DNA of 57,432 nucleotides, from assembly GCA_017548525.1 (NCBI GenBank), contig JAFYZV010000227.1, forward strand, positions 1-57,432. The letters run 5' to 3'. Shown piece after piece: positions 1 through 57,432 of this stretch. Every line of letters starts with the position of its first letter. Position 1 is the stretch's first letter. Source of the stretch: Prevotella sp. (GTDB taxonomy: Bacteria; Bacteroidota; Bacteroidia; Bacteroidales; Bacteroidaceae). Made by a program: the position numbers and the translations under genes. The notes under the pieces were generated by a model. That model was not told the DNA's origin. It did no database searches and saw only the letters and a list, made by a program, of their open reading frames with translations.

Positions 1-78
1 CTTGTTAACCATTGTCAACCATGTCCACGAGATGGCAAAATAAAAGCCCTCAAAATTCTCCGCGGTAGAAATGCGTTG

Positions 79-86
79 CAAAGGTA
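79..86 (-). promoter_or_regulatory. Bacteroidota-type -7 box for a gene leaving the left edge
   Basis: On the minus strand this reads TACCTTTG, a full match to TAnnTTTG. The same string with the same flanks (GCTTACCTTTGCA) drives the beta-barrel gene at 33577. Transcription would start near 72 and run off the left edge. An ATG at 12-10 (minus) opens a frame beginning MVNK that leaves the window and could be the gene start, but only four codons are visible. Confidence 0.35.
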
Positions 87-191
87 AGCGGATTTTTGAG
101 AACCACCAAATAGCAAGTCCGAAGTGTTAAAATCTAAAAGTGGTTGATATACAGAGATTTATCTCTATGTATTTTTCATTGTTTATAGTTG

Positions 192-207
192 TTTAGAGGT
201 CTCTAAA
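192..207. repeat. Perfect inverted repeat across the stop of the BspA-like gene
   Basis: TTTAGAG-GT-CTCTAAA is a perfect 7+7 dyad that contains the TAG stop (203-205) of the minus-strand BspA-like gene. A second, weaker dyad built on AGAGAT/ATCTCT lies at about 154-166. There is no T-tract, so a simple intrinsic terminator is not convincing. It may mark a truncation junction or a weak 3' hairpin. Confidence 0.4.
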
Positions 208-838
208 TACAGCCCGAGAACGCTCCACTCCCGATACTCATCACGCTGTTAGGGATGGAGATGGAGATCAGACCTGAACATCCCTCAAACGCGCCATACC
301 CGATACTCGTCACGCAGGGAGGGATGGTAATGGAGGTCAGACCTGAACATCCCGCGAACGCGGCTCCCCCGATGCTCATCACACTATTGGGGATAACAGT
401 TTTTTTGCATCCAGCAATAAGCTCATTATCCTTCGTCTTAATAATAGCATTACAATTACCACGAGAGTCATAAACGGGATTTCCTTGCTCTACTCGCATA
501 GAGATTAAACCCGAACAGTTGTAGAACGCATTATCCATGTACGTCACACTATTGGGAATGGTGATGGAGGTTAGACCAGTACAATACCAGAACGCTCCTT
601 CCTCGATGCTCGTCACGCTGTATGACTTTCCATTGTAAGTAATTCTGGAAGGAATAGTGATGTTTCCTTTATAGTTACTTATATAATCGGGAAATGAATA
701 ACGAAAGTATGTTACAGTCGCATTATCTCCATATAAGTCGTAATAGATGCCATTCACCTCGCAATCATACGCAACAACCCTTGTAGCTACCCATGCGAAT
801 AAGCAGAGGAGGAGTGATTTTAGATAAATTTGTTTCAT
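203..838 (-). CDS. Short BspA-like leucine-rich repeat protein
   Basis: A 211-residue secreted protein. Residues about 7-23 form a hydrophobic signal peptide ending TRVVA. From about residue 60 the sequence is built of 23-residue LRR_5 (BspA/TpLRR) repeats of the type SVTSIGxGAFxGCSGLTSITIP, interrupted by a less regular stretch at about 115-145. BspA-family proteins of Prevotella, Tannerella and Treponema are usually surface proteins involved in adhesion, and usually carry many more repeats plus a C-terminal module. This one stops at GAFSGCI, in the middle of a repeat, at a perfect inverted repeat, so it may be truncated. The start follows a hairpin and T7 tract in its leader (852-900). The family call is firm; the function is inferred. 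Confidence 0.8.
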   Translation of the reverse strand: MKQIYLKSLLLCLFAWVATRVVAYDCEVNGIYYDLYGDNATVTYFRYSFPDYISNYKGNITIPSRITYNGKSYSVTSIEEGAFWYCTGLTSITIPNSVTYMDNAFYNCSGLISMRVEQGNPVYDSRGNCNAIIKTKDNELIAGCKKTVIPNSVMSIGGAAFAGCSGLTSITIPPCVTSIGYGAFEGCSGLISISIPNSVMSIGSGAFSGCI

Positions 839-851
839 GTTTTTATTAAAT

Positions 852-1057
852 AAAAAAAGGCGGAACTGCTCTTCAGCTTTTCCGTTCGCTAGACACCGCC
901 AAGTAGCCTTATAGTAGAAAAGCGAAACAATTCACGCCTTACGACGCAAACTTACCATCGCTTGTTTTCACTATGAAATCTTGGCGGATTTCGCAGAACA
1001 AGAACAAGGACATGAAGTCCAAATTATTTCAATAAGTGTTTGAGCAGAAACGCCAAG
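852..1057 (-). promoter_or_regulatory. Candidate RNA attenuator upstream of the BspA-like gene
   Basis: Reading the minus strand 5' to 3', four complementary segments occur: CTTGGCG (1057-1051), CCGCCAAG (987-980), CTTGGCGG (903-896), and CCGCC (863-859) followed by seven T (858-852). The first pair forms a stem extended by TTTC (1050-1047)/GAAA (992-989) and encloses a GGAC-TTCAT-GTCC hairpin (1020-1008). The last pair forms a terminator-like hairpin just before the BspA-like start. CCGCCAAG could instead pair with CTTGGCGG over 8 bp and block that terminator. The complementarity is seen directly; the switching role is inferred. Confidence 0.4.
947..954 (-). promoter_or_regulatory. -7 box proximal to the BspA-like gene
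   Basis: TAAGTTTG on the minus strand. Transcription would begin near 940 and give a leader of about 100 nt containing the terminator-like hairpin at 900-859. No clear TTTG -33 element is seen. Confidence 0.45.
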
Positions 1058-1199
1058 TGAATAATTGTTTTTTATTGTCTCTATGGGGTGCGTAGGCTAT
1101 TCTAGGCTTATATCCCCGAAAGCGTTTCGCTACATGGTTTTACTGTCCGTTTCTTGATGATATGTTTAAAGGGTTCGACATTGGTTATCATTCACATTG

Positions 1200-1207
1200 C
1201 AAAAATA
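1200..1207 (-). promoter_or_regulatory. Distal -7 box facing the BspA-like gene
   Basis: TATTTTTG on the minus strand, 360 bases upstream of the BspA-like start. A transcript from here would carry the entire set of complementary segments at 1057-859. It could alternatively produce a non-coding RNA of about 340 nt ending at the T7 tract. Confidence 0.4.
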
Positions 1208-1515
1208 GGAAAAAAATGTGAAATGGCATACTATGGATAATAAAAAATGGACGAATCATGAATAGAATGTTCGACTCTGAACGGCTCGAAAAGACAAGAA
1301 ACGCAAGATAAAAAGCGATGAAATATCTTGACAAAACCACTATCGGATTTATTGGTGAAATAGAGTAAACCAGCCCTCCAAAAGCCACAGCGTGTCAAGT
1401 CTCTTTTTATATTTATGCAAAAATCATGCACAATAGCGTATAAAAATGATGATTTTATGCAAAACCAAGCATGTGGAATGCACTTTTCGGATTCACAAAC
1501 CTATCCTTTGCCAAT

Positions 1516-1553
1516 GATAATGTATGCCTTTGTCCTCGATAATGTATGCCTTT
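1516..1553 (+). repeat. Two-unit direct repeat, period 22 bp
   Basis: GATAATGTATGCCTTT occurs at 1516-1531 and again at 1538-1553. The bases between them are also partly conserved (GTCCTC versus ATCTTG), giving two 22-bp units side by side. The role is unknown; a repeated protein-binding site is one possibility. Confidence 0.7.
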
Positions 1554-1603
1554 ATCTTGGATTATGGTATCAGAAAAAGTGTTTAAATGATGCAATAAAA
1601 ATA

Positions 1604-1722
1604 ACCAATTGATAATCAAGCACTTACAAAAGGCAAAAATATAGCCTTTTTTCCCACTCATTTCCTGTTTGGTTGAAAATAATGGAATGTCGGGGGCTGG
1701 TTTCGTGACTTTTTCTTGACAT
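1604..1722 (+). repeat. Dispersed intergenic element, copy A
   Basis: This stretch shares its ends and internal landmarks with 13007-13124 on the opposite strand: TAATCAA plus a CTTACA box at one end, a GCAAAAA...GCCTT region, a GGTTG...AAATAA box, a G-rich box, and an identical 19-base end CGTGACTTTTTCTTGACAT (1704-1722). Both copies are close to 118 bp. No coding potential or transposase is seen, so it resembles a small non-autonomous repeat family. Confidence 0.45.
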
Positions 1723-1792
1723 ATCACTCTTTGCCGTCTTTTTTATATGTGTATTTTTTTATGATAATCATCCGTTATTAAAAAAAAATTGT

Positions 1793-1800
1793 TAATTTTG
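1793..1800 (+). promoter_or_regulatory. nuo operon promoter (-7 box)
   Basis: TAATTTTG, 40 bases before the nuoA ATG, fits TAnnTTTG, with a predicted start near 1807 and a leader of about 34 nt. No obvious -33 TTTG is present. It is the only convincing promoter seen for the ten-gene operon. Confidence 0.6.
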
Positions 1801-1840
1801 CATACGAAATAACAAAACAATTTATAACGTTATATTTTTT

Positions 1841-2191
1841 ATGTTTTCTTATTTACTGATTACCGTTGTATTAACGGCTGTGGTCTTGGTAGTGGGCGCA
1901 TATGTCATCGCCAAGCTCATCGGTCCCCGCTCGTACAACCAGGTAAAAGGTGAACCGTTTGAGTGTGGTATCCCCACGCGTGGCTCGTCATGGCTGCCCG
2001 TATCGATAGGCTACTACCTCTTCGCCATCCTTTTCCTGATGTTCGACATTGAGACCGTGTTCCTCTATCCTTGGGCAGTCGTTGTGAAGCAGTTTGGTCC
2101 GATGGCACTCGTCAGCATCGGTTTCTTCCTATTGGTACTCATCTTTGGCTTGGCTTACGCTTGGCGGAAAGGAGCATTAGAATGGAAGTGA
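1841..2191 (+). CDS. nuoA: NADH-quinone oxidoreductase subunit A
   Basis: NuoA is a small membrane subunit of respiratory complex I, at the junction of the peripheral arm and the proton-pumping membrane arm. The 116 residues have the expected three membrane helices (about 1-25, 58-80, 88-110) and the conserved loop motif GEPFECGIP followed by YYLFAILFLMFDIETVFLYPW, which identifies the family. It is the first gene of the operon, and its 3' end overlaps the start of nuoB by 10 bases. The start is the ATG that follows the promoter at 1793-1800. Identification is secure. Confidence 0.95.
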   Translation: MFSYLLITVVLTAVVLVVGAYVIAKLIGPRSYNQVKGEPFECGIPTRGSSWLPVSIGYYLFAILFLMFDIETVFLYPWAVVVKQFGPMALVSIGFFLLVLIFGLAYAWRKGALEWK

Positions 2192-2901
2192 GGAAACCGC
2201 ACATCAAGAGTATTCCTTATGACGAGTTTAAGGACAACGCCACATTGGAGAAGATCGTGGACGAACTTCATGAGGGCGGCGTGAACATTGTAGTGGGTTC
2301 GCTTGACCAAGCCATCAACTGGGGTCGCTCGAACTCATTGTGGTCGCTCACCTTTGCCACGAGTTGCTGTGGTATTGAGTTCATGGCTGTGGGTTGTGCT
2401 CGTTATGACTTCGCCCGTTTCGGGTTTGAGGTGACGCGCAACTCCCCTCGTCAGGCAGACTTGATTATGTGTGCTGGCACCATCACGCACAAGATGGCTC
2501 CCGCCTTGAAACGTCTCTACGACGAGATGGCAGAGCCGAAGTATGTGATAGCCGTGGGCGGATGCGCCATTAGTGGCGGTCCGTTCAAGTCGAGTTATCA
2601 TGTGGTGAAAGGCATCGAGGAGATTGTACCCGTGGATGTATTTATCCCTGGTTGTCCTCCACGTCCCGAAGCCATCCTTTATGGCATGATGCAATTGCAG
2701 CGCAAGGTGAAAATCGAGAAGTTCTTTGGTGGCATCAACCACAAGCAAACGAAGGAGGAGCGCGAGCTGGGCATCTCCAACGAGGAACTAATCTATGGCA
2801 AGAAAGGCAAGCCCATCGTGGTGACAGACGTTCCCGAGGAGTTTGAGAAAGAAATGAAAGCAAAGATGGAAGAACCAAAGAAAGAGGAGGCAACGAAATG
2901 A
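2182..2901 (+). CDS. nuoB: NADH-quinone oxidoreductase subunit B
   Basis: NuoB binds the terminal 4Fe-4S cluster N2, which passes electrons to quinone. In the 239-residue protein the N2 ligands are visible as the tandem C62-C63 (TSCCGIEF), C128 (VGGCAI) and C158 (PGCPPRPEA). An open frame extends 37 codons upstream, but the ATG at 2182 is chosen because it starts the conserved region and is preceded by AAAGGAG, a clear Shine-Dalgarno sequence that is uncommon in this phylum. It overlaps nuoA by 10 bases and the next gene by ATGA. The C-terminus has a Lys/Glu-rich tail (EMKAKMEEPKKEE) beyond the enzyme core. Confidence 0.95.
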   Translation: MEVRKPHIKSIPYDEFKDNATLEKIVDELHEGGVNIVVGSLDQAINWGRSNSLWSLTFATSCCGIEFMAVGCARYDFARFGFEVTRNSPRQADLIMCAGTITHKMAPALKRLYDEMAEPKYVIAVGGCAISGGPFKSSYHVVKGIEEIVPVDVFIPGCPPRPEAILYGMMQLQRKVKIEKFFGGINHKQTKEERELGISNEELIYGKKGKPIVVTDVPEEFEKEMKAKMEEPKKEEATK

Positions 2902-4508
2902 AATTAGAGAACTTGATATTCGATTTCGATGTGTTTGCCTCCAAGATGGCAGACCTAAAAGACAAGCAGCATTTCGACTATCTCATCACCATCGTCGGTG
3001 AGGACTTCGGAGAAGAAGGCTTGGGATGTATCTATATCCTTGAGAATACCGAAAGCCATAAGCGCGTCAGCGTGAAGATGCTGGCACGTACACAAACGTG
3101 TGGCGACTGCATGGCTTCCAATGGTAGCGGTGACACTGATGGGCAGACGATAGCCTATATTCCCACGGTATCGCACTTGTGGAAAGGTGCCAACCTGTTG
3201 GAACGCGAGGTGTATGATTTCTTTGGTATTGTATTTTTGGGACATCCTGACATGCGCCGCTTGTTCCTACGTAATGATTTCCAAGGCTATCCCCTACGCA
3301 AGGACTTCAAGGCAACCGATGCCTATTCGTTGGAAGACGATGAGGAACCCGACTACGGTTTGGAATACTTCATTGACAAGAACGGCTATCTGCAATCTAA
3401 ACAGAACCGCCTCTTCACTGATGATGATTATGTAGTGAACATCGGCCCGCAGCACCCAAGTACACATGGAGTACTACGTTTGCAGACGGTACTCAACGGC
3501 GAGACCGTGAAACGTATCTATCCGCATTTAGGTTATATACACCGTGGTATCGAGAAGATGTGGGAGTCGATGACCTATCCACAGACCTTAGCTCTAACCG
3601 ACCGACTGAATTATCTCTGCGCCATGCAACAACGCCATGCGTTAGTGGGAGTCATCGAGGAGGCGATGGGCGTGGAACTCACCGACCGCATCAAGTACAT
3701 CCGCACCATCATGGATGAGTTGCAGCGTATTGATTCGCACCTATTGTTCACCTCGTGCTGCGCACAGGACTTGGGCGCATTGACCGCTTTCCTCTATGGA
3801 ATGCGTGACCGCGAGCATGTGTTAAACGTGATGGAGGAAACCACAGGCGGTCGTCTGATCCAGAACTATTACAGGATTGGCGGACTACAAGACGATATCG
3901 ATCCCTACTTCGTGAAAAACACGAAAGACTTGGTGAAATACCTGCGCCCGATGATCCAGGAGTATATGGATGTGTTTGGCGACAATATCATCACCCACAA
4001 CCGTATGGAGCAAGTGGGACCGATGTCACTTGAAGACTGTATCAACTATGGTGTGACTGGTCCTGCCGGACGTGCATCGGGGTGGAAGAATGATGTTCGC
4101 AAGAACCATCCATACGACATGTACGACCAAGTGGAATGGGAGCAAGTTACCCTGGATAGTTGCGACTCCATGGGACGCTATCTCGTCCACATCAAGGAGT
4201 TGTACCAAAGTCTCAACATCATCGAACAACTCATTGACAACATTCCCGAAGGAGACTTCTATGTCAAGCAGAAACCCATCATCAAGGTTCCCGAGGGACA
4301 GTGGTACTTCTCTGTGGAGGGAGCAGCTGGTGAGTTTGGCGTCTATCTCGATTCGAAAGGCGACAAGAGTCCGTACCGCATGAAGATGCGCCCGATGGGC
4401 TTGAGCCTCGTCGGTGCCCTCGACCCAATGCTGCGTGGACAGAAGATTGCCGACCTCGTCACCACGGGTGCCGCCATTGACATCGTGATTCCCGATATTG
4501 ACAGATAG
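2898..4508 (+). CDS. nuoCD: Fused NADH-quinone oxidoreductase subunit C/D
   Basis: A 536-residue fusion of the 30-kDa (NuoC) and 49-kDa (NuoD) subunits of the complex I connecting module. The NuoC part covers about residues 1-165 and contains WKGANLLEREVYDFFGI and the GYPLRKDF signature. The NuoD part starts near residue 178 with VNIGPQHPSTHGVLR, a hallmark of the quinone-site lining, and ends IVIPDIDR as in the family. It starts inside the nuoB stop (ATGA overlap). The same fusion is known from several bacterial groups. No nuoE, F or G follows it, so this complex lacks the NADH-oxidising module. Confidence 0.95.
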   Translation: MKLENLIFDFDVFASKMADLKDKQHFDYLITIVGEDFGEEGLGCIYILENTESHKRVSVKMLARTQTCGDCMASNGSGDTDGQTIAYIPTVSHLWKGANLLEREVYDFFGIVFLGHPDMRRLFLRNDFQGYPLRKDFKATDAYSLEDDEEPDYGLEYFIDKNGYLQSKQNRLFTDDDYVVNIGPQHPSTHGVLRLQTVLNGETVKRIYPHLGYIHRGIEKMWESMTYPQTLALTDRLNYLCAMQQRHALVGVIEEAMGVELTDRIKYIRTIMDELQRIDSHLLFTSCCAQDLGALTAFLYGMRDREHVLNVMEETTGGRLIQNYYRIGGLQDDIDPYFVKNTKDLVKYLRPMIQEYMDVFGDNIITHNRMEQVGPMSLEDCINYGVTGPAGRASGWKNDVRKNHPYDMYDQVEWEQVTLDSCDSMGRYLVHIKELYQSLNIIEQLIDNIPEGDFYVKQKPIIKVPEGQWYFSVEGAAGEFGVYLDSKGDKSPYRMKMRPMGLSLVGALDPMLRGQKIADLVTTGAAIDIVIPDIDR

Positions 4509-4541
4509 GCATAAGGAAAAACCTCAAAATCACAAATAGAC

Positions 4542-5630
4542 ATGTTTGATTTTTCAATAGTAACGCAATGGTTTGACGGACTTCTCCGAAACACACTTGG
4601 TCTCGGTGACTTCTGGGCAATCCTTATTGAGTGCATCCTGGTGGGCCTCATCATTCTGACAGCATACGCCCTCCTTGCTATTGCGCTGATATTCATGGAG
4701 CGTAAGGTCTGCGCCTATTTCCAGTGTCGCCTTGGCCCGATGCGCGTTGGTCCTTGGGGAATCTTCCAAGTGTTTGCCGACGTGTTGAAGATGCTCATCA
4801 AGGAGATTTTCTTCGTTGACAAGGCTGACAAGTTCCTTTACGCGCTGGCTCCATTCCTCGTCATCATCGGTTCGATAGGTACATTCTCGTTTCTCCCATG
4901 GAACAAAGGGGCAAATGTACTCGACTTCAACGTTGGCGTATTCCTCATCACTGCCATCTCGTCGATTGGTGTGTTAGGCGTATTCCTCGCTGGTTGGAGT
5001 AGCAACAACAAGTATTCGGTGGTCTCCGCCATGCGTGCCGCCGTGCAGATGATTTCATACGAGATGTCGCTCTGCCTCTGCCTCATCACGGCAGTCATTA
5101 TGATTGGCTCGATGCAAGTGAGTACCATCGTCGATTACCAAACGGGACCATGGAACTGGCTCATCGTGAAAGGCCATATCCCCGCCATCATTGCTTTCAT
5201 CGTGTTCCTTATTGCAGGCAATGCCGAAGCCAACCGCGGACCATTCGACATGGCTGAAGCAGAAAGCGAATTGACGGCTGGCCATCACACGGAATACTCT
5301 GGCATGGGATTCGGTTTCTTCTATTTGGCAGAATTCCTCAACCTCTTCATCATCTCTGGTATCGCCACCACCGTATTCCTCGGAGGTTGGGCACCATTGA
5401 ACATTGGCATTGAGGCATTCGACAACGTGATGAACTACATCCCCGGTATCGTCTGGTTCTTGGGCAAGGCATTTGCTGTTGTTTGGTTGTTGATGTGGAT
5501 TAAGTGGACATATCCCCGTCTGCGTATCGACCAAATCTTGAAGCTCGAGTGGAAATACCTGATGCCATTATCGCTCATCAACCTCATCTTGATGACCGTG
5601 GTGGTAGCCTTGGGCATTTATATTAAATAA
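4542..5630 (+). CDS. nuoH: NADH-quinone oxidoreductase subunit H
   Basis: NuoH is the membrane subunit that forms the quinone chamber together with NuoB and NuoD. The 362 residues contain about eight or nine hydrophobic helices and the conserved cytoplasmic loops FMERKVCAYFQCRLGPMRVGPWG (residues about 51-73) and GNAEANRGPFDMAEAESELTAGHHTEYSGM (about 226-255), both near-diagnostic for the family. It starts 33 bases after nuoCD, with AAGGA upstream as a weak ribosome-binding site. Length and motifs are normal. Confidence 0.95.
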   Translation: MFDFSIVTQWFDGLLRNTLGLGDFWAILIECILVGLIILTAYALLAIALIFMERKVCAYFQCRLGPMRVGPWGIFQVFADVLKMLIKEIFFVDKADKFLYALAPFLVIIGSIGTFSFLPWNKGANVLDFNVGVFLITAISSIGVLGVFLAGWSSNNKYSVVSAMRAAVQMISYEMSLCLCLITAVIMIGSMQVSTIVDYQTGPWNWLIVKGHIPAIIAFIVFLIAGNAEANRGPFDMAEAESELTAGHHTEYSGMGFGFFYLAEFLNLFIISGIATTVFLGGWAPLNIGIEAFDNVMNYIPGIVWFLGKAFAVVWLLMWIKWTYPRLRIDQILKLEWKYLMPLSLINLILMTVVVALGIYIK

Positions 5631-5642
5631 TGTGTTAGAGAA

Positions 5643-5677
5643 ACTAGAAAATCTAGAATAACTAGAAATACTAGAAT
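5643..5677 (+). repeat. CTAGAA word repeat filling the nuoH-nuoI gap
   Basis: The 52-base spacer contains four copies of CTAGAA separated by A/T bases (ACTAGAAAATCTAGAATAACT and onward). It carries no promoter or gene. Analogous spacers built from other words lie before nuoL and nuoM. Confidence 0.6.
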
Positions 5678-5682
5678 AAAAA

Positions 5683-6216
5683 ATGGAACAGAATAATTCA
5701 TATTTCGGCGAGCTTGCGGATGGCATAAAGACATTGGCTACGGGATTGAAGGTAACACTCAAGGAATACTTCTCCCCCAAGTCAACGGAGCAATATCCCG
5801 AGAACCGCAAGACGACGCTGCATGTGGCAAAACGTCATCGCGGACGCTTGGTGTTCAAGCGCAACGAGGACGGCAGCTACAAATGTACCGCTTGCACCCT
5901 GTGCGAGAAGGCTTGTCCCAATGGCACCATCAAGATTACGTCGGAGATGCGCGAAGACCCAGAGACGGGCAAGAAGAAACGCCATCTCATTGACTATCGG
6001 TACGACTTGGGCGACTGCATGTTTTGCCAACTCTGCACCAATGCTTGCAACTTCGATGCCATCGAGTTCACCAACGACTTCGAGAACGCCACCTTCGACC
6101 GCGACGCATTGGTCTTGCATCTTGACAAAGAAGTCTACGACGGTGGTTCGCTACCTTCTCTCATCGACGGCGGCGCACCATTGACTATCGGAAAGTTTAA
6201 CACCAAAACAAAGTAA
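5683..6216 (+). CDS. nuoI: NADH-quinone oxidoreductase subunit I
   Basis: NuoI carries clusters N6a and N6b that relay electrons to N2. The 177-residue protein has two ferredoxin-type motifs: C68, C71, C74, C78 (CTACTLCEKACPNG) and C112, C115, C118, C122 (CMFCQLCTNACNF). Without NuoEFG in the operon, this is the most exposed electron-entry point of the complex and the likely docking site for ferredoxin or flavodoxin, as proposed for other truncated complex I enzymes. The docking role is inference. It is followed 5 bases later by nuoJ. Confidence 0.94.
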   Translation: MEQNNSYFGELADGIKTLATGLKVTLKEYFSPKSTEQYPENRKTTLHVAKRHRGRLVFKRNEDGSYKCTACTLCEKACPNGTIKITSEMREDPETGKKKRHLIDYRYDLGDCMFCQLCTNACNFDAIEFTNDFENATFDRDALVLHLDKEVYDGGSLPSLIDGGAPLTIGKFNTKTK

Positions 6217-6221
6217 GGAAT

Positions 6222-6746
6222 ATGGCAAATTTAGTAATGTTTTGCATCCTGGCCATCCTCATTATCGGCTCGGCCATCCTATGCGTAACGACCAAGAGTA
6301 TCATGCGAGCTGCTACGTTCCTGCTCTTTGTTCTCTTCGGCGTGGCGGGAATCTACTTCCTGCTTGACTACACATTCCTTGGTGCGGCACAAATCAGCAT
6401 CTATGCTGGAGGTATCACGATGATGTATATCTTCGCCATCCAACTGGTTTCCAAGCGCACGTTACAAGGATTGCAAGAGCATATCAAAGGCAGCCGTGTC
6501 CTCACGGGCGCATTGGCAGCGTTGATAGGCTTTGGCACTATCATGATTGTATTTTTTAAGAACCAACTATTCGACCGTATGGCCATGATGTCTATTGACA
6601 ATGAAGTTCCGATGGATAAAATTGGCCAAGCCATGGTGGGCGCAGACAAGTACCAGTATGTACTCCCCTTTGAGTTTATCTCCATCTTCCTGCTCGCCTG
6701 TATTATCGGTGGAATCATGATTGCAAGAAAGGAGGATAAGCAATGA
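6222..6746 (+). CDS. nuoJ: NADH-quinone oxidoreductase subunit J
   Basis: NuoJ is a membrane subunit of the proton channel path next to NuoK. The 174-residue protein has five hydrophobic segments, with FLGAAQISIYAGGITMMYIFAI in the third; the pi-bulge region of this helix is characteristic of the family. A charged C-terminal end (ARKEDKQ) faces the cytoplasm. Its stop overlaps the nuoK start (ATGA), which suggests translational coupling. Confidence 0.92.
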   Translation: MANLVMFCILAILIIGSAILCVTTKSIMRAATFLLFVLFGVAGIYFLLDYTFLGAAQISIYAGGITMMYIFAIQLVSKRTLQGLQEHIKGSRVLTGALAALIGFGTIMIVFFKNQLFDRMAMMSIDNEVPMDKIGQAMVGADKYQYVLPFEFISIFLLACIIGGIMIARKEDKQ

Positions 6747-7051
6747 TACCCGTTGAGTGTTATTTCGCATTGAGTGCCATGTTGTTTTTCATTGGCTTCT
6801 TCGGCTTCGTGACCCGTCGCAACCTGATTGCGATGCTTATCTCCGTGGAACTTGTGTTGAATGCCGTTGACATCAACTTCGCCGTATTCAACCGCATCCT
6901 CTTCCCTGGGCAACTCGAAGGCATGTTTATGACGCTCTTTTCCATTGGGGTGAGTGCCGCCGAGAGTGCTGTCGCTATCGCTATCATCATCAATGTTTAC
7001 CGCAACTTCAAGAGTGACCAGGTGAACAGTATTGAAAACATGAAATGGTAA
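6743..7051 (+). CDS. nuoK: NADH-quinone oxidoreductase subunit K
   Basis: A 102-residue membrane protein with three helices, homologous to mitochondrial ND4L. The conserved sequence RNLIAMLISVELVLNAVDINF carries the key membrane glutamate (about residue 37 in SVELVLN), and a second glutamate lies in SAAESAVAIAIIINVYR, both needed for proton transfer in the family. It overlaps nuoJ by 4 bases and is separated from nuoL by 42 bases. Confidence 0.94.
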   Translation: MIPVECYFALSAMLFFIGFFGFVTRRNLIAMLISVELVLNAVDINFAVFNRILFPGQLEGMFMTLFSIGVSAAESAVAIAIIINVYRNFKSDQVNSIENMKW

Positions 7052-7059
7052 TTCTTTAA

Positions 7060-7079
7060 GATTAATGATTAAAGATTAA
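7060..7079 (+). repeat. GATTAA word repeat in the nuoK-nuoL gap
   Basis: Three GATTAA words in 20 bases (GATTAATGATTAAAGATTAA) within the 42-base spacer, followed by CAAAGGA, which may serve as the nuoL ribosome-binding site. Confidence 0.55.
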
Positions 7080-7093
7080 AAATTCAAAGGATT

Positions 7094-9082
7094 ATGTACG
7101 AATATTCATTTTTGATACTTCTTCTCCCCGCGCTCACGTTCATTATCTTGGGACTTGCGGGCATGAAGATGTCGCATAAGACGGCGGGACTTATTGGCAC
7201 ATGCTCGTTGGGACTGGTGACCATCATCAGTTATCTGACGGCTTTCCAATATTTCTTCACCGACGGACGCACGGCAGATGGCATCTACCAGACCATCGTG
7301 CCATACAACTTCACGTGGCTACCATTGGGCAACCTTCATTTTGACATGGGCATCTTGCTTGATCCTATCTCGGTGGTGATGCTCATCGTCATATCGACGG
7401 TATCGCTCATGGTACACATCTACTCCTTTGGTTACATGCACGGCGAGAAGGGTTTCCAACGTTACTACGCATTCCTTTCGCTCTTCAGCATGTCAATGTT
7501 AGGATTGGTGGTTGCCACCAACATCTTCCAGATGTACCTCTTCTGGGAGTTGGTGGGTGTCAGTTCATATTTGCTGATTGGTTTCTACTATCCCCTCCAT
7601 GCCGCCGTTGCCGCATCGAAGAAGGCATTTATCGTGACTCGTTTTGCCGATATGTTCTTCCTCATCGGTATCTTGATATTTGGCTATTACACCAACTCAT
7701 TCAGTTTCTCGTTTGCGGGAGACATCGTAATGGGTTCGGGTACCACGCCATTTATTCCCGTGGATGCCGTGAAAGCCATGACAGCAGCAGGGTTCATCCT
7801 TCCCACAGCACTGGTGTTGATGTTCATTGGTGGCGCAGGTAAGAGTGCTATGTTCCCCTTGCACATCTGGCTCCCCGATGCCATGGAGGGTCCTACCCCT
7901 GTCTCGGCATTGATCCATGCCGCCACGATGGTGGTTGCTGGTGTGTTCCAAGTGGCACGTATGTTCCCCCTGTGGATTGAGTATGCACCTCAAGCCATGT
8001 CGGTCATCGTATGGATAGGCGTGTTCACCGCTTTCTATGCCGCCGCCGTGGCATGTGCACAAACCGACATCAAGCGTGTGCTTGCATTCTCTACCATTTC
8101 TCAGATTGCGTTTATGATGGTAGCTCTCGGTGTCTGCTTGCCTGGTCATGAGGGATTATTTGACAACCATGCCCAATTGGGTTACATGGCGGGTATGTTC
8201 CACCTGTTCACCCACGCTATGTTTAAGGCTTGTCTGTTCCTCTGCGCTGGATGCGTCATTCATGCTGTCCATTCCAACGAAATGGCATTCATGGGAGGTT
8301 TGCGCAAGTATATGCCCATCACACATATCACTTTCCTCATCTCCTGTCTGGCAATCGCAGGTATACCATTCTTCTCTGGATTCAGCTCAAAGGACGAAAT
8401 CATCACAGCCTGCTTCCAGTACAGTCCCATCGTAGGATGGATCATGACAGGCATCGCTGCTATGACCGCTTTCTATATGTTCCGTCTGTATTTCGGTATT
8501 TTCTGGGGAACAGAGAACAAAGAAGCTCATGCTCACCATACTCCTCATGAGGCACCACTCTCTATGACCGTTCCTCTGATTATTCTTTCGGTCATCACTG
8601 TTGGCGTTGGTGTGTACACTACACTTGGTGGATTCCTCGGTTGGGGTGGTTCGTTTGGTAGCTTTGTCAGTGCCAATGGGCAAGACTATACCATCCACTT
8701 CGACACGCAGATAGCGTTGACATCGACCATTATCGCCATCTTGAGCATCTGCCTCGCCACCTATATATATAAAGGTGAGCAGCAACCCATTGCCGATACA
8801 CTCTACAAGAAGTTCCCCAACCTCTGGCGAGCCGCTTACAAGCGTTTCTACCAAGACGAGATATGGCAATTCGTGACGCACAAGGTCATCTTCCGCTGCG
8901 TATCGATGCCTATCGCCTGGTTTGACCGCCGCATCATCGACGGCACGTTCAACTTCCTTGCCTGGGGTACCAATGAGGCGGGCGAGTCGCTCCGTCCTTG
9001 GCAGAGTGGCGATGTACGCCAATATGTCGTATGGTTCCTCACGGGCGCGGTAGCCCTGACGCTTATATTGCTTGCTTTGTAA
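7094..9082 (+). CDS. nuoL: NADH-quinone oxidoreductase subunit L
   Basis: NuoL (ND5-like, antiporter-type) is the distal proton-pumping subunit with the long lateral helix. The 662-residue protein has about sixteen hydrophobic helices and the conserved core GKSAMFPLHIWLPDAMEGPTPVSALIHAATMVVAG near residues 250-285, including the functional lysine and histidines. The C-terminal hydrophilic and amphipathic region (after about 560) followed by a last helix (WFLTGAVALTLILLAL) matches the lateral helix and its anchor. Length is normal. Confidence 0.95.
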   Translation: MYEYSFLILLLPALTFIILGLAGMKMSHKTAGLIGTCSLGLVTIISYLTAFQYFFTDGRTADGIYQTIVPYNFTWLPLGNLHFDMGILLDPISVVMLIVISTVSLMVHIYSFGYMHGEKGFQRYYAFLSLFSMSMLGLVVATNIFQMYLFWELVGVSSYLLIGFYYPLHAAVAASKKAFIVTRFADMFFLIGILIFGYYTNSFSFSFAGDIVMGSGTTPFIPVDAVKAMTAAGFILPTALVLMFIGGAGKSAMFPLHIWLPDAMEGPTPVSALIHAATMVVAGVFQVARMFPLWIEYAPQAMSVIVWIGVFTAFYAAAVACAQTDIKRVLAFSTISQIAFMMVALGVCLPGHEGLFDNHAQLGYMAGMFHLFTHAMFKACLFLCAGCVIHAVHSNEMAFMGGLRKYMPITHITFLISCLAIAGIPFFSGFSSKDEIITACFQYSPIVGWIMTGIAAMTAFYMFRLYFGIFWGTENKEAHAHHTPHEAPLSMTVPLIILSVITVGVGVYTTLGGFLGWGGSFGSFVSANGQDYTIHFDTQIALTSTIIAILSICLATYIYKGEQQPIADTLYKKFPNLWRAAYKRFYQDEIWQFVTHKVIFRCVSMPIAWFDRRIIDGTFNFLAWGTNEAGESLRPWQSGDVRQYVVWFLTGAVALTLILLAL

Positions 9083-9122
9083 CATCGTAACAACGAAATA
9101 TCGTAATAACGAAACAACGAAA
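9083..9122 (+). repeat. AACGAAA/ATCGTAA word repeat in the nuoL-nuoM gap
   Basis: The whole 40-base spacer consists of two ATCGTAA and three AACGAAA words. No promoter is seen. It is the third long spacer of the operon, and each has its own word. Confidence 0.55.
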
Positions 9123-10613
9123 ATGAATATACTAACATTATTCGTAATCATCCCCGCTTTGATGCTGCTCGGTCTTTGGCTTGCCAAAAACCTCAATCAA
9201 GTGCGTGGCGTGATGGTGGCTGGCGCATCGTGCTTGCTGGCCCTGTCAATATGGCTGACGGTCTATTTCGTGCAGCAACGTGCGGCAGGCAACACCGACG
9301 TGATGTTGCTACGCGACAGCATTGACTGGTTCAAGCCCCTCAACATCTGTTATGCCGTGGGCGTTGACGGCATCTCGGTGGTGATGTTGCTCCTTTCGAG
9401 CATCATCGTATTCACGGGAACGTTTGCCTCCTGGCAGCTCAAGCCGCTCACCAAGGAGTATTTCCTTTGGTTTACGCTGCTTTCGACGGGTGTGTTTGGC
9501 TTCTTCATCTCCATCGACCTGTTCACCATGTTCATGTTCTATGAGGTGGCATTGATCCCGATGTACCTACTCATCGGCGTATGGGGTAGCGGTGCGAAGG
9601 AATATTCCGCCATGAAGTTGACGCTGATGCTCATGGGAGGTTCTGCCCTCCTCATCATCGGCATCCTCGGCATCTACTTCTTCTCTGGCGCATCGACGAT
9701 GAATGTAATCGACATTGCGGAAATGCACAACATCCCCGTAGCCATCCAAAAGGTGTTCTTCCCCTTCATCTTCATCGGATTCGGTGTCCTTGGTGCCATG
9801 TTCCCATTCCACACATGGTCTCCCGACGGTCACGCATCCGCCCCAACGGCAGTTTCCATGCTCCATGCGGGTGTGTTGATGAAGCTTGGAGGATACGGCT
9901 GTTTCCGCGTGGCGATGTATCTATTGCCCGACGCAGCACGTGAGTTGGCTTGGATCTTCCTCATCCTCACCACCATTTCCGTGGTGTATGGCGCACTCTC
10001 TGCCTGTGTGCAGACCGACCTGAAGTACATCAACGCCTACTCATCGGTGTCCCACTGCGGCCTGGTGCTGTTCGCCTTGTTGATGATGACACAGAACGCC
10101 TGTTCGGGAGCCATCCTCCAGATGCTTTCCCACGGTTTGATGACCGCCCTCTTCTTTGCCCTTATCGGTATGATTTACGGGCGTACCCATACCCGCGACG
10201 TGCGTAAACTTGGTGGTTTGATGAAGATTATGCCATTCCTTGCCGTTGGCTATCTCATTGCAGGTCTCGCCAACCTCGGTCTTCCAGGCTTCTCTGGTTT
10301 CACGGCAGAGATGACCATCTTCGTTGGTTCTTTCGAGAACAACGACACTTTCCATCGCGTTTGTACCATCATTGCATGTACGTCGATTGTCGTCACGGCG
10401 GTCTACATTCTCCGTGTGGCTGGCAAGATCCTAATGGGCAAGGTCGCCGACCCACACTATGAGCATCTCACCGATGCCACCTGGGACGAGCGCATCGCCG
10501 TGGCTTGCCTCATTTTCTGCGTGGCAGGTCTTGGTCTTACGCCATTCTTCTTCAAGCCCATCGTTGACAATGCGTTGGTGCCCATCCTCCAAGTCATCAC
10601 TCCAACCATGTAA
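9123..10613 (+). CDS. nuoM: NADH-quinone oxidoreductase subunit M
   Basis: NuoM (ND4-like) is an antiporter-type proton-pumping subunit. The 496-residue protein has about fourteen helices, with conserved MFYEVALIPMYLLIGVWG (functional glutamate) near residue 140, and MFPFHTWSPDGHASAPTAVSMLHAGVLMKLGGYG near 225-258 with the functional lysine. An in-frame extension of 17 codons reaches back into nuoL, but it lies in the repeat spacer and is not membrane-like, so the ATG at 9123 (MNILTLF) is preferred. Confidence 0.95.
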   Translation: MNILTLFVIIPALMLLGLWLAKNLNQVRGVMVAGASCLLALSIWLTVYFVQQRAAGNTDVMLLRDSIDWFKPLNICYAVGVDGISVVMLLLSSIIVFTGTFASWQLKPLTKEYFLWFTLLSTGVFGFFISIDLFTMFMFYEVALIPMYLLIGVWGSGAKEYSAMKLTLMLMGGSALLIIGILGIYFFSGASTMNVIDIAEMHNIPVAIQKVFFPFIFIGFGVLGAMFPFHTWSPDGHASAPTAVSMLHAGVLMKLGGYGCFRVAMYLLPDAARELAWIFLILTTISVVYGALSACVQTDLKYINAYSSVSHCGLVLFALLMMTQNACSGAILQMLSHGLMTALFFALIGMIYGRTHTRDVRKLGGLMKIMPFLAVGYLIAGLANLGLPGFSGFTAEMTIFVGSFENNDTFHRVCTIIACTSIVVTAVYILRVAGKILMGKVADPHYEHLTDATWDERIAVACLIFCVAGLGLTPFFFKPIVDNALVPILQVITPTM

Positions 10614-10625
10614 AATCAGAAAGAT

Positions 10626-12089
10626 ATGAACTACGGACAATTTTTAAATATGATTCCAGAGGCAACATTGGTTGCCATCTTGATCATTCTGTTCATTGCT
10701 GACTTTGCATTGAGCAAGAGTGAGAAGCGTCATAGCATCTTACGCACGATGACGTTGGTGCTGGTAGGTCTACAGATGATTCCCTGCCTGATGACAGAAG
10801 CCTCCACCGCCTTTGCTGGGATGTACTTCACCACTCCCGCCGTGGGAGCCATGAAAGTCATCCTCACGGGCGGAACATTGGTTGTGTTGCTCATGGCGCA
10901 GCCGTGGTTGCAAAACCACGAGGTGAGTCGCCGCTACGAGGGAGAGTTTTATATGCTCGTCGTCTCCACCCTGTTGGGAATGTACATGATGATGTCGAGC
11001 GGACACTTCCTGATGTTCTTCCTCGGCTTGGAGATGGCATCCGTGCCGATGGCTTGCCTTGTCGCCTTGGACAAATGGAAGAAAATCTCCGCCGAAGCAG
11101 GTGCCAAGTACATCCTCACTGCCACATTCTCCAGCGGCGTGATGCTCTATGGCATCTCTTTCATCTATGGTGCAACGGGCACACTTTACTTCAATGACGT
11201 GGCACAAGCATTGACAGCAACACCATTGACCATCGCCGGACTGGTGTTCCTATTCAGCGGATTGGGCTTCAAGTTGTCACTCGTGCCGTTCCACTTCTGG
11301 ACTGCTGACACCTACGAAGGCGCACCAACGACTGTCACGGGTTACTTGAGCGTCATCTCCAAGGGCGCAGCCGCCTTCGCGCTGTATGCCATCCTCATCA
11401 AGGTGTTCGCCCCGATGGTGACCTATTGGCAGTATCTGCTTTTCATCGTCATTGCCCTGTCAATCACCATTGCCAACCTCTTTGCCATCCGTCAGAAGGA
11501 ACTGAAGCGATTTATGGCATTCAGCTCCATCTCACAGGCAGGATATATCATGCTCGCCGTGGTGGGTAACTCCGCCATGGGTGTCACGGCATTGATGTAT
11601 TACACGTTGGTATATGTTGCCGCCAACCTTGCTGTCTTCGCCGTTATCAACGTGGTGGAGCAAAACAATGGCGGAGCAACAGGCATGGACGCATACAACG
11701 GGTTCTACCAGACCAACCCCCGACTGTCGTTCCTCATGACGATTGCGCTGTTCTCGTTGGCGGGCATTCCCCCGTTTGCAGGTATGTTCAGCAAGTTCTT
11801 CGTGTTCATGGCAGCCGTCAATGGCCACACGATTGACAACCCCGTGGGCATCTTCGCCTACGTGGTAGTATTCATCGCCTTGGTCAACACGGTGGTGTCC
11901 TTGTACTACTACCTGCTCATCGTGAAAGCCATGTACATCAAGAAATCGGAGAATCCGCTGCCAACGTTTGTTAGCGACGACAGCACCAAGTTTGCCCTTG
12001 CCATCTGCACGGCAGGAGTTGCCCTCTTCGGCATCTGCTCGTATGTCTACGACTGGCTCTCTAACGTGAGCATTGGCGCATTGCTTTGA
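10626..12089 (+). CDS. nuoN: NADH-quinone oxidoreductase subunit N
   Basis: NuoN (ND2-like) is the third antiporter-type subunit. The 487 residues contain about fourteen helices and the core [42 protein letters not shown] near residues 205-245, with the functional lysine in [12 protein letters not shown]. It lies 12 bases after nuoM, with AAAGAT before the ATG. It is the last gene of the operon and is followed by a strong hairpin terminator. Confidence 0.95.
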
Positions 12090-12110
12090 CAGTATTTCAT
12101 TGACATGAAG

Positions 12111-12142
12111 GAAGAGCGTCCTGTTTATGCGGGATGCTCTTC
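12111..12142 (+). terminator. Terminator of the nuo operon
   Basis: GAAGAGCGTCC, a short loop, then GGATGCTCTTC form a long stem with one mismatch, followed by TCTTTATA. It starts 22 bases after the nuoN stop. Confidence 0.8.
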
Positions 12143-12234
12143 TCTTTATATACCCCGAATGACAGAATCAACATTCCATTTCCTCGTTATCAGATTTTTC
12201 TAACTAAAACCATCAATTATTTATAGAAAAGTTG

Positions 12235-12242
12235 TATTTTTG
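12235..12242 (+). promoter_or_regulatory. -7 box of the MNT-HEPN pair
   Basis: TATTTTTG, 26 bases before the ATG at 12268. It shows that the open frame beginning upstream (TTG at 12232) is too long, because that codon lies before the predicted transcription start near 12249. Confidence 0.6.
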
Positions 12243-12267
12243 CAAAGTGAAGAAGGTTAATAGGACG

Positions 12268-12591
12268 ATGGAGAGAACACAAATTATAAACCAAATCAAG
12301 CAAGTGGCAGCACAGGTGTTGCCCAAAGGTAGCTCGCTCTATCTCTATGGCTCCCGTGCCCGTGGCGACAACCACGAAGAATCTGATTGGGATTTGTTGT
12401 TGCTGCTTGACAAACCAAAAATAGAACACGGAGACTTTGACAAATATTCTTTCCCTTTCGTTCTTATGGGTTGGAATTATGGAGAGGACATACGTCCCCA
12501 CGCCTACACCAAGGAAGAATGGACGAATGGTCCACATGCTATGTTTTACTACAATGTAGAAGAAGATAAACAGGTTTTATATGAGTCTTAG
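12268..12591 (+). CDS. MNT-type nucleotidyltransferase, partner of a HEPN protein
   Basis: A 107-residue minimal nucleotidyltransferase of the DNA polymerase beta superfamily. The active site YGSRARGDNHEESDWDLLLLL contains the GSxARG(D) turn and the two metal-binding aspartates of the DxD motif. In MNT/HEPN toxin-antitoxin pairs the MNT protein usually acts as the antitoxin, in some systems by AMPylating the HEPN RNase; that role is inferred here from family and context. The start at 12268 follows the promoter at 12235-12242. It overlaps the downstream HEPN gene by 11 bases, the usual arrangement for such pairs. Confidence 0.85.
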   Translation: MERTQIINQIKQVAAQVLPKGSSLYLYGSRARGDNHEESDWDLLLLLDKPKIEHGDFDKYSFPFVLMGWNYGEDIRPHAYTKEEWTNGPHAMFYYNVEEDKQVLYES

Positions 12592-12987
12592 CGAGAACGA
12601 AAGACAAATTATTGTCAATCTGGAATTGGAGAAAGCACAAAACACATTCGATGCAATGATGATGTGTGTGAATCAGAAGATGTGGGAAACAGCCGCCAAC
12701 CGTCTCTATTTTGCTCTATTTCATGCTATTTCCGCCCTTCTTATCAGTGATGACCTTCGTGTGAAAAGCCATCGCGGTGTCATGGCTTTGTTTGGTGAGC
12801 ATTATGTGCGGACAGGTATTTTCTCAAAAAAGACGGTGCATTGCTCTCCGACCTCGTAATCATGCGTGACAATGCTGATTATAATTGCTTCTACGAAACC
12901 AATGAAGAGAAATTGTCTCCACTCATTGAACCAACCCGTCAATTCATAGAGAAAATCAAAAGAAATATTTTAGACAAACAAACCTAA
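12581..12987 (+). pseudogene. HEPN-domain protein, frameshifted at an A-AAA-AAG heptamer
   Basis: The first 84 codons (to 12832) encode a HEPN domain with NRLYFALFHAISALL and RVKSHRGVMALFGEHYV. The frame then ends early at a TAA after HCSPTS (12857-12859). Reading in the -1 frame from GAC at 12832 restores a typical HEPN C-terminus (DGALLSDLVIMRDNADYNCF...) ending with TAA at 12985-12987, total about 135 residues, the normal size. The shift occurs at six A followed by G, arranged in frame as TCA-AAA-AAG, so the heptamer A-AAA-AAG has the phase of a classical -1 slippery site. Either a one-base change in a homopolymer inactivated the gene or it is expressed by frameshifting. No convincing downstream stimulator was identified by eye. 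Confidence 0.8.
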
Positions 12988-13006
12988 ACAGCCTGTCCTC
13001 TCGTAG

Positions 13007-13124
13007 ATGTCAAGAAAAAGTCACGTTTTGCCCCTCCGTGGCTGCGTTATTTGCCACCAACTTGTATTTCAGCCAAAATAAGCCCGTTTTTCGCACATAC
13101 TGTAAGTCATTGATTACCAACGAT
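13007..13124 (-). repeat. Dispersed intergenic element, copy B
   Basis: This is the minus-strand counterpart of 1604-1722. The 19-base end CGTGACTTTTTCTTGACAT (13025-13007) is identical, and TAATCAATGACTTACA, GCGAAAAACGGGCTT and GGTGGCAAATAA align with their counterparts. It begins 20 bases after the HEPN gene. Confidence 0.45.
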
Positions 13125-13270
13125 ATGGAAAAAGATGAGTTTTTCCGCTTCCCATAAATGCCCGAATTTAACAATATTTGGGCGGCATTCGTGGTCAATC
13201 AATGCCACATAGATGAGGGACAAATGCGGCATCCATACCGACAAATGCCACACAAATAATGTTAATCGCA

Positions 13271-13278
13271 TATCTTTG
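13271..13278 (+). promoter_or_regulatory. Orphan -7 box without an assigned gene
   Basis: TATCTTTG is a perfect TAnnTTTG match, with predicted initiation near 13285. The only following frame is a 40-codon ORF, 13292-13414, of C/T-rich and unremarkable composition. It could be a chance match, a small RNA or an upstream promoter of the binding lipoprotein gene. Confidence 0.25.
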
Positions 13279-13498
13279 CCGTCAAAAACCGATGTTTTCA
13301 CATCCTTTAACCCATTTTCTTGCCCCCGTCCATTCTATTTCATGCTTTTTCCCGAACATCATTTTGTCAACATCTTTCAATGAAATTTTCTATACCCACG
13401 TCGTGAAAAACTAACAAATATTATTCAAAACCACATCAAAAACACCCATTTTGGTAAAATATAGATAGCCTTACCTTGCTTAAAACTCCATTATTATG

Positions 13499-13506
13499 TA
13501 CTTTTG
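13499..13506 (+). promoter_or_regulatory. -7 box of the binding-protein/permease genes
   Basis: TACTTTTG, 57 bases before the ATG at 13563. It lies inside the extended open frame that begins at 13476, which supports the shorter lipoprotein start. Confidence 0.55.
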
Positions 13507-13562
13507 TAACCATATTACTCAATCATATTTCACCTACCAATAATCGAAACAATACACATAAA

Positions 13563-14717
13563 ATGGGATGCACTCTTAGAAATAAAACATCTTCCTTTAT
13601 ATTACCCATTGTATTATGTACCCTGCTGATGCTCACCTCTTGCGCGGGAAACGGAATGCGACCAGCGGATGAAAGCGGCGACACGATACGTTTCAGGTAT
13701 GGGGAGAACATCGAGATGGTAAGATATGCACACCATATCGTCGTAAAAATGAAGAACCCTTGGCGCAAGGGTACCCTCCACACTTACATCTTGACCGATG
13801 AAGGCAAAGAGAAAGACTGGGATGTGGAGGGAACGATTGTGAGAACGCCACTGAAAAGGAGCGTCGTGTTCAACACCGCCCATGCCTCCCTTCTCTGTAT
13901 GTTGGGAGAGGCAGACAGGATTAAGGGGGTGTGCGACCTGAAATACATGAACATTCCCGAAATCCATCGCCGCCTATTATCATCGGCGGGGAGCGAACCG
14001 TCTCTCATCGACTGCGGCAATTCCATGTCGCCCGACATTGAGACAATCATCGACCTCGGTGCTGATGGCATCCTCCTCTCACCCTTCGAGAACAGCGGAG
14101 GCTATGGCAAGGTCGAAGAACTGGGCATCCCCATCATCGAATGTGCCGACTACATGGAGACTTCCGCATTGGGACGGGCCGAATGGATGCGTTTTTATGG
14201 CATCCTGTATGGATGCGAGGCAAAGGCAGACTCGTTGTTTAATATGGTTGAAGAGTCATATCTACAATGGAAAGAGAAGGCACGGCAGTCGCAAGTGAGC
14301 CGCTCCATCATTACCGAAAGGATGACGGGCAGCACATGGTACGTGGCAGGAGGAAGGAGTTCGGTGGGCAAGCTGATTGCCGATGCCAACGGCAAGTATG
14401 CGTGGGCGAATGACACGCATAGCGGTAGCCTTGCCCTTCCCTTCGAGACGGTGTTAGACAAGGCGGGCGATGCCGATGTGTGGATATTCAATGATGGCAG
14501 CCCTGTGCCGATGACTTACGGTCGCCTGTCGTCTGAACACCACGGCTACACGTCGATGAAAGCCTTCCGCGACCACCACGTCTACGTGGTAAGGTCGATG
14601 GAAACGCCTTATTTCGAGGAGGTGTCTTTCCGTCCCGACCGACTTTTGCGCGACTATATCATCATGCTTCACCCCGACCTCAATATCGGGGAATTGACCT
14701 ATTTCAAACCCTTGTGA
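13563..14717 (+). CDS. Periplasmic substrate-binding lipoprotein (BtuF/FecB type)
   Basis: A 384-residue lipoprotein of the metal-chelate/cobalamin class of ABC transporter binding proteins (Peripla_BP_2). Residues 1-27 form a lipoprotein signal ending LMLTSCAG. The family fold is visible in SVVFNTAHASLLCMLGEADRIKGVCD, the PDIETIIDLGADGILLSPFE region, and the late ALPFETVLDKAGDADVWIFN region. The start at 13563 is chosen over an upstream TTG because the signal peptide begins there and the promoter lies between them. It is followed after one base by a permease gene. The substrate, iron chelate or corrinoid, cannot be told from the sequence. Confidence 0.85.
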   Translation: MGCTLRNKTSSFILPIVLCTLLMLTSCAGNGMRPADESGDTIRFRYGENIEMVRYAHHIVVKMKNPWRKGTLHTYILTDEGKEKDWDVEGTIVRTPLKRSVVFNTAHASLLCMLGEADRIKGVCDLKYMNIPEIHRRLLSSAGSEPSLIDCGNSMSPDIETIIDLGADGILLSPFENSGGYGKVEELGIPIIECADYMETSALGRAEWMRFYGILYGCEAKADSLFNMVEESYLQWKEKARQSQVSRSIITERMTGSTWYVAGGRSSVGKLIADANGKYAWANDTHSGSLALPFETVLDKAGDADVWIFNDGSPVPMTYGRLSSEHHGYTSMKAFRDHHVYVVRSMETPYFEEVSFRPDRLLRDYIIMLHPDLNIGELTYFKPL

Positions 14718-14718
14718 C

Positions 14719-15729
14719 ATGGAAAAAGGAATGAAATGCGGCATCCTGCTGACAGGAGCCATTATCATCTTGTTTGCCGCCAACCTCATGACGGGTTCCG
14801 TCCATATCCCTTTGGCGGACATCATGAATATCATCACCGGCAGATACGACGGCAAACCATCGTGGCAATTCATCATCCTACAGTCACGGTTGCCGCAAGC
14901 CATCACCGCCACCCTGTGCGGCGCATCGTTGGCAACATGTGGTCTGCTGTTGCAAACGGCATTCAAGAACCCGTTGGCGGGTCCATCCATCTTCGGTATC
15001 TCTGGTGGAGCGGGGCTTGGTGTGGCATTGGTGATGTTGCTCTTTGGTGGATCCATCAGTGCCATCACATTCAGCGTGAGTGGTTTCTTGGCAGTATTCC
15101 TTGCCGCTTTTACGGGTGCGATGCTTGTCACGGGTATCATTTTCCTATTCTCAACCCTCGTGAGAAGCAACGTTATGTTGCTCATCATTGGCATCATGAT
15201 AGGCTATCTCTCGTCGTCGGCCATATCCTTGCTCAACTTCATTGCCACCGAGGAGGGTGTCCGTTCCTATATGGTATGGGGCATGGGGTCGTTTGGGGGC
15301 GTGTCGATATCGCACATCCCAACGTTTACGATTGTCTGTCTCATCGGATTATTGGGGGCTTTCCTTTTGGTCAAGCCCTTGAATGCCTTGTTACTTGGAG
15401 AAAACTATGCGGAAAACCTTGGTATTAATACCCAACGTGTGAGAAATCAATTACTTGCTGTCACGGGCATTCTCACCGCCATCACCACCGCCTTTTGTGG
15501 TCCCGTGTCGTTCATCGGATTGGCTGTACCCCATTTGGCGCGGCTCATCCTTCGCACCGACAACCACCGCTCATTGCTCCCCGTGACCGTCTTGACGGGA
15601 GCTGCTGTCGCCTTGCTCTGCAACCTTATTTGTTACTTGCCAGGGGAAGGGGGTGTCATTCCATTGAATGCTGTCACTCCATTGGTAGGCGCGCCAGTGA
15701 TCATCTATGTCATCGCTCGGAAGAGTTGA
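14719..15729 (+). CDS. FecCD/BtuC-family ABC transporter permease
   Basis: A 336-residue inner-membrane permease with about nine or ten helices. Family signatures are LQSRLPQAITATLCGASLATCGLLLQTAFKNPLAGPSIFGISGGAGLG near residues 55-100, and CGPVSFIGLAVPHLARLI followed by PLVGAPVIIYVIARKS at the end. It would pass a metal chelate or cobalamin delivered by the lipoprotein encoded one base upstream. The ATP-binding subunit normally encoded next to it is absent, so it must come from elsewhere or the locus is incomplete. The last 159 bases are overlapped by a minus-strand gene. Confidence 0.88.
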   Translation: MEKGMKCGILLTGAIIILFAANLMTGSVHIPLADIMNIITGRYDGKPSWQFIILQSRLPQAITATLCGASLATCGLLLQTAFKNPLAGPSIFGISGGAGLGVALVMLLFGGSISAITFSVSGFLAVFLAAFTGAMLVTGIIFLFSTLVRSNVMLLIIGIMIGYLSSSAISLLNFIATEEGVRSYMVWGMGSFGGVSISHIPTFTIVCLIGLLGAFLLVKPLNALLLGENYAENLGINTQRVRNQLLAVTGILTAITTAFCGPVSFIGLAVPHLARLILRTDNHRSLLPVTVLTGAAVALLCNLICYLPGEGGVIPLNAVTPLVGAPVIIYVIARKS

Positions 15730-16818
15730 GAAGAACTGCACACAGACGGGCTTGTCTACATGGACACCCTTGCGCATTTTCTTCAACAAGCCAGTTTGTT
15801 GGTTGCGTTGATATACCTGAAGGATATTGTCATCCCTGCAAGCGCAAAGCAGGAACTTGCCATTCGGTGTGATGCTGAATTGGCGGGGATGCTTGCCCGT
15901 CTCCTGATACCCCACCTTGCGAAGCTTGCCCGTCTCGGCATTCACGGCGAAGATAGCGATGCCATCATGTACCAATCGGCTGCTGGCATAGAGGAATTTT
16001 CCATCAGGCGAAAGGTGGATGTCTGCCCCACCCCGCCCATTGACGGTATCTGTGGAAATCTCTTGGATGGCATCCAACTCCCCTTCATTGTATCTGAATA
16101 CCGTGATACGGCTCGACAGTTCACCCATGAGATACATAAACCGCCCCTCATTGTCATAGACGAAATGGCGGGGACCCGTGCCGAGGCTCACCCTAATAGG
16201 CTTGAAGATACGTATGGAGTCGTCTTGGTTGTCAAGGCGGAGAATCTGGTCACCGCTGAAATCCGTCATGAAGATGAACCTACCATCGGGTGAAAACCGC
16301 GTACAATGAATGTGCGGCTCTTTCTGGCGCAACGTGTCAGGACCACCCCAGCTGCCTGTAGTCCATGTCACCACGCTGTCGAGTGCCGTTCCTTCGAGGA
16401 AGAACTCACTAATAGACCCACCCGAATAATTAGCCGTTAATACCATCTTGCCATCTGTTTCCACATAACATGGGTCTTCGCCCCCCGTGGGCATGGAATT
16501 GATGAGGCTCATCTTGCCCGTAGCCTTCTCGTAGGCAACGGCATAGACGCAAGCCGCCTCATCGTTGGTTTCCCCTACGGCATAAATGACGTTGCCATCT
16601 TCACTGAAAGTGAAATAAGAAGGATTGGTCAACTTAAACGATTGCTTGGACTTTGCCACGCCATTCTCTTGGTCAAACTTGAAAGAGTAAAGCCCATCGC
16701 TACTGCCATCAGTGTATGTACCCACCACCATGTCAATCATGTCTTCGTGCCTACTCTCCTCTTCACAAGAGACTACTATGAAAAGAAACAAGAAAGTAAC
16801 TATATATATCTTATTCAT
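15571..16818 (-). CDS. Lactonase-type seven-bladed beta-propeller lipoprotein
   Basis: A 415-residue exported protein. MNKIYIVTFLFLFIVVSC is a lipoprotein signal with Cys18. The rest is a PF10282-like propeller (6-phosphogluconolactonase or muconate-cyclase type) with VVGTYTDGSSDGLYSF, NPSYFTFSEDGNVIYAV, HCTRFSPDGRFIFMTD, GTGPRHFVYDNEGRFMYL, ADIHLSPDGKFLYASSR and HPRQFSITPNGKFLLCA repeats. The core ends near DKPVCVQFF (about 15735). The remaining 50 or so residues are the antisense of the permease gene, rich in charged and Trp residues, and do not resemble the family, so the original stop seems lost. Enzymatic activity is not provable from the sequence. Confidence 0.8.
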   Translation of the reverse strand: MNKIYIVTFLFLFIVVSCEEESRHEDMIDMVVGTYTDGSSDGLYSFKFDQENGVAKSKQSFKLTNPSYFTFSEDGNVIYAVGETNDEAACVYAVAYEKATGKMSLINSMPTGGEDPCYVETDGKMVLTANYSGGSISEFFLEGTALDSVVTWTTGSWGGPDTLRQKEPHIHCTRFSPDGRFIFMTDFSGDQILRLDNQDDSIRIFKPIRVSLGTGPRHFVYDNEGRFMYLMGELSSRITVFRYNEGELDAIQEISTDTVNGRGGADIHLSPDGKFLYASSRLVHDGIAIFAVNAETGKLRKVGYQETGKHPRQFSITPNGKFLLCACRDDNILQVYQRNQQTGLLKKMRKGVHVDKPVCVQFFSTLPSDDIDDHWRAYQWSDSIQWNDTPFPWQVTNKVAEQGDSSSRQDGHGEQ

Positions 16819-16840
16819 CCAAACGATTCGTTAGGGATGC

Positions 16841-16848
16841 CAAAAGTA
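16841..16848 (-). promoter_or_regulatory. -7 box of the lactonase-like gene
   Basis: TACTTTTG on the minus strand, 22 bases before the ATG at 16818, giving a leader of about 16 nt. It lies back-to-back with the promoter at 16923-16930. Confidence 0.55.
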
Positions 16849-16902
16849 AGAAAAAAATCGTTCTTAATCGAATTATTTGCAAAGATTTATCATTTATCAA
16901 AC

Positions 16903-16930
16903 TTGTTTTCACACATTTTTCTTACATTTG
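16903..16930 (+). promoter_or_regulatory. Promoter (-33 TTG, -7 TACATTTG) of the small membrane protein
   Basis: TTG at 16903-16905 and TACATTTG at 16923-16930 are separated by 17 bases. The start would be near 16937, 12 bases before the ATG at 16949. Confidence 0.6.
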
Positions 16931-16948
16931 CAGCAAAAACACAACAAT

Positions 16949-17293
16949 ATGGGCAATGACTTTGAGACTCTCTGGCATGAGCAAAAGAAAGAGATATTGA
17001 TGGCGAATGAGGAATATCGCCGCATCTTAGACAGTTATAAGATGAACAGTGGAGCCGACTGGCTGCTATTCGCCTTCCCCATTGTGGTAGCCATTGTCAT
17101 CCTCGAATGGTCACCAACGGGTAGGGAACTGGTCAACTGGCTGATTGCCGCCGTTGCCGCTATCATCACATTCGCTCTCTGTGTATGGGTAAAAACACTC
17201 ATCACAGGCAACCGTTCATTGGACGAAGTAGAGAAAGAGGTGAAGGAACAGTGCCGCATAAGATTTGAGAAGACAGGAAAATTGATAGATTAA
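16949..17293 (+). CDS. Small two-helix membrane protein of unknown function
   Basis: A 114-residue protein. A charged N-terminal stretch (about 1-35) is followed by two hydrophobic helices (about 37-55 WLLFAFPIVVAIVILEW and 62-83 LVNWLIAAVAAIITFALCVWV) and a basic/acidic C-terminal tail (SLDEVEKEVKEQCRIRFEKTG). I do not recognise the family. The ATG at 16949 is preferred to an in-frame upstream codon at 16877 because the promoter lies between them. It is monocistronic and convergent with hemW. Confidence 0.7.
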   Translation: MGNDFETLWHEQKKEILMANEEYRRILDSYKMNSGADWLLFAFPIVVAIVILEWSPTGRELVNWLIAAVAAIITFALCVWVKTLITGNRSLDEVEKEVKEQCRIRFEKTGKLID

Positions 17294-17342
17294 CCATAAT
17301 CAACTCCAACTTGGGGCATACTTCGTTTATCCACCAAGATGG

Positions 17343-18476
17343 TCAGACATACATCAAGTCGCTCATAATGGAATCGCTGACAAACAATCCCTTCCGTGTT
17401 AAGGCGATGCGACCATCATCGATGGCAAGCAATCCCTGGTCAATATGTTTCCGTGCTTGCCGCAACAAATACGTTTGATATTTCCCAGAAAGGATGTCCA
17501 ATGGTATTCCCTTGCGTGTTCGCAATACCGTAGTGACGGTATCATTGTAACGTAACTCATCCGTCAACACTTCTTTTTCAGCTGGTACCTCCCCACGAAG
17601 GATGCCATCCATGTATTGTTGAATGTCAGAGACATTCCATTGGCGGGTGTTGATGTCGTAAGAATGAGCCGCCGCCCCAAGTCCCAAGTACGGAATCCCT
17701 TGCCAATAGCTACCGTTATGGCGTGAACGGAAACATCGTCGAGGGTCGCTTTTAGCGAAATTACTAATCTCATAATGCTCATAGCCAGCAGCCTCTAACT
17801 TGTCGATTAGCATGTCATACATCTGCACACTCAATTCCTCTTCCTTCTCCATTTCATCCTTAGACCTACACCTTATTATATTATATAAAGGAGTTCCTTC
17901 CTCATACATAAGACTATATGCAGACAGATGCTCCACTTGTAGTGCCACCGCCTTACTCAAATCCTCTTCCCAATCTGCCAAAGTCTCATTAGGAAAGCCA
18001 AACATCAGGTCGATGCTGAGATTGTCAATGCCCGCCTCCCTCAGCCTCTTCACCGCCGTTGTTACCTGTGAAGAAGTATGCCTACGGCACAAGAAGCGTA
18101 GGCGGGTGTCGTTGAATGTTTGCACACCCATGCTCACTCGATTGACAGGTAACGCCCGCAACCCATCGGCAAACTCCTGGGTGATGTCATCAGGATTGCA
18201 TTCAATGGTTACCTCTGCATTTTCTTCCACCTTATATATATATAGTAGGTGTCTGAACAACTTCTCCAATTGCGATAACGTCAATTGGGAAGGAGTACCC
18301 CCTCCAAGATAAACCGTGGAAAAAGAACGAGGAGACCATACCTCGCTCCGTAACTCCATCTCTCGGCAGAGAGACTCGATGTAAGGATCACGCCTTTCGA
18401 GCAAAGTCGTAGAGTAAAAGCCACAATATATACAACGGCTCTTGCAAAACGGGATATGGATATAGATGCCAGCCAT
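17343..18476 (-). CDS. hemW: Radical SAM heme chaperone/coproporphyrinogen oxidase-like protein HemW
   Basis: A 377-residue radical SAM protein. The CxxxCxxC cluster motif is C11-C15-C18 in IHIPFCKSRCIYCGF. The central domain has the VYLGGGTPS motif. The SRHNGSYWQGIPYLGLGAAAHSY segment matches the HNxxYW heme-binding motif of HemW, and a C-terminal winged-helix-like HemN_C domain follows. HemW inserts or carries heme; older annotation as an oxygen-independent coproporphyrinogen III oxidase is probably wrong for this subgroup. The start at 18476 (MAGIYIHIP) is preferred over 18506 because the -7 box (18511-18504) is immediately upstream. Confidence 0.9.
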   Translation of the reverse strand: MAGIYIHIPFCKSRCIYCGFYSTTLLERRDPYIESLCREMELRSEVWSPRSFSTVYLGGGTPSQLTLSQLEKLFRHLLYIYKVEENAEVTIECNPDDITQEFADGLRALPVNRVSMGVQTFNDTRLRFLCRRHTSSQVTTAVKRLREAGIDNLSIDLMFGFPNETLADWEEDLSKAVALQVEHLSAYSLMYEEGTPLYNIIRCRSKDEMEKEEELSVQMYDMLIDKLEAAGYEHYEISNFAKSDPRRCFRSRHNGSYWQGIPYLGLGAAAHSYDINTRQWNVSDIQQYMDGILRGEVPAEKEVLTDELRYNDTVTTVLRTRKGIPLDILSGKYQTYLLRQARKHIDQGLLAIDDGRIALTRKGLFVSDSIMSDLMYV

Positions 18477-18503
18477 CAGACCAAAAAGACTATAGATTTG
18501 TCG

Positions 18504-18511
18504 CAAAAATA
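18504..18511 (-). promoter_or_regulatory. hemW -7 box
   Basis: TATTTTTG on the minus strand, 28 bases before the chosen ATG. The upstream in-frame codon at 18506 lies inside the box, which excludes the longer start. Confidence 0.6.
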
Positions 18512-18552
18512 CTAATAAGTCATAAAAGATGATTGGTTTTTTAAGATTTCTT

Positions 18553-18582
18553 TTGCCTATTCGTCAAAAAGTAGTAATTTTA
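18553..18582 (+). promoter_or_regulatory. Probable EF-G2 promoter
   Basis: TTG in TTTTGCC (18553-18555), then 19 bases, then TAATTTTA (18575-18582), which matches TAnnTTTG at seven of eight positions. The leader would be about 65 nt. Confidence 0.4.
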
Positions 18583-18654
18583 ACGGCGATATGCGAAATT
18601 GCATTCAAAAATCAATCGAATTGATTAACTAATAACAAATAAAACCAAACAACA

Positions 18655-20814
18655 ATGCGTATTTATCAAACAAACGAAATCAAGAACATCGCACTCATTG
18701 GCAGCGCGGGTTCCGGCAAGACCACTCTTGCCGAGGCCATGCTTTTTGAGAGTGGTATTATCAAACGCCGTGGAACTGTCGAAGGAAAGAACACGGTGAG
18801 TGATTATTTCCCCGTAGAACAGGAATATGGTTATTCGGTATTCCCAACCGTATTTCATGTGGAGTGGAACAACAAAAAGCTGAATATCATTGATTGTCCA
18901 GGGTCTGATGACTTCGTGGGCGGTGCCATCACGGCATTGAACGTAACCGACCAAGCAGTTATCGTGGTGAATGGGCAATATGGACCCGAGGTAGGTACCA
19001 TGAACGCCTTCCGTAACACGGAAAAGTTACAAAAGCCTGTCATCTTCTTGGTCAACCAACTCGACCGCGAGCATTGCGACTTCGACACAGTGGTATCAAA
19101 CTTACGTGAGACATTTGGGCAGAAGTGCGTGTTGGTGCAATATCCCGTCGCCACGGGTCCTGGATTCAACGCCGTCATTGACGTGCTGTTGATGAAAAAA
19201 TACAGCTGGAAACCCGAGGGGGGCGCACCCATCATTGAGGACATTCCCGCCGAGGAGATGGACAAGGCAGAAGAGCTACATGCCACCCTCGTGGAAGCTG
19301 CCGCAGGCAACGATGATGCCTTGATGGAGAAATTCTTTGAGGAGGAGAACCTTTCCGAGGACGAGATGCGTGAAGGTATCCGCAAGGGTCTTGTCACTCG
19401 TTCGATTTTCCCAGTATTCTGTGTATGTTCGGGCAAGGACATGGGTGTGCGTCGCTTGATGGAGTTCTTGGGTAACGTCGTGCCATTCGTGGATGACATG
19501 CCAAAGATTGCCAATGCCAATGGCGATGATATTGCTCCCGATGCCAATGGTCCAGAGTCCCTATTCTTCTTCAAGACAGGTATGGAGCCACATATCGGCG
19601 AAGTAACATACTTTAAGGTGATGAGCGGAACCGTGAAGCCTGGTGATGACTTGACAAACGCTGACCGTGGATCGAAGGAGCGCATGGGGCAGATTTTCGC
19701 TTGCGCCGGTGCCAACCGCATCCCCGTAGACGAGATGAAAGCCGGTGACATTGGCTGTACCGTAAAACTGAAAGACGTGAAGACAGGCAATACCCTGAAT
19801 GGAAAAGATTGTGACTGGAGCTTCAATTTCATCAAATATCCAAACTCCAAATATTCACGTGCCATCAAGGCTGTGAACACTTCTGACACAGAGAAGTTGA
19901 TGGCTGCCGTTCTCAAGATGCGCCAAGAAGACCCCACATGGGTTGTGGAGCAGTCGAAAGAACTCAAGCAAACCATCATTCATGGACAAGGCGAGTTCCA
20001 CCTACGCACACTGAAATGGCGCTTGGAGAACAATGAGAAGTTGCAGGTGAAATACGAAGAGCCGAAGATTCCCTATCGCGAAACCATCACCAAGATGGCA
20101 CGTGCCGACTATCGCCACAAGAAACAGTCGGGAGGCGCAGGACAGTTTGGCGAGGTTCACTTGATTTTGGAGCCTTACACAGAAGGAATGCCTGACCCAA
20201 CTGTTTACAAATTCAATGGCCAGGAGTTCAAGATGAACATCAAGGGTAAGGAGGAAATCGACCTCGAATGGGGTGGAAAACTCGTTTTCATTAACTCTGT
20301 GGTGGGTGGTGCTATTGACGCACGATTCATGCCCGCCATCCTGAAAGGTGTGATGGAACGCATGGAACAAGGTCCTCTGACCGGTTCATACGCCCGCGAC
20401 GTGCGTGTTATCGTCTATGATGGTAAGATGCACCCTGTGGATTCCAACGAACTTTCGTTCATGTTGGCAGCCCGCCAAGCATTCTCCGCTGCATTTAAGA
20501 ACGCTGGTCCGAAGATTCTGGAGCCAATCTATGACTTGGAAGTCCTCGTTCCCGCCGACTACATGGGTGACGTGATGAGTGACTTGCAGGGACGCCGCGC
20601 CATCATCATGGGCATGGACAGCGAGGCTGGTTACCAGAAACTGACCGCCAAAATTCCATTGAAGGAACTCTCCAGCTACTCCATCGCCTTAAGTTCTCTT
20701 ACTGGAGGTCGTGCTTCGTTCTCCACATCATTCTCCAGTTATGAACTTGTACCTAACGATATTCAGCAAACGCTTATTGCCGAGCATGAGGCAGAAGCTG
20801 CTGAAGAAGATTAA
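18655..20814 (+). CDS. Elongation factor G paralogue, EF-G2 type
   Basis: A 719-residue translational GTPase-like protein with all five EF-G domains. G1 reads GSAGSGKTT (residues 16-24) instead of the canonical AHIDAGKTT. G3 reads DCPGSDDF (80-87), so the catalytic His of DTPGHVDF is replaced by Ser84. G4 reads NQLD (134-137) rather than NKLD. Domain IV and V hallmarks (RADYRHKKQSGGAGQFGEVHL, GSYARDVRVIVYDGKMHPVDS, YELVPNDIQQTLI) are intact. A Bacteroides paralogue called EF-G2 has been reported to support translocation without GTPase activity under starvation; the substitutions here suggest the same class. It is not the housekeeping fusA, which would lie with ribosomal protein genes. Confidence 0.88.
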   Translation: MRIYQTNEIKNIALIGSAGSGKTTLAEAMLFESGIIKRRGTVEGKNTVSDYFPVEQEYGYSVFPTVFHVEWNNKKLNIIDCPGSDDFVGGAITALNVTDQAVIVVNGQYGPEVGTMNAFRNTEKLQKPVIFLVNQLDREHCDFDTVVSNLRETFGQKCVLVQYPVATGPGFNAVIDVLLMKKYSWKPEGGAPIIEDIPAEEMDKAEELHATLVEAAAGNDDALMEKFFEEENLSEDEMREGIRKGLVTRSIFPVFCVCSGKDMGVRRLMEFLGNVVPFVDDMPKIANANGDDIAPDANGPESLFFFKTGMEPHIGEVTYFKVMSGTVKPGDDLTNADRGSKERMGQIFACAGANRIPVDEMKAGDIGCTVKLKDVKTGNTLNGKDCDWSFNFIKYPNSKYSRAIKAVNTSDTEKLMAAVLKMRQEDPTWVVEQSKELKQTIIHGQGEFHLRTLKWRLENNEKLQVKYEEPKIPYRETITKMARADYRHKKQSGGAGQFGEVHLILEPYTEGMPDPTVYKFNGQEFKMNIKGKEEIDLEWGGKLVFINSVVGGAIDARFMPAILKGVMERMEQGPLTGSYARDVRVIVYDGKMHPVDSNELSFMLAARQAFSAAFKNAGPKILEPIYDLEVLVPADYMGDVMSDLQGRRAIIMGMDSEAGYQKLTAKIPLKELSSYSIALSSLTGGRASFSTSFSSYELVPNDIQQTLIAEHEAEAAEED

Positions 20815-20838
20815 GGATAAGTTGATAATCACTATCAA

Positions 20839-20875
20839 GGGGAGCATTCCTATTCTTATGGGATGCTCCCTCTTT
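20839..20875 (+). terminator. Terminator of the EF-G2 gene
   Basis: GGGGAGCATTCC, a 9-base loop, GGGATGCTCCC, then TCTTTT. It begins 24 bases after the stop. Confidence 0.8.
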
Positions 20876-20950
20876 TCATACATACAAGCCTATGTGAAAC
20901 ATGAAAAAAGGAATCATTTATTTTTTTCTGTATATTTTTTATGAATTATT

Positions 20951-20981
20951 TTGGATAATATGAATTTATTTATTACTTTTG
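20951..20981 (+). promoter_or_regulatory. Promoter of micro-peptide gene 1
   Basis: TTG in ATTTTGGATA (20951-20953), a 20-base spacer, and TACTTTTG (20974-20981). The same ATTTTGGATA box recurs before peptide gene 3. Confidence 0.65.
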
Positions 20982-21026
20982 CAACGTAATTGAATACGAA
21001 TACGAATCAAAACATAAATATTCATC

Positions 21027-21185
21027 ATGAAAATTTACGAAAAACCCTACACAAAAGAAATGGAGATTGAATCGGATGAAGTCTTGGCTGGGTCACAATT
21101 TATTGATGACGATAACGGCAATGAAGATTATCCCACAGGTGGTGAAGGAAACGATGCTCCAGCAAAGTTTGACGTGTGGGGATAA
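21027..21185 (+). CDS. Micro-peptide 1, acidic, precursor-like
   Basis: A 52-codon ORF with its own good promoter and the leader end ATATTCATCATGAAAA that is shared with peptide 3. The product starts MKIYEKPYTKEMEIESDEV, continues LAGS, and then has a strongly acidic, Gly/Asn/Asp-rich C-terminal half ending DVWG. The N-terminal pattern MKxYE(K/R)PxxKExExE followed by (L/C)A(G/S) is the same as in the two peptides downstream. It resembles the leader-plus-core layout of small precursor peptides, but no modifying enzyme or exporter is adjacent. A perfect palindrome GGGATAATTATCCC (21179-21192) overlaps the stop. Function unknown. Confidence 0.65.
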   Translation: MKIYEKPYTKEMEIESDEVLAGSQFIDDDNGNEDYPTGGEGNDAPAKFDVWG

Positions 21186-21192
21186 TTATCCC
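21179..21192. repeat. 14-bp perfect palindrome at the stop of micro-peptide 1
   Basis: GGGATAATTATCCC includes the TAA stop (21183-21185). It has no loop and no T-tract, so it is more like a binding site or an RNA-end stabilising structure than a terminator. Confidence 0.6.
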
Positions 21193-21269
21193 TATCGTCA
21201 TTGACCTTTCTTAACGGCATTATTGCATTATATATATATAATTAGTACAAACTTTAATATTAAAGGATC

Positions 21270-21374
21270 ATGAAAAAGTACGAAAGACCAGAAATCAAAG
21301 AGATTGAACTCGAGGTTCTTCCTTTGTGTGCTTCTGACGTTGAGCCACAAGACCCAACGGGTGAAAATTGGTAA
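21270..21374 (+). CDS. Micro-peptide 2 (tandem copy)
   Basis: A 34-codon ORF starting MKKYERPEIKEIELEVLPL, with CAS at residues 20-22 and the end TGENW. It is 96% identical in DNA to micro-peptide 3: two silent third-position changes and one replaced codon (AAT versus GGA). AAAGGA (21262-21267) is a possible ribosome-binding site. It has no TAnnTTTG box of its own, and no terminator separates it from peptide 1, so the two may form one transcript that ends at the hairpin 21399-21429. Function unknown. Confidence 0.65.
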   Translation: MKKYERPEIKEIELEVLPLCASDVEPQDPTGENW

Positions 21375-21398
21375 AATCTCTAAAGGACTTGAGAATGA

Positions 21399-21429
21399 AG
21401 TCGTGAGTTTCGTACTCACGACTTTTTTA
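21399..21429 (+). terminator. Terminator of micro-peptide 2
   Basis: AGTCGTGAGT-TTCGT-ACTCACGACT is a perfect 10-bp stem followed by TTTTTTA. It covaries with the terminator of peptide 3 (T21401-A21421 here, C-G there). Confidence 0.85.
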
Positions 21430-21470
21430 TATTACAACCTTAACCAGTAGAATCATTTTTGTAAAATATT

Positions 21471-21500
21471 TTGGATAGTAATTTTATTTTATTATCTTTG
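21471..21500 (+). promoter_or_regulatory. Promoter of micro-peptide 3
   Basis: TTG in ATTTTGGATA (21471-21473), a 19-base spacer, then TATCTTTG (21493-21500). Layout and flanks match the promoter of peptide 1. Confidence 0.65.
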
Positions 21501-21545
21501 CAGCGATAAATAAGAAAAGTTGAAACCATAACATTTATATTCATC

Positions 21546-21650
21546 ATGAAAAAGTACGAAAGACCAGAAATCAAAGAGATTGAACTTGAGGTTCTTCCTT
21601 TGTGTGCTTCTGACGTTGAACCACAAGACCCAACGGGTGAAGGATGGTAA
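21546..21650 (+). CDS. Micro-peptide 3 (tandem copy)
   Basis: A 34-codon ORF, identical in protein to micro-peptide 2 except for one residue (end TGEGW instead of TGENW). It has a complete promoter, the ATATTCATCATG start context of peptide 1, and its own terminator. One Cys (residue 20), one C-terminal Trp and many acidic residues are present. The silent-heavy difference pattern between copies argues for selection on the peptide. It precedes the sugar-isomerase operon but is separated from it by a terminator and a new promoter. Confidence 0.65.
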   Translation: MKKYERPEIKEIELEVLPLCASDVEPQDPTGEGW

Positions 21651-21675
21651 ACAATGTCTAAAGGACTTAAGAATG

Positions 21676-21710
21676 AAGCCGTGAGCAACAAACTCACGGC
21701 TTTTTTATTT
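21676..21710 (+). terminator. Terminator of micro-peptide 3
   Basis: AAGCCGTGAG-CAACAAA-CTCACGGCTT followed by TTTTATTTTTT. Homologous to the 21399 hairpin, with a compensatory base-pair change. Confidence 0.85.
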
Positions 21711-21731
21711 TTTCATATCAATATTTTTTTC

Positions 21732-21739
21732 TATCTTTG
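21732..21739 (+). promoter_or_regulatory. -7 box of the sugar-isomerase operon
   Basis: TATCTTTG, 69 bases before the ATG at 21808. No other promoter is obvious before 30690, so it probably drives the whole operon. Confidence 0.55.
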
Positions 21740-21807
21740 TCAGCAGAATCAAACGCTTTGAGACAACTACAATCAAAACATTTCTTCAAGAAAAAAGATA
21801 CAAAAAC

Positions 21808-23178
21808 ATGAAAGAGAAAGCAATGAACGTAAAACTTGTGGTGCGCCCCATCGTGGGATGTCTCACACACTCACATTTCTGGGAAGGGCCATGCCGTGCA
21901 GGGTATGCAAAAGACATGACCCCCGAAGCAGAAGATGCCGCCGCCACCGCCGCCCTTGAACAAGCCAAGGAGATATTGAAGGGTGCAACACCCGAGATAG
22001 AGATGCTTCCCGCCATTGACGCTCGTTACGACGAGAAGTTCGTCGTGAGTCGTGAAATCTATACACAGATAGAGGAAGACCTCGACCGTGTGGACTTCTT
22101 CCTTTGCATGAATTGGCGTATACCTAAACTGGAACGGTATCACAAGACGGTGGTCATCATGCAAAACGGCAACGAGGGGATTGATTTTGCCGCTTACTGC
22201 CGTTCGATAGGCATAGAAGCATACGTTTGCATGGACCTCCAAGACCTCAACGAAATTGCTCATGCCCTATGGGTGAGGAAGGTGGTTGCTAACACACGTG
22301 CTTTGGTTTTAACACATGGTTCTATGCCAACATTTGGCTTGCAGAGTGTTATCCGTGACCCCGAACTGATTCGTCAATGTTATGGTATGGAAATCGTGAA
22401 GTTGCCATTCCGTGACATCTTCCAATATATGGATGAAGTGACAAATGAAGAAGCTCGTCCCATCGCCGAGAGAATCATCGGCGGGTCGTTGGAGACCAAG
22501 GTCAACAAAGACTGGTTTATCAACGACATCAAGTATTACTTAGCTGCCAAGAAGATGATGGATGTCTATGATTGCAACGCCTTCTCCACGGCATGTCATG
22601 AATTATGCACATCGGAAATCCCACAAAACCGAAAGTTCACGCCTTGTGTCTGCCATTCCTTGCTCAAAGACGAAGGCTATCCCAGCGGTTGCGAGGAAGA
22701 CTTGAATGCCTTGCTTGCCATGACCATCATGCAAGCGACAGCCATGCGTCCTGCTTTCATGGGCAATCCTAATATGGAAACCGATGAGCTATTGCGCATC
22801 CACCATGCCGTACCCGCCCTTTGCATGAACGGCTATGGCACGAAACCGTTGAAATACAAGCTATGGGCATTCACGGGACAAGGCTTTGGTGGTAAGTTGC
22901 AAGTGGATTTTACACAAAACGAAGACCAATATATCACATTAGGTCGTTTTAATCCTATGGCTGACACCATCAGTATCAAACGTGGAGAGGTTCTGAAATC
23001 CGAATTTGATGCCGTTTATTGTTCGCCATATTATTACATCAAGATGAACGATGCGCGTGGTTTCATGCATCAATTAGCAGGATATGGTCATCATCAAGTG
23101 CTCATCTTCGGTGATTATACCAAGATGATACACCTAATCGGTGAGGTAATGGGCTTTAAAGTCATGGAACACAAATGA
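21808..23178 (+). CDS. L-fucose/L-arabinose isomerase-family protein
   Basis: A 456-residue cytoplasmic protein of the FucI/AraA sugar-isomerase superfamily. Visible features are an N-terminal Rossmann-like half with a PAIDARYDEKFVVSREIYTQIEEDLDRVDFFLCMNW region, a Cys-rich central part (NAFSTACHELCTSEIPQNRKFTPCVCHSLLKDEGYPSGCEEDLNALL, with the family's DGxxxGCExDL-like site) and a C-terminal half with the HHAVPALCMNGYG region. It would interconvert an aldose and a ketose; the sugar cannot be read from the sequence. A second ATG five codons in (21823) is an alternative start. First gene of a run with 4-base overlaps. Confidence 0.75.
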   Translation: MKEKAMNVKLVVRPIVGCLTHSHFWEGPCRAGYAKDMTPEAEDAAATAALEQAKEILKGATPEIEMLPAIDARYDEKFVVSREIYTQIEEDLDRVDFFLCMNWRIPKLERYHKTVVIMQNGNEGIDFAAYCRSIGIEAYVCMDLQDLNEIAHALWVRKVVANTRALVLTHGSMPTFGLQSVIRDPELIRQCYGMEIVKLPFRDIFQYMDEVTNEEARPIAERIIGGSLETKVNKDWFINDIKYYLAAKKMMDVYDCNAFSTACHELCTSEIPQNRKFTPCVCHSLLKDEGYPSGCEEDLNALLAMTIMQATAMRPAFMGNPNMETDELLRIHHAVPALCMNGYGTKPLKYKLWAFTGQGFGGKLQVDFTQNEDQYITLGRFNPMADTISIKRGEVLKSEFDAVYCSPYYYIKMNDARGFMHQLAGYGHHQVLIFGDYTKMIHLIGEVMGFKVMEHK

Positions 23179-24254
23179 TTTATCTCAACAACGCAGCCAC
23201 CAGTTTTCCTAAGCCGCCATCAGTCATTGAGGCAATGAAGATGGCTATAGAAAGTCCGCCGATTAGTCCTTTGCGCAGCAATGCACAAGGGAACGACTTG
23301 TTAACCGACTTGCGAAAACTATTTGGCACGTTGTTGAATATCAGCGATTGGGAAAGAATCTTCTTTTGCAGTAGTGCTACCGATGCCATCAACCGCATTT
23401 TAGGAGGAGAAGAATGGACGATAGTAGTCACTTCCGACAATCACAATAGCGTACTCCGCCCATTGTTGAATGGACATCACCCTGTCAAAATCATTTCCCA
23501 ATCATCTGTTTTTGACACCCTCCCAAATGGCTCGTTGCTCATCCTCAATCATTGTTCAAATGTTACGGGGAAGATTATTGATGTGCCATCCATCGTTCGT
23601 CAAGCCCATCAACAAGGTTGTCTTGTGATGCTCGATGCCTCACAGAGTGCTGGTTGCATTCCCATTGACATAGACCGTTGGGGGATTGACATCTTGGTGT
23701 TCACTGGGCATAAATCTTTGTTTGGTCCTACTGGAACGGGAGGATATTATGTTCATCGTGCCATCAACCTTCGCCCTACGCAATTTGGAGGTACGGGGCG
23801 TGATAGTAGTATCATCAAATACGAAAACGACGAATGGGAATATGAAGTGGGAACACAAAACACGGTGGGACTCGCAGGACTGAAAGCAGGTGTGGAATAT
23901 GTTCTTGGTCGTGGTGTAGGATGTATATTTCATCGTCTTCAATCCGAAATGAACTGGCTTATTAATGAATTGCATGGTTTTGAAAAAGTCATTCTCTATA
24001 GTGAAGGTGGTGAACGACAAGGACCAGTAGTCAGTTTTAATATCAAAGGATTACTCCCTTCCGACGTGGGTTATATTCTTCAAAACAGCTATGACATGAC
24101 GATTAGAACAGGACTCCATTGTTCACCGCTCATACATCAACAACTTGGCACATGGGAACATGGCACCGTCCGAGTCAGTCTCTCTGATTTTACCACTCAT
24201 GAGGAGTTGGAAACATTTATCTACGCTATTCGTGAAATAACGGGAAGCCTATGA
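23175..24254 (+). CDS. Class V PLP-dependent aminotransferase, cysteine-desulfurase-like
   Basis: A 359-residue enzyme of the aminotransferase class V fold. IYLNNAATSFPKPPSV opens the domain as in the family, FTGHKSLFGPTGTGGYYVH contains the PLP-binding lysine, and TIRTGLHCSPLIHQQLG contains the conserved RxGxHC with a cysteine at the position used by small cysteine-desulfurase-like proteins. The genes flanking it encode sugar enzymes rather than Fe-S assembly factors, so a role in sulfur or selenium transfer or an amino-sugar step is open. It overlaps both neighbours by ATGA. Confidence 0.8.
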   Translation: MIYLNNAATSFPKPPSVIEAMKMAIESPPISPLRSNAQGNDLLTDLRKLFGTLLNISDWERIFFCSSATDAINRILGGEEWTIVVTSDNHNSVLRPLLNGHHPVKIISQSSVFDTLPNGSLLILNHCSNVTGKIIDVPSIVRQAHQQGCLVMLDASQSAGCIPIDIDRWGIDILVFTGHKSLFGPTGTGGYYVHRAINLRPTQFGGTGRDSSIIKYENDEWEYEVGTQNTVGLAGLKAGVEYVLGRGVGCIFHRLQSEMNWLINELHGFEKVILYSEGGERQGPVVSFNIKGLLPSDVGYILQNSYDMTIRTGLHCSPLIHQQLGTWEHGTVRVSLSDFTTHEELETFIYAIREITGSL

Positions 24255-24535
24255 AAATAACGAATATCTCTCGTTCTCCTGAACCTTGCACGGAAGCAGG
24301 TTGGATTGCTTTCCAATATGAGTTGGAATATTCCATTACTCGGGATTTCATCTTCTCTCTCCGTCCTCTCGGCTCATTCATTTTCTTGGAAACTCTTGTG
24401 CAACCATTTTTTAAGATTCAAAACCATCACTATATGATTAAGGGGTTATTGAACGACAATTCCATTCGAGTTGCCGTTCACCGTGACCATCTAAACGAAC
24501 AAGAACCTATCAAACAAATTATTGAATCATTATGA
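24251..24535 (+). CDS. Small protein of unknown function
   Basis: A 94-residue soluble protein without signal peptide or transmembrane helix. I do not recognise its family. It has conserved-looking hydrophobic/aromatic blocks (EAGWIAFQYELEYSITRDFIF, LRPLGSFIFLETLVQPFFKI) and ends in a charged helix. It is translationally coupled on both sides (ATGA overlaps), so it is probably made together with the PLP enzyme and may be its partner; that is inference from context only. Confidence 0.6.
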   Translation: MKITNISRSPEPCTEAGWIAFQYELEYSITRDFIFSLRPLGSFIFLETLVQPFFKIQNHHYMIKGLLNDNSIRVAVHRDHLNEQEPIKQIIESL

Positions 24536-26049
24536 AATACATCCTAACATTCTTTATATTGTTCATCAATACCTATGCTTTTGGTGGAGAAATCATTGTC
24601 CACGAAGGTGAAAGCATACACGATGCTTTACGCCAAGCCCGCGAATGGCGACGTATCAACGACCCTCGTTGTCTGGGTGGCATCAGCATTATTATTGAGG
24701 CAGGGCGCTATTATATGAACGAACCGCTATTCCTGCGTCCAGAGGACAGCGGCACCAAGGAGTCGCCGCTCGTCATACGTGGTAGTGGCACACTCAAGAG
24801 CTTCATCTGTGGTGATGACCGACAGCAACACACACAGCTATGGCCAAAGGAGGGTATGGAGCGTATGATAGACTTCAACAAGGAGGAACGCGTCATTACC
24901 ATCCCTACTCCACCGGACTCCGTGCTTCAAAATTTTGCCTCGAAGAAGACCCCGCTTGAAATGGTAGTACACCAACGATGGGCCATCGCCATTCTGCGTG
25001 TCAAGGATATGCAGGTACACGGTGATTCCACCATCGTATCGTTTATGGAACCCGAGAGTCGACTGGAGTTCGAGCATCCGTGGCCGCAGCCCGTCATTGA
25101 TGGCGAGAATGGCAATAGCAGTTTTCTGCTACGCACCACCGAACAACGTGACGGCATCGAACAGTTGGTTATCATTGACGGTGCCAACTATGTGCGTTTC
25201 GAAGGAATTACTATAGATAAAACATGCTGGAACCGTCCGCTACATAAAGGTCACGTCACCCTGCAGGGCGGCATGCCCCTCGTTGACGCCTACAAGCTGA
25301 AAGAAAATCCCGGGTTGCCTTGGGATGAGGGGCTGGAGAATCAAGCATGGATAGAACGGCCCGTCAGTGCTGTCACTGTGCGCAATGCCCATCACATAGA
25401 ATTCTATTCGGTGTTGTTCCAAAATCTGGCCGCCACAGCCTTGGACTTTGTCGATAATATCAGCGATTGTAAGGTACAGAAATGCACCTTCGGAAACATT
25501 GGTGGCACAGCCATCATGGGCGGTTCCTTTGCAGAGAGCCCTCGTGAGGTACACCGTCCCTACACCGACTTGGCCGAACGTTGCCAACGGCTGACCATCA
25601 CTGAAAACTTCATCGTCGATGCTGCCAACGAGGACTGGGGAGCCGTGGCCATCGCGTTAGGGTACGTGCGCCACTGCACCGTCAGCAAAAACTACTTGAC
25701 CCGTGTCAATTATTCCGGCATCTGCATCGGCTGGGGATGGACACCCCTTGACACGGGTATGGAGAACAACCACATCGTGGGCAATAAAGTCAGCCACTAT
25801 GCCCGTCAACTGTACGATGCCGGAGGTATCTATACGCTGTCGAACCAGCCCAACTCCAGCATCAAGGGCAACGAAATATCCCAACCCTCCTCTGCACCAT
25901 ACGCCACTAACGACCGTGGGTTCTGCATCTATCTCGATGCCCGCACCGATGGCTTTACAATAGAGAATAATACAACTGAAGGCAGACTGATTCGCCGTGA
26001 TGAAATCGGCGATAACCATCCAGGTCCTAACCTCATCTTCAAACAATGA
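24532..26049 (+). CDS. Secreted right-handed beta-helix protein, possible polysaccharide hydrolase
   Basis: A 505-residue protein with an N-terminal signal peptide (YILTFFILFINTYAFG). The body is a parallel beta-helix: VTVRNAHHIEFYSVLFQNLAATALDF, NISDCKVQKCTFGNIGGTAIMGG, LTITENFIVDAANEDWG and NYLTRVNYSGICIGWGW are stacked coil turns. The GICIGWGW and YDAGGIYTL segments recall GH141-like beta-helix enzymes, but catalytic residues cannot be assigned by eye. With the GH31 enzyme and transporter following, an extracytoplasmic glycan-degrading role is likely. It has ATGA overlaps at both ends. Confidence 0.7.
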   Translation: MKYILTFFILFINTYAFGGEIIVHEGESIHDALRQAREWRRINDPRCLGGISIIIEAGRYYMNEPLFLRPEDSGTKESPLVIRGSGTLKSFICGDDRQQHTQLWPKEGMERMIDFNKEERVITIPTPPDSVLQNFASKKTPLEMVVHQRWAIAILRVKDMQVHGDSTIVSFMEPESRLEFEHPWPQPVIDGENGNSSFLLRTTEQRDGIEQLVIIDGANYVRFEGITIDKTCWNRPLHKGHVTLQGGMPLVDAYKLKENPGLPWDEGLENQAWIERPVSAVTVRNAHHIEFYSVLFQNLAATALDFVDNISDCKVQKCTFGNIGGTAIMGGSFAESPREVHRPYTDLAERCQRLTITENFIVDAANEDWGAVAIALGYVRHCTVSKNYLTRVNYSGICIGWGWTPLDTGMENNHIVGNKVSHYARQLYDAGGIYTLSNQPNSSIKGNEISQPSSAPYATNDRGFCIYLDARTDGFTIENNTTEGRLIRRDEIGDNHPGPNLIFKQ

Positions 26050-28292
26050 AACAAACCAACTATCACCTATTCGACTTCATGGACTTCGACCCTTCACTAC
26101 AACGGCAGGAGTCCTTGTGGAAAGCATACGCCCCCACCGATATCCAAGAGAAGGACGGAGACATCATCATCACCATACCCTACCAGAAACAGAAACACCA
26201 AGAGGACATGGCACCAGACATGGATGCTCCCCAATGGACTTTCAACTTAGTTGTACGTGCCTACCAACCCAATATCTTGCGCATCTTCACCACCATGGTC
26301 GGTGATTCGATGACTGATGAAGATGACATGTTGCAAATGAAGGTCTCCCCCATCGCCCTTCACATCAAAGGAACAGACATCTATGATGCCAATGGAAGAA
26401 AGCGGATGCACATAGACCTGACTCCCATGAAGCTCGACCATTGGAGTGACTTGCTGCCCTCACCTCAACCTGCACCATTCATCACGTTCTATCCCGACGG
26501 CAATGAGGGTAAGGGCATACTCTTAAGCGACGACCATTTCTCACCCCCACGCTATGATGCCTTGCCCCTCGGTTATGTAAGTTGTAGCAATGCCACAACA
26601 CACGAAACCATTGAGCGGGTAACCATTAGCCTCCATTGCGAGGCAGATGAATGTTTTGTCGGCACGGGCGAGCGATTCCGTAAGATGGACTTAAGCGGTC
26701 AGACATTCCAAATGAAAAACCAAGACGGGCAAGGAGTCAACAACCGCCGTTGCTATAAGAACATCCCTTTCTACCTGTCAAGCCGCATGTATGGTGCCTA
26801 TTTCCATACAAGCGATTACTGTAAGTTGTCACTTGCCGACCATTCCACTCGTTCCGTACAATTCCTTTGTGACCGCGCCACCATCGACGTGTTCCTGATT
26901 GGCGGCGACTCGCCCGAACAAATACTAAAAGGCTACCGCTTGATTACAGGCTTCCCAACCATGCCTCCATTATGGTCGTATGGTATTTGGATGAGCCGCA
27001 TGACTTATTTCTCCGCCGATGAAGTCAATGAAATCTGCGACCGCCTACGTGAAGAGCATTATCCCTGCGACGTAATACACCTCGATACAGGATGGTTTCG
27101 CACAGACTGGTTGTGCGAATGGAAATTCAATCCCGAACGTTTCCCTGACCCAAAAGGGTTCATTCAAAGATTAAAACAAAAAGGTTTCCGTGTTTCATTA
27201 TGGCAACTACCATACGTGGCAAAGGGAGCAGAACAACTCGAAGAAGCAAAAGCCAATCAATATATCGGTCCTTTGTTGAAAGAACAAGCAACAGAAGGTT
27301 CTAATTTCTCTGCACTCGACTATGCAGGAACTATAGATTTCACTTACGACAAAGCCGTGGATTGGTATAAGAACAAACTCCTAAAGCCCTTGCTCGACAT
27401 GGGAGTGACATGTATCAAGACCGACTTTGGCGAGAACATCCACCTCGATGCCGTCTATGAAGGCATGACTCCAGAACGCTTGAACAACCTCTACGCCCTG
27501 CTCTATCAAAAAGCAGCATACGAAATCACCAAGGAAGTGACAGGAGAAGGTATTATTTGGGCTCGTGCAGCTTGGTCTGGTTGTCAACGATTCCCACTTC
27601 ATTGGGGCGGTGATAGTGCCAGTTCGTGGGACGGTATGGCTGGTTCATTGAAAGGTGGATTACACTTGGGATTGAGTGGCTTTGCTTTTTGGAGTCATGA
27701 TGTACCTGGGTTCCATTCCTTACCCGATTTCATGAATTCCCCATTAGATGTAAATGTTTATGTCCGATGGACACAATTCGGCGTGTTCACCTCCCATATC
27801 CGCTATCATGGCACATGCAAGCGCGAACCGTGGCACTATCCTTCCATCGCACCAATCGTCAAGAAATGGTGGAAACTCCGCTATCGTCTCATTCCTTATA
27901 TCATTGAACAAAGTGAACAGGCTTGCCAAAGCGGACTTCCCATTATCCAAGCCCTCCTCATTCATCACCCAAACGACCGTCAATGTTGGCACATCGACGA
28001 TGAATATTACTTCGGCAACGACTTCCTCGTTTGTCCCGTGATGAACGACCGAGGTGTACGTGACATCTACCTCCCCGACGGTGAATGGGTCCACTTCTTC
28101 ACGGGAGAAAGGATAATGGGCGGCAAATGGCACTACGACATAGAGACACCTCTTGACATCATGCCTGTATTTGTGCGCCCTGGCACAGTCATCAAGATTT
28201 ATCCCGAAGATGTAGACTGCACAGACGAAATGGATCTCTCGAAAGCTATCAATCTCACAATTACTGACAACTATAAAGGCTACAACCTATGA
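26046..28292 (+). CDS. GH31 alpha-glycosidase, probably alpha-xylosidase
   Basis: A 748-residue member of glycoside hydrolase family 31. The catalytic nucleophile is D460 in IKTDFGENI and the acid/base is D523 in HWGGDSASSW. WMSRMTYFSADEVNEICDRLREEHYPCDVIHLD and the C-terminal beta domains (DFLVCPVM, LPDGEWVHFFTGE, MPVFVRPGTVI) are as in YicI-type enzymes. The KTDFGE variant is typical of alpha-xylosidases rather than WxDMNE glucosidases, so alpha-xylosidase is favoured. There is no signal peptide, so it probably acts in the cytoplasm on oligosaccharides brought in by the SSS transporter encoded next. Confidence 0.88.
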   Translation: MKQTNYHLFDFMDFDPSLQRQESLWKAYAPTDIQEKDGDIIITIPYQKQKHQEDMAPDMDAPQWTFNLVVRAYQPNILRIFTTMVGDSMTDEDDMLQMKVSPIALHIKGTDIYDANGRKRMHIDLTPMKLDHWSDLLPSPQPAPFITFYPDGNEGKGILLSDDHFSPPRYDALPLGYVSCSNATTHETIERVTISLHCEADECFVGTGERFRKMDLSGQTFQMKNQDGQGVNNRRCYKNIPFYLSSRMYGAYFHTSDYCKLSLADHSTRSVQFLCDRATIDVFLIGGDSPEQILKGYRLITGFPTMPPLWSYGIWMSRMTYFSADEVNEICDRLREEHYPCDVIHLDTGWFRTDWLCEWKFNPERFPDPKGFIQRLKQKGFRVSLWQLPYVAKGAEQLEEAKANQYIGPLLKEQATEGSNFSALDYAGTIDFTYDKAVDWYKNKLLKPLLDMGVTCIKTDFGENIHLDAVYEGMTPERLNNLYALLYQKAAYEITKEVTGEGIIWARAAWSGCQRFPLHWGGDSASSWDGMAGSLKGGLHLGLSGFAFWSHDVPGFHSLPDFMNSPLDVNVYVRWTQFGVFTSHIRYHGTCKREPWHYPSIAPIVKKWWKLRYRLIPYIIEQSEQACQSGLPIIQALLIHHPNDRQCWHIDDEYYFGNDFLVCPVMNDRGVRDIYLPDGEWVHFFTGERIMGGKWHYDIETPLDIMPVFVRPGTVIKIYPEDVDCTDEMDLSKAINLTITDNYKGYNL

Positions 28293-29842
28293 ACACCCAT
28301 TACATGCAGAGCCTCGACTGGCTCATCCTCGTCACATACTTTGTTATTCTGCTTGCCATCGGAATATGGGCAAGCACGAAAAGGAAAAAGGAAAGCAGTC
28401 TCTTCCTTGCCGAACACTCTTTGAGATGGCACCACATCGGCTTTTCCATGTGGGGTACCAACGTCGGTCCATCCATGCTCATCGCCAGTGCGAGTGCGGG
28501 ATTCACTACGGGCATCGTGTCGGGCAACTACGCTTGGTACGCCTTTGTGTTTATCGCCATGCTCGCCTTCGTGTTCGCCCCTCGCTATCTCGGTGCCAAT
28601 GTCCATACTCTCCCCGAATTCATGGGGTTACGCTTTGGGCAATCCACACGCAACATCCTCGCATGGTACACCATCGTCACCATCGTCATTTCATGGTTGG
28701 CACTCACACTCTTTGCAGGAGGCATCCTCATCCGACAGGTATTCGATTTCCCCATGTGGCTCTCAGCACTCATCCTACTCATCATCTCGGCTTTCTTCAC
28801 CATGATGGGTGGGTTGAAGGCCGTGGCATATACCAATGTTTACCAGATGATCCTGCTCATCGTGGTGTCCGCCACGCTCACCATCGTCGGCATCCACCAC
28901 GTAGGGGGAATATCTGCTTTGGTGGAGCGAGTGCCTTCGGATTATTGGATTCTCTTCAAACCTAACACCGACGAGGCATTCCCCTGGCTCCCCATCATCT
29001 TGGGCTATCCCATCATGGGGGTGTGGTTTTGGTGTACCGACCAGTCGATGGTACAACCCGTATTAGCGGCTCGCAACTTGAGGGAAGGACAACTCGGTAC
29101 CAACTTCACGGGGTGGTTGAAAATCCTTGACGTACCTCTCTACATCCTCCCTGGCGTCATCTGTTTCGCCCTATTCCCTTCTTTGGAGAACCCCGACGAG
29201 GCATATCTCACCATGGTAGAAAACCTCTTCCCTGTGGGAATGGTAGGTCTGGTGTTTGCCGTATTAACGGCTTGCCTCGTCTCCACTATTGGTTCGGCAT
29301 TGAATGCGCTTAGTACCGTGTTCACTATGGACATTTACGTCAAGAAATTCAACCCCACCGCCTCCCAGCGACGTATCAACTACGTAGGACGAATCGTGAC
29401 CGTAGTCGGGGCTATCTTGGCAATCATCCTCACCATTGCCATCGACAGCATCAAGGGACTCAACCTCTTCAACGTGTTCCAATCAGTATTGGGATTCATC
29501 GCACCGCCCATGACCGCCGTATTCCTACTCGGTGTATTCTGGAAACGAGCCACCACACGTGCCGCCAACCTCGCATTGACGGCTGGCACGGCATTCTGTC
29601 TCATCGTCGGCATCCTATACCTATGGGGACCGAAAAGCGAATTGTGGCCTCATTTCATGATGCTATCCTTCTGTCTCTTTGTCATCCTCGCCCTCATGAT
29701 GGTCATCGTGTCACTGACAGACAGGCACGGAGAATGTCATGACATTCCCGCTCCTATCCGCGAGCAGCATTCCAAAAAGGTCATTGCTTTATGGGTAGCT
29801 CTCATCCTATGTATGATTGGACTATATATATTCTTCAACTAA
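28289..29842 (+). CDS. Sodium:solute symporter (SSS family), probable sugar importer
   Basis: A 517-residue inner-membrane protein with about thirteen or fourteen helices. SSS signatures include the N-terminal DWLILVTYFVILLAIGIWAS helix, GANVHTLPEFMGLRFGQSTR and the central FWCTDQSMVQPVLAARNLREGQLGTNFTGWLKI stretch, which matches the SGLT-like subgroup signature. It overlaps the glycosidase gene by ATGA, so the two are likely functionally coupled. The transported sugar is inferred to be the GH31 substrate or product. Confidence 0.88.
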   Translation: MNTHYMQSLDWLILVTYFVILLAIGIWASTKRKKESSLFLAEHSLRWHHIGFSMWGTNVGPSMLIASASAGFTTGIVSGNYAWYAFVFIAMLAFVFAPRYLGANVHTLPEFMGLRFGQSTRNILAWYTIVTIVISWLALTLFAGGILIRQVFDFPMWLSALILLIISAFFTMMGGLKAVAYTNVYQMILLIVVSATLTIVGIHHVGGISALVERVPSDYWILFKPNTDEAFPWLPIILGYPIMGVWFWCTDQSMVQPVLAARNLREGQLGTNFTGWLKILDVPLYILPGVICFALFPSLENPDEAYLTMVENLFPVGMVGLVFAVLTACLVSTIGSALNALSTVFTMDIYVKKFNPTASQRRINYVGRIVTVVGAILAIILTIAIDSIKGLNLFNVFQSVLGFIAPPMTAVFLLGVFWKRATTRAANLALTAGTAFCLIVGILYLWGPKSELWPHFMMLSFCLFVILALMMVIVSLTDRHGECHDIPAPIREQHSKKVIALWVALILCMIGLYIFFN

Positions 29843-29862
29843 CAACCAAAAACACAATTGAC

Positions 29863-30690
29863 ATGAAAACAAAGATAACATCCAAGTTGGCCTTCATCAT
29901 GACCATCCTCGCCATAATGGCAATGGTCGCCTGCCAGACAACGCAGGGAAGCAAGGGCGGAAAAGATAGCGAAACTCTCGCCACCGACTCCATCGCCCTC
30001 ATCCAAGAGGACAGCATCGCCAGCGTAGAAATCATCTTGGACTACCCCACCAAGGGCAGCAGACCTCTCATCGACTCTTTGCGCCAATTCTTGGCAACGA
30101 CTTTGGGCGTAGACACCTTGTATGCAGCTAACCCCGACTCCCTCCTCCGCCACGCCCTTCAACTTGGTTATACCGAGATGAAAAAGGAATATGACGACTT
30201 GCAGACATTCCGAGAGGGCGAGTTACCCACCATGGGGTATTCCTATCATATCAAGAAAGACGTAGAGACCAACAACTATGTAACTTATATCGTGGAATAT
30301 TACGAATACCGAGGAGGGGCACACGGCGGCACCATCATCTGGGGAAACACGTTCCGAAAGGACAATGGGAAGAGTTTGGGATGGAATATGCTAACCAATA
30401 CCGACAGCAAGGAGTTCCAACAACTCATCAAGGACGGGATTCGCAGCTATTTCCAAGCGAATGACAGCACCGTCATCACCGATGACCAACTGAAAGATAT
30501 GCTCATCATAGAGACCGACATAGACCATTTGCCCTTGCCGCAATTTGACCCTTTCCTGACAGACCAAGGCATATCGTTCATATATCAGCAATATGAGATA
30601 GCGGCATACGCCATGGGGTTACCCTCATTCGTCGTCCCCTATGACAAGCTAAAGCCATTCCTCACACAAGAGGTATCAACCCTATTTTAG
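29863..30690 (+). CDS. Lipoprotein with DUF3298/RsiV-like C-terminal domain
   Basis: A 275-residue lipoprotein: hydrophobic signal with lipobox MVACQ (Cys24), a low-complexity Gly/Lys/Ser stretch, then a folded region. YEYRGGAHGGTIIWGNTFRKDNGKSLGWNML resembles the GGAHG(N/G) region of DUF3298/RsiV-like proteins, whose known members bind lysozyme; here the function is unknown. The ATG at 29863 is chosen because the in-frame codons upstream lie within the transporter gene and encode no signal peptide. It starts 20 bases after that gene, so it is probably the last gene of the operon. Confidence 0.75.
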   Translation: MKTKITSKLAFIMTILAIMAMVACQTTQGSKGGKDSETLATDSIALIQEDSIASVEIILDYPTKGSRPLIDSLRQFLATTLGVDTLYAANPDSLLRHALQLGYTEMKKEYDDLQTFREGELPTMGYSYHIKKDVETNNYVTYIVEYYEYRGGAHGGTIIWGNTFRKDNGKSLGWNMLTNTDSKEFQQLIKDGIRSYFQANDSTVITDDQLKDMLIIETDIDHLPLPQFDPFLTDQGISFIYQQYEIAAYAMGLPSFVVPYDKLKPFLTQEVSTLF

Positions 30691-30853
30691 GCATAGACGA
30701 AACTATTGGTGTTCGTAAGAAGTTGAAAAGTAAGAAATCATATATCCGAAATGTCGAAAAACAGGAAAGAGAGATTGTTCCACAAAAGAACCAACTAATT
30801 TAGCTGTTAAACACGCTAAAGAACCAATGAAAGCATGGGAAATAGCTTCAAAT

Positions 30854-30937
30854 TATTAAATCTTTGACGTAGATTAATAAATCTTCGACGTGAATTATAT
30901 AAACTTTGGCGTAGATTATTAAAACTTCGTCGAAGAT
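30854..30937 (+). repeat. Degenerate tandem repeat, four 21-bp units
   Basis: Units at 30854-30874, 30875-30895, 30896-30916 and 30917-30937 share TA-T-AAA-CTT-G-CG--GAT; all have exactly 21 bases. The cores are CTTTGACG, CTTCGACG, CTTTGGCG and CTTCGTCG. The last core, CTTCGTCGAAG, is nearly palindromic. No gene is encoded. It could be a repeated protein-binding site two helical turns apart or a sequence-specific spacer repeat. Confidence 0.75.
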
Positions 30938-31106
30938 TTAATAATTTATCATTACTATCCAGCAAAAACCCCATTAATCATTAAGAATGAAACATTTCAA
31001 GTTTCACTCATCTTTCGGTATAAGACACCGTAGGTATTTTTTCGGACGCTATAAATATGAAACACAAATAATACCTTCACCATATCCCTTTTTGCAATAA
31101 AATGTC

Positions 31107-31114
31107 TATCTTTG
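31107..31114 (+). promoter_or_regulatory. umuDC -7 box
   Basis: TATCTTTG, 22 bases before the umuD ATG. A LexA-like operator was not recognised by eye. Confidence 0.55.
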
Positions 31115-31136
31115 CATCCATCAAATACAACCAAGC

Positions 31137-31589
31137 ATGACAAACTATAACCGAAACATACAAATCATCCATGGGGAGTTTGCCCAACAGCTCAACCTTC
31201 AATATACCCCAGGCATCAAGGCGGGGTTTCCCTCCCCTGCTGACGACTACCACCATGGCAGTTTAGACTTTAACCGCGACCTCATTCGCCACCCCGAGTC
31301 CACCTTTTATGGACGCGTGGATGGCGACTCGATGATTGAGGCGGGCATCAGCGATGGCGACATTGCCGTGATAGACCGCTCCATCGAGGCATCCAATGGC
31401 GACATCGTGGTGGCATACGTCAATGAGGAGTTTACTATCAAGTATCTCGACCTCTCGCACAAAGAGGAGGGTTACATCGAATTACGACCCGCTAACCCCC
31501 GATACCATCCCATCAGGATTGATGCCAATGATGATTTTGAAGTGTGGGGAGTGGTGGTGTGGACCATCAAGAACTGGAAACAAGCATAG
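31137..31589 (+). CDS. umuD: UmuD-like S24 peptidase, polymerase V accessory protein
   Basis: A 150-residue self-cleaving protein of the LexA/UmuD family. The cleavage site is A29-G30 in KAGFPSPADDY, the nucleophile is S65 in VDGDSMIEAG, and the base is K102 in EEFTIKYL. After RecA-stimulated autocleavage the shortened form joins UmuC to make an error-prone polymerase for bypass of DNA lesions. Length is close to the E. coli protein. umuC starts 3 bases after the stop. Confidence 0.92.
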   Translation: MTNYNRNIQIIHGEFAQQLNLQYTPGIKAGFPSPADDYHHGSLDFNRDLIRHPESTFYGRVDGDSMIEAGISDGDIAVIDRSIEASNGDIVVAYVNEEFTIKYLDLSHKEEGYIELRPANPRYHPIRIDANDDFEVWGVVVWTIKNWKQA

Positions 31590-31592
31590 CCT

Positions 31593-32888
31593 GTGTACGC
31601 TATTGTAGACATTGACAACTGTTATGTCTCTTGTGAAAGGGTGTTTCGCCCTGACCTAAAAGACAAGCCCGTCGTGGTTTTGAGCAACAACGACGGTTGC
31701 GTGGTGGCACGCTCCAACGAGGCAAAGCGGATGGGCATCAAGGCGGGAACACCTTATTATCAATTGGCAGAACTGTTCCCAAACAATAAGATTGTGGTAT
31801 TCTCGTCCAACTATGAGCTATACGGCGAATTGACGGCGCGGGTGGTGGAGATTGTCAAACAGGAATCGCCAGCCTATTTCAGGTATAGCATCGATGAGTG
31901 CTTTGTCTATTTCGATGGCATGGAAGACAAAGACCTCAAGGCATGGGGCGAAAACCTACACGTGAGGGTGTACAAGAGCGTGGGTATACCCGTGAGTATT
32001 GGCATCGCACCTACTAAGACACTTGCCAAGGTAGCAAGCCATTTCGCCAAGCGATACCCAGGTTATCGGCATTGTTGCGTCATCGACAACGATGAGAAGA
32101 GAGTAAAGGCACTGCGCCTCTTCCCCATCAACGACGTGTGGGGCATCGGTAGAAGATATGCCGCAAAATTGGATAAAATGGGTGTTATCACAGCATACGA
32201 TTTCTCAGCACATCATGGCGACTGGGTACGAACCACATTTATTAACATCGTCATTCATCGAACTTGGCGGGAACTCAATGGAGAAGACTGCGTTCCCAAT
32301 GAGGAGATGGCGAAAAAGAAAAGCATCTGCACCAGCCGTAGTTTCAATGGCATGGTGACAGACATTGAGAACTTGCGCACACACGTTGCCAACTATGCCG
32401 CACGATGTGCGGAGAAGTTGCGGGCGCAAGGTACTGTGGCATCGGTGGTAGGTGTATTCATCCACACCAACCCGTTTCGTGAGGATCTCCAACAATATTG
32501 GAATTATCAGGAAAAGCAGCTCATCACGCCATCAAATGCTACCATCACCATCGTGCAAGCCGCCCATGAGGTGCTTGAAAGCATATACCGACAAGGTTAC
32601 CGATACAAGAAAGCAGGCGTAATTGTCATGGGCATCGACCCCCACTCGCCCATTCAGACAGACCTCTTCGACATCAACGCCGAGCAGTTTGAGAAGATGA
32701 GGCATCTTGATGCCATCATCGACCGCGTCAACAAGGTGAACGGCTCCGAGACTATCGTATTGGGGGCGCAACAATACACACAGAAAGATGGCATTGGTAA
32801 AGCGAATGTCTTTGCCAATGCCATAAAACATGACTTCAAAAGTGCCAATCCCACCACGCGGTGGAGCGATATCATCCGTCTGAAATGA
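31593..32888 (+). CDS. umuC: Y-family DNA polymerase UmuC
   Basis: A 431-residue Y-family polymerase. The palm motif YAIVDIDNCYVSCERVF and the SIDECFVYFD motif hold the catalytic acidic residues; PTKTLAKVASHFAKR and the helix-hairpin-helix INDVWGIGRRYAAKLDKMG follow. QTDLFD near residue 352 fits a beta-clamp-binding motif. The start is GTG at 31593 directly after umuD, since the conserved N-terminus begins there. Forms polymerase V with UmuD'. Confidence 0.92.
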   Translation: MYAIVDIDNCYVSCERVFRPDLKDKPVVVLSNNDGCVVARSNEAKRMGIKAGTPYYQLAELFPNNKIVVFSSNYELYGELTARVVEIVKQESPAYFRYSIDECFVYFDGMEDKDLKAWGENLHVRVYKSVGIPVSIGIAPTKTLAKVASHFAKRYPGYRHCCVIDNDEKRVKALRLFPINDVWGIGRRYAAKLDKMGVITAYDFSAHHGDWVRTTFINIVIHRTWRELNGEDCVPNEEMAKKKSICTSRSFNGMVTDIENLRTHVANYAARCAEKLRAQGTVASVVGVFIHTNPFREDLQQYWNYQEKQLITPSNATITIVQAAHEVLESIYRQGYRYKKAGVIVMGIDPHSPIQTDLFDINAEQFEKMRHLDAIIDRVNKVNGSETIVLGAQQYTQKDGIGKANVFANAIKHDFKSANPTTRWSDIIRLK

Positions 32889-32902
32889 ACGCTTTGAACT
32901 AT

Positions 32903-33577
32903 TTAGAACAATTGGAATCGATAACCAAATGATAAAGTCAGCGTGGAATTATGTGCATGTCCCATGATGAGTTCTGCACGTTTGGTACGGTCCATACAAT
33001 TGATATCCCAAGTGTAACGAGCCTCCACGGAATACTTGTTCTTGTACATATATTCGCCACCAACGGTCAATCCCACCGCTCCACGATTGAGATTGGTGCG
33101 GATATTACGCACACGGTCACGATGCTCGTCATAAACCTTGGCGCGGAAAAGACGTCCAGCTGTGATTCCACCCACCACACGGAAATGGTCATTGAGGATA
33201 TATTTAGCGAGATAGGATGAGCTAATATACCATAGCTTGTAATCGTATGGGCCACGGGCATAGTCTTTGACAAATTGCTCATCACCATTAGGGTCAATGT
33301 AACTGATTCTATCAAAAGACATGTTCTTCGCCCCTTTCTTCATCATCGAGAGTTCTGCGGATACAATAAAATCCTTGGTCACATAGATTTCCACATCTGC
33401 ACCAATCATGGGACCAATAAAAATAGAGTTGCTGGAAGAGGCATTGGCAAAATGGTTGAACGATGCTCCTGCCTTCACGCCCATCACAACATCTGACACA
33501 TCATAAGAATCTTGTGCCTTTGCTGTTGATAACCCACCAACGATAAGACACAACATCAAAAAAACGAATTTATTCAT
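32903..33577 (-). CDS. Outer-membrane beta-barrel protein
   Basis: A 224-residue protein with a signal peptide (FVFLMLCLIVGGLSTAKA) and alternating hydrophobic strands: VVMGVKAGASFNHF, FIGPMIGADVEIYVTKDFIVSAELSMMKKG, HFRVVGGITAGRLF, GLTVGGEYMYKNKYSVEARYTW. It ends in the aromatic strand LTLSFGYRFQLF, a typical outer-membrane barrel terminus. It belongs to the broad PorT/OmpW-like eight-strand class of Bacteroidota; specific function is unknown. It is convergent with umuC, with only 14 bases between stops. Confidence 0.78.
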   Translation of the reverse strand: MNKFVFLMLCLIVGGLSTAKAQDSYDVSDVVMGVKAGASFNHFANASSSNSIFIGPMIGADVEIYVTKDFIVSAELSMMKKGAKNMSFDRISYIDPNGDEQFVKDYARGPYDYKLWYISSSYLAKYILNDHFRVVGGITAGRLFRAKVYDEHRDRVRNIRTNLNRGAVGLTVGGEYMYKNKYSVEARYTWDINCMDRTKRAELIMGHAHNSTLTLSFGYRFQLF

Positions 33578-33597
33578 TGATTTTTAAAAATTTTGTG

Positions 33598-33605
33598 CAA
33601 AGGTA
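33598..33605 (-). promoter_or_regulatory. -7 box of the beta-barrel gene
   Basis: TACCTTTG on the minus strand, 21 bases before the ATG at 33577. Confidence 0.55.
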
Positions 33606-33708
33606 AGCATTTTAATTGAATTGGCGAATGTAATTGCATATTTTTTTATTTTTCACATAATAAATAGACACTTAATGCGTTAGAAAGATAAAGAAAAAAG
33701 ATATAAAC

Positions 33709-33843
33709 ATGTTGCCTATGGAGTATTTTACACAAGAAGATTTAAAACCATCAGAAAGAACGTTGAGAATCATCCGCCAAATTGCTTACACCTACCGTGT
33801 CATCAAGATGAACGGAAAATATGAGGGGTATTGCTTAAACTAA
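33709..33843 (+). CDS. Small 44-residue protein upstream of rpe
   Basis: A short ORF beginning MLPMEYFTQEDLKPSERTL and ending GYCLN, 19 bases before rpe. It has a well-formed amphipathic, protein-like composition (SERTLRIIRQIAYTYRVIKMNGKY region) and follows a clean A-rich leader, so it looks like a real gene. The second ATG (33718) is an alternative start. No TAnnTTTG box was found in front of it. I do not recognise a function; co-transcription with rpe is likely. Confidence 0.55.
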   Translation: MLPMEYFTQEDLKPSERTLRIIRQIAYTYRVIKMNGKYEGYCLN

Positions 33844-33862
33844 ACAGATAAAATCCGACATC

Positions 33863-34519
33863 ATGAAAACAATGGTATCTCCTTCCTTGCTTGCTGCCCA
33901 TTTCCTCGACTTGAGGAAAGACATTGAAATGATTAATGAAAGCGAGGCAGATTGGTTGCATCTTGATGTCATGGACGGGGTGTTTGTTCCGAACATATCG
34001 TTTGGCTTTCCCGTATTGGAGGCGGTCGCGAGCCTTTGCAAGAAACCTTTGGACGTGCATTACATGATTGTGCAGCCAGAGAGATACATCGAACAAACGG
34101 CTAAATTGGGTGCCATGATGATGAATGTACACTATGAGGCTTGCACACATTTGCATCGTACCATCCAAGAAATCCATGCCAAAGGGATGAAAGCCGGGGT
34201 TACACTCAATCCCTCAACCCCCGTTTGCGTGTTGGAAGACATCATCCAAGATGTAGACATGGTATTGTTAATGAGCGTCAATCCTGGTTTTGGAGGTCAG
34301 ACATTCATCGAAAACACCATTTCCAAGGTACGCCGTCTACGGAAGATGATAGATGAAACAGATAGCCATACCTTAATTGAGGTGGACGGTGGCGTGCAAA
34401 ACGAAACTGCCCCACGGCTTGTTGAGGCGGGTGTTGACGTATTGGTGAGCGGCAGTTACATCTTCAAGGCACACAATCCACTATCGGTCATCCATGACCT
34501 AAAAGAGCTTGGAAGGTAA
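33863..34519 (+). CDS. rpe: Ribulose-phosphate 3-epimerase
   Basis: A 218-residue TIM-barrel enzyme that interconverts ribulose 5-phosphate and xylulose 5-phosphate in the pentose phosphate pathway. Motifs are SPSLLAAHFLDL, HLDVMDGVFVPNISFG (metal and catalytic Asp), DVHYMIVQPERYI, LMSVNPGFGGQ (phosphate side) and IEVDGGVQNE (second catalytic Asp), followed by VSGSYIF. Length is normal. It is convergent with the ECF sigma gene. Confidence 0.94.
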   Translation: MKTMVSPSLLAAHFLDLRKDIEMINESEADWLHLDVMDGVFVPNISFGFPVLEAVASLCKKPLDVHYMIVQPERYIEQTAKLGAMMMNVHYEACTHLHRTIQEIHAKGMKAGVTLNPSTPVCVLEDIIQDVDMVLLMSVNPGFGGQTFIENTISKVRRLRKMIDETDSHTLIEVDGGVQNETAPRLVEAGVDVLVSGSYIFKAHNPLSVIHDLKELGR

Positions 34520-34537
34520 CTTTCAGACTCTTTTCTA

Positions 34538-35134
34538 TCAATCCAATTGTAAGGCTATGTGATAATCTTTCGCCATCCGGCGTAGGTTCAAGATGGCATA
34601 GCGCATCCGTCCCAATGCGGTATTGATGCTTACATTCGTGGCTTCTGATATTTCCTTGAACGACATCTGTTGATAAAACCGCATATAAACCACCTCTCTC
34701 TGTGGTGTCGGGAGATTGTCCATGAGTCTCTTTACGTCACACAGCACTTGTCTGTTGACATATTCATTCTCGATATTACTATCAAGGATGTGGTCATTAC
34801 CAATGTTGGAGAGGTCGTTTTCTTGTGTCGCGTCAACAATCCTGTCGGACTTTTGCTCCCGATACCAATCCATAATAACATTGTGGGCAATGCGCATAAT
34901 CCATGCGCTAAACTTCCCACTGCTCACATACTTACGCTGTTGTAGCTTGGTGATGACCTTGACAAAGGTCTCTTGGAAGATGTCATCCGCCGTGTCACGG
35001 TCGTGTACCACGAAGAGGATGTATGAATAAAGTTTTGTCTGGTTGCGGGAAAGCAACAAATCAAACGCCCGGTTATTACCGTCTATGTACGACAGAGCCA
35101 ATTGTTCGTCGCTCATGTCATTGAGATTCTTCAT
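34538..35134 (-). CDS. ECF-type RNA polymerase sigma factor
   Basis: A 198-residue sigma-70 family protein with regions 2 and 4 only. Region 2 covers about residues 10-95 (AFDLLLSRNQTKLYSYILFVVHDRDTADDIFQETFVKV, FSAWIMRIAHNVIMDWYRE). Region 4 covers about 130-190 (LPTPQREVVYMRFYQQMSFKEISEATNVSINTALGRMRYAI, the helix-turn-helix). No anti-sigma factor gene lies next to it, unlike the FecI-like sigma genes of this phylum, so its control is unclear. It is preceded by an 83-base leader. Confidence 0.9.
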   Translation of the reverse strand: MKNLNDMSDEQLALSYIDGNNRAFDLLLSRNQTKLYSYILFVVHDRDTADDIFQETFVKVITKLQQRKYVSSGKFSAWIMRIAHNVIMDWYREQKSDRIVDATQENDLSNIGNDHILDSNIENEYVNRQVLCDVKRLMDNLPTPQREVVYMRFYQQMSFKEISEATNVSINTALGRMRYAILNLRRMAKDYHIALQLD

Positions 35135-35223
35135 TATTTTAAGAGTATTGATTTCTTAAGTAATGATGTTTCGATAGGCGTTTGTTTTGTCGTTTATTGT
35201 TAGTAATGTTTAAATATCGGTTG

Positions 35224-35231
35224 CAAATATA
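35224..35231 (-). promoter_or_regulatory. -7 box of the ECF sigma gene
   Basis: TATATTTG on the minus strand, 90 bases before the ATG at 35134, implying a long leader of about 83 nt. Confidence 0.55.
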
Positions 35232-35313
35232 AGCGATTTCATCCGTTTCGCCAAATTTTTAACACAAAAATATCACCTTTTGTTGCATAATGGGGTGCAA
35301 ATGATAGAGATTT

Positions 35314-36669
35314 TCACGTTTTATTATGTGTGTAAACCATGGTTAGCACACTATGTGTTTCCTCTACGATCCGATAAGGATGGGCAATTCGCTCGCCGAC
35401 AAGCCAAAGGATTTCCCCCCGTGAGTCAGTTACGACCAACTGCTGTCGCTTGTCAAAAAGGGACTTCTTACGGTCAGTCAAATAATCGCTCACCAACTTA
35501 CTGCCATTCATCCCAAGGGGCATAAAGCGGTCACCCTCCTCAACATAACGGATGATAAGGGGGAATACCGCCTTCTCTGCATCGAGGCAAACGATGTTTG
35601 GGGACTTGCTGAATTGAAAATTGTCATCCCTCACCACCATCTTAAATGTAATGTTCACTCCCTGCGTGAACACGTATTTACCCTCCTCGGGAACAACCAT
35701 CGGCGCACGTCTTTCCATCTTTCGGTAGACAAGCAGTCGCCCACGGTCTATCAACGCGGCATGGGTGGCACTCTCCCACTCCCTTCCAGTGCGCAGCCCA
35801 TCATCCTTTGCCATGATTTCAATCTGTGAAGAAGTAAATCCTAAAGGTGATAAGAGATGGAACAAGACGTATTCATATTGTCTTGCTTTGAAAAAATCAA
35901 TCGTCATCAACTCATTTTCATCAGATATAACACATTCCTTGATTAGTTCTTCCAGTCCAATGTCAAACAACTTGATGGCTTCCTTGAGACGTTCGGACAT
36001 GCGGAGAATGTTATCTTGAACCGATGGGTTGATGCCTTGCAGGAGCGGTAGGACTTCCAATCGTATCTTGTTGCGTATGACATCGGCATGGAGATTGGTG
36101 CTATCTGTCATATATGTTTGCTGCCTATCACGAAGATAAGACTCGATTTCATTCCGGTTGACACATAATAATGGACGTATCACAAACCCATTCTTGGGGG
36201 CAATACCCGTTAGACCATGAATGCCCGTGCCACGGATGAGGTTCATCAGGATTGTCTCCACATTGTCATCTTGGTGGTGAGCCACACAGACACCATCCGC
36301 TTCAAGGTCTCTACGCAATTGTTCAAAGTAAGAATACCGAAGGTTACGAGCGGCCATCTCAATGCTTACATGATGCAAGGAGGCGTATTCACGGGTGTCG
36401 AAATGGATGCGATGAAAGGGAATATGCTCTCGTCTGCAAAGCTCTTCACAAAACAATTCATCCCGTTCTGACTCCTCCCCACGCAAACGAAAGTTACAAT
36501 GGGCGGCATCGATTTGATACCCCAATTTCTTCATCACCAACAAGAGGCACACGCTATCAGCACCTCCTGAGAAGGCTACAATATATTTCCCATCGGCATT
36601 CAACAAATGATGGCGAGCTACATATTGCCTTATATTATATAATAATGTGTTATTCAACGTACAAAACAA
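35314..36669 (-). CDS. tilS: tRNA(Ile)-lysidine synthase
   Basis: TilS converts C34 of the CAU-anticodon tRNA-Ile to lysidine so that it reads AUA. The 451-residue protein has the PP-loop SGGADS at residues 34-39, DAAHCNFRLRGEESERDE, AHHQDDNVETILMNLIRGTGIHGL, and a C-terminal domain with EEGDRFMPLGMNGSKLVSDYL. No ATG lies before the PP-loop; the start must be TTG at 36669, because an in-frame stop lies three codons upstream and AAAAGGA precedes it. It overlaps the rlmI-like gene by 20 bases. Third gene of the minus-strand operon. Confidence 0.92.
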   Translation of the reverse strand: MFCTLNNTLLYNIRQYVARHHLLNADGKYIVAFSGGADSVCLLLVMKKLGYQIDAAHCNFRLRGEESERDELFCEELCRREHIPFHRIHFDTREYASLHHVSIEMAARNLRYSYFEQLRRDLEADGVCVAHHQDDNVETILMNLIRGTGIHGLTGIAPKNGFVIRPLLCVNRNEIESYLRDRQQTYMTDSTNLHADVIRNKIRLEVLPLLQGINPSVQDNILRMSERLKEAIKLFDIGLEELIKECVISDENELMTIDFFKARQYEYVLFHLLSPLGFTSSQIEIMAKDDGLRTGREWESATHAALIDRGRLLVYRKMERRAPMVVPEEGKYVFTQGVNITFKMVVRDDNFQFSKSPNIVCLDAEKAVFPLIIRYVEEGDRFMPLGMNGSKLVSDYLTDRKKSLFDKRQQLVVTDSRGEILWLVGERIAHPYRIVEETHSVLTMVYTHNKT

Positions 36670-37840
36670 GTCCTTTTAAGTATTCTCCCTCAGGATGATA
36701 AATATTGATAGGGTGGTCGGCGGGTTGGTGCAACTGATGCAGAATGCGCACCTTGCGTCCCGCTTGGGCAGCTGCAGTGAACACGGCATTGCGGAATTGG
36801 TCTTTCGTTACCACCTGACTACAACTGAAAGTAAACAGGATTCCCCCATGACGGATGCGCTCAAAACCTTTCACATTCAGTCGCGTATATCCTTTCAAAG
36901 CATTATGGAGAGCCGCACGATGCTTGGCAAAGGCTGGTGGGTCGAGAATAATAAGGTCGTATCGGTCATCGTTGGCATCCATAAACTTGAAAGCATCGTC
37001 ACAGAAAGCCTCATGTCGCAAATCATCAGGATAGTTCAAAGCCATATTCTTGTTGGTTAGGTCTATTGCCTTGGCACTGCTATCCACCGAATGCACCAGC
37101 CTTGCACCGCCTCTCATGGCATAGACAGAAAAACCTCCTGTGTAGCAAAACATGTTCAATACACTCCTATCTTTGGCATATCTTTCCAACAATGAACGAT
37201 TCTCACGTTGGTCGATAAAAAATCCAGTCTTTTGCCCTCGCAACCAATCAACATGAAACCGCAAACCATTTTCCATGGCAATGTCATCCTTCGCCCCACC
37301 ATGGATAAAATAATTCTCCTGTCCAAGACCCGCTTTGAAAGGAAGAGTTGTTTCACTTTTGTAGAACACATGGGCAATACGGTTACCCATGACATTGAGT
37401 AAAGCTCGACAAATGGCCTCTCTACAGACATGCATCCCCACGCTATGCGCTTGCATGACGGCTGTCTTTGCGTAGCAATCAATCACCAAACCAGGCAACC
37501 CATCGCCCTCGCCATGAACAAGTCGAAAGACATCATTATTATCACGACCTACTAATCCAATGGCATTTCGTACAGCAAAAGCCTCCGCAAGATGCTTCTG
37601 CCAAAAGTCATCATCAATGGCAACGTCATCAAACGACAACACTCGAACTGTTATCGATCCTACTTGGTAATGTCCCACTGCGATGAATTCGCCTTGATAG
37701 GTCAATACTCTTACAATCTCTCCCTCCTCTATTCCCTCGTCAAGACGGTGGATAGCTCCAGAGAAGACCCACGGATGAAATCGTTTTAACGATTCCTCCT
37801 TACCTTTCTTAATATATACAGATTTATAACTCATCATCAT
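36650..37840 (-). CDS. RlmI-like class I rRNA (cytosine-5) methyltransferase
   Basis: A protein of about 396 residues. An N-terminal PUA-like domain (GKEESLKRFHPWVFSGAI) and an EEHxx-like central region are followed by the methyltransferase core: GFFIDQRENRSLL, VLNMFCYTGGFSVYAMRGGA (SAM site), IILDPPAFAKH (catalytic motif IV) and ILFTFSCSQVV. This is the RlmI/YccW family that modifies 23S rRNA. The ATG at 37840 is the first of three consecutive ATG codons; an upstream TTG (37852) would add four residues. It overlaps the exonuclease gene by 17 bases. Confidence 0.88.
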   Translation of the reverse strand: MMMSYKSVYIKKGKEESLKRFHPWVFSGAIHRLDEGIEEGEIVRVLTYQGEFIAVGHYQVGSITVRVLSFDDVAIDDDFWQKHLAEAFAVRNAIGLVGRDNNDVFRLVHGEGDGLPGLVIDCYAKTAVMQAHSVGMHVCREAICRALLNVMGNRIAHVFYKSETTLPFKAGLGQENYFIHGGAKDDIAMENGLRFHVDWLRGQKTGFFIDQRENRSLLERYAKDRSVLNMFCYTGGFSVYAMRGGARLVHSVDSSAKAIDLTNKNMALNYPDDLRHEAFCDDAFKFMDANDDRYDLIILDPPAFAKHRAALHNALKGYTRLNVKGFERIRHGGILFTFSCSQVVTKDQFRNAVFTAAAQAGRKVRILHQLHQPADHPINIYHPEGEYLKGLVLYVE

Positions 37841-38477
37841 GTTCTTGTTCAATCTCTTGATTTGTCACTACCAACTCATAATCCCCACTTGCCAATAAGC
37901 GTTGAATTTCCTCATACAACATAATGCAAGTCCAAGCATCTGTGGCTGCATACATCTTCTGTTTAGCATCAAGAACGTCCCTGTCCCAATTGGATAACTG
38001 TTGGCGCTTATTGATTCGCTTATGGAAGATATTGGCATAGAGCTTGCGCAAAGAGAGGTCTCTTATGCCAATCTGTGACACAAGATTCTGAATGTCTATG
38101 AAATACCCAGGAGTAAAAGACACTCTCCTCATCAGCGAAAGGATGTCATCGTGCCATGAAAGCCCCACTTTCATAACCATCGTATCCTCCAAGAGACGGA
38201 CTATTGGCGTGGGCATCCCAATCATGTTCAACCGAAAGAGGAAACACGTGTCATGAGTTGACACCTGTAAAAGTGACACAAGATGCTGTTGGCTGCCTTT
38301 CTTGAACGAAGGTCTCGTTTCTGTATCCAATCCCAAAATGTCTTGGTCAAGCAAGTATTCCACCGCCTTGCCAGCTTCTTTTACGGTCTGTATGACGATG
38401 ATGCGCCCAGGAAAATGTTCCACAGGGTAGTCATTGATGGCAAATTTATCGAACTTGTCGTAAATTATTTTTCTCAT
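37824..38477 (-). CDS. 3'-5' exonuclease domain protein (DnaQ/RNase D-like)
   Basis: A 217-residue DEDD-fold exonuclease. Exo I is ILGLDTETRPSF (the two metal-binding acids), exo II lies around VGLSWHDDILSL, and exo III is YAATDAWTCIMLYEEI with its Asp. It lacks the HRDC domains of RNase D, as is usual for this short Bacteroidota family. It is the first gene of the minus-strand operon with rlmI-like and tilS, so a role in RNA processing is plausible but unproven. It diverges from ftsK. Confidence 0.85.
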   Translation of the reverse strand: MRKIIYDKFDKFAINDYPVEHFPGRIIVIQTVKEAGKAVEYLLDQDILGLDTETRPSFKKGSQQHLVSLLQVSTHDTCFLFRLNMIGMPTPIVRLLEDTMVMKVGLSWHDDILSLMRRVSFTPGYFIDIQNLVSQIGIRDLSLRKLYANIFHKRINKRQQLSNWDRDVLDAKQKMYAATDAWTCIMLYEEIQRLLASGDYELVVTNQEIEQEHDDEL

Positions 38478-38496
38478 TTATATCAATAATGAATTG

Positions 38497-38504
38497 CAAA
38501 AATA
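38497..38504 (-). promoter_or_regulatory. -7 box of the exonuclease-rlmI-tilS operon
   Basis: TATTTTTG on the minus strand, 20 bases before the ATG at 38477. Confidence 0.55.
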
Positions 38505-38547
38505 GAAAAAAGTTGCGAAAATATAAAGGATTATAAGTTTTTTGCGC

Positions 38548-38555
38548 TAATTTTG
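38548..38555 (+). promoter_or_regulatory. ftsK -7 box
   Basis: TAATTTTG, 25 bases before the ftsK ATG and facing away from the promoter at 38497-38504. Confidence 0.55.
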
Positions 38556-38579
38556 CACTATAAATACTGACTCTGAAAG

Positions 38580-41009
38580 ATGGTGAAGAAGAAAAAGGCA
38601 CGTAAACCTAAAAGTTTTAGCGAGACAATCGGGTTTCACAATATATTTAGCAACGAGAAAACAGATTTTGCATTAGGGGTGTTATTGGTGTTGACATCAT
38701 TGTATGTCATCATTGCCATGTTTTCCTATTTTTATACGGGACAGGCTGACCAAAGCATCTTGGAAAACCTCAGACCTGGCGAATGGATGAATACCAATCG
38801 GCAATTCGCCAACTATTGCGGCTCTTTAGGGGCCATCCTCTCATATATCATCATTACAAAAAATTTCGGAATAGCGGCATTCTTCATCCCAGTTTTCATC
38901 ATTCTGGTGGGTCTCCGCCTTATGGGGGTCTATAAAGTAAACCTTTGGAAATGGTTTTTCGGTATGGCTTTAGTCATGATCTGGAGTTCCATTGCCTTCT
39001 CCAAATTCCTTACCCCACTCATGGGAAATCTTGTTTTCAACCCTGGGGGCGACCATGGAGTGTATTGTGTGCAACAGTTGGAAAACATCATAGGAACACC
39101 AGGATTAACCGTCATTTTGTTGATTACAGCATTGGCATTTCTCACATATCTTAGTGCCGAAACCATTGACATTATCCGTAAGGCACTTAACCCCAAGAAG
39201 TATTTCTCCAACAAAGTTAACCTAACTGTGACAAACCAAGATGACGATGAGGAAGACGAAGATGAGAAAGAAGGGGAAGATGACAACCTCTCCGATGACT
39301 CCCCCGCAGAAAACCTTCGCTCTCCTGTGGTTGACCTCACCGAATTCACCCCCAATGAGGAACGCCCCATCAAGCCCATTGACCGTAAACCAACGAACAA
39401 GCCCAAAGATAAGTCTACACTAACAGTGGAAGTTGGGAAGGAGGCTGAGGAAGCCAATGGAAAACGTCTCAATGATGATGACATCAAGGCTCCCATCAAC
39501 CCACGTGAGCCTTTCTTGAGATACCAATTCCCCACCCTCGACCTGTTAAAGAAATACGACAACGACGGCAAGCCCGAGATTGACATGGAGGAAATCAAGG
39601 CAAACAACCGCCGCATCGTCGAGGTATTGAACAGCTTTGGTGTGGAAATCAAGGAAATCAAGGCGACCGTCGGCCCAACGATTACCCTCTACGAAATCAC
39701 CCCAGCCGAGGGTGTCCGCATTTCCAAGATTCGCAATTTGGAGGATGACATCGCCTTGAGCCTTTCTGCCCTTGGCATTCGCATCATCGCCCCTATCCCT
39801 GGCAAAGGTACCATTGGTATCGAGGTGCCTAATAAGAAGGCGAACATCGTCTCCATGGAGAGCATCCTCAACTCCAAGAAATTCCAAGAGACGAAGATGG
39901 ATTTGCCTATCGCCTTGGGTAAGACCATCACAAATGATGTTTACATGGCAGACTTGGCGAAGATTCCACATCTCTTGGTGGCTGGTGCCACAGGTCAAGG
40001 AAAGTCTGTAGGATTGAATGCCATCATCACTTCATTGCTATATAAGAAACATCCCAATGAGTTGAAGTTCGTGTTGGTAGACCCTAAGAAAGTGGAATTC
40101 ACCACATACGCCCCCATCGCCAATCATTTCATGGCGACACTTCCCGAAAACGAAGATGAACCCATCATTACCGACGTGACGAAAGTGGTGCGTACCTTGA
40201 ACTCACTCTGTAAGTTGATGGACACAAGATATGACTTGTTGAAACAAGCGGGGGCGCGTAACGTGAAAGAATATAATGAGAAATTCGTCAATAGGCAACT
40301 CGACCTAACCAAAGGTCATGAATACATGCCTTATATCGTGGTGATCATCGACGAGTTTGGAGACCTCATCATGACAGCTGGCAAAGAGGTGGAACTTCCC
40401 ATCGCACGTATCGCCCAGCTCGCACGAGCCGTCGGCATCCACATGATCATCGCCACGCAACGACCCACCACCAACATCATTACGGGTACCATCAAGGCAA
40501 ACTTCCCCGGACGCATGGCATTTAAGGTGACATCCATGATTGACTCACGTACCATCCTTGACCGTCCAGGTGCCAATCAGTTGGTTGGGCGTGGAGACAT
40601 GCTCATCATCAATGGTACAGACCCCATCCGTGTGCAATGCGCATTCGTCGATACACCCGAGGTGGAGCGTATAAACCAATATGTAGCAGCACAGCCCGGC
40701 CCCATCGAGCCTTTGGAATTGCCAGAGCCAGCTTCGGCTGATGGAGATGGTGGGGGCAACGGTACTGCCAACGTGGGTACGCTTGATCCATTCTTTGAGG
40801 AGGCGGCACACGCAATTGTCATATCCCAGCAAGGCTCCACCAGCATGATTCAGCGACGGTTCTCCATTGGTTACAACCGCGCCGGACGACTCATGGACCA
40901 GTTGGAGGCGGCAGGAATCGTTGGACCTGCCATGGGCAGCAAGCCCCGCGACGTGCTTATCACCGATGAAAATTCCCTCAACACATTGATAGCCAATTTG
41001 AAAAGCTAA
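38580..41009 (+). CDS. ftsK: DNA translocase FtsK
   Basis: An 809-residue septal DNA pump that moves chromosome ends into daughter cells and activates dimer resolution at dif. Four membrane helices occur within residues 1-200, then an acidic linker (DDDEEDEDEKEGEDDN) and Pro/Lys-rich stretch to about 300. The motor domain has Walker A GATGQGKS near 469-476 and Walker B IVVIIDEFGDL. The C-terminal winged helix (QRRFSIGYNRAGRLMDQLEAAGIVG) reads KOPS-like sequences. The linker is short compared with E. coli, as is normal in this phylum. Confidence 0.95.
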   Translation: MVKKKKARKPKSFSETIGFHNIFSNEKTDFALGVLLVLTSLYVIIAMFSYFYTGQADQSILENLRPGEWMNTNRQFANYCGSLGAILSYIIITKNFGIAAFFIPVFIILVGLRLMGVYKVNLWKWFFGMALVMIWSSIAFSKFLTPLMGNLVFNPGGDHGVYCVQQLENIIGTPGLTVILLITALAFLTYLSAETIDIIRKALNPKKYFSNKVNLTVTNQDDDEEDEDEKEGEDDNLSDDSPAENLRSPVVDLTEFTPNEERPIKPIDRKPTNKPKDKSTLTVEVGKEAEEANGKRLNDDDIKAPINPREPFLRYQFPTLDLLKKYDNDGKPEIDMEEIKANNRRIVEVLNSFGVEIKEIKATVGPTITLYEITPAEGVRISKIRNLEDDIALSLSALGIRIIAPIPGKGTIGIEVPNKKANIVSMESILNSKKFQETKMDLPIALGKTITNDVYMADLAKIPHLLVAGATGQGKSVGLNAIITSLLYKKHPNELKFVLVDPKKVEFTTYAPIANHFMATLPENEDEPIITDVTKVVRTLNSLCKLMDTRYDLLKQAGARNVKEYNEKFVNRQLDLTKGHEYMPYIVVIIDEFGDLIMTAGKEVELPIARIAQLARAVGIHMIIATQRPTTNIITGTIKANFPGRMAFKVTSMIDSRTILDRPGANQLVGRGDMLIINGTDPIRVQCAFVDTPEVERINQYVAAQPGPIEPLELPEPASADGDGGGNGTANVGTLDPFFEEAAHAIVISQQGSTSMIQRRFSIGYNRAGRLMDQLEAAGIVGPAMGSKPRDVLITDENSLNTLIANLKS

Positions 41010-41094
41010 CAAATCATAAATCGATTCCACGATTTAAACGAACACGATATTCATGAATCAAATGGATATAACAGGACATAAATGGATAACTAAC

Positions 41095-41721
41095 ATGAAG
41101 CGAATAACAAGAATCACACGGATAATAATGGCAGTCATGATGACCTTGGCCACCATGACTGCCACAGCACAAGGGACACAAACCGCTCGCAAGGTACTCG
41201 ATAAGACAGCATCCGTCGTGGGAAGGAAAGGGGGAGCGAGTGCCAACTTCAAGATAACAAGTGCCAAATATGGCAACACGAGCGGCACGATAGCCATCAA
41301 GGAAAATAAGTTTCATGCCACGACACCCGATGCCATCGTTTGGTTTGATGGCAAAACACAATGGTCGTACATGAAATCCACCGACGAGGTGAACGTCACT
41401 ACACCCAAAGAGTCGCAATTGGCAGCCATGAATCCCTACCTATTCATCACCATGTATAAAACGGGATTCAACATGGACATGAAAACATTCAATGGTTATT
41501 ACCAAGTACATCTCACTGCACAGGACAAGAAACGTAGTGTGCAAGAGATGTACATCAATATCAACAAGACCACATACGTGCCATCACAGGTGAAGATGCG
41601 CCAAGGAACGACTTGGACCACCATCAACATCTCCAATTTCCAAGCCAAGAACCAACCTAACAACATCTTCTCGTTCAACGCGAAAGACTTCCCACAAGCC
41701 GAGGTGATTGACCTCAGATAA
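41095..41721 (+). CDS. LolA-like outer-membrane lipoprotein carrier
   Basis: A 208-residue periplasmic protein with signal peptide (RIIMAVMMTLATMTATAQG). The fold is that of LolA-like carriers: GGASANFKITSAKYGNTSGTIAIKENKFHATTPDAIVWFDGKTQWSYMKSTDEVNV, then FNGYYQVHLTAQDKK. LolA ferries lipoproteins from the inner to the outer membrane. The start at 41095 is preferred over 41053 because the signal peptide begins there. It follows ftsK, as is frequent in bacteria, where lolA lies downstream of ftsK. It overlaps no gene; the next start is 16 bases on. Confidence 0.82.
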   Translation: MKRITRITRIIMAVMMTLATMTATAQGTQTARKVLDKTASVVGRKGGASANFKITSAKYGNTSGTIAIKENKFHATTPDAIVWFDGKTQWSYMKSTDEVNVTTPKESQLAAMNPYLFITMYKTGFNMDMKTFNGYYQVHLTAQDKKRSVQEMYININKTTYVPSQVKMRQGTTWTTINISNFQAKNQPNNIFSFNAKDFPQAEVIDLR

Positions 41722-41737
41722 TCTCAAAGCAATATTC

Positions 41738-43237
41738 ATGAACAAACTGGAACTATTCAAGGCGTTGCGGAAGCATCGCATCTTAGCAGACAAACGAGCC
41801 TTCAACTTCGAGCAGAATAAAGCTGCGAAGATACTTATAGGTATCGTTTACGCATTTATAATTTTCTATCTCATATTTTTTGCCGTCATCTTCTCCATGG
41901 CTGCCAACGATAGTAGGTCGATGACAGCGGTGGAATTCATGTTCGGAATATCGCCATTTATCCTCACATTGGATTTCTTCATACGATTCACGGCACAACA
42001 GACACCCGCACAAATCATCAAGCCTTATATCCTCCTGCCCATTCCCAAATACACTTGCATCGACATGTTCATTTTCCGCTCGTTGTTCAATTGGGGCAAT
42101 GTCACGTGGTTTGCCATGCTGATTCCATTTGTGTTCATGTCGGTATTGTTCTCCGAGGGCTTATGGGTGTCTATTGGATTCCTCTTCTGTTTCTATCTGC
42201 TAATCCTTGCCAATAGCCAGTGGTATTCCATTGTGCGTACATATATCAATGACCATTTGTTATGGTGGCTATTGCCAATTGGCGTCTATACGGTCATCTA
42301 TCTCCCTGCTCTATTGAAAGGATGGAAATTCTTTTTCAAGTTTTATGCCAGCATCGGCACCGCCATATCCGAGGGCAACATCCTTCCCTATGTCCTACTC
42401 ATCGCCTTGGTAGCCTTATTGGCTTTCATCAACCGAAAAGTGCAATTTTCGCATATATGGAAAGAGCTGTCGAGAACAGAGAAAACACATACTTATGCCT
42501 CTCGCCATTTCGCTTTCTTGGAAAAACGAGGCGACGTAGGGCAGTATATCCAATTGGAAATCAAGTCCACCCAACGTAATAAGAACGTGCGTAAGGGTTT
42601 CATCTTCGCCAGTGCCATCGTCTTGATGATGAGTCTCCTCATTGCTTTTACCGATGCCTATGATTCTCAGTTCATGACCAATTTCTGGTGTCTATATAAT
42701 TACGTCATCTATGGGGCGATGCTTGTCATCAAGATTATGTGCAACGAAGGCAACTATATTGATTGTCTAATGGTGCGGCGTGAGAACATCCTCAAGTTGC
42801 TCAATGCCAAGTACATCTTCTATTCCGTCATCCTCTTCTTCCCCTTCCTATTAATGCTTCCCACTGTATTCACGGGAAAATGGTCGTTGATGATGCTCAT
42901 TTCATACGGAGTGTTCACGGCAGGATTCCAATATTTCATCCTTTTCCAAATGGCTGTGTACAACAAGATGACCATACCACTCAACACCAAGTTCATTAGC
43001 AAGAGTGGCGTGGAAAACAATTATTTCCAATTAGGGGCAGAGATGGTGGCTTTCATTGTTCCGATGTTATTGGTATCGACGATGCAAGCCATCTGGGGCA
43101 ATCAAGTTTCTTACATCATCATGTTGCTCATTGGCATCGTGTTCATTTTCTTACACCCCATTTGGTTACGCAACATCTACCAGCGCATGATGAAAAAGAA
43201 ATATGTCTTGATGGAAGGATTTAGGTCTTCAAGGTAA
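41738..43237 (+). CDS. Polytopic membrane protein, DUF5687/ABC-2 permease-like
   Basis: A 499-residue integral membrane protein with roughly ten to twelve hydrophobic helices in two halves, separated by a cytoplasmic region rich in charges (about 235-285: KELSRTEKTHTYASRHFAFLEKRGD). The YIQLEIKSTQRNKNVRKGF motif before the second half is typical of the DUF5687 group, which resembles ABC-2 type exporters. No ATPase gene accompanies it. The start at 41738 (MNKLELFKAL) is chosen because an extension to 41708 would overlap the lolA-like gene. The family call is from memory and moderately sure. Confidence 0.65.
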   Translation: MNKLELFKALRKHRILADKRAFNFEQNKAAKILIGIVYAFIIFYLIFFAVIFSMAANDSRSMTAVEFMFGISPFILTLDFFIRFTAQQTPAQIIKPYILLPIPKYTCIDMFIFRSLFNWGNVTWFAMLIPFVFMSVLFSEGLWVSIGFLFCFYLLILANSQWYSIVRTYINDHLLWWLLPIGVYTVIYLPALLKGWKFFFKFYASIGTAISEGNILPYVLLIALVALLAFINRKVQFSHIWKELSRTEKTHTYASRHFAFLEKRGDVGQYIQLEIKSTQRNKNVRKGFIFASAIVLMMSLLIAFTDAYDSQFMTNFWCLYNYVIYGAMLVIKIMCNEGNYIDCLMVRRENILKLLNAKYIFYSVILFFPFLLMLPTVFTGKWSLMMLISYGVFTAGFQYFILFQMAVYNKMTIPLNTKFISKSGVENNYFQLGAEMVAFIVPMLLVSTMQAIWGNQVSYIIMLLIGIVFIFLHPIWLRNIYQRMMKKKYVLMEGFRSSR

Positions 43238-43248
43238 AGATTGTTCAC

Positions 43249-43998
43249 ATGAATAGATTTATTTGCATCATACCAGCAAGGTATGCTTCCACACGTTTCC
43301 CCGGCAAGCCTTTGGCTCTCCTTGGCGACAAGACTATCATCCAAAGAGTATACGAGCAAGTAAGCAAAGTCATCGACCAAGTATACGTGGCTACCGATGA
43401 CAATCGCATTTATGAAGAGGTGCAGCGATTCCACGGCAACGTTGTCATGACATCCAGCAACCACCGCAGCGGCACCGACCGAATCGACGAAGCGGTGCAG
43501 AAGATTGGCGGACAATGGGATGTCGTTGTCAATGTGCAAGGCGACGAGCCATTCATCCACCCCTCGCAAATCAGCACCCTCTGCTCCTGTTTCGATGATG
43601 ATGACTCCACGCAGATTGCCACTTTAGGAAAACCCTTCACCGACATGGAGGCGGTGAACAATCCCAACTCCCCGAAGATTGTCCTCGACAACAACGGCTA
43701 TGCCATGTATTTCTCACGTAGCGTGATACCCTTTGTCCGTGGCATTGACGCAGGAGAATGGCTCCACCACTATCCTTTCCTCAAACATTTAGGTATCTAT
43801 GCCTACCAAACAGAGGTACTCCATGAAATCACCCAGTTGCCACAGTCTTCCTTAGAGTTGGCAGAGAGCCTTGAGCAACTGCGCTGGCTCCAAAACGGAT
43901 ACCGTATCAAAGTTGGCATCACCCATGAGGAAACCATTGGTATCGACACCCCCGATGACTTGGAGAAAGCAAAGAGATGGTTGAAGGAGGAGGGATGA
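43249..43998 (+). CDS. kdsB: 3-deoxy-manno-octulosonate cytidylyltransferase
   Basis: KdsB activates Kdo with CTP for lipid A-core assembly. The 249-residue protein shows the nucleotide-binding PARYASTRFPGKPLALLGDKTIIQRVYEQ, VYVATDDNRIYEEV, VVMTSSNHRSGTDRIDEA (family signature) and VNVQGDEPFI, and ends with the DTPDDLEKA segment. It starts 11 bases after the preceding membrane protein gene. A weak TCGCC-TATC-GGCGA hairpin (44012-44025) follows without a T-tract. Confidence 0.94.
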   Translation: MNRFICIIPARYASTRFPGKPLALLGDKTIIQRVYEQVSKVIDQVYVATDDNRIYEEVQRFHGNVVMTSSNHRSGTDRIDEAVQKIGGQWDVVVNVQGDEPFIHPSQISTLCSCFDDDDSTQIATLGKPFTDMEAVNNPNSPKIVLDNNGYAMYFSRSVIPFVRGIDAGEWLHHYPFLKHLGIYAYQTEVLHEITQLPQSSLELAESLEQLRWLQNGYRIKVGITHEETIGIDTPDDLEKAKRWLKEEG

Positions 43999-44105
43999 TG
44001 GCAGAAGGGATTCGCCTATCGGCGAGTATGAAAGTATAAATGTATGATGTAATTCATCCATAAACTTTCCACGGATTTTTTGATTATTTAACAAAAAAAG
44101 TTCGC

Positions 44106-44130
44106 TTTTTTCAATAATGTATTGAAAAAA
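44106..44130. repeat. 25-bp perfect inverted repeat at the rpoD promoter
   Basis: TTTTTTCAATA-ATG-TATTGAAAAAA is a perfect 11+11 dyad. It ends 4 bases before the rpoD -7 box (44135-44142), covering the position of the -33 region, where no TTTG element is seen. It could be an operator for a dimeric repressor or activator. As an RNA hairpin it would be A/T-only and weak. Confidence 0.75.
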
Positions 44131-44134
44131 AGTG

Positions 44135-44142
44135 TAACTTTG
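44135..44142 (+). promoter_or_regulatory. rpoD -7 box
   Basis: TAACTTTG, 71 bases before the ATG. The upstream dyad overlaps the -33 position. Confidence 0.6.
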
Positions 44143-44212
44143 CAACGCTTTAAATAGGATAATTAGGATATTTAGTTGATTTTCAAACACTTACAAAGTT
44201 TTTCTAAACACG

Positions 44213-45085
44213 ATGAGACAGTTAAAGATACAGAAAAGCATTACCAACCGTTCAAGTGAAGCATTGGATAAATACCTTGTCGAAATCGGCAGGGCTCCAC
44301 TTATTACCATCGATGAAGAGATTGAACTCGCACAGAAAATCAAGAAGGGAGGTCCCGAAGGTGAACGTGCGAAAGACAAATTGGTGACCGCCAATCTGCG
44401 TTTTGTCGTGTCTGTAGCCAAGCAATACCAACACCAAGGGCTCACTCTCACAGACCTTATCGACGAAGGAAACATCGGTTTGATTAAGGCAGCGCAGAAG
44501 TTTGACGAGACCCGTGGATTCAAATTCATCTCATACGCCGTATGGTGGATTCGCCAGAGCATCCTCCAAGCCATCGCCGAACAGAGCCGTATCGTGCGCC
44601 TTCCCCTAAACCAAGTGGGATCGTTGAGCAAAATCAACCATGAAATCAACAAGTTCGAGCAGGAACATCAGCGCCATCCGTCTATTTCCGAATTGTCTGA
44701 TGCCACCAAGCTCGACGAGGATAAGATTGGACAAAGCCTCATGGTAGACGGTCACCACGTGAGCATTGACGCTCCTTTCCAGGACGGTGAGGACAACTGT
44801 ATGTTGGATGTCATGCCTTCGGGTGATGACAGCAGGACCGACAAGCAGGTAGACCACGAGTCGATGGCACTTGAATTGAACTCCGTATTGAACAAGGTTC
44901 TCAAGGAGAGGGAAATCACTATCATCCGCGAATGCTTTGGTATCGGTTGCCACGAAAAGGGATTGGAGGAGATTGGAGACCAATTAGGACTCACCCGCGA
45001 GCGTGTCCGCCAGATTCGGGAAAAGAGCATTGCCAAGCTGCGTGATAGTGGCAATGCCAAGATCTTGATGAAATATCTCGGATAA
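44213..45085 (+). CDS. rpoD: Primary RNA polymerase sigma factor (short Bacteroidota RpoD)
   Basis: A 290-residue sigma-70 with regions 1.2, 2, 3 and 4 but without region 1.1, the usual form of the housekeeping sigma in Bacteroidota. Region 2 has LVTANLRFVVSVAKQYQHQGLTLTDLIDEGNIGLIKAAQKFDETRGFKFISYAVWWIRQSI, with the RpoD-box. Region 4 ends LGLTRERVRQIREKSIAKL. This factor recognises the TTTG/TAnnTTTG promoters found throughout the window. It is monocistronic with its own terminator. Confidence 0.93.
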   Translation: MRQLKIQKSITNRSSEALDKYLVEIGRAPLITIDEEIELAQKIKKGGPEGERAKDKLVTANLRFVVSVAKQYQHQGLTLTDLIDEGNIGLIKAAQKFDETRGFKFISYAVWWIRQSILQAIAEQSRIVRLPLNQVGSLSKINHEINKFEQEHQRHPSISELSDATKLDEDKIGQSLMVDGHHVSIDAPFQDGEDNCMLDVMPSGDDSRTDKQVDHESMALELNSVLNKVLKEREITIIRECFGIGCHEKGLEEIGDQLGLTRERVRQIREKSIAKLRDSGNAKILMKYLG

Positions 45086-45113
45086 ACCATACATTTTCAT
45101 AATATTTTGCCGT

Positions 45114-45150
45114 GCCCCAATTCCGACGGATGTCGGGAAAGGGGCTTTTT
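45114..45150 (+). terminator. rpoD terminator
   Basis: GCCCC (45114-45118) pairs with GGGGC (45141-45145) around an inner CCGAC-GGAT-GTCGG hairpin, followed by TTTTT. Confidence 0.8.
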
Positions 45151-45278
45151 CATGTTTGGTCAAAAGCAATCTATTCATATTCAACTCACCCATTTGACAT
45201 ACACTAAATGTGACCAACTGTTAAGTCAGAAAAAATGCAAAGACCCTTTGGTTTGGCAGTATGCGTATGGTAGATTCC

Positions 45279-45339
45279 GTTTCACATGCTGAAACAGTGA
45301 GTTTCACCTATTGAAACGGACAGTTTCACATACTGAAAC
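45279..45339. repeat. Three 17-bp dyads with 22-bp period
   Basis: GTTTCACATGCTGAAAC (45279-45295), GTTTCACCTATTGAAAC (45301-45317) and GTTTCACATACTGAAAC (45323-45339) are each imperfect palindromes with constant arms GTTTCA/TGAAAC and a variable centre, separated by 5-base spacers. The spacing equals two helical turns. Possible multi-dimer operator or intergenic repeat element. It lies 160 bases upstream of the protease promoter. Confidence 0.8.
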
Positions 45340-45480
45340 GAAAAGCCTGAAAGTAATCGACATTTTACAGACTCATACCCTAACCATTTGCCCTGCCATA
45401 GTGGGGAAGCACGGAAGAAGTATTTTCGCATTTGCATGGATAGGGAATGTAAGAATATCGTAATAATGACAAGAAATAAT

Positions 45481-45510
45481 TTGCATATTTGATTTTAATT
45501 CGTAATTTTG
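45481..45510 (+). promoter_or_regulatory. Promoter of the metalloprotease-aroA genes
   Basis: TTG (45481-45483), a 19-base spacer, TAATTTTG (45503-45510). The start is near 45517, 11 bases before the ATG. Confidence 0.6.
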
Positions 45511-45527
45511 TACAAAAATCATAACTG

Positions 45528-46685
45528 ATGAAGACGAAGACCCTTTATTTGCTCCTTTTGCTCTGCATATCATTCCTCTCTTGCGGTGGAGACGATGGTC
45601 GGACGGAAACAAACAGGACTCATGAAGACGATGACGACACTAAGGAAACCATCAATGAGAGCTATACCTACAAGATACCCGTGATATTCCATGTCCTCTA
45701 TGTGGACAAGGGCGACGAACTGCAATATGTCCCCACAAGCCGCCTATCAACTATTATAGATAATGTGAACGACATTTACAAGGGGGGAGTATACGGTGAG
45801 AGCGAGAATATGAACCTCCGCTTCTTCCTCGCCACCAAGGACGAGAAAGGTAACACCCTCTCCACCCCTGGCGTAGAATACGTGAAATGGAGCGGCACCT
45901 ACCCCATCGACCCCCACGAGTTTATGATGAACACCACGGGAGAGTACAAGAAATACATCTGGGATCCCAACGACTACGTGAACATCATGGTCTATAACTT
46001 CGCTGCCGACAAGGATAAGGGAGGCATTACCCTCGGCATCAGCCACATGCCCTACGCCGTGAAGAGCGACTCTGCGTTAGTGGGATTAGAGACCGTGAAC
46101 ATTCCCACCATCTACAAGTCAATGCTTGATTATCCCCATTGTTCCTCCATCAACAGTCTGTACATCAACGACGAGTCAACCCGCTATTACCTTGCCGATA
46201 AGGGAAAGAAAGGATATACCTACAACTCTGCCGACGTGAACGTGACCGTGGCACACGAGCTGGGACATTATTTCGGTCTCCACCATATCTATACCGAGCG
46301 TGATGGCGAGCCTGTGAACTCCTGCGGTGACACCGATTTTTGCGAGGACACGCCGAGTTACAACCGTGTGGAATACGCCGAATACGAAGATTATTATATA
46401 AAAAACACAACGAAAGAAAAATTCGATTTGAAGGATCTCGTCAAACGTTCCGCCTGTGACGGCACGATATTCTATTCCGCCAATATCATGGACTATTCCA
46501 TAGGCTATGGCTACAAGATTTCCACAGACCAGAAAGACCGAATACGCTGGGTGCTGTACTACAGTCCGTTGATGCCAGGCCCACGTAAAAACTCCACCAC
46601 CGCCAAGAAGATGCCCACGAAAGGACGTGTTGAGGAGGGACCTGTCAAGCTCCCCATGCGAGTGGTAGAATGTAAAATGAGATAA
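45528..46685 (+). CDS. Zinc metalloprotease lipoprotein (metzincin, M43-like)
   Basis: A 385-residue lipoprotein. The signal ends FLSCGGDDG; an acidic run directly after the lipid Cys resembles the surface-export signal of Bacteroidota lipoproteins, so it is probably on the cell surface. The metzincin site is HELGHYFGLHH from residue 243 (three zinc-binding His and the catalytic Glu), and the Met-turn is SANIMDYS. Disulfide-type Cys residues flank the site (NSCGDTDFCEDTP). This fits M43-like pappalysin relatives that cleave host or gelatin-type substrates. aroA begins 10 bases after the stop. Confidence 0.85.
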   Translation: MKTKTLYLLLLLCISFLSCGGDDGRTETNRTHEDDDDTKETINESYTYKIPVIFHVLYVDKGDELQYVPTSRLSTIIDNVNDIYKGGVYGESENMNLRFFLATKDEKGNTLSTPGVEYVKWSGTYPIDPHEFMMNTTGEYKKYIWDPNDYVNIMVYNFAADKDKGGITLGISHMPYAVKSDSALVGLETVNIPTIYKSMLDYPHCSSINSLYINDESTRYYLADKGKKGYTYNSADVNVTVAHELGHYFGLHHIYTERDGEPVNSCGDTDFCEDTPSYNRVEYAEYEDYYIKNTTKEKFDLKDLVKRSACDGTIFYSANIMDYSIGYGYKISTDQKDRIRWVLYYSPLMPGPRKNSTTAKKMPTKGRVEEGPVKLPMRVVECKMR

Positions 46686-46695
46686 CTATCCCATC

Positions 46696-47949
46696 ATGAC
46701 ACGATACAAGATACAAGCAACAAAACACTTAGATACAACCATTACACTGCCACCTTCCAAGAGCATTAGCAACAGAGCATTGATAATACATGCCCTTTCT
46801 GGTGGTAACAGCTATCCCCAAAACCTTTCCGACTGCGATGACACCGATGTCATCATCAAGGCATTGCAAGATATGCCCTATGAAATCGACATCAAGGCGG
46901 CAGGAACGGCCATGCGTTTCATGACAGCATACCTTGCCGTTACTGAGGGTGAACATGTGTTGACTGGCACGGAGCGGATGAAACACCGTCCCATCGAGGT
47001 GTTGGTAAACGCTCTCCGCTACCTCGGTGCCGACATCGAATATGTTGGCGAGGAAGGATTTCCCCCACTCCGCATCCGTGGGAAAACTCTTGATGGGGGA
47101 CAAATAGAGGTTCCTGGCAACATCAGTTCGCAATACATCTCTGCCCTGTTGATGATTGGTCCCACATTGCAAAATGGTCTGGAACTGAAGATGACGGGCA
47201 ATATCATCTCCCGACCATACATCGATTTGACACTTTGGACAATGCGTGAGTTTGGCGCAAAGGCAGACTGGGTATCGGGAGACACCGTAATGGTTTATCC
47301 GAGTAGCTATAAACAGCGTGAATACCTGATTGAAAACGACTGGAGTGCCGCATCCTATTGGTATGAAATGGTCGCATTGAGCCATGACGAAAATGCTATC
47401 GTACACCTCAATGGCTTGATGGACGGCTCCAAACAGGGCGATTCCGTGGTGAGATACATCTTTTCCATGTTGGGCGTGAAAACCGTTTTCAAGTCACGGA
47501 AGCAAAACACGCCAACCACCGTCACGCTGAAAAAGAGCGGGCGCGTGGTGCCACGGTTGGACTACGATTTCACCAACTCACCCGACTTGGCGCAGACAGT
47601 TGTCGCCTGTTGTGCAGCCCTCGGTGTGCCGTTCCATTTCAAAGGATTGTCAACCTTGAAAATCAAGGAGACCGACCGCATCAAGGCACTGTGCTCAGAG
47701 ATGCGCAAGGTGGGCATGGTGCTACGAGTGGAGAATGAAAGCGAACTCATCTGGGACGGTGAGCGTTGTGATGTTTCCCTCCTCCCGATAGACACTTATG
47801 AGGATCATCGCATGGCACTCTCCTTCGCACCCATGTCTCTCCGCATAGACGGCATACGCATCAACGACCCCATGGTGGTCACCAAGTCATACCCTGCCTA
47901 TTGGAATGACCTCCGACAGGCAGGATTCATCGTTGAGGAAGAGGAATAA
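46696..47949 (+). CDS. aroA: 3-phosphoshikimate 1-carboxyvinyltransferase
   Basis: AroA (EPSP synthase) joins phosphoenolpyruvate to shikimate 3-phosphate in aromatic amino acid synthesis. The 417-residue protein has LPPSKSISNRALIIHAL at the N-terminus, GTAMRFMTAYLAVTEGEHVLTGTERMKHRPI, and LKIKETDRIKALCSEMRKVGM in the C-terminal half, with EDHRMALSFAPMSL near the end. It is slightly shorter than E. coli AroA, as usual for the phylum. It lies 10 bases after the protease gene and 5 bases before the next gene, so probably co-transcribed with both. Confidence 0.94.
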   Translation: MTRYKIQATKHLDTTITLPPSKSISNRALIIHALSGGNSYPQNLSDCDDTDVIIKALQDMPYEIDIKAAGTAMRFMTAYLAVTEGEHVLTGTERMKHRPIEVLVNALRYLGADIEYVGEEGFPPLRIRGKTLDGGQIEVPGNISSQYISALLMIGPTLQNGLELKMTGNIISRPYIDLTLWTMREFGAKADWVSGDTVMVYPSSYKQREYLIENDWSAASYWYEMVALSHDENAIVHLNGLMDGSKQGDSVVRYIFSMLGVKTVFKSRKQNTPTTVTLKKSGRVVPRLDYDFTNSPDLAQTVVACCAALGVPFHFKGLSTLKIKETDRIKALCSEMRKVGMVLRVENESELIWDGERCDVSLLPIDTYEDHRMALSFAPMSLRIDGIRINDPMVVTKSYPAYWNDLRQAGFIVEEEE

Positions 47950-47954
47950 GACAA

Positions 47955-48350
47955 ATGGAATATGCCACGTTTTGCATCATCGCCTTGGCGGTGCTTGCCT
48001 TCGGTTATTATCTCGCCAAAAAGATGTACCATCCTTCAGATGTGTCCGAAGTCAAGGGCGACTGTGCCTCCTGTGACGGCACTCGTAGCGCAAAGTGTGA
48101 GCAGGTCTGCATGATGGAGGCTTCTATCAAGGAGATTGACTATTTCGACGACGAAGAGTTGGACACATTCAAGGGGCGTTCCTCTGACAGTTATACAGAC
48201 GATGAGGCAAGTCAGTTTGCTTACGTATTTGAAACGATGCGCCCCGAAGAGGTCAAGGATTGGAGCCGCAGCCTCACCTTGCGTGGCATCAACGTGCCAG
48301 ACCAAGTAAAAGATGAGTTGTTTCTCTTGATGGACGAACAGGTGCATTAA
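47955..48350 (+). CDS. Small membrane-anchored Cys-rich protein
   Basis: A 131-residue protein with one N-terminal helix (ATFCIIALAVLAFGYYLA), then DCASCDGTRSAKCEQVCMMEAS: four closely spaced cysteines (CxxC...CxxxC) that could hold zinc or an Fe-S cluster. The remainder is an acidic soluble domain (YFDDEELDTFKGRSSDSYTDDEASQFAYVFETM). I do not recognise a named family. It follows aroA by 5 bases and precedes porW, and may be a conserved neighbour of these genes. Confidence 0.7.
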   Translation: MEYATFCIIALAVLAFGYYLAKKMYHPSDVSEVKGDCASCDGTRSAKCEQVCMMEASIKEIDYFDDEELDTFKGRSSDSYTDDEASQFAYVFETMRPEEVKDWSRSLTLRGINVPDQVKDELFLLMDEQVH

Positions 48351-48426
48351 GCATTATCCTACATATCTTGATTGATTTATACGGTGTTTAAGACAATAAA
48401 ATACACAGTTTTGCCGTTAGATAGTT

Positions 48427-51400
48427 ATGCGAATGCGCAACAATAGACATATCGCACCATTCCTGCTACTGGCTTTCGTCTTGTTGGCAGCAGGCTGTTC
48501 TACGCAGAAAAACACTGCGAAGAGTCGTTGGTGGCATTCGTTCAACGCCCGCTACAACACCTATTTCAATGGCGCACAGGCATATATCGATGGCTCGGAG
48601 GAGAAGGAAAAGAGCAACAAAGACAACTTCACAGAGATCATCCCACTCTATGCCGTGGGCAACAAAGCGAGCCGAGAGATTGGCAAAGGCAATTTCGACA
48701 AGGCAATAGAGAAGAGCCAAAAGGCCATCAAACTACATAGCATCAAGCGCAGACCCGAATGGACAAAGAAACGAAGGAAGACGGAAAAAGACCTCGAATG
48801 GCTCAACCGCAAGGAATACAACCCCTTCCTCTGGAAGGCATGGATGCTGATGGGACGCTCGCAATTCCACAAGGGAGCTTTCGACGAAGCAGCCTCCACC
48901 TTTTCTTATATGAGCCGTCTCTACCAAAGCCAACCCATCATCTACGGCAGGGCGCGAGCTTGGCTTGCCAAATGTTACATCGAGCAAGACTGGATCTATG
49001 ATGCAGAGGACGTGATTCGCAACATGAAGCGAGACTCCATCCACCGTGGTGCACAGAAAGAGTGGGACTACGCTTACGCCGACTATTACATCCACACGGG
49101 CGACTACGAGCAAGCTATCCCCTATCTGCGCAAGGTCATCAAGCACGAGATGCGCAACAAACAGAAAGCCCGTGAGTATTTCCTCCTCGGACAGTTGGAA
49201 GCTGCCATGGGACACAACGACTTGGCATTCAAGGCATATAAGCATGTATGTCGCCTCAACCCACCCTACGAGGAGGAGTTTAATGCCCGTATCGCCATGA
49301 CAGAGGTGTTGGCAAGTGGTCAAGCCAAGAAAATGATTAGCCAACTCAAGCGCATGGCACGGTCGGACAATAACAAGGACTATCTTGACCAAGTGTATTA
49401 TGCCATGGGAAACATCTACTTGGCACAGAAAGACACCGCCAAGGCTATCGGTGCTTACGAGAAAGGCAACGAGAAAGCTACGCGCAGCGGCATCGAGAAG
49501 GGCGTGTTGCTCCTGAAGTTGGGCGACCTCTACTGGATCCAAGAGAAATTCAGCGATGCCCAGAGATGCTACGGTGAGGCCATCGGACTGTTGGATAAGG
49601 ACCGTGACGACTACGAACAACTCTCCTATCGCTCTAAAGTGTTGGACGAATTAGCCCCCTTCACCGATGCCGTCCACCTGCAAGACTCCCTCCAAGCCCT
49701 CGCCAAGATGGACGAGAAAGAGCGCAATGAGGCGATAGACCGCGTGATTGAAGCCCTGAAAAAGAAAGAAAAAGAGGAGAAACGCAAGCAAGCCGAGGAG
49801 AACGCCCAGCAAGTGATGCAACGCAACGGGGCGGCTGGCAACCGCAATACGCCGCAAACCAACACGCCACAAGTGGGACAGCAACAAAGCGGCAAGTGGT
49901 ATTTCTATAACCAGATGGCGGTGGTACAGGGTAAGCAAACCTTCGAGAAACAATGGGGAAAGCGTGAGAATGTCGATAACTGGCAACGTATCAACAAGAC
50001 CGTCGTGGCAGGACTGGGAGAGACTGGAGAGATGCCCGAGCTATCGCAAGAGCAACTCGACTCCATCGCACAGGTGGAAGCGATACAAGACTCCTTGGAA
50101 CAAGTGAAGGACAGTGCGCAAAACGACCCGCACAAACGGGAGTATTATTTGGCACAAATTCCATTTACCGAGGAACAATTGCTTGCCAGTAACCTCATCT
50201 TGGAGGATGGATTGTACAATTCTGGTGTCATCTTCAAGGACAAACTCGACAACCTTCCCTTGAGCGAGAAGGCTCTACGGCGGCTTACCGACCAATATCC
50301 CGACTATGAGAACATGGCAGACGTGTATTACCACCTATTCTTATTATATAATAGGAAGGGTGAGCCAGCCATTGCCGATACCTACGTGGAGAAACTCAAG
50401 GAGGAGTTTCCCGAGAGCCAATGGACGGGCATCCTCTCCGATCCCTATTTCAAGGAGAACGCTATCTTTGGCGAACACATGGAAGACTCGCTATATGCCT
50501 CCACTTACAATGCCTTCAAGGGCGACCGCTATGATGAGGTGAGGGGCAACTCACGCATATCCGAGGAGCGTTTCCCCTTGGGAGCCAACCGCGACAAGTT
50601 CATCTTTATCAATGGATTAGGCAAACTCAACGACGGTGATGGCGACGGTTGCTTGGCGGACATGACTACCCTCGTTGAGAAATTCCCACAGAGCAAGTTG
50701 GCGGAGATGGCGGGAATGATTATCAACGGCGTGAAAGCGGGCAAGCAACTGTACGGCGGAAAATTCGACCTCAGTGATGTGTGGAGCCGACGGAGTGTGG
50801 TACTGAGTGACAGCGATTCCATCAACGCCCGCCAATTCACCAATGACCGCAACATTGACTTCGTGTTCATGGTCGCCTATAAACCCGACTCCGTGAACGA
50901 GAACCAGTTGCTCTATGAATTGGCGAGATATAACTTCACCAGTTACATGGTACGCAACTTCGACATCACCATTGAGCAAGACGAATACGGCTTGCACCTC
51001 ATGGAAGTCTCAGGATTCCGTAACTTCGACGAGGCGTTGCAATATGCCCGCGAACTGTACCAACAGGAAAACATCGTGAAGCGATTGGGAAAGAGTAGGT
51101 CGTATGTCATCAGCGAACAAAACAAGCCGCTCCTCGGCAAGCAATTCAGCTATGATGACTACGATGAATTCTATACCAAACACTTCGCGCCATTGAAAGT
51201 GAGTACTTTCAAATTGCTTACCGAGCCAGCAGAAATAGGTTATGAGAAAGAACCAGACATCCCCATGCCCACCACGGAAGAGGAAGTAGACAGAATGTTG
51301 GATGATGGAACATTCCTCGACAATGGCTTGGAAGGAAATGGCCAAGGCGGTGGCAACGACGACATTGTGATTGAAGAGGAAACAACTGGCAACACTCAAG

Positions 51401-51807
51401 GCAATGCCGTGGTGGATGATGGAACTATCATTATCGACACGCCTGTCACGAATACAGAGGTACAAGATGATAAAGATGACAATATCATCGTAGAAGACCC
51501 CGTAAATAACCAAGTGGAACAACAAGACGATGATGTCATCATCGTGGAAGATCCTGAGAACAACCAAGTGGAAGAGCAAGACGATGATACCATCATCGTG
51601 GAAGACCCTGAGAACCAGCAAGGGCAACAACAGGATGACGATGATGTCATTATCATCGAAGACCCCGTGAACAACCAAGTGGAAGAAGATGATACCATCA
51701 TCATCAACGATGAACCCGTCAACCAAAACACCAACAAACAGCAACAGGAGAACAAGGAAGACAGCAACGAAATCGAGGATGAATATTACGATTTAGGAGG
51801 TTTTTAA
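48427..51807 (+). CDS. porW: TPR lipoprotein PorW/SprE, type IX secretion system component
   Basis: A 1126-residue outer-membrane lipoprotein. The signal ends LLAAGCSTQKN (Cys24). The conserved PorW/SprE start is SRWWHSFNARYNTYFNGAQAYIDGSEEKEKSNKDNFTEIIPLYAVG. Tetratricopeptide-like helices fill about residues 130-450 and 560-760. From about residue 1015 an acidic repeat tail follows (unit DDxIIVEDPxNNQVExQ). PorW/SprE links the PorXY regulatory pathway to the secretion machine in Porphyromonas and Flavobacterium. It is followed after 2 bases by porX, which strengthens the call. Confidence 0.85.
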   Translation: MRMRNNRHIAPFLLLAFVLLAAGCSTQKNTAKSRWWHSFNARYNTYFNGAQAYIDGSEEKEKSNKDNFTEIIPLYAVGNKASREIGKGNFDKAIEKSQKAIKLHSIKRRPEWTKKRRKTEKDLEWLNRKEYNPFLWKAWMLMGRSQFHKGAFDEAASTFSYMSRLYQSQPIIYGRARAWLAKCYIEQDWIYDAEDVIRNMKRDSIHRGAQKEWDYAYADYYIHTGDYEQAIPYLRKVIKHEMRNKQKAREYFLLGQLEAAMGHNDLAFKAYKHVCRLNPPYEEEFNARIAMTEVLASGQAKKMISQLKRMARSDNNKDYLDQVYYAMGNIYLAQKDTAKAIGAYEKGNEKATRSGIEKGVLLLKLGDLYWIQEKFSDAQRCYGEAIGLLDKDRDDYEQLSYRSKVLDELAPFTDAVHLQDSLQALAKMDEKERNEAIDRVIEALKKKEKEEKRKQAEENAQQVMQRNGAAGNRNTPQTNTPQVGQQQSGKWYFYNQMAVVQGKQTFEKQWGKRENVDNWQRINKTVVAGLGETGEMPELSQEQLDSIAQVEAIQDSLEQVKDSAQNDPHKREYYLAQIPFTEEQLLASNLILEDGLYNSGVIFKDKLDNLPLSEKALRRLTDQYPDYENMADVYYHLFLLYNRKGEPAIADTYVEKLKEEFPESQWTGILSDPYFKENAIFGEHMEDSLYASTYNAFKGDRYDEVRGNSRISEERFPLGANRDKFIFINGLGKLNDGDGDGCLADMTTLVEKFPQSKLAEMAGMIINGVKAGKQLYGGKFDLSDVWSRRSVVLSDSDSINARQFTNDRNIDFVFMVAYKPDSVNENQLLYELARYNFTSYMVRNFDITIEQDEYGLHLMEVSGFRNFDEALQYARELYQQENIVKRLGKSRSYVISEQNKPLLGKQFSYDDYDEFYTKHFAPLKVSTFKLLTEPAEIGYEKEPDIPMPTTEEEVDRMLDDGTFLDNGLEGNGQGGGNDDIVIEEETTGNTQGNAVVDDGTIIIDTPVTNTEVQDDKDDNIIVEDPVNNQVEQQDDDVIIVEDPENNQVEEQDDDTIIVEDPENQQGQQQDDDDVIIIEDPVNNQVEEDDTIIINDEPVNQNTNKQQQENKEDSNEIEDEYYDLGGF
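51475..51722 (+). repeat. Five-unit coding repeat at the C-terminus of PorW
   Basis: In-frame units of 14-19 codons, consensus DDxIIVEDPxNNQVExQ, with DNA identity high between units 1 and 2 (54-base period). Such repeats can change number by slippage or recombination. Confidence 0.75.
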
Positions 51808-51809
51808 CA

Positions 51810-53366
51810 ATGAGCAACGGACTGATATTATGGGTAGATGACGAGATGGAGCTATTGAGGGCACACATCATCTTCCTGCAAAAGAGAGGATATGAGGTGG
51901 TGACGGTCAGCAATGGCAACGATGCCATCGATCAATGTCGGCAACGTACCTTTGACCTCATCATGCTCGACGAGATGATGCCAGGCCTCTCGGGTCTTGA
52001 AACCTTGCAGATCATCAAGGAGATATCACCCTCCACGCCCGTCGTGATGTGTACGAAGAGCGAGGAGGAGAACATCATGGACCAAGCCATCGGTAGCAAG
52101 ATTGCCGACTACCTCATCAAGCCCGTCAATCCCAGCCAGATCCTCCTGACATTGAAAAAGCATGTCCACCGCAAGGAGATTGTCACGGAGGTAACACAAA
52201 GTGGCTACCAACAGAACTTCATGGACATCTCCATGCAAATCTCTGACTGCAAGACTTTTGAGGACTGGCAGAATGTCTATCGGCGGTTGGTGCATTGGGA
52301 ACTGGAACTGAGTAGTGCCGACAGCAACATGACGGAAATCCTCAAGACACAAAAGGAGGAGGCAAACGTGGGCTTCGGCAAGTTCATCAAAAACAATTAC
52401 ATGAACTGGGTGGCACCGCAACCATCGGCAGACCGTCCGATGATGAGTCCTGATGTGTTCAAGAAAAAGGTGTTTCCCCTATTGAACGAGGGTGAAAAGG
52501 TGTTCTTCATCGTCATCGACAATTTCCGATACGACCAATGGCGAATCCTCACACAAGAATTGAGCGATGCCTTCGACATGGACGAAGAACTATACCTGAG
52601 CATCCTGCCCACCGCCACGCAATATGCGAGGAATGCCATCTTCAGCGGTTTGATGCCTAACAAGATAGCACAGATGTTCCCCGACCTGTGGGTGGACGAG
52701 GAAGAGGACGAGGGTAAGAACCTCAACGAGGCACCGCTCATCAAAACGCAGATAGAACGCTACCGCCGACACGACAGCTTCTCGTACCATAAAATCAACA
52801 ACTCGGCTGACGCTGAGAAGTTCATGCAGCAATTCAACCAAATGAAGAACAACGACTTGAACGTGGCGGTGTTCAACTTCATCGACATGCTCTCTCATGC
52901 TCGAACGGAGTCGAGGATGGTGCGCGAGTTGGCAAACAACGAGAGTGCCTATCGCTCCATCACGCTCAGTTGGTTCCGACATTCTGTCATGGCAGACCTC
53001 TTCAAGATGCTCGCATCGACCGATTACAAGGTCATCCTCACCACCGACCATGGTTCCATACGCGCATCGAAGCCGCTGAAAATCATCGGCGACCGCAACA
53101 CGAATACGAACCTACGGTACAAATTAGGCAAGAACCTGAGTTACAATCCCAAGGAGGTGTTCGCCATCAAGGACCCACAGAAGGCGCAACTCCCCTCCCC
53201 CAACCTCAGCACGTCATACGTGTTTGCCACGGGAGATGCCTTCTTCGCCTATCCCAACAACTATAATTACTACGTCTCTTACTATAAGGACACCTTCCAG
53301 CATGGAGGTATCTCCATGGAAGAGATGATTATTCCCATCGTCACGTTGACATCAAGGAGAAGATAA
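51810..53366 (+). CDS. porX: Response regulator/phosphodiesterase PorX
   Basis: A 518-residue two-domain protein. Residues 1-120 form a receiver domain: acidic D10-D11, phospho-acceptor D54 in [12 protein letters not shown], and K in DYLIKPVNP. From about 215 a PglZ/alkaline-phosphatase-type domain follows ([50 protein letters not shown], with metal-binding Asp and His). PorX is phosphorylated by PorY and activates the T9SS through an ECF sigma factor. AGGAGG (51795-51800) is a strong Shine-Dalgarno sequence 9 bases before the ATG, unusual in this window. Confidence 0.9.
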
Positions 53367-53785
53367 TGGAAATACAAATCAAGTCATTGAACGACATCCA
53401 ACGGGCAGCCCGCCAGTTCATCGACCTCATGGGCGATGCCAAGGTTTTCGCCTTCTACGGCAAGATGGGGTCGGGAAAGACCACGTTCATCAAGGCTATC
53501 TGTGAAGAATTAGGTGTGGAAGATGTCATCACCTCGCCCACATTTGCCATCGTCAACGAGTACGAGGGCAACTGCGGTTCGATATACCACTTCGATTTCT
53601 ATCGCATCAAGAAGATAGAAGAGGTTTACGATATGGGTTATGAGGACTATTTCTACAGCGGCGGCATCTGCTTCATCGAATGGCCAGAACTCATTGAAGA
53701 CCTTCTACCCCTCGATGCCATCCGCATAAACATTAGCACAAACAAAGACGGCGCACGATTATTGAAATATGTTAATAACTCATGA
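53366..53785 (+). CDS. tsaE: tRNA threonylcarbamoyladenosine biosynthesis ATPase TsaE
   Basis: A 139-residue P-loop ATPase. Walker [11 protein letters not shown] is near residue 31, followed by the [15 protein letters not shown] motif and the Walker B-like [23 protein letters not shown]. The [16 protein letters not shown] segment is typical of the family. TsaE works with TsaD and TsaB to make t6A37 in ANN-decoding tRNAs. It overlaps the porX stop by one base (shared A), so it is in the same transcript. Confidence 0.93.
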
Positions 53786-53822
53786 ATTTCAAACAGATAT
53801 GCCTTAATATGAGATAATAATC

Positions 53823-53830
53823 GTATATTT
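53823..53830 (+). promoter_or_regulatory. -7 box of the Rpn-type nuclease gene
   Basis: TATATTTG, 37 bases before the ATG at 53867. Confidence 0.55.
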
Positions 53831-53866
53831 GCACTTGTTAACGATAAAATCAAAAAGAATAACACT

Positions 53867-54775
53867 ATGGCAAAGTACTTAGACCCCAAAGCAGACCTGA
53901 CCTTCAAGAAAATTTTCGGCGAACATCCCGACTTGGTGATGAGTCTGCTTAACGCATTGTTGCCCTTGGACGAGGGCAAGGAAATAACCCACATTGAATA
54001 CCTACCCACAGAGATGATGCCCGACCAACCGTGGCGAAAGAACAGTATCGTGGACGTGCGGTGCAAGGACACCGACGGACGGCAGTTCATCGTCGAGATG
54101 CAGATGGAATGGAGCAAGGCATTCCAAAAACGAATTCTCTTCAATGCCTCCAAGGCATACGTGCGGCAGTTAGGCATGAGCATCGACTACCACCTCTTGC
54201 AGCCCGTCTATTCCCTGAGCCTCGTCAACGACGTGTTCGAGCCAGACATGGAAGAGTTCTACCACTATTACCGTCTGGTACACGAGGAACACACCAACAA
54301 GGTGATTGAGGGCTTGAACCTCATCTTCGTCGAACTGCCCAAGTTCAAGCCGCAGTCCATTCGTGAGAAGAAGATGGCGGTGCTGTGGCTACGCTTCCTC
54401 ACGGAGATAAACGACGGCACAAGGCGGGTTTCCGAGGACCTGTTGCAGAACGCCGAGGTGAAACGGGCTATCGACATCGTGGAGGAGTCTGCCTATAGCG
54501 ATGCGGAGTTGTATGCCTACGACAAGTTCTGGGACATCATCCGCGTGGAGCGAACCCTTGAATACGACAAGGAGCAGAAATACAAGCAGATGTATGTCGA
54601 TGATATAGAGAAAGCCACGGAGAAAGGACGGACAGAGGGAATGGAGAAAGGAATGGAGAAAGGAATGGAAGAAGCCAATCGTGACAATGCCCGTAAAATG
54701 AAAGCACTTGGATTAAATGCTGACCTTATCTCTCAAGTCACAGGGTTAAGTACCGAAGAAGTCGATTCATTGTAA
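53867..54775 (+). CDS. Rpn/PD-(D/E)XK family nuclease-transposase protein
   Basis: A 302-residue protein of the Rpn (recombination-promoting nuclease, PDDEXK_2) family. Start FLDPKADLTFKKIFGE-like (here YLDPKADLTFKKIFGEHPDL), then the nuclease core: SIVDVRC...GRQFIVEMQMEWSKAFQKRILFNASKAY (Asp, Glu-x-Gln). The C-terminal part has a Gly-Met-Glu-Lys run (codons at 54638-54673) and ends with a helix-turn-helix-like GLNADLISQVTGLSTEEVDSL. Rpn proteins stimulate RecA-independent recombination and are now also viewed as phage-defence proteins. No inverted repeats were seen around it, so it is not an insertion sequence. Confidence 0.88.
   Translation: MAKYLDPKADLTFKKIFGEHPDLVMSLLNALLPLDEGKEITHIEYLPTEMMPDQPWRKNSIVDVRCKDTDGRQFIVEMQMEWSKAFQKRILFNASKAYVRQLGMSIDYHLLQPVYSLSLVNDVFEPDMEEFYHYYRLVHEEHTNKVIEGLNLIFVELPKFKPQSIREKKMAVLWLRFLTEINDGTRRVSEDLLQNAEVKRAIDIVEESAYSDAELYAYDKFWDIIRVERTLEYDKEQKYKQMYVDDIEKATEKGRTEGMEKGMEKGMEEANRDNARKMKALGLNADLISQVTGLSTEEVDSL
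54638..54673 (+). repeat. 12-bp coding tandem repeat in the Rpn gene
   Basis: GGAATGGAGAAA at 54638-54649 and 54650-54661 is repeated exactly, with a third, changed copy (GGAATGGAAGAA) at 54662-54673. It encodes GMEK-GMEK-GMEE in a linker before the C-terminal helix. Such tracts vary in copy number in-frame. Confidence 0.8.
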
Positions 54776-54810
54776 CATTCACACAATCGTTGAAATGCAA
54801 GCGAAAAGGT

Positions 54811-54846
54811 GGGTGTGCCAAAATAAGGCACATCCCTTTTCTTTTG
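54811..54846 (+). terminator. Terminator of the Rpn gene
   Basis: GGGTGTGCC, 7-base loop, GGCACATCCC, then TTTTCTTTT. One base is unpaired. Confidence 0.75.
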
Positions 54847-54935
54847 CCCCTACCATCCAACTTGTGTTTTGGATGCCTTATTCATTGTTTTCTAAGGAAA
54901 AGAACATAAGGACTAACCATTTCTCATTTTTTTTG

Positions 54936-54943
54936 TATTTTTG
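54936..54943 (+). promoter_or_regulatory. -7 box of the decayed GIY-YIG-like gene
   Basis: TATTTTTG, 25 bases before the ATG at 54968. The promoter remains although the gene is broken. Confidence 0.5.
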
Positions 54944-54967
54944 CATCAAAGAATAACTAAGAACGAT

Positions 54968-55076
54968 ATGAGCAACAAAGAACCTGGATACGTATATATT
55001 GACCAATCCCAACTTTCGCGAGGATTGGGTGAAGATTGGAAAGAGTAACCGCCCTGTGGATGTACGCTCAAAGTAA
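54968..55076 (+). pseudogene. Remnant of a GIY-YIG/T5orf172-like nuclease gene
   Basis: Frame 1 reads MSNKEPGYVYI and then loses the family pattern and stops at 55046-55048. Shifting frame at about 55002 gives TNPNFREDWVKIGKSNRPV, the typical continuation of GIY-YIG/MUG113-type domains (GYVYIxTNPxFxxxWVKIGKS), which stops at 55074-55076 after VDVRSK. So at least one indel and a C-terminal truncation are present. It was perhaps part of the accessory block with the following nuclease gene. Confidence 0.6.
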
Positions 55077-55199
55077 CAGAATAATAGGTCTGTATCTCTA
55101 CTCTATATGAGATTCACCACTTTGAAGACCATAAAACAACAGAAGAGTGAACAGTCCCCGTACGTGTTCAACAAAAAAATGGATCTTAAAAAATGAATA

Positions 55200-56537
55200 A
55201 TGGGAAAGAAGTATACGACAGAAGATTTTGTTCGAAAGGCAAAGGAAAAACATAACGACAAGTACGATTACTCGAAAACCGAGTATCGTGGTCAAAGGGA
55301 AAAGGTTTGTATAATATGCCCTGTACACGGTGAGTTTTTTCAAACTCCAGAAAACCATCTACGAACTACTGGGTGTAGCAAATGTGCGCATGAAAAAACT
55401 AACAAGAAGCAAGCACTTACAAAAGAAGAATTTATAAAACGTGCAAAAGCTTTTCATGGAGATAAATACGACTATTCCCTTGTTGACTATAAAACTGCAA
55501 AAACAAAAGTAAAGATAATATGTCCTGTTCATGGTGTCTTTGAACAAACTCCTGATATGCACCAAAGAACAGGGTGTCAAAAATGTGGGTGGGAGGAAGG
55601 ACGAAAGAAACAGACTTTCACGACAGAAGAATTTGTCAAACGAGCCAAAATAATACATAAAGGTGTATATGACTACTCTAAAGTGAACTATGTAGATAGT
55701 TTCACCAAAGTATGCATTATTTGTCCTGTTCATGGAGAATTCTGGCAAACTCCCCATGACCATTTACGTGGTAATGGCTGTCTTTATTGTAGAAACACCA
55801 GAATTAGTGAAACTCAGCGTTCTTCTAAAGAAGAGTTTGTTAAGAAAGCCCAAGAAGTTCATGGTAATCTATATGATTATTCCAAAGTTGAGTATACTAA
55901 CAACAATACGAAAGTATGTATCACATGCAAGAAACACGGAGAATTCTATCAACTTCCGTCCAACCATTTAAGAGGAAAAGGCTGTGACAACTGTGCACAT
56001 GAATCTTTAGCGGCATACCAATCAGATGACAAGGAATCATTTATAGGAAAAGCGATTTCCGTACATGGAAATAGATATTGTTATGACGAAGTTGAATACA
56101 AAAATTCTATGGAAAAGGTAAAAATAATATGTCCTATACACGGAGCATTTTATCAGACTCCATCACATCATATACAGGGTGCTGGATGCCCGATCTGTAA
56201 AGAATCTAAAGGAGAAAGTAGAATATGGGTCTACTTGAATAATAAAAACATTTCTTTTACTCCACAATATAGATTACAAAACGAAAGTCTATTATGCCCA
56301 AATAAAGAGTTGTGGGTGGATTTTTGGCTTGACGATAGGAATACAATAATTGAATATCATGGAAAGCAACACTACAAGCCAGTTAAACTCTTCGGTGGAG
56401 AAGAGCAACTTGAAAAGCAAATTGAACGGGATTGTGCTTTAAGGTTATATTGCAAGGAGCACAAAATAAAACTCATAGAAATACCTTATACAAAGTATAA
56501 AAGTATAGAGGAAATACTTAATAACGCGATAAAATAA
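55200..56537 (+). CDS. Five-module zinc-ribbon-like protein with C-terminal PD-(D/E)XK-like nuclease
   Basis: A 445-residue protein. Five modules of about 65 residues start near 5, 70, 135, 200 and 268; each reads F(V/I)KxAKxxHGxxYDYSxVxYxxxxxKVxIICPVHGxFxQTPxxHxxxxGCxxC and could bind one zinc through the CPxH and GCxxC pairs (DUF723-like, phage-associated). The last 105 residues (YLNNKNISFTPQYRLQNES..., VDFWLDDRNTIIEYHGKQHY) resemble a DUF559/Vsr-like restriction fold, with Asp, Glu and the HGKQHY site. The region is more AT-rich than the core genes, suggesting transfer. A DNA-binding nuclease for homing or defence is likely; function unproven. Confidence 0.7.
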   Translation: MGKKYTTEDFVRKAKEKHNDKYDYSKTEYRGQREKVCIICPVHGEFFQTPENHLRTTGCSKCAHEKTNKKQALTKEEFIKRAKAFHGDKYDYSLVDYKTAKTKVKIICPVHGVFEQTPDMHQRTGCQKCGWEEGRKKQTFTTEEFVKRAKIIHKGVYDYSKVNYVDSFTKVCIICPVHGEFWQTPHDHLRGNGCLYCRNTRISETQRSSKEEFVKKAQEVHGNLYDYSKVEYTNNNTKVCITCKKHGEFYQLPSNHLRGKGCDNCAHESLAAYQSDDKESFIGKAISVHGNRYCYDEVEYKNSMEKVKIICPIHGAFYQTPSHHIQGAGCPICKESKGESRIWVYLNNKNISFTPQYRLQNESLLCPNKELWVDFWLDDRNTIIEYHGKQHYKPVKLFGGEEQLEKQIERDCALRLYCKEHKIKLIEIPYTKYKSIEEILNNAIK

Positions 56538-56545
56538 TATATCAT

Positions 56546-57432
56546 ATGGAAATGGATTATTCTGATAGAATCAAGAACAGTAATGATTGCATACGAGTCT
56601 TAATAGAGAGTCTGACAGTTGTTAGTGAGGGGTTATTCGATTTGTTTTTCAATTGGCGAAAAACATGTGAAGGGAATAATATTACAGAGTCAGATATAAT
56701 ATCACAATGTTTTCTTCAAATAGCATTGTGTAAAGTAAAGTCATTGCTTGCCATGTGTAATGGAATCTCAATAATACCGAAGGATGAAAATCTCAAAGTG
56801 TATGATATTCCATCAATGATTTCTATCCTAAGAAGTCTATATGAATTAACTTTCATCTTCCATAACATCTACGCAGAACAGGACACTGAAGTAGAACGAG
56901 ACATTGTTTTGTGTATATGGAAAATTAGAGGACTGAATAATCGTCAATGTTTATCTGTTGTCCCTGACATGTTTAAAGATAAGGAGAAAGCGGAAAAAGA
57001 ACAACTAAGTGAGTTAAGAAAAAAAGCAGAGAAACTTGCGGATAAGTTGCTTGTTCCAAAAGAAATAAGGAATCAACTTCATAGAGTCATTTCAAGTAAA
57101 AGTGCTGATATCAAAGGCTATCGTTTTAAAAAGGATTCCAATAATAATCAAATAGTTTCTTTCGATGATATTAGATTTGAAGTAGGGGCCGACATGCTAA
57201 AATTGGATGTTTTAACGTATCGTCTCCTTTCAATACATGGCCACCCTTCGTATCTTGGTATTCTACAATTCGGTCAAATGTTCAATTCAACAGCAGAGAA
57301 CTATTTCATGAGAACTATTTTGACATGTGCATGCAAATTAGCATCGACTATGGCAATTGATTTTCGTGATCATATTACTGGTGCTGATGAAATATTCACG
57401 AAATTGAATAATAATACAAAAAAGTATATATC
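56546..57432 (+). CDS. Partial gene of unknown function, runs off the right edge
   Basis: An open frame from the ATG at 56546 has no stop to the window end (295 codons). The start is 8 bases after the nuclease stop, so it is probably the next gene of the same transcript. The product is soluble and helical, starting MEMDYSDRIKNSNDCIRVLI. It contains IPSMISILRSLYELTFIFHN and YRLLSIHGHPSYLGILQF, which recall DUF5677-like proteins that have a conserved RxxxE and SxxxHxxP/G pattern; this is uncertain. The region is AT-rich. Its neighbour suggests an accessory, perhaps defence-related, pair. Confidence 0.6.
   Translation, partial: MEMDYSDRIKNSNDCIRVLIESLTVVSEGLFDLFFNWRKTCEGNNITESDIISQCFLQIALCKVKSLLAMCNGISIIPKDENLKVYDIPSMISILRSLYELTFIFHNIYAEQDTEVERDIVLCIWKIRGLNNRQCLSVVPDMFKDKEKAEKEQLSELRKKAEKLADKLLVPKEIRNQLHRVISSKSADIKGYRFKKDSNNNQIVSFDDIRFEVGADMLKLDVLTYRLLSIHGHPSYLGILQFGQMFNSTAENYFMRTILTCACKLASTMAIDFRDHITGADEIFTKLNNNTKKYI

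Follow-up and report, generated by a model that had tools for sequence, protein, structure and literature searches.

What are the three very short open reading frames (ORFs) that lie in tandem beside an EF-G gene of a Prevotella sp. genome, and what might their products do? The window analysed here, a stretch of 57,432 nucleotides of contig JAFYZV010000227.1, holds them as an array on the + strand, between the EF-G gene and a gene at 21808 (Table 1). An earlier note, made from the DNA letters, had read the array as tandem micro-peptide cassettes of an undescribed-looking type that could be secreted or processed precursors with a signalling or antimicrobial role. Its description of the ORFs is largely accurate: all three (52, 34 and 34 codons) carry the pattern MKxYE(K/R)PxxKExExE. 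The (L/C)A(G/S) block and C-terminal Trp that it added fit less well. Copies 2 and 3 have CASD rather than LAGS as their second block, and the Trp of copy 1, which ends in ...VWG, is penultimate. The statement that the ORFs are too small for gene calling was too strong, their 105–159 nt exceeding the 90-nt minimum of common gene callers.

Table 1 Features of the small-ORF array and its conserved upstream flank
Feature	Position (nt)	Strand	Remarks
EF-G-like GTPase	18655..20814	+	Conserved upstream flank, outside the unit; EF-G domains; synteny in L104 and L105
Promoter of copy 1, Bacteroidota-type (TTTG-N-TAnnTTTG)	20950..20981	+	Regex scan
Small protein 1	21027..21185	+	52 aa, MKIYEKPYTKEMEIESDEVLAGS...PAKFDVWG; counterparts in L104 (7758) and L105 (7768)
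Small protein 2	21270..21374	+	34 aa; no upstream promoter of the searched type
Intrinsic terminator 3' of copy 2	21397..21425	+	
Promoter of copy 3, similar to that of copy 1	21470..21500	+	Regex scan; repeat D5
Small protein 3	21546..21650	+	34 aa; copy-2-like ORF with copy-1-like promoter
Intrinsic terminator 3' of copy 3	21675..21703	+	Also repeat D3

The array starts 212 nt past the EF-G gene and has no cargo gene in cis. Sites of the form TTG-N18-22-TAnnTTTG occur four times on the + strand and twice on the - strand of the 57 kb, and two of the four + strand sites precede copies 1 and 3. Two intrinsic terminators were found in the array, with 0.3 expected. Because copy 2 lacks a promoter of the searched type and starts 84 nt past copy 1, these two copies probably form a single unit with its own promoter and terminator, in which copy 2 is the second cistron. 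Copy 3 is a chimeric duplicate that combines a copy-1-like promoter with an ORF and terminator resembling those of copy 2 (repeats D1, D3 and D5). Copies 2 and 3 differ at 5 of 102 bases, for which NG86 gives 2.3 silent and 2.7 replacing changes, in agreement with the two silent changes and one replaced codon described before. As also stated there, no modifying enzyme, exporter or immunity gene was recognised among the nine window neighbours scanned: a HemN-type radical SAM protein, EF-G, a class V aminotransferase, a FecCD permease, two glycosidase-like proteins, a sodium symporter, a lactonase-like propeller and one protein without a match.

A scan of genome contigs with the 34-aa type revealed two related loci, L104 (Prevotella sp. 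RGIG2735, goat omasum) and L105 (Prevotella sp. UBA6994). In both, the array lies behind the same EF-G gene as in the window, with two copies in L104 and three in L105. Directly behind the L104 array is a gene of 901 codons for a secreted protein with a T9SS-like tail (L104:8270-10975, ...YNMAGQRISQPQKGINIQNGKKYIKK). This gene is missing from the window, where its promoter-like sequence seemingly precedes the next gene. The start, the YxxP motif, one Ser and one Trp are common to all eight peptides of the three loci. Values of dN/dS lay between 0.06 and 0.37 in 15 of 20 compared pairs, the other five comprising three saturated pairs, one identical pair and one (L071/L076) with two replacing changes and no silent one. 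The pooled pN/pS was 0.29 (p = 7e-13; six pairs, the identical one included), and small protein 1 compared with its L104 counterpart gave a dN/dS of 0.17. The three window ORFs are real genes under purifying selection. Their shortness and the lack of a family match could also be accounted for by chance ORFs or non-coding RNA genes, an explanation left with next to no probability by these ratios, by the starts and stops conserved in relatives and by the absence of an Rfam match in 18000-24000. Between copies and strains, the comparison that the earlier note had proposed, dN/dS is not near 1 wherever computable. With conserved starts and stops and no cover in Pfam or NCBIfam, the array is indeed of an undescribed-looking type.

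The window copies have many relatives. A profile of 34 peptides matched 18 copies in the window's own genome, three of them the window copies. Across the order, it matched 9 of 295 genomes at E≤0.01, including the own genome and all three genomes sampled from f111, a second Bacteroidales family with members, in which the pairing of cargo and small ORF is present too. Within the genus, a profile of 18 peptides, built partly from the same genomes that were searched, had matches in 138 of 150 genomes at E≤1, with up to 27 copies each, and in about 129 of 150 at a best E≤0.001. In a profile search in which they were themselves rows, the window copies scored E 2.1e-20 to 8.7e-9, and paralogs from the own genome that were not rows reached E values down to 2.7e-10. 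The homologues that the earlier note had suggested looking for by an N-terminal profile are therefore widespread in the genus.

Members are 34–82 aa long (60 measured) and share a common layout: an N-terminal MKKxYxxP, a block resembling [LIM][LIMC]xxS about 12 residues past the Pro, a Gly/Asp-rich linker and an acidic end with a Trp, which in 55 of 60 members lies within 20 residues of the C-terminus. The mean charge is +2.4 over the first 12 residues and -6.2 past residue 24. These 60 members are the 72 distinct small ORFs minus L002, L004, L040, L062, L076, L112, L117, L121, L123, L126, L127 and L132. All 60 contain YxxP and 37 contain YxxPx[L/V/I/F/A], counts that are partly circular in that the filter required Y/F/W..P; one profile match, L147, reads YIPC. 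Both halves of the proteins are similarly constrained (pN/pS 0.24 and 0.25, eight pairs). The maximal hydropathy over 12 residues has a median of 1.04 and a maximum of 2.09 in the 60 members, compared with 2.31–2.70 in six cargo proteins. By this hydropathy measure, used in place of a signal-peptide predictor, no Sec-like signal was seen in the 60 members, which leaves the secreted precursors proposed earlier without support. None of 34 small proteins matched the TIGR04183 sorting domain.

Searches of Pfam, NCBIfam, PHROGs, PADLOC, PDB and Rfam returned nothing usable for the family; what matches there were concerned one or two members each, at E values between 0.01 and 1. There was no match on plasmids with one canonical member as query, or on viral contigs with the 34-aa window type. 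A description of the family was not found in the accessible text of the open literature searched, motif strings included. The window ORFs are very probably members of a large small-protein family, as yet without a name, of Prevotella and its relatives.

The genomic position of the family offers the main clue to its role. In the own genome, 13 of the 15 copies outside the window start 7–45 nt behind a same-strand ORF, and two stand alone (on C244 and C11). The upstream ORF carries a C-terminal tail of the form ...YNLNGxxV...KGIYIVNGKKVVVK or alike in 12 of 15 cases (E 6.4e-9 or better), and one further tail is weak (E 0.13). Six own-genome tails are part of the tail profile; the four most recently added copies lie outside it, and every one of them is linked. 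Neither the small-protein nor the tail profile has a row from the complete genomes G117 and G122, which contain 118 tail matches and 33 small-ORF matches. Counting a small ORF as linked when it starts no more than 200 nt behind a same-strand tail, 21 of the 33 are linked (9/10 and 12/23, at distances of 14–133 nt), compared with a mean of 0.046 and a maximum of 2 in 2000 trials of random placement. The only unlinked copy in G117, its tenth, comes after a gene whose end is a variant.

For 54 of the 72 distinct small ORFs, an ORF of 100 codons or more is found no further than 250 nt upstream; the spurious L004, counted in the 72, has no upstream ORF and is outside the 54. The tail was detected on 47 of these 54 upstream ORFs, many of which also built the tail profile, and on 8 of 74 other ORF ends (Fisher p = 4e-19). 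We used the profile count since a strict regular expression (27/51, with repeated loci) undercounts tails such as GRGIYIKNGKKVVIK. Of 52 small ORFs, 26 are followed within 150 nt by a terminator-like site, and the 52 gaps contain none (3.5% in shuffles), so that the unit is cargo gene, small ORF, stop. We conclude that members of the family usually occupy the second position in a two-gene unit, behind a gene for a Sec-exported protein with a T9SS type-A-like tail. Tandem cassettes, as the array had first been described, do exist in the window, but they are atypical of the family, the window array being a stand-alone version like L104, L105 and the 11 copies in G122 with no tail match within 200 nt. 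Most tail genes lack a partner (79 of 88 tail matches in G117, 18 of 30 in G122), so T9SS cannot need the small protein in general.

Several loci show other arrangements. The 11 tail-less G122 copies (L136-L146) include several that are near-identical, as if spread by copying, and most are preceded by recurring CACACA and TACGCGCGCGCGAAGCG...CAAAGGG repeats. L124, in the f111 genome G442, lies behind a protein with a dockerin-like repeat end (DVNKDGLIDVQDVVTLVNIIL) instead of a T9SS-like tail. In genome G234, the YxxP small ORF L117 (MEAKKKYIKPEIEIVKID...) starts 31 nt behind an ORF whose end resembles an M23-type peptidase. G407, from the same family as the window's genome, has one member (L112), no SprA match and no tail gene upstream of that member; with no T9SS translocon detected in this genome, some members may work without T9SS.

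The tail itself was compared with known sequences. Its profile matches the gingipain R2 sorting domain weakly (E 0.04–0.2) and two solved proteins, the arabinanase 4kca and the beta-helix protein 7jvi, in both of which the tail is C-terminal. The NCBIfam model TIGR04183 matches 3 of 27 single tails (best E 1.3e-4) and misses 24, and it had no match at E≤1 in eight full-length cargo proteins of the own genome. The own genome encodes the T9SS translocon protein SprA; co-occurrence with SprA across the order is uninformative, SprA being present in 277 of 295 genomes. Together, the sequence features suggest a short type-A-like T9SS tail. It shares a DLxGR/KGIYI-like end with the type A sorting domain (TIGR04183/PF18962), but is shorter, at about 30–40 residues, and most single sequences fall below detection. 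The tail is a feature of the cargo, not of the small protein.

The explanation that best accounts for these observations overall is membership in a large family whose small soluble products are partners of T9SS-tail cargo; we put its probability at roughly 0.4. The mechanism, which we propose tentatively from sequence features, would run as follows. Since the small proteins have no signal sequence, they would remain in the cytosol, where each would be made beside its cargo and serve as a partner or hand-over protein for it. The N-terminal YxxP strand might dock on one partner and the acidic Trp tail on another, and the window copies, lacking a cis cargo gene, would act in trans. The charge layout, the kept Trp, the absence of a Sec stretch and the equal constraint on both halves fit such a soluble, two-ended partner better than a leader followed by a free core. 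A partner gene beside a cargo gene has a parallel in type B T9SS cargo, which has clustered PorP/SprF partner genes (PMC10202324). Here, in contrast, the tail resembles type A, and the partner is small, lacks a signal sequence and matches no known family. The accessible parts of PMC10202324 do not mention a small partner for type A cargo, and those of PMC10352776 and PMC7533575 contain nothing resembling this small-protein family.

The main rival is a precursor-peptide reading, prompted by the YxxP start, a motif that RiPP recognition elements read according to the accessible parts of PMC13381572 and PMC12710340. The first 23 or so residues would be a leader for such an element, the Gly/Asp/Trp part a core, and the enzymes would act in trans. 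As far as these sources are accessible, YxxPx[L/V/I/F/A] is given for the leaders of lasso and linear polyphosphorylated peptides (LPP; PMC13381572) and of lasso peptides (PMC12710340), and the precursors of both classes are, like the family, short, with an N-terminal YxxP and a more variable C-terminus (PMC13381572). The partly circular motif counts given above, the leader, linker and tail layout and the many scattered copies are compatible with this reading, as are matches of the lasso model NF033528 (lasso_cyano) to 2 of 34 small proteins (best E 0.053), the only match among curated lasso and LPP family models, none of which matched the window copies. However, the nine window neighbours included no recognisable maturation enzyme, and reading ten own-genome stretches by eye showed no third gene that recurs. 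The putative core is as constrained as the putative leader and keeps its Trp near the end, and nothing in a lasso or LPP pathway would explain a site behind T9SS-tail cargo. We regard a RiPP-type precursor as rather unlikely. A broader formulation, that the family is an unrecognised class with a YxxP, RRE-type leader-like start in Bacteroidales T9SS cargo operons, serving as export partners or in a RiPP-like pathway and with stand-alone copies acting in trans, is doubtful, though better placed than that precursor.

The small protein could instead be regulatory and report on or tune the synthesis or export of surface proteins, for instance through binding to a regulator. That only some tail genes are co-transcribed with a family member would suit this role, as would the stand-alone forms, those in the window having their own promoters and terminators, and RRE-like winged-helix folds do bind peptides of this sort. 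No recurring regulator gene, however, was noticed in the neighbourhoods read by eye, and we consider the regulatory role unlikely. A secreted signal or bacteriocin, cut at a double-glycine-like leader (LAGS) and exported by a C39 peptidase transporter, is scarcely credible. Many members do have a LAGS/CGS-like block, the genes are small and multi-copy, and a C39 peptidase above the cut-off is present in 56 of 150 genus genomes, including G127, which has a related array. Yet the family occurs in 138 of 150, and no C39 peptidase was found in the own genome (86.8% complete) or in the family-rich G117 and G122. Family counts are alike with and without C39 (medians 6 and 8, p = 0.46; 42 genomes at least 98% complete). 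C39-type bacteriocin processing is thus unlikely, and the antimicrobial action once suspected is not supported. Bacteroidetocins are small Bacteroidales precursors, and TIGR04149 presumably covers GG-type precursors of the same order; the family resembles them in size and in a small-residue motif after about 23 residues, but has no NCBIfam precursor-model match of that kind and no link to C39.

Whichever reading applies, the libraries searched have missed this small-protein family. If the RiPP reading were true, a hidden peptide pathway would exist in a major gut and rumen genus, and in the RiPP-like branch of the broader formulation the product would go with the exported protein. As for the preferred reading, a partner of T9SS-tail cargo, T9SS exports many Bacteroidota surface proteins, and a conserved second cistron behind a fair share of the cargo genes would provide a direct genetic handle on how such cargo is handed over.
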